In this document: piece by piece, positions 1-64,000 of the stretch | Numbering within the stretch: the stretch's first letter is position 1 | Layout of the letters: the number at the start of each line of letters is the position of its first letter | Origin: Acanthochlamys bracteata | Taxonomy: Eukaryota > Streptophyta > Magnoliopsida > Pandanales > Velloziaceae | Assembly (NCBI GenBank): GCA_019914995.1 | Contig: CM034136.1 | Coordinates: 4,603,270-4,667,269, forward strand | DNA: 64,000 nt | Direction: 5' to 3' | Notes under the pieces: model-generated | What the model was told of the DNA's origin: nothing | Seen by the model: only the letters and a program-made list of their open reading frames with translations | Databases searched by the model: none | Translations under genes and position numbers: made by a program

Positions 1-80
1 ACAATTTTCTTGATATCAGTAGCATGGCATAAAGAAGTACTCTGCAAGAAGATTGTTAAAGATGAATCATTTTGGCATAC

Positions 81-3000
81 CTGCAAAAGTGCGCTCAATA
101 TCCGACCAACTTCCTGCAGGTCATGCGTATCATCTTCATGCATAGCAGCCATCAAATGGGTTCTACAGAAGTCAAAAAAATAAAATACATAGGGTGTCAG
201 GAGCAGTCACAGATTTTTTAGAAAGGAATCATTTTAATCAATCAGTCTAGTAAACAGAATTGCTAAATGAACAATCATTAACTAGTAAGATAGACAGAGC
301 ATTAAAATTAGCTATTCCAGTGCAATATGCATGTGATGAGCTAACAATGAAGGATGCTAGAATAAGATACAGTACAGAAAGAAATATAGGTAGCTTTAAT
401 TCCAAGTTCTAGCAAATATCCTTGCTTGGGTTGATCAACAATAATAGATGCCTGTCCAGAGTTTCATGTTATGGAGGAATAATGCCAAGTAATGAAGCAG
501 AATGAATGCCTTGCCAAACGTTACCAAAGAGAGCAACGACATAACATTAAGCTATGAGAACCATACAGAAGTTATTAACAGCGAGGATATGGTCTCAGCA
601 ACACAAATGAATCTGCACATTCAGTACTCTGACAAGATATGTACACTAATGATCATAGCATAAAACCATGCACCTCAATGTGAAAGGTTCTGATAAATGA
701 AGAGCAGCCTCTCCGAATAAACCAGACTCATGGTCCATCCTCAAAAGTACTCTCCGAACAATTTCACCAAGATACATGCCTGAAATCATTTTCTCGAAGC
801 CCTGTGGCAATTAAATGAAACATGTCTTGAGCAAAAAATAAACAACAAAAAAGGGGGACCACAACAGAAACAATATCATGCCTGATCATTACGGTTAGAG
901 CTCTCTTCATCAATATCAGCGTCATAAGAAGTTCTTGGCAAATGTGAAGACCAAAAATTTCCCCATTCTGTGTTTATAACCTGATTAACGAGAAGTATAT
1001 AGGGTAAATGCACAGATAAAAGATATATCCTATGATGATTGTGTGAAAACTCCCACTTATACACAACCATTCTATTAAATACAACTTTTAGCATCTACAT
1101 TACTTCAGGCACAGAAAAATTACCATGCATCCTGAATTTGTTAATAGGCCATGGCACTTAATAATTGCATCAGTACGCTCCACATAACAGGCATTGGTTT
1201 CTGTACCAAAAACAACTGCAGCCACAGTGTCTTCATCATGATAATGACCAAGAGCTAATGTTCCCACAGTCTCATTCACCTGTTTCAAAATGCTTGAATT
1301 GATTATTGCTTAATTAAAAAGAACATGCATATAGCAGCCATTTACTGAAAATTGCAGCAAACATGCATGCATCAAGTGCACACAGTTTTTCGCAAATGCT
1401 GCATCACCAGCAAGCAACTTTCCAGTAGGTTGTTTCCAGTATAAGCAACTATGTTAATCATTATATACATTACAGGTGCCAAGTGATATTCTGATTTCCC
1501 TCCGAATATCAACGAACACACAATATTCTTTATTTAAGCTCCAGGTCATGTCAAATCTTGTCAGCCACCTAGAACGTCTTGTCAAAGCTTTATAGAATCA
1601 TACAAAAGGATGTCGACGGCTTAAATTAGTCAGGTAACACTTGGCTGAAGAAGAAGGTTAAAGGTAGCTTGAAAGTTATGGACCCAAATTTATCAACATT
1701 GAAGCTTGCATGAAGCAAAGAGGTTGAGCATTCTGGAGAAGCCTACATCACTACCTACGTATTAGCTGTTTAGGCATTAAATCAATTGCCACACTGCAAG
1801 CTCAGCCCTTTCAACCAGACCTTCCTAGGAGTTATAGCAACTCATAGGAGAAAACCTAACCAGATTATTCTGCAAATGTATATACACACTACAAGCATGC
1901 TAAAAGAACAGAATATGTTGCCAAAGGAAAGATGAAAACCAAATTACTCTAACAGTGATGAAAAATATTCCCAACTTTAAGCTAGAATAGCCAGAGAGCA
2001 GTCATATCATACCAAGGCTGCCACCCGTATATCTAGACCCTTATTGATCATAGCATCCTCTAAGCATCGAGAAACATCTTCTTCAACCTAGTTAAAAAGC
2101 TTCAATTAGCATTTGCAAGGTTGCAAAAAAAACTATTCCAGTACAAGAAACAAAACATTACACAACAACTACAGCCATGAATGAAATTCATAGTTCAAGT
2201 TAAGCATTCAGTCACATATTAGAGAAACCAGGTACCTCAAGTACACATTAAAGACATCTAAAGTGGTATTCTTAGTAAAAAGAAAGTTAAATTGGTATTC
2301 TCAGTGAAAAGAATGTTAAAGTGGTATTCTCAGTAAAAAGAATACTATGTGATATATTAAATCAATACTATGTGAGACTGGCAATAGTTGTATTGAAAAC
2401 TATTTACTGAGAGCCTATCTATGACTATAGCAAGCACTGGATCAGTAATTGCTGTTCCAAAATAGGCAAGCCCACTGGTTAAATTCTAGTTCTAATTAGT
2501 AAACCTGGCTTAAAATCTCTATTTTCATGTCCCATAACTTCAAGGAGTGCCCACAAACTAAACTCTCCAACAAACTCAATGATTGAATTGTCCAAGAAAA
2601 ATTGTACTCAAATAAATTTCTTATTCATTTACAAATACTCAAATGCATCATTGTTGAAGTACTAGAATGTTAAAAGGGTACATTTCATGTTTTCATATAT
2701 AGTGTCAACAGTGAACTTTCTTGATCCATGATCTAACACAATACTAAGTACAGTGTGGATAGCTTCTATAGCTTGAAGGACCCTGACAAAGAGCACAAAC
2801 AGAACCAGATAGAAAAAGAATAAGGGAACTGCAGATATGTGAAATGAGACTACTTAATATCACATGGCAGGATTGCCAGTATAAGTGTAATTACTATGAA
2901 GGAAAAATATAACAAATACATTTTTAGATGCATGCATCATTGCATGTTGGGAAAAAGATTCCCACTGAACTTCTGAAAAGAGGGAATTGCATCCATTGCA

Positions 3001-5175
3001 GAGAAGGGTATGTACTTTCAACTCACAGTATTTTCATTGGCAAATACTTTTCTCGACTTGATAAGAATGCCCGAAGAAATTGATTGTTGTTTAATAGGAA
3101 AAGAAACTGCAAATCCAATCTCTTTACTTCTGCCTGATTTCCCATGGATGCCATCACTATCTTTCTCAACGAAGTCTTTAAGTGTCATTGCTATAAAATC
3201 AAATAACTCCTGCACACAGAAAAGCAAAAGTAAAATCTATCACCATATGACTTCTCTAATGCACACAACAAAACTTTGCTTAAGCAGAATATGTCCAGAA
3301 TGTTTCCCTACTTCTATTGTAGCAGTCCTCAAGTTTTGTTGTATTTCATGTTGATCAACCTTATGTCTTAAGGTTGATGGATTGCCCCCAAGCTCAACAC
3401 ATATTACTTTAAATCCAGTATCACCTCCAATATCAAGTGCATAGTATGTACCTGTTTCATTCCTGTTAATAGACAATACTCAAGTTATTTCCAATACTCA
3501 GGTTATAGACAATAGTCAAATTACTTTTAACGGATCTGATCTTCTACAATTTTTTAGTTAATTTTAGAGGTCTAGGGTTGGGGTTTGAAAGCAAGCTAAT
3601 TGAAAAAAACATATGATATTTGGCAAAGTAATAGTTCGTTTATAATAAATAATCTTTCTTGTTAAGGATTATCATACAGAAAAAGCATTTGTCAAGAGAA
3701 ATGGTACAAATAGGTAAATTAAATCTTGGGCCGTAAGATTTTTTAACTAGTTCTTTTAATTTCTCTGAAGTGTTATCTTTGCTATTACATTTGAGAGTTC
3801 ACTCACTTACAATGATGCCCAAATATCATGTATTTTTACTTTTAATTTGCTAGTATTTAAGCCACAATTGTGGACCTCTAAATAACTTCAATTATAGAGG
3901 ATCCAGACCCATTTTCAACTAAGGATTCTCTAAGCTGGAAAAAGATCAGGCATTACGGAACCCTATCAAAACCTCACATAAAATCTATCAAAACCTAGAA
4001 TAAAATCTTGCTTCATTTCTCCATCTAAAACCTAGCTGCACTTAAATACGCAACATCTGAATTCTGTTAAAGTCATAAAGAAAATGTAACACATCAAAGA
4101 CAAAACTCAAGTTATATCCGGAGGCACAAGTCTTAGTGCAAATCATCTACATGTGCCAGAGAAACACATTTCTCAACTCAATCACCACTTCCTGATAAGT
4201 CTGCCACAATTCAGACTAAACATACAGCTTATTTAGACAAATGATATACCCACTACCAAAAAGCCTTATAATATGATTAGAGAATGTTTCTCGAAAAAAA
4301 GAAATGATTAGAGATATATCATAATATTATATCGACTAAAGAAGTAAACTTGAATAATTGACATTAGTGGGAAAACCTCAACAATGAACCCAACCATAAC
4401 TTAAACTAAAGATGCACTGTTGCAATAATGCCTCTTCTTTTGCGAAATTTCTCTGAATCAAAACTAAAGAATCTTCCAGTATACAACAAAATACTCCCAA
4501 ATGACAAAAACATGTACTTCTTTCTTTTTTATTCAAAGAAAATTTTTCTTTGAATTAAAAGAAACAAAAGAAAAAGAAAAAGTTGAAAAAAGAGAAAAAG
4601 AGGAAACCTGTGAACAGCCTATCCATTCTATTCAATAAAAAACATAATGGTCAAGTTTCCAATATGTACCAAAACCCATACACAGAACAGAAAAATAATT
4701 TTTCTAAATGCCTACACCTACAAACCCAAAAATATGCACTCTCCTTTCCTCTCTGGAGCAGCAACAAACAGATGAAAACTTGTGATTTAGTTCAAAGGTT
4801 CGCCCTATTGCCAGAAAATTTGTTTTTTAACACTTTGCTAGGTTTCTTCTCCCACCCAAAAAAAGGGAGGGAGAAAGGGAGCTTTGTTTCATACCCAGTG
4901 GGTAAAGTGTCAACATAGGTGAGTGACATCTTGAGCTTGCTCCCACCGTCAGATGCAAGGCCGGCGTGCATCTCAACGGCAATAGCATCAACAACCTGCT
5001 TCAATCTCGCCGCCGGCGTAGAACAACCTTCCTCGAACTCTTCAAGCAAAGCAACAGCCCTAGCCCACCGGCTTCTACTGGCAAGTCTTTTTCCGACAAG
5101 TGTCACAGCGATCGCGCAAGCCACCGCAGCGCAGCCGACCGCAATACCCAACCCAACTCTCCCCACCACCACCAT
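81..5175 (-). CDS. Hexokinase-like protein with altered active site, C-terminus outside window
   Basis: Eight exons join in frame: 5175-4895, 3462-3312, 3209-3027, 2087-2013, 1279-1124, 980-882, 801-674 and 162-81. They give 385 residues, about three quarters of a plant hexokinase (near 500); the last exon(s) lie left of the window. Exon borders match those I recall for plant hexokinases. The N-terminus ([20 protein letters not shown]) is a hydrophobic anchor like that of type-B hexokinases, which sit on the mitochondrial outer membrane. Key motifs differ from active enzymes. The phosphate loop reads IGGDTGFKV instead of LGGTNFRV. The sugar-binding stretch reads [20 protein letters not shown] instead of one ending in IKWTKGF. 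The catalytic Asp of VNDTVGTLA is Glu (VNETVGTLA). GTGTNAAY is GTETNACY. All frames are open, so this looks like a maintained non-catalytic or weakly catalytic HKL protein, possibly a sugar-signalling regulator (inference). Intron 6 starts with GC (CAG|GCATGA at 881-880). Confidence 0.88.
2260..2346. repeat. Three tandem 29-bp units in an intron
   Basis: Three head-to-tail copies of exactly 29 bp, at 2260-2288, 2289-2317 and 2318-2346, each containing TTGGTATTCTCAGT or a close variant followed by an A/G-rich tail. They lie in intron 3 of the hexokinase-like gene. This is a small minisatellite with no visible function. Confidence 0.85.
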
Positions 5176-5199
5176 CCCCCTTCCCTCCTTCTAGAAACT

Positions 5200-7781
5200 T
5201 CTTCACAACTCAAACCATTCCTATGGCACGCACGCCACGTGAGAGCTACCTCAGCTCTCCCTCCGGCGAGCGCGCCAACGCCTCACCTAAATCTTTACTC
5301 TCTTAGTAGCTATAACCTTTACTCTCTACTTGTTCGACGAAATGCCCCAGATAACACAAAATGATCAACCAACAAAGCTTTCAAGCAACCAAGAGCACAG
5401 AAAGAAGGAGAGAGAGAGAAGAAGGAGAGGAGAGGTGTGGGGGAAAAAAGAAAATTTTATTGTTTGTTTATGTATTTGTGGCTAACTTTATTTTTTTAAC
5501 TTCAACAATTTTGGGAGAAGTAGCGTGGGTACAGCAGGGAAGAAGGAAGTGGCAAGCGTGGCCTGGGCCTTTCTTCTCCAAACTGACACTCGTACCCTTC
5601 AAATGTTACAAAATATCGGATGCACCATCCGTCAAAGCCTCGAGGAATTTGACTTGTGTCTGGAAGCGGTCGCCTACAAACTACTTAATTTTAAGCTACA
5701 ATCTACAAGCTTTGAGATAATATGATAATTTAGAGAAGTAGAGGGTGCATTTTAAAATACTGTATCATAGAATTTAAAACTTAATTACGCACCCGTGCGA
5801 GCCAGCACCGCATTAACTACTGCCTGCTGCTGTTTCTGCAGTATACGGCAAACAATCGTCGTCACCTCTTTGACTGAACAGCGACTGACGGTACGATTTT
5901 TAAGTCTCATATAATAATAACAAAACCGTGATTCAAATCCAACGGCGGTGCAACAGAGGCGGATATGCAGGTAATTATGAAGAAAATTAAGGGGTAAAAT
6001 TGGAATTAAAGAATGAGAAACGGCGACGGAAGTCTGCGTACGTATTGAGTGTCCGTACGAAACAGCTGGTGTCCTAAATTCCAGCTAAGGAACGAAGAGC
6101 AGACCCAGCAGAGAAAGGGAACGAGTCGAGAAAAGATATCGAGATAATGGAAGAAAAACTCGTATTCAATTTGATTTGCTTGCTTTCTTGTTTGTAGAAT
6201 CTTATTTTAACTTTACTGCTTTATCAAAAAAAAAATAGATCATATTTTAGAACGTGTTTATCATTATTTCAAATTTAACTTTTTAATTTTATTTTTTAAT
6301 ATAAATAAAAATTAAATAAAAGTTTTTTAATAAAACAATTTTTAATTAATTTTAAAACTTACATTAATATATAAATTAATACAAAGCTTATTTTTTTATT
6401 AAATATTATAATTTTTAACTTTATTTTTAAAATTATTTTTTTTAAATTCAAATTATTTAATTTATTCCTAGATAAATAGGCCCTAAATTCCAATCATTTC
6501 ACATTCCTTCTATATTTTTATTTTTATCACTTTAAATTATTTTATTTATACATAAAATTATACTATTAAATTAAATTATTTTATATTTTGAATTTTATTT
6601 TTGCTGAATTTTATCATTTATCAAATTTAATCTTTATAAAATTCACAATTTTGAAATTTTTTATTTATATAATAAAATTAGCACTTACAATAATGTGAAT
6701 CGCGGTAATTTGAATATCGCGAGAGCTACGAAAATAGGGCGTCGGGAATGTTGACTGAAAGACAGAAAGATCTGAAACGTTGGAATGAGAACGTGCGGTG
6801 ATGATTGGGATTGGGGATGGATTACGTAGACGAAGGTCAGCAGCATTTGGTCTCTTTAAATTCAAATTTTTTAGATAACAGATTAATCTAATCAATTAGA
6901 TTACAACTATTTTTCAAAAATCTCATATATAATATACTAACATAGAATAATTGACTTTATATTACAAAATAATCGATATTTTAACAAATTTATTGTGGAG
7001 ACCAAATGTTTTGTCAATTTAATTATTTGATAAAATAAACCAAGCATAAGTAATACAATATGTCCATCTTTCGGAGTGTATTTTAAATGCTCGTAACTTC
7101 AATGTTTATCTTGAGAATTAAAGTTTCATTTCGGTACATATATTTTGATATGTTATATGAACTCAAAATTTTATTTTAGCATCATTATACAAGAAACTCT
7201 AAATATAATTAAAATATAAAAACTAAATTATACTTCTAACTCATTTCAATCAATAATTGAAATACAAATATTGAACTATATTTCTAACTTATTTTTCAAA
7301 ATATTTTACTTTTTATTTTTTATTTAGTCGAAACTTAATTACGTGTATTTGAAACACGCCCTCACATTTAGAGGAAAGAAATAATGTGTTTGGCAATACT
7401 TATCCGATACTTTTCAATTCTTTATTTTATTTTATATTTTTTAATAAATATTTTATAATATTATATAAAATACATTTAAAAATTTAAATTAGAGCTTATT
7501 ATTACTTATTTTATTAATATTTTTAGATATTAAAATAAAACTTATTTTTTAAATAGAATAAAATTATTTTTTAAACAAATTTTATTCTATAAAACTTTCA
7601 AGTATTTCCTAATATGTATCATATGCTTTTCTCGACTCTTTTCACTTATAACTTCTTTCTCAAAAGAGTAAAGAAATGCAAGTATATACTTTGTTTTAAT
7701 CTTGTATTTTCCATTACAATCAGGTATACAACTTGCCATATATGCCCTCTTTTGGTTTTCTTTCTTTGTGATAGTTCAATT
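5200..7781. other. Intergenic: hexokinase-like promoter side, then AT-rich spacer
   Basis: The first few hundred bases upstream of the ATG at 5175 are GA/CT-rich and probably hold the promoter and 5' UTR. A less AT-rich patch spans about 5,760-6,160. From about 6,200 onward the sequence is very AT-rich with poly-A and poly-T runs. The short open frames here have no recognisable protein. I see no gene. Confidence 0.6.
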
Positions 7782-8590
7782 TGTTGGAGAGATATAATAT
7801 CAGAGAAGTTAACCAATATAAGACATCTGAAGGGTCTGGTCCATACACTAAAAAATTCAATCCAACCGAAAAATTTAAGCTAATAGGTTATGTAACTCTC
7901 TAATATATTAACTCCTTTCTCATCTTATCTTTATTCAATATGGGACTAATCTAGTCACTCTTTAACCCAACAATCTCTCTCTCAAGAGTGAGTCACCTAT
8001 ATTTCTCCTCATCCAAGTACCCTATCGCGCACCAACTACGAAGATCGCTCAGAATCTTAGCTATTTGGCCTTGAGTACTGTCATTGCATATCAAGAGTTA
8101 GTTTTCAGAGCTCTTAACTTGCTCCGAATTCTTACTCACACCTTGCGAAAGCCCATGTGAGTCATACTGCTCTTAACTTGCTCATCGCACTAGGTAGAGC
8201 TATAATATGCACCGGTCGTCTCGCTTACGCACCGTCTACGCAACTAAGAGTCAGCCATCAGAGCCCAATTTGCTCCGAATTCTCACTCACATCTTGCAGA
8301 AGCCTTATGTAAATCACGTTGCTCTTAATCTGCTCACCCACTGTCAGCAAGAACTACTACTTGCATCAGACTTCTTGCCAAACCTGACTTTGATACCACT
8401 ATTGAAGAGAGACAACACCAAAAGAGTCAACCAAAATAGGACATCCGAAAAATTCGGTCCATATACTAGAAAGTCCAATCAAATCCAAAAGCTTAAGCCA
8501 ATAGATTAGGTAACTCTCTAATATATTAACTCCCTTTTCATATTATCTTTATTCAATGTGGGACTAATCTACTCACTCTTTAACTCAACA
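7782..8590 (-). mobile_element. TRIM-type LTR retrotransposon fossil, complete ends
   Basis: Two direct repeats of equal length, 7782-7972 and 8400-8590 (191 bp each), flank a 427-bp interior with no coding capacity. The left copy starts TGTTG and both end CAACA. A 5-bp target duplication, CAATT, lies directly outside (7777-7781 and 8591-8595). Beside the right copy, on the minus strand, is a TGGTATC primer-binding site of the initiator-Met tRNA type. Beside the left copy, on the minus strand, is a purine run (TTGAGAGAGAGAT). The element therefore reads on the minus strand. By my hand alignment the LTRs differ at about 36 of 191 positions, mostly transitions, which suggests an age of roughly 8-16 million years at usual plant rates. 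It is non-autonomous by nature, since TRIMs carry no gag or pol. The interior has an imperfect direct repeat (about 8,095-8,190 and 8,240-8,335). Confidence 0.9.
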
Positions 8591-8595
8591 CAATT

Positions 8596-10960
8596 TTATT
8601 TATAAAAAAAGTCAATAGCCAAATTATGGATAGTGTATATGAGAGGCAAATCAACTGCGATTGTGGACGTTTTAATGTGTTTAAAATAAAGAATTTTTCT
8701 ACATGATATATTTTGAAATTTTTTATAAAATAAGATCAACCGTTTTAACCTCAAATGAACACTTAATATTATTTATATAAAAATTATATGAAATATAGTT
8801 TTAAATAATATTTTATAATATTAAGATAATGTAGAAAATTTATTGAAAATGTGAAATTTAGTGGATTGAGAAAAGTAGTGTCATAATTAATTTCAAGCAA
8901 ACTCTAAAACGTAAGGATTAGCTCACAATGTTGACCTTCTTCACAAACAAGTCAGACTTTACCAAAATCCTAGCTGGCGACTCTATAAAAACCTTCGTGG
9001 CAAACAGGCTGGATGGCTCACATCAACTTGGTCCCATCTATGGTGGGCATTGGTCGGTGACCTGCGGGTCCCACAACGATTGACAGAATGATCCATTGTT
9101 TCTAGCTCACCCTAAACCACGTGACACAAAACGAGGAGATGGACCCACCTGCAACTCTAGTCTGCGTCACGTATTCGCCACGTTGATTATTTCCAGGGCG
9201 CCACATGTATCCAGCTGGATGCAATGTATGGCCATGAACAGCAAAGCCCACTTGCTCACGAGATTCTGACAATACGAGATAACAAGATATCGAGACGGTA
9301 AAGAAAAGATACGTAAAAAATTCGAATTTCTCGTGGTGTGCCGCATGAGAATGAGAACGTGGGTGTTTGGTCGTTATTGAATTGGAGCACAGCTGGGAAG
9401 TATATATACATTTTCTTTTTGGGTTACTGTGAGCACTTGCGAACAAAAATTTTTAATTTATTTATTGTTTGAAATCAACAATTTTAATTTTTTAGTATTT
9501 ACTTGCATTAAATATTTTCATTTTTGTATTTTATTTAATATGTACTTCTAACATTTACTATTTTAAATACAAAAAATTTTATTTTTCGAATTTATGTTTA
9601 TAATTTATTTAACAAGTCCTATCATCAATGGACTTTGTGTTTCTATGTGGTTGCGGAGAATCAGAGACGGTGGTGGTTATGCTGCCGGGACGCCGCATAA
9701 GGTGCTGCACTGATTCTGTTCGTTAACAAGCTTTGCATTACTTTAGTGATTTCTCTGCCTATAGATTACTTTAGTGATTATATTTTTTTAATAAAATTTT
9801 TAATATTTTTTATAAAATTTTAAAAAATATAATAAAATTTATATACTAAAATTTTATTATTATTTATTTTTATTATTTTTGAAAACATATTTTTAGACGC
9901 TCTCGCATAAATAAGAATTCTTCATCTTCTGACTTGATTCTTTGATTTCTTTCAACTAAGTAAATAATGATGATGGACTACTGGTAGCAACAAGTTCTTT
10001 TTTTTCTTTTAATCTCGCTGATGGACTGTATTATGGACGCATTCTCGGTTGAACAAACAACTAATTTTTTTATTTCAAAAAAATTTTATTTTATAAGCAC
10101 TCCCAAACGTCTGATATTTTATGAATGTATGTGCAGGTAAGAAGTTATGGAATCAGATGGAAGTTAAGAAGCATTCACAATAGAAGCAGATATAATAGTT
10201 GGTTTCAGTGCTGTCAGTGCATTGCAGAAAGTAAGATTCTTGACAAGTTAATGCCTTGGCAAAAGCAGCGACTGCAGTCTAGGCATCTCTATAGAAAAGC
10301 AGTAATCAAAAGACAGGTATTCAAAACAAAAGCAATAACCCATATCACAGCAGGCAACAAGAGCCTGCTAAGATCTCAAGAGACAGAAATTCAATACCTT
10401 TTAACTGCAGAGCATCAGATTCCTCCCATACAGGAAAACAATCCAAAACCTGATTTATTCAGTACCAAAATCTAACGATTCGATATACCGAATCTAAGCT
10501 TTCATTCAAGAGTTAATGACCCCTGTCGACCAGCCAGTCATAGGGGAACTCATGCCATAAACTTGACAAACAAGAACCACATAGGAAAACAAGCACGAAG
10601 CTGTATCCAACTCACTACAACCCTGGCAACAAGGATTTCAAATGTTAGCTAGTACAATAAGACAGCGTTTTTTGGACGACCCCTAAGTACTTACATTTCT
10701 CACCTGTTAGAGCGACCAATAGTTTAACTTCAGAAGACTCTTTTGTACACCGACTTTCTATCCCTCAATCTTTTAGACACTGGACGATGATAATCCTAAG
10801 ATTTTACAAGTTACAAAAAGAAAGAGAGCAATAACTATCAATCAGAACAAACATAGGCCATCTTCAGTTCTGTCTTTTGAGCTACTACAGATTTCTGACA
10901 CCATGATGGAACCAATAACATTGTCAAACCAGCTGTATGAGGTGATTGTGAGGGTGATTG
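8596..10960. other. Intergenic between TRIM element and UBP24
   Basis: Mostly AT-rich. A less AT-rich island at about 8,930-9,400 holds a CACGTG hexamer (9118-9123), a second ACGT-core site (CACGTA, near 9167) and a CACATGT site. It looks like a promoter fragment, but no gene follows it on either strand. The right-hand part (about 10,500-10,960) probably includes the 3' UTR of the minus-strand UBP24 gene. The 116-codon frame at 10,125-10,475 has no recognisable features and I do not call it. Confidence 0.5.
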
Positions 10961-10964
10961 ATCA

Positions 10965-13900
10965 TCATGCTTGCTTGTAAAAGAGTATATACGCTTGGTC
11001 ATGCAAGACTTGGTTGGTGGCAAGCACAGTCACAGAGGCATCATCAAAACGAAGCCACTGACCCTCAGAATTTCTTGCATCGGTGGTGTAGTGGCCCTTC
11101 GATGGATCTCTTCCATGGTGAGTAATAGTGGCAACAAGCTCATACCTGCGACCCTGCAAGAACAAGCAAACATGCAAAGATGTGCCTTAGTTACAGCTGG
11201 TGCACAGGAAATCATTTGATAGGCAATTCATGCCATATCATTTAATCACAAGCTCAACACAGTTTTGCAGCAATACTTTTTGTGGCCAACTACTCTGTCA
11301 TGTCCCTTGACATTACCCAAAAATGTATAACAATAATTATACCAGGGATATTACTAGAGATAAATTATAAAAAGAGTATAAAATCTATTCAGTAGACTGG
11401 TCACCAGAGGAGTATTTTCAATGCCCATGATTAGCATTATCGAGCTGGTAAATCATAACCTCCTGCTACATTCAAATTTCACTGGGCCTAGTGATTAAAA
11501 AAAAAAAGAATGCCTTACACTTGAATTAAGCATACTATCTGCAAGTGAATGAAACAATAAACATAAACAACTGAGAGAAATTTCTACAGGCAACAAGTGC
11601 TGCTGAGAGATAAGTGGTATACCTGCCAAGTTCTCGGGATAATAGAATTGTTAAACAATTAAGAATTTAAAATAATAAAGCATATAGTTGAATCACCTGT
11701 GTGTTTGGAGAAACAAGCAAATCTCGCCCAAGAATTAGATCCAGAGGGAAATGGACAGGTTTATGCAGTTTTGTGCTTCCTTTGCTTCCATAGCTAAATC
11801 GCATCAAATGCAATATCAATATCTTGGGAAGTTTCTGTATTTTCACAGATTTGCTAGCACTTACAACTCCAGCCTGCAAAATGATTAGAAATCCATTGGA
11901 TTCGATTAAAAAACATGTCAAACCATGAAAGTAAGGACATGTATCTTCAACCTACTCGGTAACAAACAAGATGAGAAAAATAAAAAGGAAAAATCAGATT
12001 GGCATTTAACTTCCCATAGCTGTAGGGTTCTTCATGATGTAAAGTAAAAAAGTTATGCCTTCAAAGGAAATACATTCCACCAAATCTGTGCAGCTAATAA
12101 GACACGGTAGGCGTGATAAAGTAAAAAAGTGAGTACCTTTCCAGGTGATGTTCTATATCCTTCAAGCGTTTCAGAAGCAGCAAATAGATGCAGCGCATCT
12201 TCGATACTATGAACCACATCAGGTATGATATCAAGATGAAGCAGGAGGAAAGGCTGAACGGTTGCTGAAGCCTTGTTTCCTAGACAATAATGTGGCTATT
12301 AGAACATAATGTAACAGTAAAATATCAGAGCTAGAGAGCAAAATGTACTGAGTCAAAGAAATTCTGAGATTCCTAACTATGTAAAATCCAACTTGTGTGG
12401 CATACCTCTTGCCCTGACAACACTCCGTAGCTGTCCTCCAAATATCTCACTCAGTTCAGATGGCACAAAACTTTGAGTTCTAGTCACGGCAGACTTATTC
12501 TTCGGGCCAACTGTTTCCCAACCATCATCTTCAGAAGATGAAACAAGAGATGAATCTCCATTTAAACTCGAAGACTGACCCTCAAGTTTCAGTAGTTCAT
12601 TGTGCATCTTATCCATGACAAAGCTCAGAAACTCCTGCGCATCTTCTTGCCTGCAATGTCAATTCTATAAAGTGAGTTTAAAAAACATACAAAAACTAGC
12701 AAAACAGGATGGATCTGCTAGCTTAGAAACTTTAATTTACTAAATATTGGCATTCTTTTCCATATATGTTTCATGTAGACTGCCATACGTAAACTTTTAT
12801 AAATGACTTCTTTATGCAGGATAAAAAGAAGATGATGGCAAAGAAACAAACAGAAAAGTGCATATAAAGGAAAAATAACTGTTTCGTGAGGAGCTTTAAG
12901 GTGTTGCTAACCACTCCACTCCAAATCAACTTCAAAATTACAGAAATCATATTTCTGATCTTCTATTAGAGAAAGCTCTGCAACCTATCTTATATGTGGT
13001 AAGCGCTCGAAGTTCCAGAGAGTAGCATTACATTTAAAATGTATTGTCTAAACAAAAAGGGACCAGAGAAATGAAAGAAGAAAGATGAGTGGGATAATAC
13101 TTGTTTAATGTTGCATAATGAGATGCACATATTTGCTACTTGGTTAAACCAAATTCATCTTCAAGATTAGTAGGCACGATAAATACTTAGCCACAAGTAA
13201 CCCTCCTTGTTATTGACAATATCATGAAAAGCTACTATAACAGTTATTTAATATGCATTACTATGGAATCAAAATCACGACCATTCAAAGGAGACATGAA
13301 TCAGGTACTTCATCTGAACTAACCAACATGCAAAAAAGTTGCCTTTTTTGCAAAAAAAATGTCTTTTGTGTTTACTATATTGTAATTTGTGGAAACAGCC
13401 TCAGAGTTCTATAATAAAGAATACTTGCTCACTCCATGAGCATTAAATAACTATCTGTTTCATCCAGATTTTTGAGTGGAATGCTTTTTAAAAGTCCTTA
13501 AAAGAAAGAAAATTTCGAAATAATCACTTGCTATATTGTAGACAATCCTAAAAGCACTTTGAAATATCACTCTAATAGACATTTTTGTTGGAAGTCCATG
13601 GAAGGAACTTTGCTTTTTCATACACACCTTGGTCTCCCAGAAAAGCTATTGGATAGATCTGGAGTGAAGTGCTTCAGGACAGAATCAAACATTATAGGAA
13701 CAAAGGCCTGCCCACTTTCCAGAACCGGCTTATCATTCTTTGTCAAAATGGACTCTGCTGGCATGTCAAACTCTGCGATAAATTCTGCAAATGCAGATAA
13801 TGTTGGAAAGTCAACCTGAAAAAACAATTAGAGCATAAGAAACATGACCCAAAGGCAAAATATGGTTTAAAATGGAGCCATGAGAGGTTTCCGAGCTATC

Positions 13901-15902
13901 AACCTTCCGAATTTCACGGCTTCTCAGATCATGTAGCAGCCTGACAAATGGGGCAGAAGAGAGAAGTGCCTGCATAGTAGCATTAAGAAAGCACAAATTT
14001 CCAGGATTTATCAGACCACGAGGAAGTAGCTTCTTATCTGGATGTGTCTGTTCACTTGTCCTTAAAACAGTTGGCTGTCGAGCAACATCAGGAGATTCAA
14101 ACCCACTGCAGACGGATTCATCCTCCAAATCATTGCTGTCTGGGCTTTTCAAGAGCCCTGCAGTATGCTCCACTCCGTTACCAGATGTACGGATAGAGCT
14201 TAGATTTAAGCTCTGTATTCCATCGTCCACAACTTTACTGTTGGCATCCCCATTTGACAGGGGCTCTCGGATCTCTTGGACTGTAAGTTTGGATGACCCT
14301 CCATTCTTACATGGTCCATTGGTCTTGCTCATCTTCTGAACTTGAATGATTGGTGAACCAGAGTCGGCTTTTTTCAGTTCAGTTCCAAAATCTTTAGCTG
14401 AACTTAGTGCTTTGAAGTCCAAGGAGCCAAATTGCAATACTTTGCCACTAGAAGGATGGTCATTCCTTTCAGCTGGTTTGTTTAGAAATGACCTAGTTTC
14501 CTCCTCAGTGAACGAACCGAAGATTAAGACCTATTTTGAGAAAGTAGATCCAGCTATAAGTCAATAGAGAATGCAAAAAAGTAAAGGCAGAGTTTGAGCA
14601 AAACAAAAAGGATACTTTATATGTGGACAGGTATATGCTAGAAAGAAGCACGTTTTACAATCATCAAAATCAGGTGCCAAGAGGCAGCAAACTATAACCA
14701 AAATCAACTTAGAGGAAACCATGAAAGAACTTCAACTACAACAAGCTCACTAGTCTTACAAAATGAATCCAATGGAGCGAATTCAGGGAAAGAGGATAAA
14801 TTGCTTAATCAATGAAACAAATCAAAACAAAAAGTAACAGCAATTAAACGCAATTATCGAAAGAACATCCAATGTATATCTAGAGCTAGTTTAGCGTCAA
14901 TAACGGAGAGTATAGAAAGTACCAAATTCATTCGCAGACAAGAAACCACGGAGACTCAAGCTAAGCACTACATAACAAGATACATGACACAAGAGAGAGG
15001 AAAAAAAAAGCATCCTCGAAGTCCATCTGCAACTGTACCAATTGTAGAGACTTCAACAAAAATACGACAAATTAACATAGAAGTTAAAATTAAATGTCTA
15101 TATATTAAGTGCTGAATATTGCATCTTTTGCAGTTAACCAAAGGCAATATCTAAAAAACTGCACAATTGGAAGTCTCACTGTCATCAGAGAAGTGTTTCC
15201 CGCGAGTAGCTTTACTGAAGCACTTCGCTTAACACCTGCTTTAACTACACTTGGAGCCAGTAATTGCAAGAGTTGCTAAAGTCATCTTCTTCGTTTCTTT
15301 TATCACAAATTCACTTTAGAAAGAGCTAGATTAAACTAGACTGTACAACTACAGTAGCAAATCTTAGACCCAGTGCCAAACAGGTCCAAACAGAATTTAA
15401 GAGCTGTTCGTTGGCACCAGAAACAATAGAGATTGTGTTTTGTAAACAAATACAACCAAACTTTGATAATCCCAACCACAAGCTATCCTCAGAGGACATA
15501 AATTTCCTAATTCTGAAACAGATAAAGTTCTGTAGAACATCCCCATGTTCAAGTCTAATACCAGACCTTAAAAAAACAGATAGCATCTAACGTGAACTAT
15601 CTTTTTTCAAGAAACAAAAGAACAAAAAGGATCTTTTCCTAAAATACGAGCAAATAATGAAGATGAAAAACCTGAACTGTAAAACAAAACGACAGAAAAA
15701 GCCCAAGCTGCCTCGCCAAATTAAGAAAGATTGAAGCTTTAATAATTAAATCAAACCAAAACGGGCAAAAACAATAAATCAAACTTCAATTGCACAATGC
15801 TACCAAGAAATCCACCCAGAGAGAAAAATTGGAAAGGCAGAAAAAATAATAGGGTTTACGAGAATCAATTGAATTGGTGGTAGGTACCTCTTTGTTGCCC
15901 AT
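10965..15902 (-). CDS. UBP24: Ubiquitin-specific protease, UBP24-like
   Basis: This is a C19-family deubiquitinase, which cleaves ubiquitin from proteins. Seven exons join in frame: 15902-15888, 14530-13904, 13815-13628, 12650-12406, 12279-12137, 11873-11697 and 11153-10965. They give 527 residues, close to the Arabidopsis UBP24 length of about 550. The Cys box reads [19 protein letters not shown] (catalytic Cys). It is followed by [11 protein letters not shown], the stretch [20 protein letters not shown] typical of this subfamily, and the His box [20 protein letters not shown]. The roughly 190 residues before the Cys box are Ser/Asn-rich and probably disordered. The first coding exon holds only five codons (MGNKE) and is followed by a 1.36-kb intron. 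Arabidopsis UBP24 has been linked to abscisic acid responses. No motif is missing and the gene looks functional. Confidence 0.93.
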
Positions 15903-16317
15903 AGTTGAAACAAGGGCAAAAACCCAAAAGTAGAGATATTTCTTATTGCTGTTGTTGTTGTTCTAAGCAACTCGAAGAAGAGTTGAAGACATGGAAGCGG
16001 TTGCAAAGTTGGAAAGCGATCGAGTCCGGAGGCATGAATAGGTTGCCGGAAACTGGATGAAATCTCCGTATCCGCCGCCGCCGCCGAGCGAGAAAATCAT
16101 CAATAGCGAAATTGTGCGAAAAAGTTTAATTTTTTTTGTGTTAATTAATTGCAAACAACGACAGAAAGAGAGAAATTTAAAAAGATTGGATATTTTGTTT
16201 TGTTAGGAGAAAATTTTGTACGAGAGAGAGATCAGAGATGATGAGAAGACAAGAGTAAGGAAGGAGTTGCTGGGATTTTGCTGCTTGGCCGAAACAAAAG
16301 AGACGGTGACGGAGTGG

Positions 16318-16334
16318 CACGTGCGCATCACGTG
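16318..16334. promoter_or_regulatory. Pair of G-boxes upstream of UBP24
   Basis: Two CACGTG hexamers, at 16318-16323 and 16329-16334, start 11 bp apart, so they lie on nearly the same face of the helix. They are about 420 bp upstream of the UBP24 ATG. Paired ACGT-core sites of this kind are typical of abscisic acid or light response modules bound by bZIP or bHLH factors. That they act here is inference. Confidence 0.5.
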
Positions 16335-16339
16335 CAGAC

Positions 16340-19300
16340 TAATTCTCGTGTTAATTATATTTACATAGAGAATATGTTTTGGTTTATTCTCGTGTTAATT
16401 ATTTTTACATATTCTCAAAAATTGTAGCTGATCTTTATTCTCTAAGATCCGAATTTGTTAAGAATAAACAATTTTATCACGTTTTTACTAAAATCTGCTT
16501 CAGAAAAAATTTAGACTTTTCTTTTTAAAGGACGTGAATGTATTGATAGAAAAGGATTGCAAAAAGACAAAAACCATTCAACAGATTGATCAGAGATTAT
16601 TTGCAAGTGAATATTTTTTAATTCTATTAAAATTTTATATTATTACAAAATTAAAATATAAAAATATATAATACTATTTATTAAAACAATTGATGAAATT
16701 TTTTTTAACTATTTTTAAAATTTAAAGCATTTTAAATGAGAAAAAAGAACGGTTTACTGATGATTGATTGCTAAACCTGGCTATTGAGAATTTGGAAGGA
16801 AACGAAATACAAATTAATAAAGTGACAGAAGAAGGTAACTTCTACTGAAACACTAATATATCATATATATGAATTTATCAATTTGATATCTTTCAATTTT
16901 CTTAGTTACAAGCTTTGTATTGTAAGTCCATATAAAATTATTTCCCATATTCGAGAAAATTATATCCCCGGTAAACAATATCCGAGCGTTGAGGATTGAG
17001 ATAGTTGCTTGCTCACCTGTCTCTTTTGCAGCCTGTACATTTCAGCGATCTGTAGAAATAATTCATTAGTTTCTAACATTCGGTTTATGTTGCGGAAAAG
17101 CCACGCTATAATGAGGAGAAAGAAGCAAATGATGGGAAAGAAGGCATCACAGGTGAAGAAAGAAATTAAGCAGAAAGTTACTACAGTTCCTAGAGTCTGA
17201 AACCAGCCTGAAGAGGAGCTTAGAACTTTGTACATAAACAATCAGAAAGGAAAACTAAAAAGGCATTACTTACTTTTGTTCTCTGATGCTCGAAGCTTCT
17301 CAGAATTGATTGAAATCTTTGTCAAATGCTCTCTTCCCTAGCTTGCCAAAGTGAGGCCATGCACATGAGGAAACAGTTGATTCCTAGATCATAAAGTATT
17401 CTGGAGCTATACAGCATCTACATCCATATTCTTGTTAAATCAAATGTTCTGCATATTTTCTTAGTAATCAAAGAGATACGCTTTCGTTTCATGGATAAGC
17501 ATACTTGGCTATGCTCCTCCAGATAAGTTGTTTATCGCATGACTTAGAACACCACCCAACTGCAACCATCTAGAGCAGTTTCCAGAATGAAGTAACAATC
17601 TCCAGCTCTTCGTGCCTTAACAAGAAAAAAGTGTGAGCATCCAGTTAAGCACAAACGTGTGAAACTCATAATTTTCTCAATGTGTAGTTAAGCATATAAC
17701 GCTGCGAATGTCAACGTTATTGACGCATTGTAATTCACATGTATTATTTCTGAGTGAGAAAAAATAAACCATTCTTTCTCCTAATAATTCCATAGAAGCA
17801 CAGACTGTAAGTCACTCTTCTCTATTTGGTTGTCAAGCTTCTAATGTATGACAAATCTGAAGTATTCTCAATGACTTCAACAAAGTAGAGAGAAAGAACA
17901 AATCAACCAGTCTCAAAGCAACTTCAATAAAGAACAAAACAACCTTTGATTCCCTCTATTGTAACCTGTTCCAGTGTGTTCTAGTTCTTATCATCCTAAA
18001 TCTATTCAAGTGTCACAATGTCGAATTAATTTATAAGTTTCTTCATTTAGTCAAGGAAGCCAGCCATTATCAATTACAGTTGCAGGAAGAAGAGTGTGGA
18101 GTCTGCCATAAAGAACACAAACGGTTAAGAAGTTCAAATTTCCAAGAAAAATTAATTCCAAAGAAACTATGTCAAAAGTCTAGGTGCTATGAAACCTTTG
18201 TTCACAAGCATATATGGTTTTGCTGCGAGTTCTATTTCTGTAGAAAAGGCTCTATTGGTCTAGTTAAATTCTTTGTTTTTTTTATTATTATATAAAGTGC
18301 CCATGCATAGTTACAAAGTGTCTTGAGTTATCAACTTATAAGCATCAATGGACCCCATAATCATGCCAGCATCATGTCCATTTGGATCAATCCATACATG
18401 AGCCTTCTGTACTCCGATCAGATTGATTTTGAAATTAAATCCTCTCCATGACTTGAAGATGCGCTATAATGCAAATATGTCAGCTTAATCTGCTTTAATT
18501 TTGTAGCGTACTCTCCACTAAATAGAATTGGGTGCAAACACCCCCAGGACAAATACATAACAGAAGGTAAATTCATATCACCACATATTTTTTTCCATAT
18601 TTGAGCACCATGTGGCCTAACTCCGCTAATTGTCCTCATTCATCATCTAACCAAAAACAACTCTTCCGCAGATACTTGTCCTTATTAGGAATGAACATAG
18701 ATCTGGTCTGCTTAGTGCATGGTTATAGCCTTAGCAATGCCTTCTGCTACCTACCCACAATGAGGTATCATCTCTAGTGGTACTTGAAGAAATAATATTC
18801 AAAGGCAAAACAGCAATTAATAATCCTGCCAAATGAGATATGGTTGCTGTGAGTCAAATTAAAGGACAGAGCGAATATTTGTTGCTTACTTGAATGGGAC
18901 TCTCATCAGTACTGACAATAATTATGATCAATATATAAGCAAACACTACTTTTTATGAAAACAAAGTAATCAGAGTAGAAGCATACCAGTTTCCAATACA
19001 TAAATGCAATTCAGGTTGGATGTTTAGTAGAAGATTTGCCATAGTAGAAGACTACAATTACAATCATAATCAAATAAGAAAACTGACCTGTATTCTAAAA
19101 CTGATTTTCTCTGAACATGATGAAGCTATGCTCCGCTTTAGCATTAAGAAACAAAGAAGAACCCAGAGGCCCAACGCTTCCCCTACTTCACAGCCAGTTT
19201 GCACATTTATTTCCATGTGATTGGTACACTAAGCATTTCATGCTTTCAAAAGTTAAACAGTTATGATCAGCAAAGTCGCACTGTATGAGGTAATATGTTG

Positions 19301-20035
19301 TGCTGCTAGCACAAGTTGTTTCCCAATTTCTATCTACTTGCATCAAGAACCTTCCTAGGAAATGGCTCCCTGAGATGAGTTGGAACATCTGACAGCAGAT
19401 ACCTCGTAGTAATCTATCATGTTCTTCAGGTTTACCTACCTCAAATCTCTTTTTCCAAGAGCTATTCGTACAAAGCACCTTAAGACAATATGCAACCTTA
19501 GCAATTAATATCCTGAACAAGAAAATGAACACCATGTCACCATCCAATGAACTTTAATTAAAGTATTATTTCATGCAAATTACAGAGATTCTAGAATTTC
19601 AAAGAATATGAGTTTGCAACTTTTAAGAGATAACTGCTTGCTAACCTGTTCATAATGTAGAAGCAGCATTGATAACATTCCAATTCCTCAGAAGCCCGAC
19701 TAGTCCATCTGCTAGATGGCAGACTTAAGAGATTAAATAAAATTGAAATGAGTAATTCTTGCTTCCCCAGACAAGGGCTATTGCTAGATGTAATGACCCA
19801 TTTGCAGAATCAACCACCTTTGGCGTGTCAAGGAAATTGCAAACAGGCTATACTTGATACCACCAATAGCATGAGTTTTGCATACTCGAGCAATTAAATA
19901 CATGGCAAAATCAAAATGTGCAACTTGCTCCCATAATTCAGAAGGTATATCTGTGAATTGATGACGAGAACGAAAATTTATAAACATAGTTCAAATTACG
20001 TGTGCCAAAACCCGATATAGATGGAACAGTAACTA
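16340..20035 (-). other. Region downstream of the PPR gene, possible UTR exons and one small membrane-protein-like frame
   Basis: No protein family is recognised in these 3.7 kb. On the minus strand a 93-codon frame (17241-16960) encodes a hydrophobic stretch of about 35 residues (within WFQTLGTVVTFCLISFFTCD to LLIIAWLF), then a polar tail ending LQKRQ. A good splice donor follows that tail (CAG|GTGAGC, near 17,013). Hydrophobic frames arise easily in AT-rich DNA. However, the donor, together with other splice-like sites in the region, fits either a spliced 3' UTR of the PPR gene or a small unknown gene. I cannot tell which. Confidence 0.3.
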
Positions 20036-20039
20036 CCTT

Positions 20040-22216
20040 TCATGTTTCTCTTAAATCAACAATCTGTAATGTGGGAGGTTTCCATTTTGATTCCAACCCC
20101 CAAAATTTTAAGCCAGATATTACCAAAGCAGCAGTCATCTTCTTCAAATGTTCATTCAGCAGTTGTCCATAAACAATGAACTTAGAATCTGAAAGTAGTT
20201 TGCGCTCATTCATGGTCGCAAATACCTTCCTCACCTCAGTCGAGCTTGCATACTTGCAGAAGCCATGAATGACAGCACAGTATATGATATCTTCTAGAGT
20301 ATAATCTTGTTCTACCATCTCATCTAGCACTTTGATCACTTTCTCTGGCTTCTTGGACTTACAAGCATTTAGAATAGTCAGTGAGTACTTGAACTCCATG
20401 GGCGCACTTGGGATATTACCTAGACAATCTTTCACCAGCGTAAGAGCTCCGTTGATCTCCCCAATCTTGCAGAGATGACTAACAAGTGAGCAGTAGGCTG
20501 CAGCAGTGGGAAACCAAGACATTTCCTTGATCTTATTGTAGCAAGAGCATGCTTGTATAATATCCCCATGATCTGCATAGCAAGAAATCATATAATTATA
20601 TGTTTTGCAGTCAGGCTTACAATCTTTCAACCCCTTCAATTCTTCAAATAACCAAATTGCACGCTTTATTTCCTTCATCTTATAAAGAGCTTCAATCAGA
20701 ATGTTATAGATATCAATACAGTAATATCCTTTTCTTTTCAGCACTCAAAAACTTCTAAAGCTTTCAGCTCCCTCTCGCTCTTACCTAAAAAGAATGTGAA
20801 AAACATGGAGAGATGATCATTGACCTGCAAATTCAGTTCACCTATCTTCTCGACCAACTGGAAAAACCTGTCCATTGCTTCTGCCTCAATATATGCAGCC
20901 AGCATTGGTGTTACAGTCGCAAATCCAGGAAGAAGCCCTTCATTAACTACTAATTGTAGTAGGTTGTAAGCCTGATCCACCCTGCTGTTGGCACAGAGCC
21001 CTCCAATCAACGAATCATAAATCCCAAGATCCACCCTGTAGCCATCTGCCACCATTTCTTTCAACAACTCACATCCGTTGTCAACCTTCCCATCAGCAAC
21101 AAAACCATCAACAAGGGACTTATACACGGCATGATCAATCACAAAACCCCTCTTCTTCATCTCCTCAAAAAGTTCATGTCCTTTCTCCACTCTGCCTTGC
21201 TCACAAAGGCCAGATATCATAGTCGAATAGGCCATGACATCTGCCTCCACTTTATCCCTCCTCATTTCTTCCCACACTCTCAAACATCCGTCGACATTCT
21301 TCTCTGCTGCCAAAACTTTTAACATAGCCGTATAAGCAAAAACATCCGGTCGGCAGAGCTCTCCCCTCATCTTCTCCAACAATTCAACAACTTTGTCAGT
21401 TCTGCCAGCCTTACATAATCCCTTAGCCAAAATCGTATACGTGATTGCCTCCAGCTTGAGTCCATCAGATTCAATATCTGTGTAAACAGAGAGTGCTAGA
21501 TCAAGATGTCCAGTGCGAACAAGCCCATCAAGTATCCGGTTAAACAAAAATATCCTAGGTATAATCCCAAATTTTGATCTCATCTTCTTATAAACATGAT
21601 ATATCCTAAGACCACGGCCTGCATCAGCGTGCATTCTAACAAGAATCTCAAGTTGTTTCTCAGACGGTTGTCGACCTTGAGCATTCATCAATTCTGGAAT
21701 CTGATCAACAGCCCGAGGAAGGTGGGAGTCGTTAAGCGCATACGCAAGAGCATTGTAGGAAGCAAAGGTGTGATGAAAACCTTTCTGCTTTGAAGCCCAG
21801 TTAAAGAGGCGAGTAGAGAGTGAAGGGTGAAGAAGTGGGCGAGATCGAAGGATCTCAGTTAATAGATACGGAGTTATACGACGGAGCTTGGAGAGATCAG
21901 AGATAACTTCAGGGCACCACCGGCCATGACGGCGGAAGGAATCGAGAACAAATCGAGCGAGAGGAGAAAGACGGCGAGCAGCTTCGGATATTGGCGGAGG
22001 AAGAGAAGGCTTTTGCGGCTGTGATGGGTCCCAGTTGAAGAAGCTGACGTCATATGGCGGCGGCGGAGGGGAGATTGGTTTGGGAATTGACCGACGGTTT
22101 GTCAAAGGACCGCCGTGCACAATAGGACGGTTGGATGAAGTAGGAGAGCGGTGGCCATGGTAGATGTAAGGTTTCCCCCTCGGCGGCTGTACGCCGGCGG
22201 ACGACGGCGGTGGCAT
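20040..22216 (-). CDS. P-class pentatricopeptide repeat protein, EMB3131-like, with an apparent frameshift
   Basis: PPR proteins bind organelle RNA through arrays of 35-residue helical repeats. The first frame (22216-20738, 492 aa) begins MPPPSSAGVQPPRGKPYIYH and has a Pro-rich head. About nine repeats follow, with typical endings such as AYTAMLKVLAAEKNVDGCLR and AYSTMISGLCEQGRVEKGHE. The frame stops inside a repeat (KALEVFEC, stop). The next frame continues at once as LKRKGYYCIDIYNILIEALY and runs to the stop at 20040, adding about 230 residues with further repeats. The joined pattern resembles the intronless Arabidopsis gene At4g20740 (EMB3131) in length and layout, from memory. The break sits in GAGTGCTGAAAAG near 20,744, where one G seems to be missing (GAG GTG CTG expected). 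It could be a sequencing error, a recent mutation or a pseudogene. The head suggests a plastid or mitochondrial target (inference). Confidence 0.85.
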
Positions 22217-22259
22217 ATCTGAAGAAACGAACTACTAGAATGAGCGAATCCAGCACCAG

Positions 22260-23900
22260 TATTTAGCGCGTTCACTTTCTCAGGGGTTTTTTTCCCCCAA
22301 TTTTTATATTTATCAGATCTTTCATTTCATTATTTCACATAGAAGATAATTTACGAATATTAAGCAAAGTTGGTTATTTATTTACTAAATTTGCATAGTA
22401 AAATATTATTTTAATCATATAGAATTTACTTAATTATGTCAGAATTTAACTTCAAAATTTTTAGTGGACTTAGATTACATAATTCGGTTTTTCGAAATAC
22501 ACTTTATACTAATTAAAACACGCAATGCATATCTTTTTTTTTAAAATTATGAATCCTAATTCTAAACCTTAGAGAAAAAAAAAATTAACTCAAGTCTCCC
22601 ATCAAGCATAACAATTATATTAGAAAGATCAAATTTGCACTTAAAGTCTTTTGAATTCTTTGTTCAGTTTTGAAAGTATTTTATAAAAATTACTCTTTTT
22701 AAATAAAAAATATTTTTATTCTATTTTAAAATATAAGCTTATTTTTTATTTAAAATAATAATAAAAATAAATAATAATAAGATTTTATAACGTAAAAATT
22801 TTTAATATTTTTAATATTTTTAAATTTAAACTAAATTTTGTATATTGTAAAAAATTTACTAAAAATATGATGTTGAAAAATTAACAAATATTTTTCTGAA
22901 ATGCACTACCAAATATTTTGTGGAGTTTTCTTCTTGATAAGCCTTATTTACTATTTATGTAAGTGACAAAAAATAAATTATGAATTAATTTTTTAAACAT
23001 AATAAATAAAAATGAGTTCATTATTAAAAATAAGATTAAAAATTAAATTTTTTAGTTAGAGTACGATTACTAAAAGTAGAGTTTGAAAATGAGTTACTAA
23101 AAAGAAATTTCTAATAAAAATTAAATCCAGGAATTCGCTGGATAATAAGTTTTTTTTTTTGAAAATTTTATTAGTAAAAAAAAGTAAACATGCACTAACC
23201 TACATATCCTGTAAAGATATTAGATTGTTTATCTTTTTGGAACATTTTTTGTAATTCCTTTCTATTCCTTATGTTCGAGCTTGTATTAATAAATTGAAAA
23301 AGCCAATATATTTTATTACTTGTATCAAATTAATTCTTTAATCAAATTGTTATATATAATTATATAATTCTTTGAAACCTAAAAATATTCTCTCTATTTT
23401 TCTATATATTTTAGTAAATTTTCTTAGTTTTTCATCTTCCTTACAATTTAGATTAGTGACTTTTTTATTTTACGAACCAAAAAAAAAAAACAATGGCTTT
23501 TGATTGTACTAAATCTTAAACACGAAATTATTTTTGTTTCATATTTTTTATTATATTGTTTTCCAACTAAGATACATACATTATGAATTTAATGAAATTA
23601 GATTTTAAAAATATTTAGAAGTGTTTATAAAATAAATATTTCAAATAAAAATATTATTTCTATCGTATTTTAAAAATAAGTTTTTTAGTTAAAAATAATA
23701 ATAAATAATAATAAAATTTTATGATATAAAAATTTATTATTTTCTAAATTTCATATATTATAAAATATTTCTTCAAAAGTATTTTATAAGCAACTTAAAA
23801 TAGTGCCTTAAAATTATCCTTCAATACAATTACTGTATTAATAGTGGGTTTTTTTTTACGTGATAACTATAGTACCTCCATAGATTACTCTTCAGCTTTT
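22260..23900. other. AT-rich spacer
   Basis: This stretch between the PPR gene and the PIF/Harbinger transposon is dominated by A and T runs and has no open frame of note. The short segment just upstream of 22,216 would hold the PPR promoter. I see nothing else in it. Confidence 0.6.
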
Positions 23901-26037
23901 AGAATGTATTTGGTAATGTGTTTGCAGAAATTTTTGTTCCCCAAACGCACTACACAGTGAAAACAGCGTTTGGTTGAGTGCGTTTCAAACGCAGCTTACC
24001 TGAAACACTACTTTTCACCAGTGTAAAGAAACGCTACTCTATCGAAGTAAACGACAAATTTAATCTCAGCTCATATTTATGAAATGCCAACTTATAACTA
24101 TTGCCATGAGAAACCATAACTTGCACTCTTTTCTCCCATTCGCGACGTATAGATCCCTCTTTTTCTTTGTTCGTCTCTAGATCGTTTGCCCTCTTACTCG
24201 CAGACGATTTCAATTCGAACTCTAGCCCGTACCGATTCAATCTTAATCACCTCTCTCGGCTGGCGCAGCATTGGAACTTCCGATTTTATTTTTTAAGGTT
24301 TCGGATTTCAAGCTGTGTTTTATTTTTTAGGTTCATTTTTTGTTATTTTGTAGAGTTTATTTTTTCTTATCAATATGTGTTCTATGGATTGAAACTGCAA
24401 GTATCCATCTCAGATTAATTTCTGTTTTGAGTTACGAAATTCGTGTTTCTTTTTTCTGTTTGAGTTATGATTTCTGTTTTTTGTGTTTCAAGATTGGGGC
24501 ATTCGTGTTTCTGTTATTGAGGAGAAGCTTGTGTGTCAATATCAGATTCATGTTTAATTATTTTTACAGCATTTTGTTTCTTTAACATCAAGTTTCTGAT
24601 AGATTGGGAATTTATGTTTTTTCATTTTTCGTGAATAGCTCTTGAATCATCTTGTAACTCACCGAGAAGTTTCTTGAGCGCAAATCTCTCCCATTCGCGG
24701 TGTGTAGATCTCATCGAGAGGAGGCCGACATTACTAGCTTGTTTGATGTAAGATTTTTTCTTACGGTATTATCTTCTTTATTTGTACTTTTTTGTTTATT
24801 TTTGCTGCTGAATGAATTTGAGTGGTGTGTAGATCTGTGTGGATTTGTAAGAGTTAATGGTGGGTCTGGATGGATTTGAAAATATTTTTGTTAAAAGTAT
24901 AGATTTTTTACCCATTTTCGTTTATTTCTTGATCTTTGTTATTGTTTTTTGGTTATTAGTATTATTTTGTAGTTGTTTGAACTAGATTTGCTCTAGCTCT
25001 CTGTAGAAACAACACTGTTCTTCTTCGCTGAGGCCTAGATTTGTTAATTGTTGTTGTGTTGTTTAGTTCGTTTAATATTTTCGAAACAACACTGCAAGCA
25101 CCACACTGTTCCGCCTTTGATTTTTGTTTAGATAAGATAATAAATTACTTTTCTAGTGTTACACTTGTAATCAATAGTTATGAGTATCAACTATAGCAAT
25201 CAATTAATCAATTTATAAGTGTCGTACGTATATAATTTTTGTAAGTATATTTGTGTTTTTGTGTTTATGATGCCGTTGTTTTTGAATTCTACTTTTGGGA
25301 GACTTCTGTGCTAGTTATTTGCGTAAGGTTTTATGTCACTGGGCACAATTAAATCTCATCTTATTACTAGAGATTACTAAAAAATATATTCTTCATATTA
25401 ATGTTTATGTTATCAACAATATCTCATGTTCTCATTAAGCAAAAGGGAGATGAAATCATGAAAGTGTGAACTCTTGAAATCTAATTAGTAATGATCATTA
25501 TTTTCTTCTTGCTGTGAATGAAGTGAAAGCTCTCGATAGATGCATTATTTTTTGTTTAATGATATTTTGTAATAGTTTCTGTTTAATGATTTAATGACTA
25601 CTCAAGTCTAATGAGAATGTAAAAGTTTGTATGTTTGTGCCTGAAAATTTTTTGTTTAATCCTTTGAGAACATATTGTTTAAAAAAAATGCAAAACAGAT
25701 GCAATTTCTACTTTTGTTTTTAGTAAAAATTGCTACTTCTGTTTCAGTTGTCAAGATGATTTGATTTAATTGTTTGAAAATAATTGATGATATTTTTTCG
25801 ATTTGATGATAGAATTAATTTTTTCTCTAAGCTTGAAAATTATTTTTCTGAAATTATGATTTAATGAATATTGTGCTTAAATGTTATACGTAGATAAATA
25901 GCATAGCATAATTATGGTGAAAGAGTTTGTGTGCTTCATGGATAAATAGTTAAATATAAGTCTAACTGAGTATTAGAATTGTTGTAATTATTGTCGCGGT
26001 AGTTTAGTTATAAGTATTTGAGAGATAAGACTTTTGG

Positions 26038-26907
26038 TTGAATATACGTATAGATGCCTACGCCAAAGATAAGCGTCGTAATGAAGTTGCGCATTGGTTA
26101 GAGAGTTATTGTAGGAAATCTGTTGAACTTTTTGAAACAGAGATACGGAAAGATAATAAGCCCACAATTGAATTTAATGAATACTTTAGAGTAACGTATG
26201 ATAAACAACAATTGAAAAACTATTAGAATAATATGAAAAATGACTAAAAGCTATATAAGAAGTTAGTCTTCGGTGAGTCAAGTTTGGGATGGGATGCTGC
26301 AAACAATACGATCATTACTAATGATGAGCAGTGAAATGCGAAGATTAATGTAAATTAGCTGCTAGTTACTTATAAACTGTGTTTATTATGTTTTCTAATG
26401 TTAGTTTTTTGCTAATCTTTTGTTATTTGAATAGGTTGACTACAAGTTAAAGAAGTTTAAAGGTAAGAATTTATCTTTAATTCATGATCAGTATGGTCGT
26501 CTATTTGATGACAGTATTGCGTCGGGTCGTAGAGTAAGGTCAGCAGCTTCAGTTGGAAGAGATGTCGCAGTTGAAGGTACTCCTAACCAAGAAGACAGTT
26601 ATAATAGTGATGATGTTTTTGGTGATCAACTGCCACCAGTTATTGCTAATGAGCAAGATTTGTTTCCTTCGAGCTTAATGCCTGTTTTCAAAGAGCAAAA
26701 AGAATACGATCTGTGCACGAAAGTTTGGATACACTTGTGGATATCATAAGTTCAAACAATCGAACAACGTCTACGGGAGCGGAGGGAGGACCTCCAAATA
26801 ATCATCAGAAGTGCATGCGTATACTCAATCAGATAGCTGAAAAATGGAATCAAACCGTGCATAAGATTCTGGAGCTACTCCACAAATCTTCTAACAAAAC
26901 AAACTAA
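26038..26907 (+). pseudogene. Myb/SANT-like protein of the PIF/Harbinger element, broken
   Basis: Plant PIF elements need a Myb-like partner that helps the transposase enter the nucleus and bind the ends. Here DAYAKDKRRNEVAHWLESYC and KPTIEFNEYFRVTYDKQQLK are followed by LYKKLVFGESSLGWDAANN, the typical Myb/SANT-like DNA-binding block. Three positions where this family has Trp are stop codons: TAG at 26224, TAA at about 26248 and TGA near 26332. After an apparent intron (acceptor AATAG|GTTGAC near 26,433) the reading continues with DYKLKKFKGKNLSLIHDQYG, followed by an acidic linker and a C-terminal block (HQKCMRILNQIAEKWNQTVH) in another frame. It is clearly non-functional. Confidence 0.75.
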
Positions 26908-27259
26908 TCATCATACTTTTTTAGATTAGCCAAATGATGGAAATCGTTTGGCGTGGTTAGAGTTTAATTATGAAAAGTATTTGAGAAAAAATATCGACTT
27001 TTTATGTTATTTGAATTGTCATAAATTGAGGAATTTAATCCTGAAGTATCTTTATATTTGTTTAGCTGATATTATACTAATTATTTGTTTTCTCGCCTTA
27101 ATGAACTGATATTTTATGTTTGTATTATTGAATTAAAAATTATGATTTTAATAATATTATTTAAACAAGTGTTTATTTAATTTATAGAATTTTTGTGGTA
27201 ATGCATATACTTGTTTTGTGATTGTTTCTCAATACTAATTGCTGTATTGTATTTGTGTA

Positions 27260-28640
27260 GTTTAATAAATAGTTCAGATGATTCAATGGATATTTGGATG
27301 CCTTTTTTTGATGATCCAATGGATGTTTCTATAACGTCATATTCAACTTCTAAAAATATTTCGAATAACCAAGACGAAGATAGACGGACACAACTCGTGA
27401 TACATGCAAATTATCATACAGCGGCTATATGTGTATACAATAAGATAAAAGATCTCTACCATACATTTATACGCTCAGGTCATCGACTTATTTGGAAATA
27501 TTATAGGGAAATGAGAGTCGCTGCTACTCAAATTTTCATATGAGAAAAGATATTTTTCAAGCATTCTGTCAATGTTTGACATGTGATTACGATTTAAAAT
27601 CAACAAGATCAACAACAGTTGAGTAGTGTTGCAATATTTCTTTTAACTTGTGCTCACGGATCTACAAATAGATTACTTCAAGAGATGTTTAATCATTCGG
27701 GAGAAACAATTTCTAGACATTTTCGTAAAGTATTGTTGGAAGCTATACTACGATTATCAAAATATTTACTACGAGCACATCCGCAATATAATGAAGGGGT
27801 AATTTACTACAAATCAAAGAACACACTATATCTTCCGTGGTTTTAAGTAATAAATTAATTTCTCATTATAGTAGCAAATATTTCTTATAATGCGAGAAAC
27901 TTATTTTTGTTAATTTGAACATTAGATATTTTATTACAGGATTGAATTGGAGCAATTGACAGAACTCATATAAAAACTATACTGTTAATTGTTGAGCGGA
28001 TATCTTACAGTAGCCGTAAAGGATATATTACTCAGAACGTTTTTGTAATTTGTGAGTTCAATATATGCTTCACTTTTGTATTGGCTGGATCAGAAGAAAG
28101 TGCTCACGACACAAAAGTTTTTAACGAAGCATTATATAACCTAGAACACGAGTTTCCTAATCTTTTAAGCAACAAATATTATCTTGTGGATGCTAGTTAT
28201 AGACACATGCTAATTTATATGGCGCCATATACAAGTGAAGGCATAAGATATCATCTCAGTAATTTTCGACATTCAAGTAAAGCTCAGTTGCAGAAACCAA
28301 GGCGTTCAAGAGAAAAATTCAACCGATTTTACTATTCCTACAGAAGTATTATCGAACGTATCTTTGGTGTATGGAAAGCTCGATTTAAAATCTTAGAAAA
28401 TATGCCACCATATTATATTGATATTTAACGAGATATTGTCATTGTTACAATGACAATTCATAATTTTATCGGAAAGAAAGGTAACAAAACGTGAAAGTTT
28501 TGTTCCATCATCCGTAAAAGCATCATGTAGTACGTCCAATATTACGCCGATAGAGATAGATGCTGATGAAAGTATTTCAGACTGGCATGTATATCGCAAT
28601 GCTATTGCTATGAGAATGTCAAATGTATAATTATTTTTAG
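27260..28640 (+). pseudogene. Harbinger-type DDE transposase (HARBI1-like), broken
   Basis: This is the nuclease half of the PIF/Harbinger element. In order it shows FLLTCAHGSTNRLLQEMFNH and GETISRHFRKVL (helix-turn-helix region), then GAIDRTHIK with the first catalytic Asp (about 27,970-27,996). Next come GYITQNVFVICEFNICFTFV and AGSEESAHDTKVFNEAL with the second Asp, YYLVDASYRHM, and finally RSIIERIFGVWKARFKIL with the catalytic Glu near 28,360. The reading is interrupted by stop codons and frame changes, for instance a stop directly before GAIDRTHI, so no active protein is possible. The three acidic residues themselves are kept, which suggests moderate age. Confidence 0.85.
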
Positions 28641-29483
28641 CTAATGTGTGATTATTTATTCATAACAATTATATAACGAGAACAAATATTATATAAAATA
28701 ATTTTAAATAATTATTTAAAAAATTATTAAATATTTAAAATATTATTTAACAAATTATAAATATTTAACAAATATTTTAAATAATTATTTAACAAAATAA
28801 TAATAATTTTAACTTAAACAGGAATATTTTTTTAAAAGAAAAATAAAAACAAAATCATTCTATTAAATATAATATTTTTAAAAAATATATTTTATTCAAA
28901 ACTATAGCATCAATAATATATATACATCAATAACTATATACTAAAAAATAATTCAATCATTTATATATCTCTTTCAATTAAAAAACACTATACCTAAAAA
29001 TACTACCAAATACATATTCAGAAAAACTTCTTTTTCTCGTCACCTTTCGAAAGCTATTTTCTTTTAACAAAAATTTCATTTCAAAAAGGTCTATTTCCAA
29101 AATACATACAAACGCTCGCTCAGTCAGCTGCGTTCAAGCCCGCATTATACGACTAGAATTTGTTTTAAAATTTTTTTGTTTAAAGGAGTTCATGGTTCTT
29201 ATGGCCCACAAAAACACGTAACTAGCCCAAGAGGCTCACGCCACGCTATCTTCACCAATCAAAACCGTCCTAGCCAGTAGCGACGACAGCACTGTTCTTT
29301 TACCCGAAAATTCTAACCGAACCAATTACCCGACTCTCCCTCTACTGCGATCCTTCATGAAATTTACAGTTCCCGCCACCTAGTGTTTTGGAGAAACAAA
29401 TTCGGCCTGAATTCGGACAAATATTTCCTTGTTATACACAGTCAGCGGGCGGGAGTCATCGGTCCATCGCCATTGCCGATCTC

Positions 29484-29493
29484 TATATATAAA
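29484..29493 (+). promoter_or_regulatory. TATA box of GPT
   Basis: TATATATAAA lies about 60 bp upstream of the GPT start codon at 29553. It sits in a less AT-rich stretch (29,200-29,550), so it is unlikely to be chance background. It would give a short 5' leader of about 30-40 bases. Confidence 0.6.
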
Positions 29494-29552
29494 GCTTAGC
29501 TCGATTACAATTTAACAAGTAGTCAAGCAATTGATCCAAAATTAATCAATCA

Positions 29553-32500
29553 ATGGCTCGCCGGAAACCTTCGAAATCGCCACAGATCTCCGACGACCTG
29601 CCGCCGAAACCGTCTTTCACCGTCGTCTCCGGCGATGGTGAAAGTGGAGATCCACCGCTTGTTCCACCGAAGCTGGGCTTGATTCTCCCTGTTGCAGTCT
29701 TGTTCTCCGCGCCTTACTTCTATTTTATGCATTATCATTACCCGATCGAGGATGAATTAAAGCGCTCGATCGTGATCAATGCTGTGATGAGCCTTGCGGG
29801 GTTTGTGATTGCTGTTAGAATGATTCCTGTCGCCGCTCGGAAAATGGTTCAGCGGAAGATCTTTGGCTATGATATTAATAAGAAAGGAACACCGCAGGGA
29901 ACAGTTAAAGTGTGAGTTCTTCGATCTTCAACCTTTAGAATTATTGGATTTCAGATAGCACCTGTGTTTGCCCTGCTGCTGTTGTCGTTCATGTTCTTTT
30001 CTTTTAAGAGTATTATTGTTGTCTCTGCAATCATTTTCAATTAAAATTATTCGAAGAGGCTTGGGCTGGGTATTCTCTGCATCAAATAAAACCTTTTATT
30101 ATAAATAAATGAAGCGTTTAGAACTAAAGATACGCAAGTCAAGTCTCAGTATTTTACGCACTTGAACATGGTAACTGTAAAAATTAAAGTCTTACATTTT
30201 TAATGAGCTTAAGAGGTAGCCTTTTGGTACGAGAAGAAGTATTATGTGCAGAGATGAGTTGATCTTTTTTTGTGGAATGATGATTTAGAGAATCATAGTC
30301 TTCTTTGTGCTAAGTAAATGCATTTTCAGAAAAATTAACTGATCTATACATGCAATAAACTTTATTAAGCATATGAAGTTGAAGGATATTGTTGTATACT
30401 TTGTTCTTAGCTGCCCATGCTTGAAGAAAGGAAAATACAAAAAGCCTCTTAAAAGCATCTTACTCTGATTTTGTAACAAGTTACATATAGCATAAAAGAT
30501 AACCATCATTCTTTCTTTTTTTTTCAGGCCTGAATCACTGGGCATTGTCATTGGAATTGTCTATCTGGTGGTTGCTATCTTGTTTCAATATTTCAACTTC
30601 ACATCTGACTCTAATGTATGTATTAATTGTCTGGTCCATAACTTTTTCTTTTGTAATATCTTATTAGTATATCACTGTATCAGTTAGAGTTCTGGGTATC
30701 CACATTGAAAGTTGCCATCTTGTTAGTATTAGAACCACATGTTTTTAAGAACATCAAACTTGTTATACATTCTAATTCATGTTTCCTGTAGCATTGCCGT
30801 ATTTGATTCTAGTTATTTCTCCACTATTGAAATGCCTTGTTGGTATCAAGTATATCCATATTTGGTGAGTTTTTGCCTAATAAGGATGTATATATTTTCC
30901 AGTGGCTTGTGGAGTACAACGCAGCATTAGCATCTATCTGCTTCATGATTCTGCTTGGATTTGTTGATGATGTTCTCGATATACCCTGGAGAATGTAAGA
31001 TCATAGTTACCTACACCATATCAATTTTGACCTTTGCATGTTAGTGATCAGTAGCTCCTTGAGGTGCTTCCAAGTTATAAATGGAATGATATCCATTCTA
31101 TCCTATGACAGAAAATTGATGCTGCCCTCCTTTGCGGCACTTCCCTTGTTGATGGCATATGCAGGGCGTACAACAATCATCATTCCCAAGCCGTTGGTGT
31201 CATATGTTGGTGTGCCAGTTTTGGAGCTAGGTAAGTTTACATTTCATTGTTGATTCTGTAATTAATAGGATTGATGGTGTAAACCTACTTCATTCTGCAA
31301 AATGCATATTTAATGATTGCCTATATCGGTTGATTGAATCCCTTTTCCTAGGTGCTTTTTTGCACCGTTCTGTATATGGGTCTCTTCAAACAGGGCTTTT
31401 GCTCTTGATTCCATCCTCCTCCCCAGAGATCCTGGATGAGGTTACCTTAGGGGAGCCACCGACTCCAACTATTGTCCTTGTACGATCCATACTAGATCTG
31501 ACCAACTGCCCTTCCTACCTCCTCTACGTTCTTGACAGCCTTATTTTTGTTCAGTAGAGTCTTTCATGGCATGTGTTGGTCCTCTTCCCCATAACTTAGA
31601 AAAAGTGAGCCCCGTTCAAGTGCAAGATGCTATCAGTACTGCCTGGACTGTTAGACATCCAGCCCATGATCGCAAGACCCAATTGCAAGAGCGGAGGTCT
31701 ACCAACTGAGCTATATCTCACAAACCAAGTTGGAGTATGCATGAAAGAGTTGTGCTTTTTCTATTCTTTTCCCTCCCGGAGCTGGCCCATCCTGGACTTG
31801 AACTTTCATTTCCAATCTCATGGAAAACCATTTTCAGTCTGCTTAGCCCTATCCCTTTCTAGGGGTATTTTGGTGATAGGTTCTATAGGAATTGGACGAT
31901 CCTATTTGGTCAAATACCTAGTGACAAACTCCTGTGTTCCTTTGGTTACAGTATTTCCTATAAGTTCCTAAATCACAAGCCTAAAGGTTATCTTATGATG
32001 CTATTGATATTGATGATAGTGACGATAAGGATGATGACCTTGATATGGAGCTGCTAACTGTGACAACTATGTATATGAGAGCAAATCACATAGCTTCTAT
32101 TGATATGTGTTTTATCATTTTTTCTTTCATGAATTCCTCAAAATTACGGAACCGATAAATTTATTTTACTCATCAAGGAGTGATTCAGTTGTATCTCTGA
32201 GGAATATTAGTGTATGCTTCTTTACTATACTTTTGTAATTTTTTCCCTGTCTCTTGTACTTAAGTCCTCTCTCCATGGTTTCTGGACTAGTTATATCAGT
32301 TAAAATGTAACTTCTTTCCGGCAATTTAGTGTGAGATTAGTTCAACTCCATTTTGCCCTGGAATGCTAGAAGGGGAAGGAACCTCTCACTTCAGTCATTA
32401 TAAAGTTCAAACCATTTTGAGGTTGTAGTAAGAATTTTACTGAAAATTGTAATTTCTAGCTAATAAGCAAAAGAAAAAGGTGTTACATAAGGAAAGATGA

Positions 32501-34295
32501 TAAGAGCATAAGAGTTGAATCTACTGTTAGAAACCGCAATTTAGGGCTAACCTTCTCGTTTACCTCAAAGAAATAAGTTGCCAAAATTAGGTCTCTTTTT
32601 GGAAAAATAATTGTTGTTACTGTATTTTGTATTGTGCTTTTTATTTTAGCTTAAGAGAATGTGTTGCGACAGTAATGCAAGCCCTTGGATTCGGGTAATG
32701 TATCGCCACGGTGACTCCTACTGGCACTAGTGGGGTAACTTATTAAAGGCTGTATGGTGTCTTACGAAAGGATATGCATTCTCATGTTTGACATCCCAAT
32801 TAGTACTTCCAACTTCCAATGATATTTGAAGATGACTGTTTTCTGCATGTTTGGGGTGTTCTGCATGTTCTACTAATGTTTAACTTCTGTCACAACTTTT
32901 GTGGTAACACATGTTATTATATAAGTCTCTTATACTGTTCCTAGTATACCTTATCAATAATGTTCTAATATCAGTTTTCCTCTTCTTGTGGTACTTGATT
33001 ATTATGTTTTTTTGCTTGTGTAATGACAGGCTGGATATATAAGCTCTACATGGGCATGCTTGCTGTATTTTGCACAAATTCCATAAATATCCATGCTGGT
33101 ATAAATGGTCTTGAAGTTGGTCAAACGGTCGTAATTGCAGCAGCTGTAAGTATAACATTTATGCTATCTAATGTACTCACAACTTTTGCCTGCTCAACCA
33201 ATTACAGTTTGTTCTTCTTCTGTTTAGCTCCTTAAGAATGGAAAACATGGCTTGTATGCAGACTTTGATACATAATCTGATGCAAATTGGTGCTTCAACG
33301 GACCCAGAGTACAAGCAAGCTCATGCCTTTTCTATCTACCTCATCCAACCTTTGATGGCTACCTCTTTAGCTTTACTATCATATAACTGGTAATAAAAGC
33401 AGAAGCTAGAAATAGTTTCCTTCTAATAAAAGAGTAGTTAACAGTAGAAATTGCGTACTATATTGACTCTTCTATATTTGATATGTAGGTATCCATCTGC
33501 AGTTTTTGTTGGTGATACATATACTTACTTTGCTGGAATGGCTTTGGCTGTGGTTGGAATTTTGGGTCATTTCAGGCAAGTTGCGCACGTTTGCTAATTT
33601 GATGCTAACAGTTATGTGGTTGAATTGGACATGCTACATTTTTGGTTATATTTGTACGATCTTTTAGGGTCTGCAGTATCAATCCTTTTTACATTTTCAA
33701 CTATAAATGATTTAATGTGTATCTGTATCTGTACTAACTTTGCCCTTGTTACAGTGAAACCCTTCTTGTTTTTTTCTTGCCTCAGGTTCTAAATTTCCTT
33801 TACTCATGCCCACAGGTCAGTGCAGTGTCACTTTGTTTTTAGACTTATCTCCCTCCTTTATTTGCCATGTTTTGTTACCTGAAGATAAACGTTTTTAAAA
33901 CAGCTATTTAAGATAATTCCTTGTCCAAGACATCGCCTGCCAAGGTAATTTCTTGTTCAATATGCAACTCTGGCAGATGTTAGTGTGATTTTAGTACTGA
34001 TAAAATGCAATGTGTGTCACTAGATTTGATCCTCAGACGGGACTCTTGACTGGAACAAAAGATCTCAACCTAGTAAATTTATTCTTGAGAATATTTGGTC
34101 ACTGCACAGAACAAGCGCTCTGTATCAGGCTTCTTATTTTTCAGGTATGTTCAAGTGAATCATACTGTTTTTTATTCATTTGCATGGCTTAGGATACTGT
34201 GATTTGCAGTTAGTAACAGACGTCGCCACTTGCAGACTTTGTCATGCCTTCTATGCTTTTGGCTAAGATACATTCTGGCTGGCTGGTACAAGTAA
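29553..34295 (+). CDS. GPT: UDP-GlcNAc:dolichol-phosphate GlcNAc-1-P transferase (GPT/ALG7/DPAGT1)
   Basis: This integral ER membrane enzyme makes GlcNAc-PP-dolichol, the first step of N-glycan precursor assembly, and is the target of tunicamycin. Eleven exons join in frame: 29553-29911, 30528-30615, 30903-30994, 31112-31230, 33030-33145, 33262-33389, 33489-33575, 33755-33815, 33904-33944, 34024-34144 and 34236-34295. They give 423 residues (human DPAGT1 has 408). Family hallmarks are visible: [12 protein letters not shown] with the paired Asp, [36 protein letters not shown] and [15 protein letters not shown]. There are about ten hydrophobic segments, and the C-terminus LAGWYK is typical. Intron 7 uses a GC donor (TTCAG|GCAAGT at 33576). 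Intron 4 (1.8 kb) contains the plastid DNA insertion. All motifs are intact, so the gene is probably functional. Confidence 0.95.
31350..32075. other. Chimeric nuclear insertion of plastid DNA (NUPT) in GPT intron 4
   Basis: Two plastid pieces that are not adjacent in a chloroplast genome are joined here. On the minus strand, about 31,804-31,350 reads from the 3' end of trnI-GAU (GTTCAAGTCCAGGATGGGCC) through the short spacer and exon 1 of trnA-UGC (31720-31683, ATATAGCTCAGTTGGTAGA then CTCCGCTCTTGCAA) into the trnA group II intron. On the plus strand, about 31,802-32,075 is ycf2: [20 protein letters not shown], then [20 protein letters not shown] (chloroplast copies read [14 protein letters not shown], from memory). 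The ycf2 frame is no longer open throughout. The pieces meet at about 31,802-31,805. The changes relative to plastid consensus show that the insertion is not recent. Confidence 0.88.
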
Positions 34296-35116
34296 AGAAG
34301 CGAAATCTCATCAAGCCACTGATGGAGTTTTCACAGAGAGTTCCAGGATGAGTAGCCATTGACAAAATTTTGTAACTCTTTATTTTGTTTACTTCTAAAG
34401 CTCGAGGAGCATTTTGGGTCCAAAGAGTGACACAGAGATCAATAATTCTTATCAACAATCACCGCATTATGTAATGCCTGATGGCTGTAATTGATGCAGG
34501 TTTTTGTATCTGATACGAGCTTGATTTTATCACTTTGCTAATTCAAAATTCAAGTCGGATTATGTTCAAACATGCGCTAGTGAATCAATCTCTTCACTGA
34601 TGATGCAGACTACAAATGGAATGGAAAGTCTATGTGAGATACTATTGAGCATGTCCTCTTTAATTTTTCACATCCAAGAAACACTTCTCACTTGAGCGTA
34701 GAAAATTTAATCGTGGCCTTTAAACAGATTCACCACAATAATTACATCATATCGGACCAAAGAGGTAAAGAAGTGAAGCATTACTTGGAGAATATCTGGT
34801 TTCAGAACTGAAACATGCATGCAAAATGGCATCACAGGGTAACCACCACTCCAGGTTAGCATAAGCCAGAATCGACAAGTTCTCCAGCCGTAAGGAACTA
34901 CCTAGCAATTACACAGTTTTTTATACTATAGGGATTTCCGCGTCTCAACACAGTTAAAAAATGGCTTCAACCACAAAACATTTCCAAAAGGACCTCACTA
35001 GCTTCATCTGCTTTGTTGGTTAAGACAACGGCTAAAAAATTGGATACAAAGCAGCAGCATTTGGAAATGCGTATCTCAACTGCCAAATCATGAACACAGG
35101 AGACCATTGAGCATAA
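34296..35116. other. Convergent intergenic spacer between GPT and PRP4
   Basis: This holds the 3' UTR of GPT (plus strand) and of PRP4 (minus strand), which converge here. The usable distance between the two stop codons is about 820 bp. I see no further gene or repeat. Confidence 0.6.
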
Positions 35117-37905
35117 TTAACTTAAATCAATGTCCATATCCTTATCCTTTCCGGTTTCTCTATTGGTCCAAATCTTGATAGTACGATCATGCGATACAGT
35201 TGCTATCTGTTGTCCATCTGAAAATGAGGAAATAACAATCAGTAAAGCAAAAGCCTAATATATGACTATAATTAGACAGCGCAATAGGAACCAACCTCCT
35301 GTAATATCCAAACCAGTAACCTTAGCCTCATGCCCACTTAAGGTTTTAATAGGCTTAAAGTCTTGCCCATAAACTGACCAGACCTGAGTGAAAATAGCTT
35401 AATGGTTAGGAGAATTATCATCCACTATAAAACGCTAAAAGCATCGATAGATTTTGAAGGAGCATACCATTGCTTTACTATCATATGAAGCTGTCGCCAG
35501 AAAATATCCTTCTTGCGGTTCATACTTTACTTGCGAAATAAGGTTAGCATGAGCCGGTATAACAAACAACGACCTTCTCTTCCTTAAGTCCCACACTCGA
35601 CATGTATTATCTTCACTTCCAGTGGCCATGCGGTAGCCATTTGGAGAGAAGTCAATTCCAAGGATCTAACAAGCACATATTGCAAAAGGAATTTAGTCCT
35701 TCAATTGGGAAAAAATTGAGCAAGGAGAACATAATAGCAAATTATCTGCTTACTGGTTTGACATGTCCTTCAAAAGCAAGAATGCTTCTTCCAGTGCGAA
35801 GATCCCAGACACGTGCAAGTGCATCTAGGCCACATGATGCAGCTAGAGATCCATCAGGATGGAAACAAACTGCATATACACTTCTACTGTGACCCTCTTG
35901 CAGCAGAAGTTCCGTTCCAGTTTCAACATCCCACAACCTCCACGTCTTGTCAAAGCTAGCTGTTCCTAGGTACTTCCCAGATGGGTGAAATGCAACTCGT
36001 CCAAGCCGGTCTAGATGTCCACTAAATGATCTCAAAAGGGTTCCATCAGTGCTCCATAATTTAGCCGTTCTGTCAGCTGATGCAGTTGCTAACTTGTGAT
36101 CAACAGGTGAGAAGACCACATCAGTTGCACGTTCTGTATGACCTTTTAAGATTGCAACTTTGGCAACTTGAGGCATGCTCCAAATTTTAGTAGCCCCACT
36201 CCAAGCACTGGAAGTTATGATGAGAAATATTTAGACTGCAGAAGGTGCATCCGCTTTCATCAACAGGTTAAACTTCAATTCCAGGAGAAAGGATGCATCT
36301 GGAGCACATGTTACTCAAAGAAATAAAACTTGCTAAGTAACACAGCCAAGAAATCCAGGATAAAAGTCAAGTTTTTATATCCATTCTTTCCACCCTTTTT
36401 GGGGACAAAAAGATCATGTACAATGCCCATTCAACAGTCAGCCTTCTGGCTAGGTAACAAGAAGTCACACTTGTCTTTACTTTTTTTCTTTTTTTCCATT
36501 TTACCTTTTTGATTGAATACTCATCAAAACTTAATGGATGCAAACCACAATTACAAATACAAATATGGATGCCATGAAGTTTCATATTTACAGAAGTATA
36601 TTCCATTGACTAGTTCTATGCTTAAACTTAAGGAGTTGCATATTTATCTGTCATGCAACTTGCTCTGTGGCTCATGTCACAAAGTTCCTCTACTTTTTGG
36701 ACATTACGCTATATATGTATTGAATAGTGGCTTCCATGCTATTTACTTATCAGCTCTTGAATGAGGCGAACCCAGTTACCTTATTAAATTGGTAGAGAGC
36801 TTTCCCTTTTCCCCAATCTAAACGTTTACAGCCACTACTATAATTGACAGTACAAAGTCATCTCTCCTAACTTTGAAGCAAGATACTTAAAAGTTAATAT
36901 AAATTCCACAAATACGAAAAAAATCAGCAGTAAGCTTATAAATAGAGGACAGAAACAAAGAGTAAAGTGCTTCCAACAGCCATCCACATGCCAAACAAAT
37001 TTCACACAAAAAATATGAACATTATATTAAAAATGCCAGTATAGAAGACATTCCTGAAAATTAGCTCCAACAAAAGAATTTACCTAAACATAAAAAAATG
37101 CGGCGAAGAATTAGCTCCAACAAATTACTGACCTGGTGGCAAGCAGTGAAGAATCATGTGAAAATGAACACCCGGACAACGGCCGGTCATCTCCAATCTC
37201 ACTGCACTCCAAAACCAACCCCCCAGCCTGCTCTACAACATACTTCGCCTCCCCCTCAACATCCTCATCTGGATTATCCCTCCGCTGCCGAGCTCTCTCT
37301 AACCTGGACCCTGCTCTCGCCACCGAATACTTCGCAATATCAACTCTAGCCTCATACAACTCCCTCGATCCCTCCGTATAAAAAGGGTACTGAACCAAGT
37401 TCTCCTCTTCTTCCGCTGCAGCCTGCGCAGCGGCGGACTGATCTTCTTCATGTGCTCGGAGCAATCGATCGAGCTGTCCCTCAGCTTCCAACCGAACCAT
37501 CAAATTCCTCAACCGGTCACGGCGCTCCATCTCTCTCTCACCAAACAAAGTAATAGGTTCACCAAGACGGCGAAGACGAGCGCGAACTGCAGAATCATTA
37601 GTAGGAACAGCCATTGCGTAACCGCGCCGCTTCATCAAGAGCTCTTGAACGGCGCGTTCCTGACGCTCACGAGCTTGACGGCTTGCGTCAGAGATCTCGT
37701 AAGCGTCGGCAGAGCTCCCAAGCGGTGGAGCGGAAGATTCCCGGTCGGAGTCTGAATTGGTGGCGGAGTGAGCGCGTCGGAAAGGAGGAGCTGGGATTGG
37801 GGCAATCGGCGGCAGCGGAGCAGGGATCGGAGCGAGCATTGGTGCTAGTGGTGGTGGTGGTGGAGGGTTCAGGGTTAGGGTTTTGAGTTGTTCTTCTTCC
37901 TCCAT
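35117..37905 (-). CDS. PRP4: U4/U6 snRNP protein PRP4 (LACHESIS orthologue)
   Basis: PRP4 is a core protein of the U4/U6.U5 tri-snRNP needed for pre-mRNA splicing in the nucleus. Five exons join in frame: 37905-37133, 36207-35754, 35665-35468, 35383-35296 and 35217-35117. They give 537 residues. The start lies in CGCCATGG, followed by [12 protein letters not shown] and a Pro-rich stretch. The PRP4-type splicing-factor motif is at about residues 110-160 ([20 protein letters not shown]). Seven WD40 repeats fill the C-terminal half, for example [45 protein letters not shown] and [15 protein letters not shown]. Arabidopsis LACHESIS is the same protein, and its loss lets accessory cells of the female gametophyte take on egg-cell fate. 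Nothing is missing. Confidence 0.95.
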
Positions 37906-38019
37906 GGCGAAAGGGAATGAACTGCCGCAACCCGCAAGAGAAAAAGAAAGTAAATGAAGAGCCAACTTCAAATTTCTAATACCTTGCAAGAGTTTAATGG
38001 GCCTGCTATAGTTCACTTG

Positions 38020-40900
38020 GCTTTCGCCTGGTTAAAAACTTAATACTAATGAAAAAATAATGTGCTTCGTTGAATTAGACTATAGGATACTGAAGCAAAT
38101 GTTAGGAATATTAACCAAAATCAATGAATTATTATAAACCTAGTTAAAGGTGATTAGGTAACCTGCAACGAATTTTTTTCGCTATAAAATAAAATTTTTC
38201 TAAAATAAAAAATAATAAAAATATTACTACGTAAATTTTTTTTTAATATTTTAAAATTTCTAAATACTTATTAAATATAAAATTAAAAAAAAAAAACGTT
38301 GGAGAAACGATCAGCAAACGTACTCTCTGTAATATTGCATTCCTTCGATAATTTGGTATAATACGTTTAGGGCCCATGGATATATGGTTATTCTTAAAAT
38401 CATAAGCCCATTTCTTCGGCCGATGTAGTTGCAGCAGGTAATCTCAACTTAGATGAAAAATCTTTGACAATACGTTCTACACATTACCACATTTATATGG
38501 GAGTATCATTATACATGACACTCACAACATAAGTATATTGCATAATTAAAAAAGTGATAATTCCTTTGTCTACTTGTACTTATGTAATTCAACTGAATAC
38601 CAAACAAATAACTCTTAAACATTACAAAAAATCATTGATTAAATTGTCGCACCTGATCTATGGATCATAATCGACACTGAATCAAACTGAATGCAGATGA
38701 AATCCAAATTCAACCCAATCCAATAATCCTATTTAAAAGTAACTAGTTCTATCAAAAAACTCATCACATACTGAATAAGTCAAAATTTTGCCAAAACTTT
38801 TCCTATAAACTCAGAGAATAAATATGTATATTAACATAATAAGATACTCTCTACGTGCTTCCACTATCTAAAGGAGGCCAAAGCAAAAAAAATTGAGCCA
38901 AATCTCGGCAAGATACACATAGTAGAATGCATCAATTAAGATTTCTAATATTTTGATTCTTATCTTTTCACATTTACAAAATTGTAACAATGAATCGGAT
39001 CAATCTTATCAAGTTCTGAATCTTAGTAGGGGAGATCGCAAGAAATGCAATATGCTGCGACAATCCATGATCATATAATAAAATAACTAATATACTTTCT
39101 TAATTATAATATCTTTGTTGGATATTCTTAAAGAAAATATAACTAAATCTTACTAGAAGTTTTAGTAAATAAAAGCCAATTATAAATAAATAAATAATTA
39201 AAATAAATTATATTAAATTTTAATTTAATGAATAAATAAATAGTTAAAATAATTAGTAATATAAGTAATCAAGTAATTTATAATGAGTTAGATAAAGCGT
39301 ATAACAATGTAGATTACTGAGTAGATCATAGTATTATACGAGTAATTAAATGCTCAGCCTTAAAGTAATAAATACTTAAAAGACAAATACCCTAATAAAT
39401 AATACATCGGTATCAAAATACTTTGTCGAATATAACAATTTAAACAAATCCTAATCTATAATAAAATACAACAATAGTCAAAAATCAGAATAATATATAT
39501 GTAAATCTAATCTCTAATTCAATACATCCACTAGAGTATTTAGGTGCCGAGACTCCTACTTGGCCGCAGCGAAGCTGCCACCATCTTGAGTGATTCATTC
39601 GGATTGGCCGTGGTATCTCCCCATGTGTATAGACCTAACAAATCTACGGCCATAAGTGGATACCACCACACATCTGCTGAGGTCTCAAATTAAGTCCATG
39701 ACTTATTTGTCTGTCTCCATACAATGCGAGTATCTATGTAATATGAAAATAATTTTATATATACTTGAACATATGTATACAATTATAACCATACATATAT
39801 CCAACCATATATAAGCATACACAAGTAATATCAATTTAAATAACAATGAGCTTCTATAATTTCGAATTACCATGTATGCCGTCTAAATATCGTTATACAT
39901 AAATATGCATAAACCAAAACATATCATGCATCCTGAAAAAACAATCATAAATGCAGCGAAATTGCACGGTATGCTGGAGAATTAGATGCTATTTATGCCG
40001 AAAATCTAACGATAATTAAGAAAGAGAAAATCTAACAGTAATAAAGAATTAGAAATTTTGAATGAATTTCAAAAATAGATTCAAAGAGAATAAGAATCAA
40101 ATATCACATCAGTTGTGTGGCCCACGACTCGATTCCGGTGACCTAGAATTTTAAAAATGGAGGTAAAAAAAATAAACTATTTCTAGAAAATCTCCATATT
40201 TTAAACACTCTACTTAAAGCATTACAGAAGTGGAGGTAAAGAAAAATCATCTGAAAGCTATATACATGATTTCTGTAAAAAAAAAAAACAAAACCTCTTC
40301 ACAAATTTAACAGGTAAGACTTTTCCTAAATTAGCTTCTCTAGTGTGAAGCTACACTGCAGTATCATAGACCTGGATAAGAATATTTTGATTATTATTGA
40401 AGGAGACTGCATCTCAAAAGATCAAAATCATATTAAAATCTTGCGTTACAAATGGAAAGTTATTATTTGTAAGGAATTTTTCAAAGCTGAACGATCTTTA
40501 TAGAGGTCTTAATGATGGATCCATCTCCTCCTTGAAAAGTGAAAAAAATCTGGTTAAACATGGCAAGTTTCTCATAAGAACCAGAAATCTGATAATTGCT
40601 CAAGGCTTTGTGGCACAGGCAAGGTTTTTAAAATGAAATTAATCGGGATCATTTCAAATAAATAAGATCGTAAAATCAAAATTTTAAATAAAATCATAAA
40701 ATTTGGCATGCCGATAAATTTATTATAATATTTAAAAATTCTAAATAATATTTGTTGAAATTGCTATAAAGGTACCATCATAATAACCTCATTCCTGAAT
40801 ATATAAAACATATTCTTTCTTGCATTTCATTTCATTGTAATATACTAACAATGTTAATTTTTGTGATTTTAGATGATTTACAATGAAGAATGAGTTCCAC
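38020..40900. other. Intergenic, AT-rich, with one unclassified GC-richer patch
   Basis: No gene is visible. A GC-richer patch at about 39,540-39,720 (starting near GGTGCCGAGACTCCTACTTG) stands out from the AT-rich surroundings and looks like a fragment of a repeated element, but I cannot name a family and it has no open frame. The 79-codon frame at 40,397-40,636 has no recognisable features. Confidence 0.45.
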
Positions 40901-41039
40901 AGTTTCGAAACTTTCTTGTATAGATTTCATCCTCTTAACATAAGACAGAGTGCTGTAAATAAAATATAGAACCCTGGTTCAATTCAAAGCACTGAAGACA
41001 TAATTTTGAAACTTCTAGCAAAACATCATCCTGCTTAGT

Positions 41040-42493
41040 GATTTGAAGCAAAACATGCATTTATTAGATTTATACAAGGAAGTTACACTAGATCAAAGCA
41101 CACCAAGACCTTCACAGTCATAAATAGAGAGAATTCTACTGGGTGCAGTCGTACAGATAGTTGAAACAAACAGCTTCAACAGTGAGAAAATAGTGCAGTT
41201 TAGCAATGACTTAACAGCCAAACAGGATTCTAGCAGACCAGCCACTTGCTCTCTTGGCTTTTGGACTGTGAAAGTAAATGAAATGAAAATGAGGAAAAGA
41301 AAGCTGGTAAAGGCTATAGGCAGTAATAGAACAATACCATGATGAATGCCCAGCTTCCAAATGAAAACAATAGCGAAAAACAAGAGGCAAAACTATGGGT
41401 CACACTATATCCTTATATAAGGTTGCCTCGACAACTTCACAGAAAAAATTAGGACACTCACTATGGAAACCTTAGGTTACAATTAAGCCATCATGTAAAG
41501 CTTCAAAGTGTTTGAGAAATACAATCCAAGTACAATGGTCTACAAACTCACCATACATTAGGCTCGAACTTTCTAAAACCACTACAACCCAAAGAGACAT
41601 AGCATGCATGAAGATATCCAATTTATAAGCATGCTCTCAAAAATATAACTATTATAACAGTTAGAACTCAACTGAAAATTACTACCCACTAGCAAAGATA
41701 ATTCCATATATTTTCAAACAAACTTGTCAAGCAACCAAACAAGAAACACTTAAAGAGACTATAGGATAATTCCATATATCCTATAGAATTGTTGCTTTGA
41801 CTGCACGTCACACTAACATGATTAATGACTGACTCACCTGTTATTTTATGAAAGTACAGTTTATCACATTCACTTAACTGATCACGCCAAATAAGGTATT
41901 CAAATATAACACTATTACCAATTGAGAATTCGCTTGAAAAGATGCCAACAAATTAAATCACAATAATCTGGACATCAAATTATATAACAACACAAGTTAA
42001 CAATCTTGAGTAAGCAATCAACAATAACTCACCATACTGATGCAGATTTTCAACTTGCTGGAATATCATTTCAAACTTATCTGGATCTCTCCTTCCTATA
42101 ATCTCCTCTTCTGAAATATTTAACCAAAGTCAAATCATATAACCACAAAAATCACAAAACAACAAACATAAATCAATAACAAATACCACTGATCAAATTT
42201 CTCAGTGGCAAGGTACCACGATGTCAACACCCGCAGTTGCGTCTGGCAAAGTAGAATTTTTTTTACCAGCAACTTCTGAAGACTCTCCGGTGGCTGAGGA
42301 AGATTAGCCTCTGTCTGGATTCCCCTCTGTTTACCGGCTTCACGATTAAATCCAACCCAAATCGATCACAACAGAATCTTGCAGGAATATCACTTGTAAC
42401 AAATCAATTCAACTCGCTATAATCCCAATTCTCAACTAGAAAATAAAAATCACGTACCAGAAGATGCACTTGAATTGAACTAGAACTCATGGT
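41040..42493 (-). CDS. Possible spliced gene of unknown function
   Basis: Several exon-like blocks lie in order on the minus strand. An ATG at about 42,490 starts MSSSSIQVHLL and ends at a GTACGT donor. The block around 42,310-42,255 reads SSATGESSEVA before GTAAAA. The best block, about 42,119-42,033, has acceptor ATATTTCAG and donor TATG|GTGAGT and reads EEIIGRRDPDKFEMIFQQVE then NLHQY. A last block starts after a CTTTCACAG acceptor near 41,271 and reads QKPREQVAGLLESC, and so on, to a stop near 41,093. An AATAAA-like signal follows near 41,050. The second and third blocks agree in phase; the link from the first block is not in phase in my model. I recognise no family. It may be a small gene, a non-coding transcript or chance. 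Confidence 0.3.
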
Positions 42494-42769
42494 GTCCGCA
42501 TAGATTCGACGAATCGGAAGAAGCCCTCGACTCAATGAAAATGAAATCGCGGCCTAAGCAAGAATTGGAGATTCGACCGGTATAGATTCGACCAATTGAG
42601 AATTCTTCTACAATCTACAGAGAAAATTAAATTAGCGTAACTAGGCAAGAGATCTCCTCGAATCTCTGATTTGTTGCTTCGGCCGAATGAAACGGCGAAT
42701 GAAGAATCATTGATATAGACAATTTTGCAAAATACCTCTCGAAATGAAATTAATTTCACAAAACACCCT

Positions 42770-43370
42770 CAAAACTGAAACCAGATAAAATCGTGAATAA
42801 GATTGCCATTTTAATGATTTTACAATTAAAATCATGATCTTACTCTGATCTTACAAAAAATACAATTTTATATGAAATATGATTGTTTTGTTGATGTAAA
42901 TCTGTTAAATCGTAAGATTTTAATATTTAATTCGGGATTATGATTACCATGGACACAAGCTCATGGAAAGTTGATACATCTGAAAACATGAGAATACTGA
43001 CAAGCATAAACAAATAGCGGATATATAAGAGACATTATAAAGATTGTACGAAACTTGGAGCTAAACTGTTTCAGCCAAATCATGGAGGAACTTTGACACA
43101 ACAACTATTTCATGACTGATCTTCCAAACATTCAGAAGAAAAACCATGTAGTCGCACTTTATGTATATAAGTTGGCATTTGTATACTCTACTTCACAACA
43201 ATATCAACAAAAAGCTAATTGTTCATCTATGTCAATCCAAAGTAAAGATATAAGAATATAAAATCCTTCACAGGCTAAAGTTAGGAAATTCCTCAATGGA
43301 ATAACTTTAATAGGTGTTAAGAAGTGCTTACATTTTACCCAAGTTGGTAACGTATGCTTAGAACCCTATT
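42770..43370. other. Intergenic spacer
   Basis: AT-rich sequence upstream of the possible minus-strand gene at 41.0-42.5 kb. I see no gene or repeat in it. Confidence 0.5.
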
Positions 43371-43383
43371 CGTAATAAAAACA

Positions 43384-45022
43384 AGGGTACATATCCCCCA
43401 TTGCTACTAAATTTGGGTTTGTTTCATATTTGCCATTCATATTTCAAACTTTCATCTATGCCATCCACGCTATGTTTTGACTTAACAAATGACACCCAAG
43501 TATTCCCTTAGTTTCTCTTCATATCACAAAGAAATGCTTTTTTTAATATATTTAGAATTAATCAAGTTCAAATAATTAGATTATTTCGAAACAAAAAAGA
43601 AAATTAGCTTTGTGTTCTTTTTGAGAACTCTTTTAATAATTTCTACAAGTCTAAGGAGACGTTTGGGAGAGCTTATCATAAGAAATTCTTCTGAAATAGA
43701 GGGTACTCAGAAAGTTTTTAGAAATTGGGCTTGATCATTTTTAGCGCATATATATATAAAGATTGTACGATAAATAATTCACCTGTACTTTTCAAAAAAA
43801 TTTTAAGAATCTATAAAATACTGTAGAAATTTATTAGAAACATGAGAGTTTTTTGAAGAATGAAAAGTAGTGCCATAAGCACTGTCAAATATCCCCTCAA
43901 TCCGAGTTGTATAACAGTTTACCGTTACGTAATCATCAAGCTGAATTCTCCGAAACTTACTTCTCCAAGAGCTTGCTTTTTCTCTCATTGAAATCTAATC
44001 TCATCTTTCCATCGGATCATGGTTAGCTCATTTGCCAATGATGTCTCGGTCTGGAAATGTTATAATTCTCTCTATGTTGGTGCTTTTGTCAAAAAAGTAC
44101 TTGAATCGCACCCTTGGCCACAGCTAAGCAATGCTAATATGCACCAATCTCTTAAGGACTCAATGGCTTTGTCCCCCTAAAGATACTACTGCTATTACAG
44201 TGTGGTTGGTATAAAGGCTAGTGGGTGCAATTGTTTGCTAAGACTACGACAAAATTTTGATGCTGAAAGTAATGGTGGTGGATGGATTGAGAATAACGGT
44301 TAGGAGATGGCTATGAACCTGTGGTGGAGTTTGGTAAAGCCTTGAGTGGAGACTGTCGAGCCTTTGAGCAGAGAAGGTTGCATAATGCTACCATTGTTAG
44401 TTTTGTTTATGTTAAATGAGAAGTAAGAAGAAGAAGAAACAAACATATGAGCATTTACAAATACGAAATTATTATTATGTTATTTTGGTACTTATAATTG
44501 ATTAAAATGGAGAAGCTCTAATGAAATTGTTTTGTTTCTAAAGGCTGATGATTTGGGGAAACAGAAGCATGAGTTGTGCAACAAAGCAAGGAGAATGAGA
44601 TTGGAGAAATTTTTTTAAAACAATTAAGACAAATTAAGCAAACTTTCTTTTTCATTTTTTGTATAGAAGATGAACATGTTACAAAGTGAAATTCTGAAAT
44701 ACAATGAAAACTTTGTCCCTAAAAGGTGAGTGTTGGAATGTTGAAGGGCATGACTCGACTCCTAGGTGAAGATTGGAGGTAAAGAAGAAGAACAACAGAA
44801 TACCCGAAAAATAAGGAAACCCTTATCCCGTAATGTTTTAAAAAGCTACCCATCAATTTGCTAAAAATTAACAATTAAAAGCTAATTAGTAAAGGATTAA
44901 AATAAAAAATATTTTATATATTAATGGAATACTCAATGGAGTAGTATTTGAAACCAAAACCTAGCATGAATGGCAGAATAAAACCTTTGAAATATAAATG
45001 GGTAATATGTACTCTAAACTAA
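43384..45022. mobile_element. Possible non-autonomous element bounded by inverted repeats
   Basis: GGGTACATATCCCCCATT at about 43,386, ending at TGCCATTCAT near 43,440, recurs in inverted form at about 44,965-45,013. The reverse complement of that copy reads GAGTACATATTACCCATT and then TGCCATTCAT, with gaps between the matching blocks. The 1.6-kb interior has no recognised protein. A clear target duplication was not found, so the borders and family are open. Confidence 0.35.
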
Positions 45023-45119
45023 TACTAAGTGGACTTTAATGGATAAACTTATGGTCATATATGGCTTTCCAAAAGAGGCACATCCCATAATACCGCTTCA
45101 AAAAATTGTTGAAAGAATA

Positions 45120-45560
45120 CACTCTTTAGTGTGTTATACAAGAGTAACGACAGGAGCCACCACATGGCTTCACAGCTATATTATAGCACTTCACGTATTT
45201 TGAGGAGTTGCTCTCTTGGCTATTGCTCATAAAAATAGAGTGGTATGACACATGTGTTAGTGTGAGAGAAACAACCAAAGACCAACGACTGAGGTTATGA
45301 CACGTGTTTTTACACGTTGCTTTCGTTGGTTTCTTTTTTTCTCGTAAAAACAGTATAGTAACGACACGCCCATAACATGACAACAACTATAAGAGACCAC
45401 CATTTGGCTTTAATGTATTTATAATCATTAAATGTGTTTTCTACGTGTTGCTCTCTTTCTCTTTTTCATTCATAACAACCGCGTGGCTTCAATGTTATGT
45501 TATCATCAACTTACACGTCTTTTACGCGTTTCTCTCTTCACTCATTTTACTTTCTATAGA
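45120..45560. repeat. Degenerate tandem repeat, about four copies of 85-120 bp
   Basis: Copies begin near 45,150, 45,285, 45,385 and 45,470. Each has a CATGGCTT or GTGGCTTCAATG-like start, then an ACGTGTT or ACACGT core, then TTGCTCTCTT with pyrimidine-rich sequence. They are strongly diverged. They carry several ACGTG cores, but no gene lies next to them. Confidence 0.4.
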
Positions 45561-48500
45561 TTCTTCTTATGATGGTATTCCAAATGCAGAAGAGAGGGGA
45601 AAGCAAATCAACATAAAACCATATATGGTAAAGAAGCATTTGGGCAATTAGTACTGATAAAATCTTCCTACAATCCTCTTTTGCTATATTGGAGATAGCT
45701 AGTGATCTTCACTTAAAGATCTTCAGTCAGTGAGTATTCCCACTTAGCCATCAAATATGCTGGTTTATTAAGATCTAGATATGTTTACCATGATCAGTGC
45801 AAGTAATTGCTAAATTCTCTCTTGCATAAATAAAAATAAGTTAGTTGCTTTAAATTTACAATCACTGAAATTTCCTTTTTTGCTTATCAGGTTTTCAAGT
45901 CTTCTGAGAGCTGGCTTCTTAAGATCTAAAAGATGTTGGAAGAATGTTGGTAGCGATATGGATTAACTACTCAATAACAATGATACCTAAGCTTTATTAT
46001 GTTACAGGTGAGTCGCATTTTTTATGTATTTTTAATATATGCTAGCTTTTAGACTTATAGAGTTGATTTTCAAAAGTTTCTCTAAGAAAGTAGTTACTTC
46101 TAAAGGTTAAAGGGTGTTGATGTGGTTCAAGGTTGACACACATTTGATTAAACATGAGTGCTGCAACCTCTGCAATTACACTCGCTCACATCAAACCTTC
46201 TGAATCTTGATAAGATGGAAGAACTTTCATGCATTTAAGATTGTTATAGTCCATTTCTCGTTCAGATGTTTGATCATCTATGGATCTTTATACAACTTCC
46301 TCTTTTCATAATTGTACACAACTTGTTTTGTCAAAGATTCATTCTTTATTCTCATCAATTCATTTTTTTTCCCACCAGTCCAGCTTTCACTCTAATTACT
46401 TCATTCCCAATTATATCCTTGATTGTATATTCACTTAGCAATTGCAACATCCACATTCTGCCACGCTCATCTTATACTTCACTGCACAACAATGAGCTTT
46501 GTGAAACATTACTAGTCTCAGTGTCGTTCTGTAAAGTTTCTCCTTTCAGTTTTAATTTGCGACAGTGTAAGATTCTATCTATTAAGTCTTGAATTTACTA
46601 TTCTAATCTACTGCATACAATTTCAGTACTTGATACAATAGATCAGAGTATTCATAAAAAAGCATATGCTCAATAGAAATAAAAAAATCCTTTAACAAAA
46701 TTTTCACCTGATTTTTAGTAAAAAGGAATCAACTATCTCAGTCAGCTGAAAAGAATTAGATATGCAAGATTACTCTTAGGGCATTGCTTAATTATTATGA
46801 ACATCTTCATGGCCCCTCAAATAGTACCCATTAAAGATCCTATTAACGTTAAGATTATTTTGGAACAAACAAAGTGGTTATAATCGTCCTATAGAGATAT
46901 CACGAGTAATGACATCAACGTTGTGATGGCGGACAGAATTTTCTAGCAATGAGAATCTTCCAGTTTAGGCGATCTTGTTTAACAATCAGTATTCTATTGT
47001 GCTCAAATTAGGCTTAAATACTGCACACTTACTAATGTTGGTACCATGATTTCACAAACAACTTCAGCAGTTCAACCATCACATCAAACTTCCATCTAAT
47101 CAAAATAGTTCAACATTCTAAGTCTACTGAAGAGATTGTCTTTAACTCTATCTTGCACAAATGGAAAGATTACCTGATGATTCACTGATCCAAGAAAGAA
47201 AAATGTAGTGCGAGAGAAATGACCACCAACCAGACCTCCTGAATAGATTGGATCTCCCTATGTAATAAGAAAAAAGCACTCTATGAGCTGCTCTTGTGTT
47301 CATCTTCCCAGAAAGTGCCTCTGGCAATACAGCTTCATGTTAGCAATTGCAGTAAAAAATTGGAATCCATTTTATTTATCATTTGAAAGGTACTAGCTGC
47401 CCTCGAATAGGGTTCAACATATCCTTTATATCTCTTTGGCTGAGAGTTTTTTCTTTCTTTTGGCAATACATGGTAGCAAAAAGTTGTTGAAATATCAGAA
47501 ACGAAATTTCACATAGAAATTTGAGATAGCAAATTAGGTATAGACTTATATATAATCAGCCTCAGGTCTACCTAAGTGATAGATAAGGGAACAAAGAAAT
47601 GGAAAACTGCATACAGCAAACTGCTTCTTACTAGTCAAATCATAAAAACATGTGGTGATTAAGAATAAATAACCTCTTAACTTTTTAAAGACCTAATCCT
47701 TGTGGCAACTAGAAGCCACCTAAAAAGTCATATATCATGCACTGAGTCGTCGATCTTAGGATCCTAAACCAATATAAAGTTCTAGCATAATGCAAAATGG
47801 TTTGATATTCCACTGCCATACTGCCGATTTGATTCTCCTACACTAAAAACTGATGACTAAGGCAGCGACCAGAAACACTGAAAGTTTACTCAGAGCAAGC
47901 ATTGACCATAAAATCTCAACAGTTAGAGCGAGACCTTCCAATTTAGAGAAGATGCAGTTTCATTTTAGGGAAACATAGGCTGTTAGCTCCAATGATTTTG
48001 TCATCACACATACTATTGATTCATTGTTAAAAAGATTATAGGATGGTTCACAACAAGTTGTTCGGTACACATGCAAAGTTATAACTATAGATTGACAGTG
48101 GAAAAATATTGTTCCTAAGGACAATTCTGTAATTCTTATGTGTCTTACATCCTTGCAATAGGAATACAATTTGTCAGGTATTTAAACTGCTATTAATTCT
48201 CATAATTACTTACCAGAATTATGTCCGTAAATGGATTTCCATAGAACCTGCCAGCTTTTACTGGGATAAGTCATAAAATGAACTTCCAGCTTTACTCGAG
48301 TATGACATTTGTCCTGCACCGTGAAACAGTGACGTCAATCAACAAACAAAGGTTGGAGAGACAGTGCATGAGACTTATTTCTCAGCCGTTGAAGTGCCAA
48401 ACAGTAAGTTCTGTTTTAAGAACAGACAAAATTTAGGCTCTTCCATACTTTGAGATACATCAAAAAAGACGAAAGGTGATGACAGAAATCTGATCCTAGA

Positions 48501-49297
48501 ACAGGTAAGACGCAAAACCTCTTCAAATTTTCTTAGCATGCTTCACAATAAATGCTAATAAATGTAAGCTTTTGCATTTATGTTTAGAGTTGATAGACTT
48601 GAATCAGGTTGGTAGATGTACAAATCTGTCCAATAAAAATAAGCAAAGACCTTTTCCTTACAGACTTACATACTTACTGAAGAACCAAATACCTATACCA
48701 TCTTCAAAATTTCGTTTTACATCAGCTTGATATTCAACAAAATAAATAGTCCACAATCAACATATAGAGACATTTCTCAACTCACATTTTGAATGTCAGG
48801 TGATTAGCCATGCAATACTTTTTCGATATAACTAGTAGGATAAACACACTTAGTTAAGAGTACAAAGAAACAAACTTCTAAGAATACGGAAAAACTAATA
48901 ATAATGATAACTTAGACAAATAATTAGAAGCAGAAAATTCAGCCTACCATTCAAAAGAATGATATAGAGCCCAAAGACCTAATGTAGACACCTAAGTTTA
49001 GTCTGTCAGTCTATTAGAAACGTTTTTACCAATATATCCATCATGTCATATTGTCTCACGTTGTCAAACTATCACATCCATACTTTCACAAACATGTAAA
49101 TGCAGGTTTCATAATGCCCGTTGAATGTAGGTTCAGCAAATTTTGACAAGAGAAGTGGTTCTAGAATCTACATATCGGGCCAAATTGTAAACTAAATTGC
49201 ATTGCAGTTTAGAAATTCCTGATTGCTTTATGTCCAAAGAGCAAAATTAAAAGACAAAAGGAATTACTTTATGTCCAAATAGCAAAAATTGCAAAAC
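45561..49297. other. Intergenic with two exon-like islands on the minus strand
   Basis: No family is recognised. Two short islands look exon-like on the minus strand. One is at about 48,280-48,220 (KAGRFYGNPFTDIIL before donor CTG|GTAAGT). The other is at about 47,259-47,174 (acceptor ACATAG, reading GDPIYSGGLVGGHFSRTTFF then FLGSVNHQ, donor CAG|GTAATC). They are in compatible phase. They are too short to assign and could be chance or relics of a dead gene. The rest is AT-rich spacer. Confidence 0.25.
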
Positions 49298-51096
49298 CTA
49301 ATCACACCCAGTTGGTTGGATGACACCAACTGATGGCGTATCCTCTTCGTCACCCCATCCACTGATTGGAACTGGTTTATCTGTGAAAAGGAAAGAGTCC
49401 CATCTAAAGTAATTCGCGAAATCATCTTCAAAAGGTGGTCTCTTTTCCAAGTCCTTCACCAGCTCCGGGTCAATAACAGCATTGTGATCAACCTCATCAA
49501 TGTACATATCTGGATCAGGTAGAGGATAATCATGAGGTTGACCATTAATCTCTGCCCAGAAACGCGCCTTTGCCACCCTTAGGGCGTCCCTCCCTGCAGA
49601 ATCATCCCATTCAATCACCTTCGGGAATAACTGCGTGTATCTCCGAGCCTCACTAAATCTTCTCCAAGAAATCCTGCATATAGATCTCAGGAAGTATTTC
49701 TCCCATGCAGGCACATATGTTTGCGCAGGAGCTAACACAAAATAATAATTCAAAAAAAAGAACTGATCAGCATATGAAATTGAAAGCAAAGATATCCTAC
49801 AACATATTCCAGTTAGCAAGCAACAAATAAAAGTGTGCAGAAACATCAAATTTCAATGGCTATCACTCTTGACTAACATTGAGAGCAAATGTAGATTACT
49901 CATTTTCATTGAACATGCACAGTTTCTTAGCATGCATGCCTTATTATATTGTTCTATAACATTCGTGCCTTATATTATATGTTATTTGCAATGCCTTTTA
50001 AATTACATTGTCTTACTTGAGCACACTACATATGAAGCCTAGCAAAAATAATTTCAATAGGCAATATATATAAGTACATGTCAATTTATCCAAACAAGTA
50101 GAGAACAATTATATAAAAGAATAAATACAGAAGAAAAACCAAAAAGAAAAAAACATCTACTCAAAGAGTTACTACAAAAGAACTTCAAAAATCAAACCTT
50201 GCACAACCTAGGAACGGATTAGCCGGTATTGAAAGGCTAATAGAGAAAAAAAAAAAAAACAATTCACCAAGAAAACTACCCCAAAAATGAATATGGAAAT
50301 CCCTGAAAAGAAGTTTAAATCAGTTAGAGAACCAACCAAAAAACAAGCAATACATGCAAGCAAGGAAGGGGACAAAAAGTCCCCCCTCCCGCCCCCCCCC
50401 GCAAGCAGAAAAGAAAATCTTGTTTCTTGCTATTAAAATCTTCAACATAAATGGAAACCAACACAAATTTTACTTCACAACAAACAGAGAGAGAGAAAAC
50501 TCGAGTTTTGAACTAACCCCAGTTCCCCGATTCCCAAACCATTACTCGAAAAGCTGAAACATTAAGAAAAACAACAATTAACGTTTGTAGAGATCAACCA
50601 CTGCCCCAAGAGCCAAAAACTAAATAATAATAAAAAAAGAAATTAACAGCAGCAAAACTGAAGTTTTTTCCCCATAATAAAAAACCTAATACTTGGCGTG
50701 TTTAGCATGTATTCAAACCCTATCGAACAAGAAAAAGAAGCAAAAATAAAATAAAGTTTTAAGTAGACTTTTAAATTTTTAATGAAGGTATATTAAATAA
50801 ATGTTTGGTCGCTGGTTATTTTTTTAATTTTAAGTTTATATATTTCAATAAATTTTTAAAAATAGTACTCTTCAAATTTTTTAAAATAAAATAATTTAAA
50901 TTTACAAACGTGGTAACGGCGGCGGGCGTGGCGATGAGTGCGACCGGTCGGTGTCGGTCCTGGGGGTAGTGTTGCTACTGACTGGGACCCACTTTTGTTG
51001 AATTGTTGGCTTTGGGCCCCACCATTTCCTCTTACCGCCACCATCACCGTTGCAATTCTTTCCTCTGCCGCTTGAACTCCCTCGCCAGTGATGCAT
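49298..51096 (-). CDS. Small plant protein of unknown function, two exons
   Basis: Exon 1 (51096-51036) starts MHHWRGSSSGRGKNCNGDGG and ends at a strong donor (GGCG|GTAAGAGG). Exon 2 (49731-49298) starts after TTGTGTTAG and runs to TAG. The phases fit and give 164 residues. The conserved part begins VPAWEKYFLRSICRISWRRF. It includes VIEWDDSAGRDALRVAKARF directly followed by WAEINGQPHDYPLPDPDMYI, and it ends with an acidic tail (WGDEEDTPSVGVIQPTGCD). I recall similar plant proteins with the pattern VPxWEK, WDDSAG, FWAEINGxPxDxxLPDPDxY, all without assigned function. There is no signal peptide or membrane segment. Exon 1 could instead read on to a stop near 50,902, so the joining is the uncertain part; exon 2 is solid. 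Confidence 0.65.
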
Positions 51097-51109
51097 GATC
51101 AAAAACACA

Positions 51110-53075
51110 GCACTATCAGTCCCTTTTCTGTAAATAAAATCAAATAATGGTTAAAGATTTATAAACACCGTACTGAGTGACACCATGAATCAAAAATAGA
51201 AAACCATTAAAAATGAAAACAAAATTCCACAGCACCCGCCGGTCAGAGAGACAAGCAATGCAAGCAAAACAGATTTTCCAAAAACTGGAAATCAATCAAA
51301 CAACTTCACCGCCGGTATTTCGTTCTATTATACTTCTTTTTTTCTTCTAATGAATGAGGGAGACACAGAAAATGGTTGTAGAAAAAAATAAAATGAAATG
51401 AAATGAAAACATGCAGAGAAAGATTTGCTGTTGTTGATTCGGGGTTTAGAATTTGGATAGGTGAAGAAACAGAGAGATATAAGAAGGTGTTCGCAAGCGT
51501 AGTTTTATCTTATATATAATTCTTACGTGCTTACACTCTAGTTAGGGGAGAGACAAGTACAAAATACCAAAATTTTTGGCCAAAGTTAATTTTTTTCGAA
51601 CTCAAACTTATTTTCTAAATTTTAAGTTCAAAATATTCAGTCGTATTGAAAGTATTATTTCGAATACTATTTTTATTTCTATATTAAATTTTATTTTTAT
51701 TCAAGTTTTATTTTAAATTTAATAGTATTTATAAAATAAAAAATAAAAAATTATTGAAATTTACTTCAAATCTATTGCGTAGATCTGTGTTCAGTGTTTG
51801 GAGGCGGGTAACAGTATCTAAGAAAGCAGACAATTACTGAACTTGTCCCACTATATTATTGTAATTTATGATGATGTGGCAAATTATTAGTGAAGGGAAA
51901 TTCGGTGTTATGCTGTTTACACCGCGTTCGAAACAGAACACAAAAGAATTTTGTTTTTCTATAAAGAAAGTGAACTGGTGTTTGATTGATGTAAGGAACC
52001 AACTTACCAACGGTCTATGGACTATCGTTTACCCACAGGATTTGAGGGAAAAAATTGAAAAAGGTGTACCGGTCTGCTGGGTCATATTTAGACAATATTT
52101 GAGATTGACTATTAAATAAACATTTTTTAAAAAAAGTTTTTATGTATATTATTTTATAATTTTTTAAAATATAAAAATTATATATATAATTATTTCATTT
52201 ATATTTTATATGTATTTTTTAAATTAAAAATTTTAAAAATTATACATAACCTTTTTAGAGATGAAAAAAATTTATTACAATTGATAAGCAATCAGAAATA
52301 TACTCTTAAAATCTATTATTAATTCTTAATTGATTTTTAAGAATTAAAATTAAAAATAATTACTCACATAATAAAATTAAAAAATTGATATTTATATTTT
52401 TTATTATTAAAAATAAATTTAAAAGTGAAAATTTTAGTTTAACTTTTCAATTTTAATAGTAAAATTTTAACGAAAAATTTTGTTTAATTTTATATTTACA
52501 TTTATTTAAAAATAAGTTATAAGTATCTTTTTGGAAAAAAAGGAGTTAAAATGTTGACAAATATGTCATATAATTTAATTAACTACCTTACTTCAATTTT
52601 TATTTTAAATAATTTTTATATAATACATTTTAAATTCAAATTATGAAATATGTCATAATATATATGTAATTTTTTTTATATAAAAAACCTAACCTCATGT
52701 TCCAAAAAGCCTCTAAAACATATAAATGGGACAAAAAATGAGTGTTACTAAGTACGGATTTATCTAACATCCAAATTTAATATTTTGAAACTCATTTTTA
52801 ATATAAAATAATCATAAATTTTTAAAGAAAATTTTTTATTAAAATTTTTTTCTTCAAAATTTAATTTTAAATTTATTATCAATACAAAATTAAATTTAAA
52901 ATTTATTTTTTATTAAACAGTTTTGTTTTTAAAATTTATTTTTGAAAAAATGAGTGTATTTTAAAATAAAGACAATCTAAAACATCCAATTTGAACTTTT
53001 TTTGCTAAAGTGTCAAATTATGAATCTCTGGGGTGGGGTGTATAGGTATTTGAAGTCCGTGGTTAAACTAAGAGT
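51110..53075. other. Intergenic: promoter side of the small gene, then AT-rich spacer
   Basis: About 51,100-51,560 likely holds the promoter and 5' region of the minus-strand gene starting at 51,096. From 51,560 to 53,000 the sequence is very AT-rich. The frame at 51,868-52,119 (83 codons) has no recognisable features. I see no other gene or repeat. Confidence 0.5.
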
Positions 53076-53394
53076 GTTTAAAGCATAGTTATCGGAATCG
53101 AAACGAACGTTGATCCGAAAAGTTGTCCGGATCGATGGTTTCCGGTTGGACCCGGCGGGCCGACGGTTCGACCGCCGGATCAATGTCGGCATAGAAGTTG
53201 CTGTCGCAGCACCGCCAAAGAGATTAAATCGCATGCAAGATAACAAAGCAGCGAAGAGCTCAACGAAGCAGCGAGAAGCAGTAAAGGTATTTCGGTGAAC
53301 TGCTATTGAGAAATTTCAAACCCACAAATAGATTCATAATTTCATAGATAGATAGAAGAAAAAAAACCAAGATCTACTTGATCCATAACAGCTT

Positions 53395-53780
53395 CTGCTA
53401 CTACAGCGGTGGCTTCGGCGGAGTACGAAGTATGCTTACAATCCTGTCCACTGATCGTATACCGAATTCGATTCACTCGTTGAAGAATCAAAAATTGATT
53501 CAATCTCCGTTGTCCTCAATCGCCGTGATATTCCCAGCTGTGAAACACCTTTACATCTAGTCATTCGTCTCTTTGACCATGTCTCTGTTGACCTTTTTAT
53601 CTCCGCCGGCGCTAATTGGTCCCTTCAGAACAAGCATGGTTTGGTCTAGTTTGTAGGAAGCATCTGTCGTGTCATCGGAAAGAAAATCTTGCTAGAATTA
53701 TTGTAAGACATTACCAGTCGCTTGCTTGGGCCAAGTGGTGCCGTCGCGATTTTATCGTCATGCTCCTGTAGTTAGTTTGC
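53395..53780 (+). pseudogene. Captured fragment of an ankyrin-repeat protein gene (ANKRD13 / GPCR-chaperone type)
   Basis: From 53,476 the plus strand reads LVEESKIDSISVVLNRRD, then ETPLHLVIRLFDHVSVD, then SAGANWSLQN, up to a stop near 53,648. In another frame, about 53,685-53,745 reads LARIIVRHYQSLAWAKWCRR. Plant ankyrin proteins of this family carry the pattern RRDVPxRETPLHLAVRL, GADWSLQNEQGWSALQEA, IIVRHYQPLAWAKWCRR in the same order and spacing (from memory). The fragment covers the ankyrin repeats but not the C-terminal domain, and it has stops and frame changes. It is a dead partial copy carried by the hAT-like element. Confidence 0.82.
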
Positions 53781-53919
53781 CGTGGCCGATGAGACCTACG
53801 CTGACACAGTCATGGAACACACTCATCGCTGTGAAGATGAGCCTCAGGATGCTTAGCTTCTCTCGTGACACCGTTGTTGGTCGGGTGTTAGGTTAAGACC
53901 GTTGCTGTGCTCTAGTTCA

Positions 53920-54024
53920 CGTCTGCACCGCCACCAGCTTCTTCAAATCGCCGATCAAATCGTCCTCGTTGCTCTTTACACGAACCTTCTTCCCCAATCG
54001 ATCGTTCAACACCACCTCGATCAT
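53920..54024 (-). pseudogene. Captured 5' fragment of ubiquitin-like protein 5 (UBL5/HUB1)
   Basis: The minus strand from 54024 reads [18 protein letters not shown], then [17 protein letters not shown], a near-perfect match to the first 35 of about 73 residues of UBL5 (usual start [19 protein letters not shown]). A stop codon follows immediately at the capture border, so the second half of the ubiquitin fold is absent. Upstream, 54,025-54,100 may be captured UBL5 leader. UBL5 binds splicing factors non-covalently and is one of the most conserved eukaryotic proteins, which is why this short match is convincing. Confidence 0.88.
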
Positions 54025-54326
54025 CTTCTTCTCCTTCTTCTCCTTCGTTGAGCGCGCAACCGCACACGCACCGCCGAAGAAAGAAAAAACCATCCAGAGA
54101 AAGAAAACATAAACAAGGTAGAGTTAATCCGATCCAAAGAAGCATAGAAAATTTTTTTTATTTTAATAATTAGCCCGGATCAACCCGGGCGGGCAGGTCA
54201 CCGGGTCACAACGGATTAGTTACGTATCCGGTTCTTTTGCAAATTCGGACCGGTTTAGTGTCCGGGTCGACGATTAGCGGGTCGACCCGGACGGTCCGAT
54301 CCGGACTTGCCAGTTATGGTTTAAAG

Positions 54327-55972
54327 TAATATGCATGATAAGATACTATTTGGAATTGCTTAAACATAAAAAAATTTAAAATAAAACTTTTCTAAATTTT
54401 TTAATAGTTCTTTTTAAAATAAAATATTATAGATATAATTGTCTCATAATATATGATTAATTTATACCCTTCAATTTAATTTTGTTGACACTTTTTGTAT
54501 TCTTTCCGAGAATTAGCATGACTTGGATTATTTGAGATAACTCTGTTTTCCACTCCACAATTGGTTAATACTTGATCCTAGTGTTATAAAAATCTATCCG
54601 GCAATCGACCGGATTGTGTCCGATCAACATGTCGCAGATTAACGGGCGGGTCAACTTGTCACTGTGTTTGTAGTGTTACTGTGTAATCTATGTTACACAC
54701 TTGCACATACAGAATTCAAAGTTAAAACTTACAAAGGATTAATATAATACACATTAGATTAATATAACACATACTGCTAAAGTGCTAACAGTCCTCCAAG
54801 GCTCTAAGCATCAAAACTTACAAGTTATAACAATCACAACTTCAGAAGTTGAAAATAATAATAACAATCACAATATCAGTAATTACATTGCTGGCTTACT
54901 ACCCAGCAGTCACATTACTGCTAAAGTAAGCTAGTAAGGGACAATAACAATTTTCTACTGGCTTATTGCTCACTAGGTAGTTTTTTTAATAACAATCTCA
55001 TACAACAAAATTTTAAAAAAAAAACAATTTGTTTTTTCAATGCATTCCTCCACAAAGGCACAAATACTTGCTCACTTGCCGTTCTTCGATTTTTTCATTT
55101 TTTTCACTGTCTGGCTGAGATCATTCATTTGCATGTTAGTGCAAGCAGAATTATTACTCTTACAAACTATGTTACTCCTAACAAACACTCCAGCAGCAAG
55201 CAGTGATGACTCAGTGCAAGCAAGCAGCAAAGCAATTGGCAAATTCCATAACATAAGAAATTTTTACTACTCTAAAAGCAAGCAATCCTAAGCTCTGTAC
55301 TAGTTAGGACTGATTCCAAACTGAAACTTCTAACAGCTATATCACAAGCTAAGAAATTAGTGAAATGCAAAGTTACTCCTAGCAACCATCTAAGCAGCCA
55401 GTTCATTAGGAACTTTAGCCTAATTTGGATATCATCTCAGATTCTTATGTTAGATAACATGTTTTATTTGGAACGAATTACTAACCAAATTCTAAGTTAG
55501 ATAATATGTTTTATTTGGACATCATCATCTCAGGTTCCTATGTTATACGAACTTAGTCTAATTTGAAAGTTCAATAATATACCAAATGGTTATACCATAC
55601 CAAACTTTGTTACTAATTATAGAATCGAATCTATAAGCTAAAATAATTAATCAACTTTTTAGAAATTAATATCTTTCACATATATATATATATATAAGCA
55701 CATATCTATTCAGTATCTAACTAATATAAAACTATTAAGTGGGTGAGTTGTTAAGCCACCAATCTAGTGTTCAACTTGGCGTAATTCAAATCAAGTCTAA
55801 TGTCAAAATCCAACGGATGCTAATAATTTCACGGTGAACAAAGATAGATAAAATGTTCGGTATTATTGAGAAGTCTTTTAGGATTGTTTAAAAAATAAAA
55901 CTTTTGAAATAAAATTATAAAAATTTTGAGAAATAAATTTATTACTTTATTAAATAAATTATATATATATAT
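54327..55972. other. Intergenic spacer with a small remnant related to the hAT-like element
   Basis: At about 54,575-54,660 the string TGTTATAAAAATCTATCCGG followed by GACCGG, GTCCGATC and CGGGCGGGTCAACTTG resembles the terminal region of the hAT-like element just upstream, but no second end is visible. The rest is AT-rich, with short direct repeats (TTAGATAAYATGTTTTATTTGG near 55,450 and 55,500) and a (TA)n run at 55,679-55,696. I see no gene. Confidence 0.5.
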
Positions 55973-56367
55973 GGGAAGAGATAGGGGTACTTTCTCTTTA
56001 GGGACACTTCCGAGCACTCCCTCTCCGGTTTATGATCAGAGTGATCTCCAAATCCAATCTCTACCGTTGGATATGAAGAACTATGAGTTAAAATATATCC
56101 ATAAATTTTAACTCAATCGGACTACGAATTCACATTCATCCGATCACTTGATCAAGATTATAGAAAGTAAAGAAACTTAAAAATATATATATTGTATTAT
56201 TTTTATCATTTTGATCAAGTGACCGAATGGACGTGAATTCGTAATCTGATTGAGCTGAAATTTTATAAATATGTTTCTAATTCATATTGCTTCATAACCA
56301 ACAGTGGAGATTCGGTTTGGAGATCACTCCGACCATAAACCGGAAAGAAAATGCTCCTATCCCTCAC
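55973..56367. mobile_element. Fold-back (palindromic) MITE, copy 1
   Basis: About 395 bp form one long imperfect palindrome. The left arm starts GGGAAGAGATAGGGG and contains CCGGTTTATGATCAGAGTGA, TCCAAATCCAATCTC and ACCGTTGGATATGAA. The right arm has the same motifs in reverse complement (GTGAGGGATAGGAGC at its outer end). The arms meet near 56,165-56,200. A TA run borders each side (55,960-55,972 and 56,368-56,394). There is no coding capacity. Superfamily unknown. Confidence 0.75.
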
Positions 56368-56394
56368 ATATATATATATATATATATATATATA

Positions 56395-56804
56395 GGATTT
56401 ATACACATGCCATTTTAAAGACACATGTGTACACATGCCGGCCAAAAGTGGCCGGTGAGCTCTCCAAATCCAATCTCCACCGTTGGATATGAACAACCAT
56501 GAGTTGAGAACATGTTGATAAAATTTCAGCTCAATCGACCTCCATCGGAGCTCTTGAACAAAATAACATAAAAAGTTAAATTTGACGAAAGATATATATT
56601 TTATTTTTGTGTCACTTTGATCAAGAGTTGCGATGGAGATCGATTCGTATTCTGATTGAGCTGAAATTTTATCAAAATATTCTCAACTCATAATTCTTCA
56701 TATCCAACGGTGAATATTAGATTTGAGAGCTCGCACTGCCACTTTTGGCTTCGCATAAGTATATGTACACATATATTTTTAAGATAACATATGTCTATAT
56801 TCTA

Positions 56805-56808
<4 letters not shown>
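56395..56808. mobile_element. Fold-back (palindromic) MITE, copy 2 of a related family
   Basis: About 414 bp form another long imperfect palindrome. Both arms contain GAGCTCTC, then CCAATCTCCACCGTTGGATA (left) or a close variant (right, reversed), then TGATAAAATTTCAGCTCAAT. The outer ends are ACACATG-like on the left and ATACATATGT-like on the right. It is directly next to copy 1, separated only by the TA run, and ends at a (AT)n run of about 49 bp (56,809-56,857). It shares the CCGTTGGATATGAA core with copy 1 but differs in its outer sequence. Confidence 0.75.

Positions 56809-56857
<49 letters not shown>
56809..56857. repeat. (AT)n microsatellite
   Basis: About 24 perfect AT units border the right end of the second fold-back element. 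It is likely polymorphic in length. Confidence 0.9.
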
Positions 56858-56859
<2 letters not shown>

Positions 56860-57279
56860 CATTTATTAATATTTAAAAACAAATTTAAGAAGTTTTTAGA
56901 ATAAGATAGAAAGCTTATCCGAATTTGTTTGACTAACGCTGAACTTGCTTTATGCTAATTTGAAATTTTTGTTTACGGTATCAACAATGCTTGGTGTTGT
57001 CTCGAAAAAAACATGTAAAACATTAGTCTTTAAAGCAGATTCAGGTTTAACCAAATTCGTTCACTTTTTAGTTTTAATTCAATTAATTGTAGACAGATTA
57101 TGCAAATATAAGAACAAGAATCGCCTTACATATGGTCCACTAACAACTAGTTAGTAGATGTCATCCTTCTCCATTACTGCAAGTAACAACTGGTATATGC
57201 TTCTAAGGATTCTCTTGCACCTTGATGGCGATGCTCAAACCAAAACCTTCTCTTTCTTCATCACTGCAATCCGAATTCA

Positions 57280-60200
57280 ATGGCAAACCTGCAGCTCTGC
57301 TCGCTGATCCTACTTGTACAGATTGTTTTCCTCTTTTTTTCAGTTTGTTTCATTAGTCATGTAGATAGTAAGGAGAGCTTGGTACTTGAGTTGGGAACTC
57401 CGGTAGCGAAGCCGCTGGTGTTCTCATCGGAGTCCGACAAGTTTAAAATTGTCATCTTTGCTGATCTTCACTACGGGGAGAACGCATGGACTGATTGGGG
57501 ACCTGCTCAAGATGAAAACTCCGACCGTGTAATTTCTACTGTGCTCGACAATGAGAAGCCAGGTAATAATTCTTTTCATGTTCATTCTTATTTTAAATAT
57601 TGAAGTTCTGTATCCTTGTCTTGAATGGAGTCAAGCACTATATGATTATGATTTGGCCAAGCTTGATGTGTTCATCATAAAATTTTTGCTTGCAATGAGA
57701 TGAATAGGGGGAAAAAAAAAGTATCTGTGATGGATGTGAAGGACCTGAATGTAAGGTTAGCGGATTTCTTTGTCAGACGATGGTATATTGATATATATAT
57801 CCAAGTCCTGTATAATTATAATTTACATTCTCTAGTTTCACCAATTACGTGAAAACCACATCGACCATGCTTGGATAATTTGGATAAATGATTCTTGAAA
57901 ACTATGCTATTTGTAAACTTAGTTGCTTATTAAGCTGCACGCATCGGAAATGTTTTTCATGTAATGTTGTTAAGTAAAACAGGGTGGAATAGATAATCCA
58001 AGTAGAGGATAATGCATAATTTACTACCACTCATCCATGGTGCTTGCATTCCGGAATTTTTAGTAAGCTAAAGAGATTTATATGACTTCTAAAATCTAAA
58101 ATCCCAATGTGAATCTTGATTGGCATGCATATTTAAATAAGAAAAAAGATTAAATTCTTGCTGCATACTTGTTCAGCAACTTGATTTCTGTGTGCAATTT
58201 AAATTCTCATCCACATTGAACTCATTTTTACTCTGTTCATGTCATTGGGAAATGTATTTTGTCTTTAATATTATAGCTCATAATTGTTTGTGCCTGCATG
58301 GCTTCCGGACTATGATCTCAGTTGGATTTTACTCAACTTGCATTTTGTATTACAGATTTTGTTATCTACCTTGGAGATGTTATTACAGCAAATAATCTTC
58401 TAATACCTAATGCGAGCCTGTATTGGGATCGTGCTATTTCTCCAACTAGACAAAGGGGCATACCTTGGGCAACAATATTTGGGAATCATGATGATGCTCC
58501 TTTTGAATGGCCATCGGAATGGTTTTCTGGAAGTGGAATTCCACAGATTATCTGCAGTGTCAAAAATTCTTCATGTTCAGGTATAAGAATTTGATGGAAA
58601 CAGCAGTACTTGCACATTCTAATTGATACGTAGTCATCAGCACAAGTCGTAAAACTTGAATACTGTTTGATTTCCGGCGTGAGATTTTTTAAATAAAGAT
58701 GCTTACCTAGTTTTCTGTAGGCTTCTTCAGCTGGATTATATGTAGAGAAGTTTGATGAGCTTGGATTCTTATATCTAGTGGTAGTAATGCTAGAAAAAGC
58801 TATTGTGGTTGACAAAAGTAGCTAGCGCTACTGAAAGAAACTCTAGATCCTCGTTGGTCATGATAAAGATTTGTTTCCTTGGACACTTAATTCAGTATTG
58901 ACTTATTATTTTGTGATTTCATTTCATAGTTCCTCTATTCAGACATGACTAGGTTTACTCTTACTACTTAGACTAAGCTTAACTTATTTTCTTACTGTTG
59001 AGCTCACCTTATCTTCTTTGAAACCTGTTTCTTCGGAGTCCTTTATATTCAATAAGTGCTGCATAACCACACTAAATTTCCATACTCATGATGCGGGCTA
59101 CCATCTTGCGTCAAGCAACACATTTTTTGCATTCCCTTTGAACTTCTCCTGGAGTCTAAAACAGAAACGTTAAGATACTCCGTATTGTTGATGGGAGTAA
59201 CAAGAAGAAATTCGTCCACTGGTTTCCGGCTCAGATAAATTAATTGGGGTTATTACAGGGCAAGAATGCAGCTTTAGAGGAATGCAGAGGGTGGAAATAA
59301 TGATGTCTGAGACTAAAAATGATCTATTATCTCATTCGATAAATGGCCCAAGTGACCTTTGGCCCAGCGTTTCCAACTACGTCTTGCCAGTGCTGTCCTC
59401 CAAAGACCAGAGTTCACCAGTGTCGTACCTTTATTTTCTTGATTCTGGTGGTGGCTCCTACCCAGAAGTCATATCCAAGGCTCAGGCCGTGTGGTTCAAG
59501 AAGCTATCTGAAGAAATTAATCCTGATTTCAGGTTGTAAAGTAATGCTGACACATGCCATTTTCTCTGCTAACTATATGAGATACATGACTAATATGATC
59601 ACCTTTTGATCTGTCAGTGTTCCTGAGATCATCTTTTGGCATATACCAAGTACAACTTACAAGAAGGTCGCCCCGTTTCGTATATTTGGGATTCAGAAGC
59701 CATGTGTTGGTTCAATTAACAAAGAAAGAGTCGCAGCTCAGGAAGCTGAATGGGGGATTATGGATATTCTTTCAGGAAGACCTTCTGTGAAGGTAAGATA
59801 TTTATGCTGATGAATCTGTGGTAGCATTCACATTAACGGACTTGACATGAAACCTCAGGCTGAAAGAGACTACAACCGTTGTTAACTGAAAAATATCTCT
59901 TAGGAGAGCTACATGCATCTTTCCATGTCAATGCAGTATCTGTTATCCTGAAAATATGTTCTCCATTGGTATGATCAAGAGATATGTTGTTGATCCTTTA
60001 CTCTGGAATCCTCGACTTTGACCTCTACTAATTGTTGGCAAAATTTTATGAAACTTACTTTAATATATACAAATGTCAGTATAAAATAAGGACCTCTTAA
60101 TTTGTAATACCGTACATGTTCTGAAAGTTTCAAAGTTGAATAAGTTGACTGGATAGGCTTCTATAGGATCTGAAATTTACTGGAAAAAGTACTGCAGCAT

Positions 60201-62335
60201 TTCAGGAGTCACGATATATAAACGTAAAACAGTAAGTCCAAAAGAATTTCGAAGAGGCAGAGAAGATGTACTCCATCTTTGTCTAAGTCTGCTACCTAGA
60301 GCTCAATAAGGAATTTCTTGCAAACCAGCTTTGACTTTCACATACCTTTGCATTTACTTACTAACATAAACATCCATTTTTTGTCTCCATTGTTGGATTT
60401 TGCACTATATGTAAATCCTAGACGATACCTTATCTTTGCTTTCAGAGGCATTTTTTTAAATAAGTTTCCCGATAGGCATGAAATATCTATTTTGCGTATT
60501 TGCTTTTACTAGCACATCTTGACAGGAGTATAGATCATAAGCTTGGTTACCCATTCGCATACTGAGCATGCTGAACTAGAATCAATAACATTAGTCACAT
60601 TTGTGTCAAATGATTTTCTTCTGCAGCTTCTTTAAATATAAACTTCTCTTTTGAATTTGACAATCATACAGAATCAGGCATTCACTAGCATCCTTAATTG
60701 TCCTGAATGCTAATTTCTACTGCTATCATCATCGTAGCATTTCGATAGTATTTAGAGTAATGTTTTAGCAACTCTTGTCCATATGTGTTTACCTGATGAT
60801 AGCAAAACGAGGTTATTTATAAATATTTCGCTGTTGTCAGCATTGTTTCGTATCATAATCTATCATTTAGAGAAGCTAATGTGATCTGCTTTTGACTCTT
60901 TGATTAAGGTTGTGGGTACTTGAAACTTCAGAGAAAAGCTTATTGTGATTTATCCACCGTTATCTTAACTGTTCTTGATACATTGCATGGGAAGTGGTTG
61001 ATTTCTGTGGTTCATTTGCATGTCTATTAATTACCCATGATATCATGCATTCAACTTAGTCATCACTCACTTTTGTAACATCTCATGTTAGAGTTTTTGA
61101 GTGAACCATTTTTTGGCAGCCATTAGTTCTGTCCCAGAACACATTCTCCTGAAATAGGTTGGCAGATTAAGGAATGTACATGGTTGGGTCAGTGTTGCTC
61201 TTTGACAAGTGCATACCTGGGTCTGAGGAAGGACCTGGTGTTTGCATAATACCTGCACTAACTTTGGGTGGTTGTTATCTTGGGAGTCCTACACAGCTAA
61301 TTATATTCTGATGGTGTTAGGCTCATAAGTTGTCCTATTACCATCATTTTCCTTATAATATATCACGAATCTTCTTCAAGAACTCCGTTCTCTGCATATT
61401 TTCAAAGAGTGAAACTAACAAGAACCATGATGATGCACATTCCATAACTCAGAATTGCCATGACTAGCTATCTGTGATCTTCTATAACTTTTAATGATTG
61501 TTCTGATAGTGTTCCATCCTTGGTCCTCAGGCTATATATTTCCCCTTTCTGTTTGTGTTGTCTCTGGTGTAAGGAAAGGTGTATGCTTTAACCCTGACCT
61601 TATCTTTGCATGCAGCCAGTGCAGATCTCCTGAGCTGAAGTTCTTTTTTGTTCTGTCAGATGTGGATTTTAGAATGATGTTACTCTGTGCATCCATCTTT
61701 TATCGATAAAATGTATTAACACTGAATACAGTGGAGTGTGTCGTAGCAATCAAAAGCTGATATTGGAATTTTCTTGTTGATGCTACACTCTATCAGAAGA
61801 CCAATTGCTAGTTGCTACCTACTTTACTTTTTATTCTCAAACAGCTATGATCTATTATTATAGTCTCAAAACTAATATTTTAGTTGTTAGGTTACTGCAG
61901 CTGAACAAAATGAATTGCTATATTCTTACACCCTGAGAATTATAATTGTCATCAAATTCTTGTGGAGGCATTCTTTCTAGATTAATCTAACATTTGCACT
62001 TTTGTGTAGATTTTCTATTCTACATGCAACTTCACTCTTGAAAGTTGTGCATACAATAGCAGTTTCTCTTCTGTTTATAGGTTGCTGGTTAGTGATGTTT
62101 CCTTTTTCCATCCACAATGTAGGCCGTCTTCGTTGGTCACAACCATGGCTTAGATTGGTGCTGCCCCTACAAAAGTCTCTGGCTGTGCTTTGCTCGTCAC
62201 AGTGGCTATGGTGGTTATGGAAACTGGCCCCGTGGAGCAAGGATAGTAGAGATGACTGAAGAACCATTCACGTTGACATCTTGGATAAGGATGGAAGATG
62301 GATCTGAGCATAGTGACATCAACCTAAGTTCCTAG
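57280..62335 (+). CDS. PAP16: Purple acid phosphatase, PAP16-like
   Basis: A secreted metallophosphatase of the calcineurin fold. Five exons join in frame: 57280-57562, 58356-58580, 59259-59532, 59618-59792 and 62123-62335. They give 389 residues, near the length of Arabidopsis PAP16. The N-terminus ([20 protein letters not shown]) is a signal peptide. The metal-binding blocks appear in order: [30 protein letters not shown] and [11 protein letters not shown]. These cover the Asp, Asp, Asn/His, His and His-x-His ligands expected of the family. UniProt lists PAP16 as probably inactive, yet the main ligand motifs are readable here, so activity should be left open. Intron 4 is 2.3 kb. A start further upstream is possible but would lose the signal peptide. 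Confidence 0.92.
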
Positions 62336-64000
62336 AATCTGAAATGTTTGCAGTTTAATACAAAACAAAACCAGACAAAAACTAAAAAATCATCAAATTA
62401 ATGTAATCGAATGCTTCATATTTTTGTACCTTATGCATACAAGTGAATGCATGACGCATATTGCATACTGATTTCCTATTAAATTTTGTTCGGCAGTAAG
62501 GTAGCCAGAAGAAGTGCCGTTTTTTGAAACGGAACTGAAGCACATATGTCTGTAAGCACTTAAGAGAGAGTCTTAAACTGGCAGCTGTTACTCATTTCTT
62601 CATATTCATTTTAGTAAACTTCTTGTTGAATATGCTGCTGCCTTAAAAAGATCTCTCTCTTTTCTTAACATGTAGTGTTATTCTTTTCTGAATAACAAGG
62701 TACTGAAATGTTGTTTGGCAGATCAACTAGTGTAAATAATAAATACTCTTATTATTATTATTCTCAAGGTCTTAGCTGTTGTTGTTCAGGATAAAGTGGA
62801 CTTTTTGAGAGTGTTATTGAAGCTTTTTTTAAATGAATTGTATTTTATAGATATTCAAAATATAAGTTCTTTGTTTTATTATAAATAATAATATTATAAA
62901 ATATTATAAAAAAATTATTAAATAAAAATTAAAATAAAATATTTTATAAACGCACTGCCAAACAATTCCAAAGTAAGAATTCATGGTATTTATTCATAAT
63001 TTGTGTTGTTGTTGTTGTGTTATTAATGACAAAGCTTTTTGTGTGGATTGATTACCACTAGTTTCCACTTTTTTCTTATGGACTTCTAAACATGAAGCAT
63101 TTTCTGAATTTCTGTATACCCTTTACTTATATTACCCTTGATTTTAGTTGATAATCAGTCTATTGTCTTGTTATTGGGCACATACCTCTTACACTATAGT
63201 GTTTAGAATGTTAGATGTGATGAATTAAGAATGAATAAATTAATTTTATATTTTATAAAGATAAACTAGAAAAAAAATTAATACACTATAGAGTACTGTA
63301 ATTCATTGACTTAAGCTCAATTGTCGTGGAGTTTCTTTATAACTGTCGAAGTTAAAATAAAATAAATATTGAGAAATAAAAGTATAAAAACATTATACAT
63401 AATAAATATTTTTTATTATTTATTTTTATTTTAAAATTAAATAATTAAATTTATTTATTAATAAGATTAAAATATCTTTTATTTTATAATATTTTATTTT
63501 ATAAATATTTACAAATACCTACTTAACTCAACTTCGCAGCACAGAACTGGTTTCGTATTTTCAGTATTTTCACTTGGATACTTACGTGCAACTGTTTTGT
63601 CTTCGAGAAAGTTTTCTTTGATCCAATACCCGGTACCTTCTCTCATATGATGATCCCTTGTAGAGTGGCGAACTCTATGACCTCTGCTTCGAAACAAATT
63701 TCCTACTAAATTCATTGACATTGTTTTTTTTTTTGGCTTTGTATTTAATTTTTATTTCATGCGCAATAACTTTTTTACTATATAATAATTTTTAACTTTT
63801 AAAATATATACAAAAATTTTACGATATAAAATTTTATTATTATTTATTATTATTATTATTTTTTTGAACACATTCAATAATTTATGCAGTTTATGCTGAA
63901 GAATTTGCCAAAAGCATCTCTCGTTAGTCTACGAAAATTACAACAATGGAAAACTAGTCAGATTACTGAGAGTGCGTTTGGGATTGCGTTTTTTTAAACG
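62336..64000. other. Intergenic, AT-rich, with a probable transposon end at the window edge
   Basis: This holds the PAP16 3' UTR and then AT-rich spacer without a recognisable gene. The last 31 bases start GAGTGCGTTTGGGATTGCGT. They resemble terminal sequences of MITE-like or Harbinger-like elements and share the GAGTGCGTTT string with the left part of the PIF/Harbinger element at 23.97 kb. The rest of the element lies outside the window. Confidence 0.4.

What the first reader, a model, noticed from the sequence alone, without database searches (positions are those of the whole stretch)
53076..54326. A hAT-like element has captured pieces of two unrelated host genes
The sequence shows a perfect 8-bp target duplication, inverted termini, an ankyrin-protein fragment on one strand and the first 35 codons of UBL5 on the other, with no transposase. 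Gene capture is well known for Pack-MULEs and Helitrons but less often described for hAT-type elements, and two donors in 1.2 kb is notable. The UBL5 piece includes its ATG, so antisense or short peptide products could arise if it is transcribed (inference).
Basis: partly seen in the sequence, partly recalled or inferred. Interest (0 to 1): 0.8.

Follow-up and report, generated by a model that had tools for sequence, protein, structure and literature searches.

The report
Jumping DNA carrying three gene pieces
A small jumping element in a plant genome carries broken pieces of three unrelated host genes, was copied to several chromosomes after it was assembled, and one of its copies carries a different end, so it gives a partial record of how such gene-shuffling elements are built.

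Summary
Window 53084-54318 is a non-autonomous hAT-type element with a perfect 8-bp duplication (GTTTAAAG). Best donor matches lie at separate loci (C1; C14; C3/C5). Three further copies (C6, C3, C5; 88-90% identical to the window copy) share the composite interior, each with its own 8-bp duplication, so it moved as a unit. The terminal motif has 1,032 matches in the genome (37 for the control); target sites fit nTnnnnAn, the published Hermes (hAT) consensus. A C4 element has ANKRD13 and UGT without UBL5; a C11 locus has UBL5 and right arm without the others. The C3 copy has a different right arm, switching at TGATA inside the 8-bp site where another gene-carrying element is nested in its sister copy. 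That suggests break repair by template switching (inferred, noticed post hoc). The pieces are degenerate, without a sign of coding selection. Pack-hATs are already in print: a new, informative member of a known kind. No autonomous partner was shown; expression was not testable.

The parts
53076..53083 (.). left copy of the 8-bp target-site duplication GTTTAAAG
53084..53183 (+). left terminal arm, CGG-rich, begins CATAGTTATCGG; keeps a 28-bp stretch that the three sister copies lack
   Evidence: terminus family; alignment
53184..53306 (.). subterminal stretch of unassigned origin, shared with the four copies and in part with L010 (C4) and L011 (C7)
53307..53747 (+). ANKRD13-like fragment: 5'UTR and start of the coding exon, with a 72-75 bp internal deletion; start codon position reads ATA (53385-53387); stops and frameshifts
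   Evidence: (C1:6646501-6647014, 81-84%), donor Pfam, alignment
53747..53856 (-).
   Evidence: (C14:255368-255476, 81%), donor PF00201; a closer paralogue of the UGT piece of the C4 relative at C14:248317-248488 (85%)
53857..53886 (.). short filler between the UGT and UBL5 parts; its right edge is where homology with the C11 locus L005 begins (element position 803)
53909..54040 (-). UBL5 fragment: ATG at 54024-54022, 35 codons, then a stop, plus a few bases upstream of the ATG
   Evidence: (C3:11636736-11636867, 92%)
54041..54128 (.). stretch of unassigned origin (possibly more UBL5 upstream sequence), shared by the four copies and L005
54129..54318 (-). right terminal arm, homologous in the C6 and C5 copies and L005, replaced in the C3 copy
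54319..54326 (.). right copy of the 8-bp target-site duplication GTTTAAAG

Best explanation
The feature is a non-autonomous Pack-TYPE element of the hAT superfamily (a Pack-hAT). SHOWN: 8-bp duplications, a terminal motif shared by a large family, an interior made of pieces of three host genes whose best matches lie on different contigs, and four copies at different sites with the same composite interior, so the composite was put together before it spread. SHOWN: the parts also occur apart: C4 has left arm + ANKRD13 + UGT with another right end, C11 has UBL5 + right arm, and the C3 copy has another right arm on the same cargo. INFERRED: the elements move by cut and paste with a transposase supplied in trans by a hAT element; breaks inside or beside elements are repaired by template switching onto unlinked genes or onto other family members, which adds gene pieces and swaps ends, and any product that keeps two usable ends can spread. 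INFERRED: the cargo makes no protein; it is decaying DNA that at most could give antisense or small RNA against the donors.
For: Perfect TSD; sister copies with own 8-bp sites CCTACAAG, GTTGGCTG/GTTAGCTG (7 of 8) and TTTTATAC; terminus motif 1,032 against 37; target consensus T at position 2 in 17 of 21 and A at 7 in 16 of 21 sites, fitting nTnnnnAn (PMC2803484, passages); hAT dimerisation domains in the genome, 150 scored of 316 candidates; donors; separate modules L010, L005; arm swap in the C3 copy: ANK part 95-97% identical to the C6 and C5 copies but right arm 59-63%, sharp switch with 5-bp overlap TGATA; between copies no excess of third-position changes.
Against: No transposase gene with these ends was shown: 0 of the 20 fetched 10-kb stretches around termini shows a recognisable hAT transposase by eye (no profile search was run on them), and only 1 of the 100 listed termini has a hAT dimerisation hit about 0.7 kb inside (C5:5844187), which could be chance. 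The window copy's own inverted repeats are poor. L010 has no matching 8-bp duplication. Whether L010 and L005 are precursors or decayed derivatives is not settled. E1's right arm also aligns, at 75% overall, through E3's right arm, so the swap rests on the contrast with the cargo and with the C6 and C5 copies.
Confidence: 0.82

Rival explanations
1. Fusion of neighbouring elements: two hAT elements inserted close together are mobilised by their outer ends, taking the DNA between them (the Pack-CACTA / Pack-TYPE model). The L010-like left half and the L005-like right half would then be the two fused elements.
For: Both halves exist as separate loci. Gisby and Catoni describe AB/BB fusions and say hAT examples are in their S5 Fig (PMC8903248, section 9 read). 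A GC-rich family element lies 595 bp upstream of the captured ANKRD13 stretch on C1. A nested case is present in the C5 copy.
Against: The three donors are unlinked (C1, C14, C3/C5), the ANKRD13-UGT junction has 0-1 bp of overlap, and the C3 copy has only a new right arm joined at TGATA, without a second pair of internal ends or a remnant of the nested element.
Confidence: 0.3
2. The ends are those of another superfamily with 8-9 bp duplications (MULE, P element), and hAT is the wrong name.
For: No transposase with these ends was found; superfamily assignment rests on duplication length, target consensus and end sequence.
Against: nTnnnnAn target preference (17 of 21 and 16 of 21); 21 duplications are 8 bp by the test used, which looked for 8 bp only; many hAT dimerisation domains in the genome.
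Confidence: 0.08
3. Functional regulatory element: the antisense and sense pieces (with 5'UTRs and the UBL5 ATG) give transcripts or small RNA that control the donor genes.
For: All three pieces come from 5' parts of genes; UBL5 keeps its ATG and 35 codons.
Against: Donor identity is 77-92%, below what usually directs silencing (recalled); frames are broken; no selection at codon positions. No expression data could be used.
Confidence: 0.07
4. Assembly artefact or chance similarity.
For: Draft assembly of 557 contigs.
Against: Four copies with different flanks and duplications; donor matches down to E = 1e-50.
Confidence: 0.01

Closest known systems
Pack-TYPE hAT elements (Pack-hAT) of maize and rice, Gisby and Catoni 2022, PMC8903248 (passages and section 9 seen)
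   Same: 8-bp duplications, no transposase, host-gene pieces inside, multi-copy families, fusion-type variants mentioned for hAT (their S5 Fig, not seen).
   Different: Here three donors in 1.2 kb with separate modules and an arm swap at a mapped junction; in the parts seen, the two-donor case described in detail is a Pack-PIF.
Maize Ds2 and Ds-l4 elements carrying gene fragments, PMC3260210 (abstract and passages seen)
   Same: hAT, about 1 kb, conserved ends, gene-derived filler; the authors call gene capture rare in hAT (2 Ds2 and 9 Ds-l4 elements in a survey of 903).
   Different: There, in the passages seen, captures are described one by one and with introns; here one three-donor composite has four copies.
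Animal Pack-TIRs, PMC8277862 (passages seen)
   Same: 208 of 370 are hAT; capture explained by template switching with short microhomology (median 2 bp); a frog hAT-N8_XT family has three copies with distinct duplications.
   Different: Mostly single-copy; median captured size 224 bp.
Pack-MULEs of grasses (recalled, and as cited in the papers above)
   Same: Gene pieces, GC-rich and from 5' ends of genes (recalled).
   Different: Longer terminal repeats and 9-bp duplications (recalled), not seen here.

Membership tests
hAT superfamily | 8-bp target-site duplication | tested here: met
   Window copy and three sisters; 21 family elements at no more than 1 mismatch; 4 further elements with 2 mismatches were left out
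hAT superfamily | target preference nTnnnnAn | tested here: met
   T2 17 of 21 (p 6e-6), A7 16 of 21 (p 8e-5); consensus as given for Hermes in PMC2803484
hAT superfamily | short terminal inverted repeats shared by a family | tested here: met
   (1,032 against 37); weak in the window copy itself, 9 of 20
hAT superfamily | hAT transposase in an autonomous member with the same ends | tested here: inconclusive
Pack-TYPE element | no transposase | tested here: met
   10 translated segments, no transposase
Pack-TYPE element | interior copied from host genes at other loci | tested here: met
Pack-TYPE element | mobilised as a unit after capture | tested here: met
   Four copies, different flanks and duplications, same interior
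Pack-TYPE element | empty site in relatives | tested here: inconclusive
   No relative genome held; joined flanks matched only the site itself across the junction, 0 of 8 other matches span it

The most novel reading that the evidence does not exclude
The C3 copy records an end swap caused by excision of a nested hAT element: a gene-carrying element inserted at GTTGATAC (still present in the C5 sister) left, the break was repaired by template switching at the 5-bp match TGATA onto an unlinked family member, and the copy gained a new right arm. If so, the same event with an unlinked gene as template is how these elements collect exons, a route that a 2026 review calls possibly undiscovered for unlinked sequences.
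Probability: 0.25. Interest if true: 0.65.

Novelty: new member of a known kind. Interest (0 to 1): 0.45.

Why it matters
Capture of gene pieces by hAT elements was called rare in 2011 and has been surveyed mainly in maize and rice in the papers seen. Here one genome holds a three-donor hAT composite, its separate modules, an arm-swapped copy with a mapped junction, and a second gene-carrying lineage nested in it. This allows the order of events and the junctions to be tested, which bears on how cut-and-paste elements pick up unlinked gene pieces.

Tried and rejected
Rejected: two donors only (third donor found); intact UBL5 or ankyrin product (stops, lost ATG); descent of the composite from one locus with the same layout (not seen). 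Rejected: E3's new right arm being an arm of the nested element (against the nested element's left arm 72%, no better than against ordinary family members at 73-75%; no hit to its right arm). Tried without result: other family members in the window (only weak, mostly AT-rich matches); Pfam on the largest open segments of the GC-rich elements L038 and L034 (no family); empty site; a UBL5 hAT capture paper (0 papers). Left open: the origin of 53184-53306 and 54041-54128, which may be donor flanks too diverged to recognise.

Dropped rows: 4 of 28 rows are artefacts of nesting or of a duplicated end; 4 more with two TSD mismatches were left out of the target-site count; the outer C5 copy was added by reading.

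Full report
What was checked. The window is part of contig C11 of an unnamed 195.5-Mb genome in 557 contigs; the gene content (UGT, PMEI-like, DUF3339, PPR) points to a plant. The stretch 53084-54318 is bounded by GTTTAAAG on both sides. Two randomly placed 8-mers of the window agree in 12 of 200,000 draws. The inverted ends of this copy are poor (9 of 20 bases), but CATAGTTRKCRRAHYCGR with up to one mismatch occurs 531 + 501 times in the genome against 17 + 20 for the reversed pattern, so the ends belong to a large family.

Family. One search fetched 20 stretches of about 10 kb that cover the first 22 of the zero-mismatch termini listed. Pairing ends and duplications in all loci then held gave mostly AT-rich elements of 0.62-0.83 kb (G+C 0.23-0.30), and fewer GC-rich ones of 1.2-1.7 kb (G+C 0.40-0.47) that include the window element. 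In 21 elements with no more than one mismatch in the duplication, position 2 is T in 17 and position 7 is A in 16 (p 6e-6 and 8e-5). This fits nTnnnnAn, given for the hAT element Hermes in PMC2803484 (passages). The genome has many hAT dimerisation domains (150 scored of 316 candidates). One, on C5, lies about 0.7 kb inside a listed terminus; by my estimate from listed positions such a neighbour is not very unlikely by chance, and the stretch could not be fetched.

Copies. Three other places carry the same interior: C6, C3 and C5. Over the alignment the window copy is 88-90% identical to them, and they are 89-92% identical to each other. Each has its own 8-bp site: CCTACAAG, GTTGGCTG/GTTAGCTG (one mismatch), TTTTATAC. 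The window copy keeps a 28-bp stretch in its left arm that the other three lack; similar letters stand in the C4 and C7 relatives (by eye), so it is probably ancestral.

Donors. (1) ANKRD13-like, plus strand, element 224-664: 81-84% to C1:6646501-6647014, whose translated part hits PF11904 at 5.7e-56; paralogues on C2 and C1 match less well. The piece runs from the 5'UTR into the coding exon, with 72-75 bp missing. (2) UDP-glycosyltransferase, minus strand, element 664-773: 81% to C14:255368-255476, whose translation hits PF00201 at 1.6e-22; for the related C4 element a neighbouring place, C14:248317-248488, is closer, 85%. (3) UBL5, minus strand, element 826-957: 92% to C3:11636736-11636867 and 89% to C5:48591-48714; the donor product matches solved UBL5 at about 1e-36. 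The UBL5 fragment itself gives no Pfam hit: its identity rests on DNA similarity to the donor.

Modules. The C4 element L010 (1,089 bp) has left arm, ANKRD13 and UGT, the latter reaching the UGT start codon near the right end, but no UBL5 match. It keeps the ANKRD13 stretch that the four copies lack and lacks another, so both come from a longer ancestor. It has no matching duplication. The C11 locus L005 matches element positions 803-1235 only, that is filler, UBL5 and right arm; no second end was found in the 1.5 kb beyond. The C7 locus L011 has the left arm and the start of the ANKRD13 piece. These may be precursors or decayed relatives; I cannot tell which.

Arm swap. In the ANKRD13 part the C3 copy is 95-97% identical to the C6 and C5 copies, but in the right arm only 59-63%, while C6 and C5 have 81% with each other there. 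The C3 right arm matches C2:13002337-13002505 (83%) and C1:8693992-8694176 (80%); matches to C5 and C6 end at query 148 and 147 and those to other elements begin at 144. The overlap is TGATA. In the C5 copy this lies inside GTTGATAC, the duplication of a nested 1,383-bp family element. By my arithmetic a random 5-bp junction falls inside a given 8-bp site of a 1.2-kb element in about 0.3% of cases; I noticed it post hoc. Against: the window copy aligns at 75% right through to query 297, because all arms of the family are related; and the C3 arm is not an arm of the nested element.

A second gene-carrying lineage. The nested element has full-length relatives on C9, C2 (two), C8 (91-94%) and C4 (79%) (40 of 76 candidates scored). 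It carries a DUF3339 reading frame (PF11820, 5.7e-21), with TAG at what would be codon 4 in the two copies read (by eye), and a PMEI-like piece (6.9e-4 and 1.8e-3, below the Pfam cut-off). Capture is thus recurrent in this family.

Function. In the donor's ANKRD13 frame, copies differ at positions 1, 2 and 3 by, for example, 17, 7 and 10 (window against C6) and 4, 5 and 3 (C3 against C5), so there is no third-position excess. Of 60 private substitutions in the window copy 37 are C to T or G to A (21 of 34, 20 of 51 and 16 of 24 in the others), as expected for methylated, silent DNA (inference). I conclude that the pieces are decaying cargo. Expression was not testable.

Literature. Searches. 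Pack-hAT as a term was in 2 papers of this library. PMC8903248 (passages, section 9) finds Pack-hATs in maize and rice and explains them by fusion of neighbours, with a two-donor Pack-PIF as an example. PMC3260210 (passages) calls capture rare in hAT and counts 2 Ds2 and 9 Ds-l4 elements with gene fragments. PMC8277862 (passages) attributes 208 of 370 animal Pack-TIRs to hAT and argues for template switching. PMC13317346 (passages) says another, yet undiscovered mechanism may exist for unlinked fragments. None of the parts seen shows a three-donor hAT composite with separate modules; supplementary figures were not seen, and most subscription papers are outside the library.

Noticed in passing
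L004:2472-3854 (C5:5070888-5072270) and L050:8319-9700 (C2): A second gene-carrying element lineage with the same ends: DUF3339 frame (stop at codon 4 in both copies read) plus a PMEI-like piece; six full-length matches including itself.
   Followed up: partly
L038:301-1643 (C1:6647609-6648951): A GC-rich element of the same family sits 595 bp upstream of the captured stretch of the ANKRD13 donor gene; relatives at 74-79% on C2, C7, C6 and C17.
   Followed up: partly
C5:5844187 (terminus) and C5:5844881-5845078: hAT dimerisation domain about 0.7 kb inside a perfect terminus; possible autonomous or decayed helper.
   Followed up: no
L034:301-2042 and L044:7464-9700 (C1): Another GC-rich lineage of the family (73-79% alike); the largest open segment of L034 gave no Pfam family.
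   Followed up: partly
window 27946-28425 (+): Open frame with a DDE_Tnp_4 domain (PF13359, 8.7e-14), a transposase of another kind; PIF/Harbinger is recalled.
   Followed up: no
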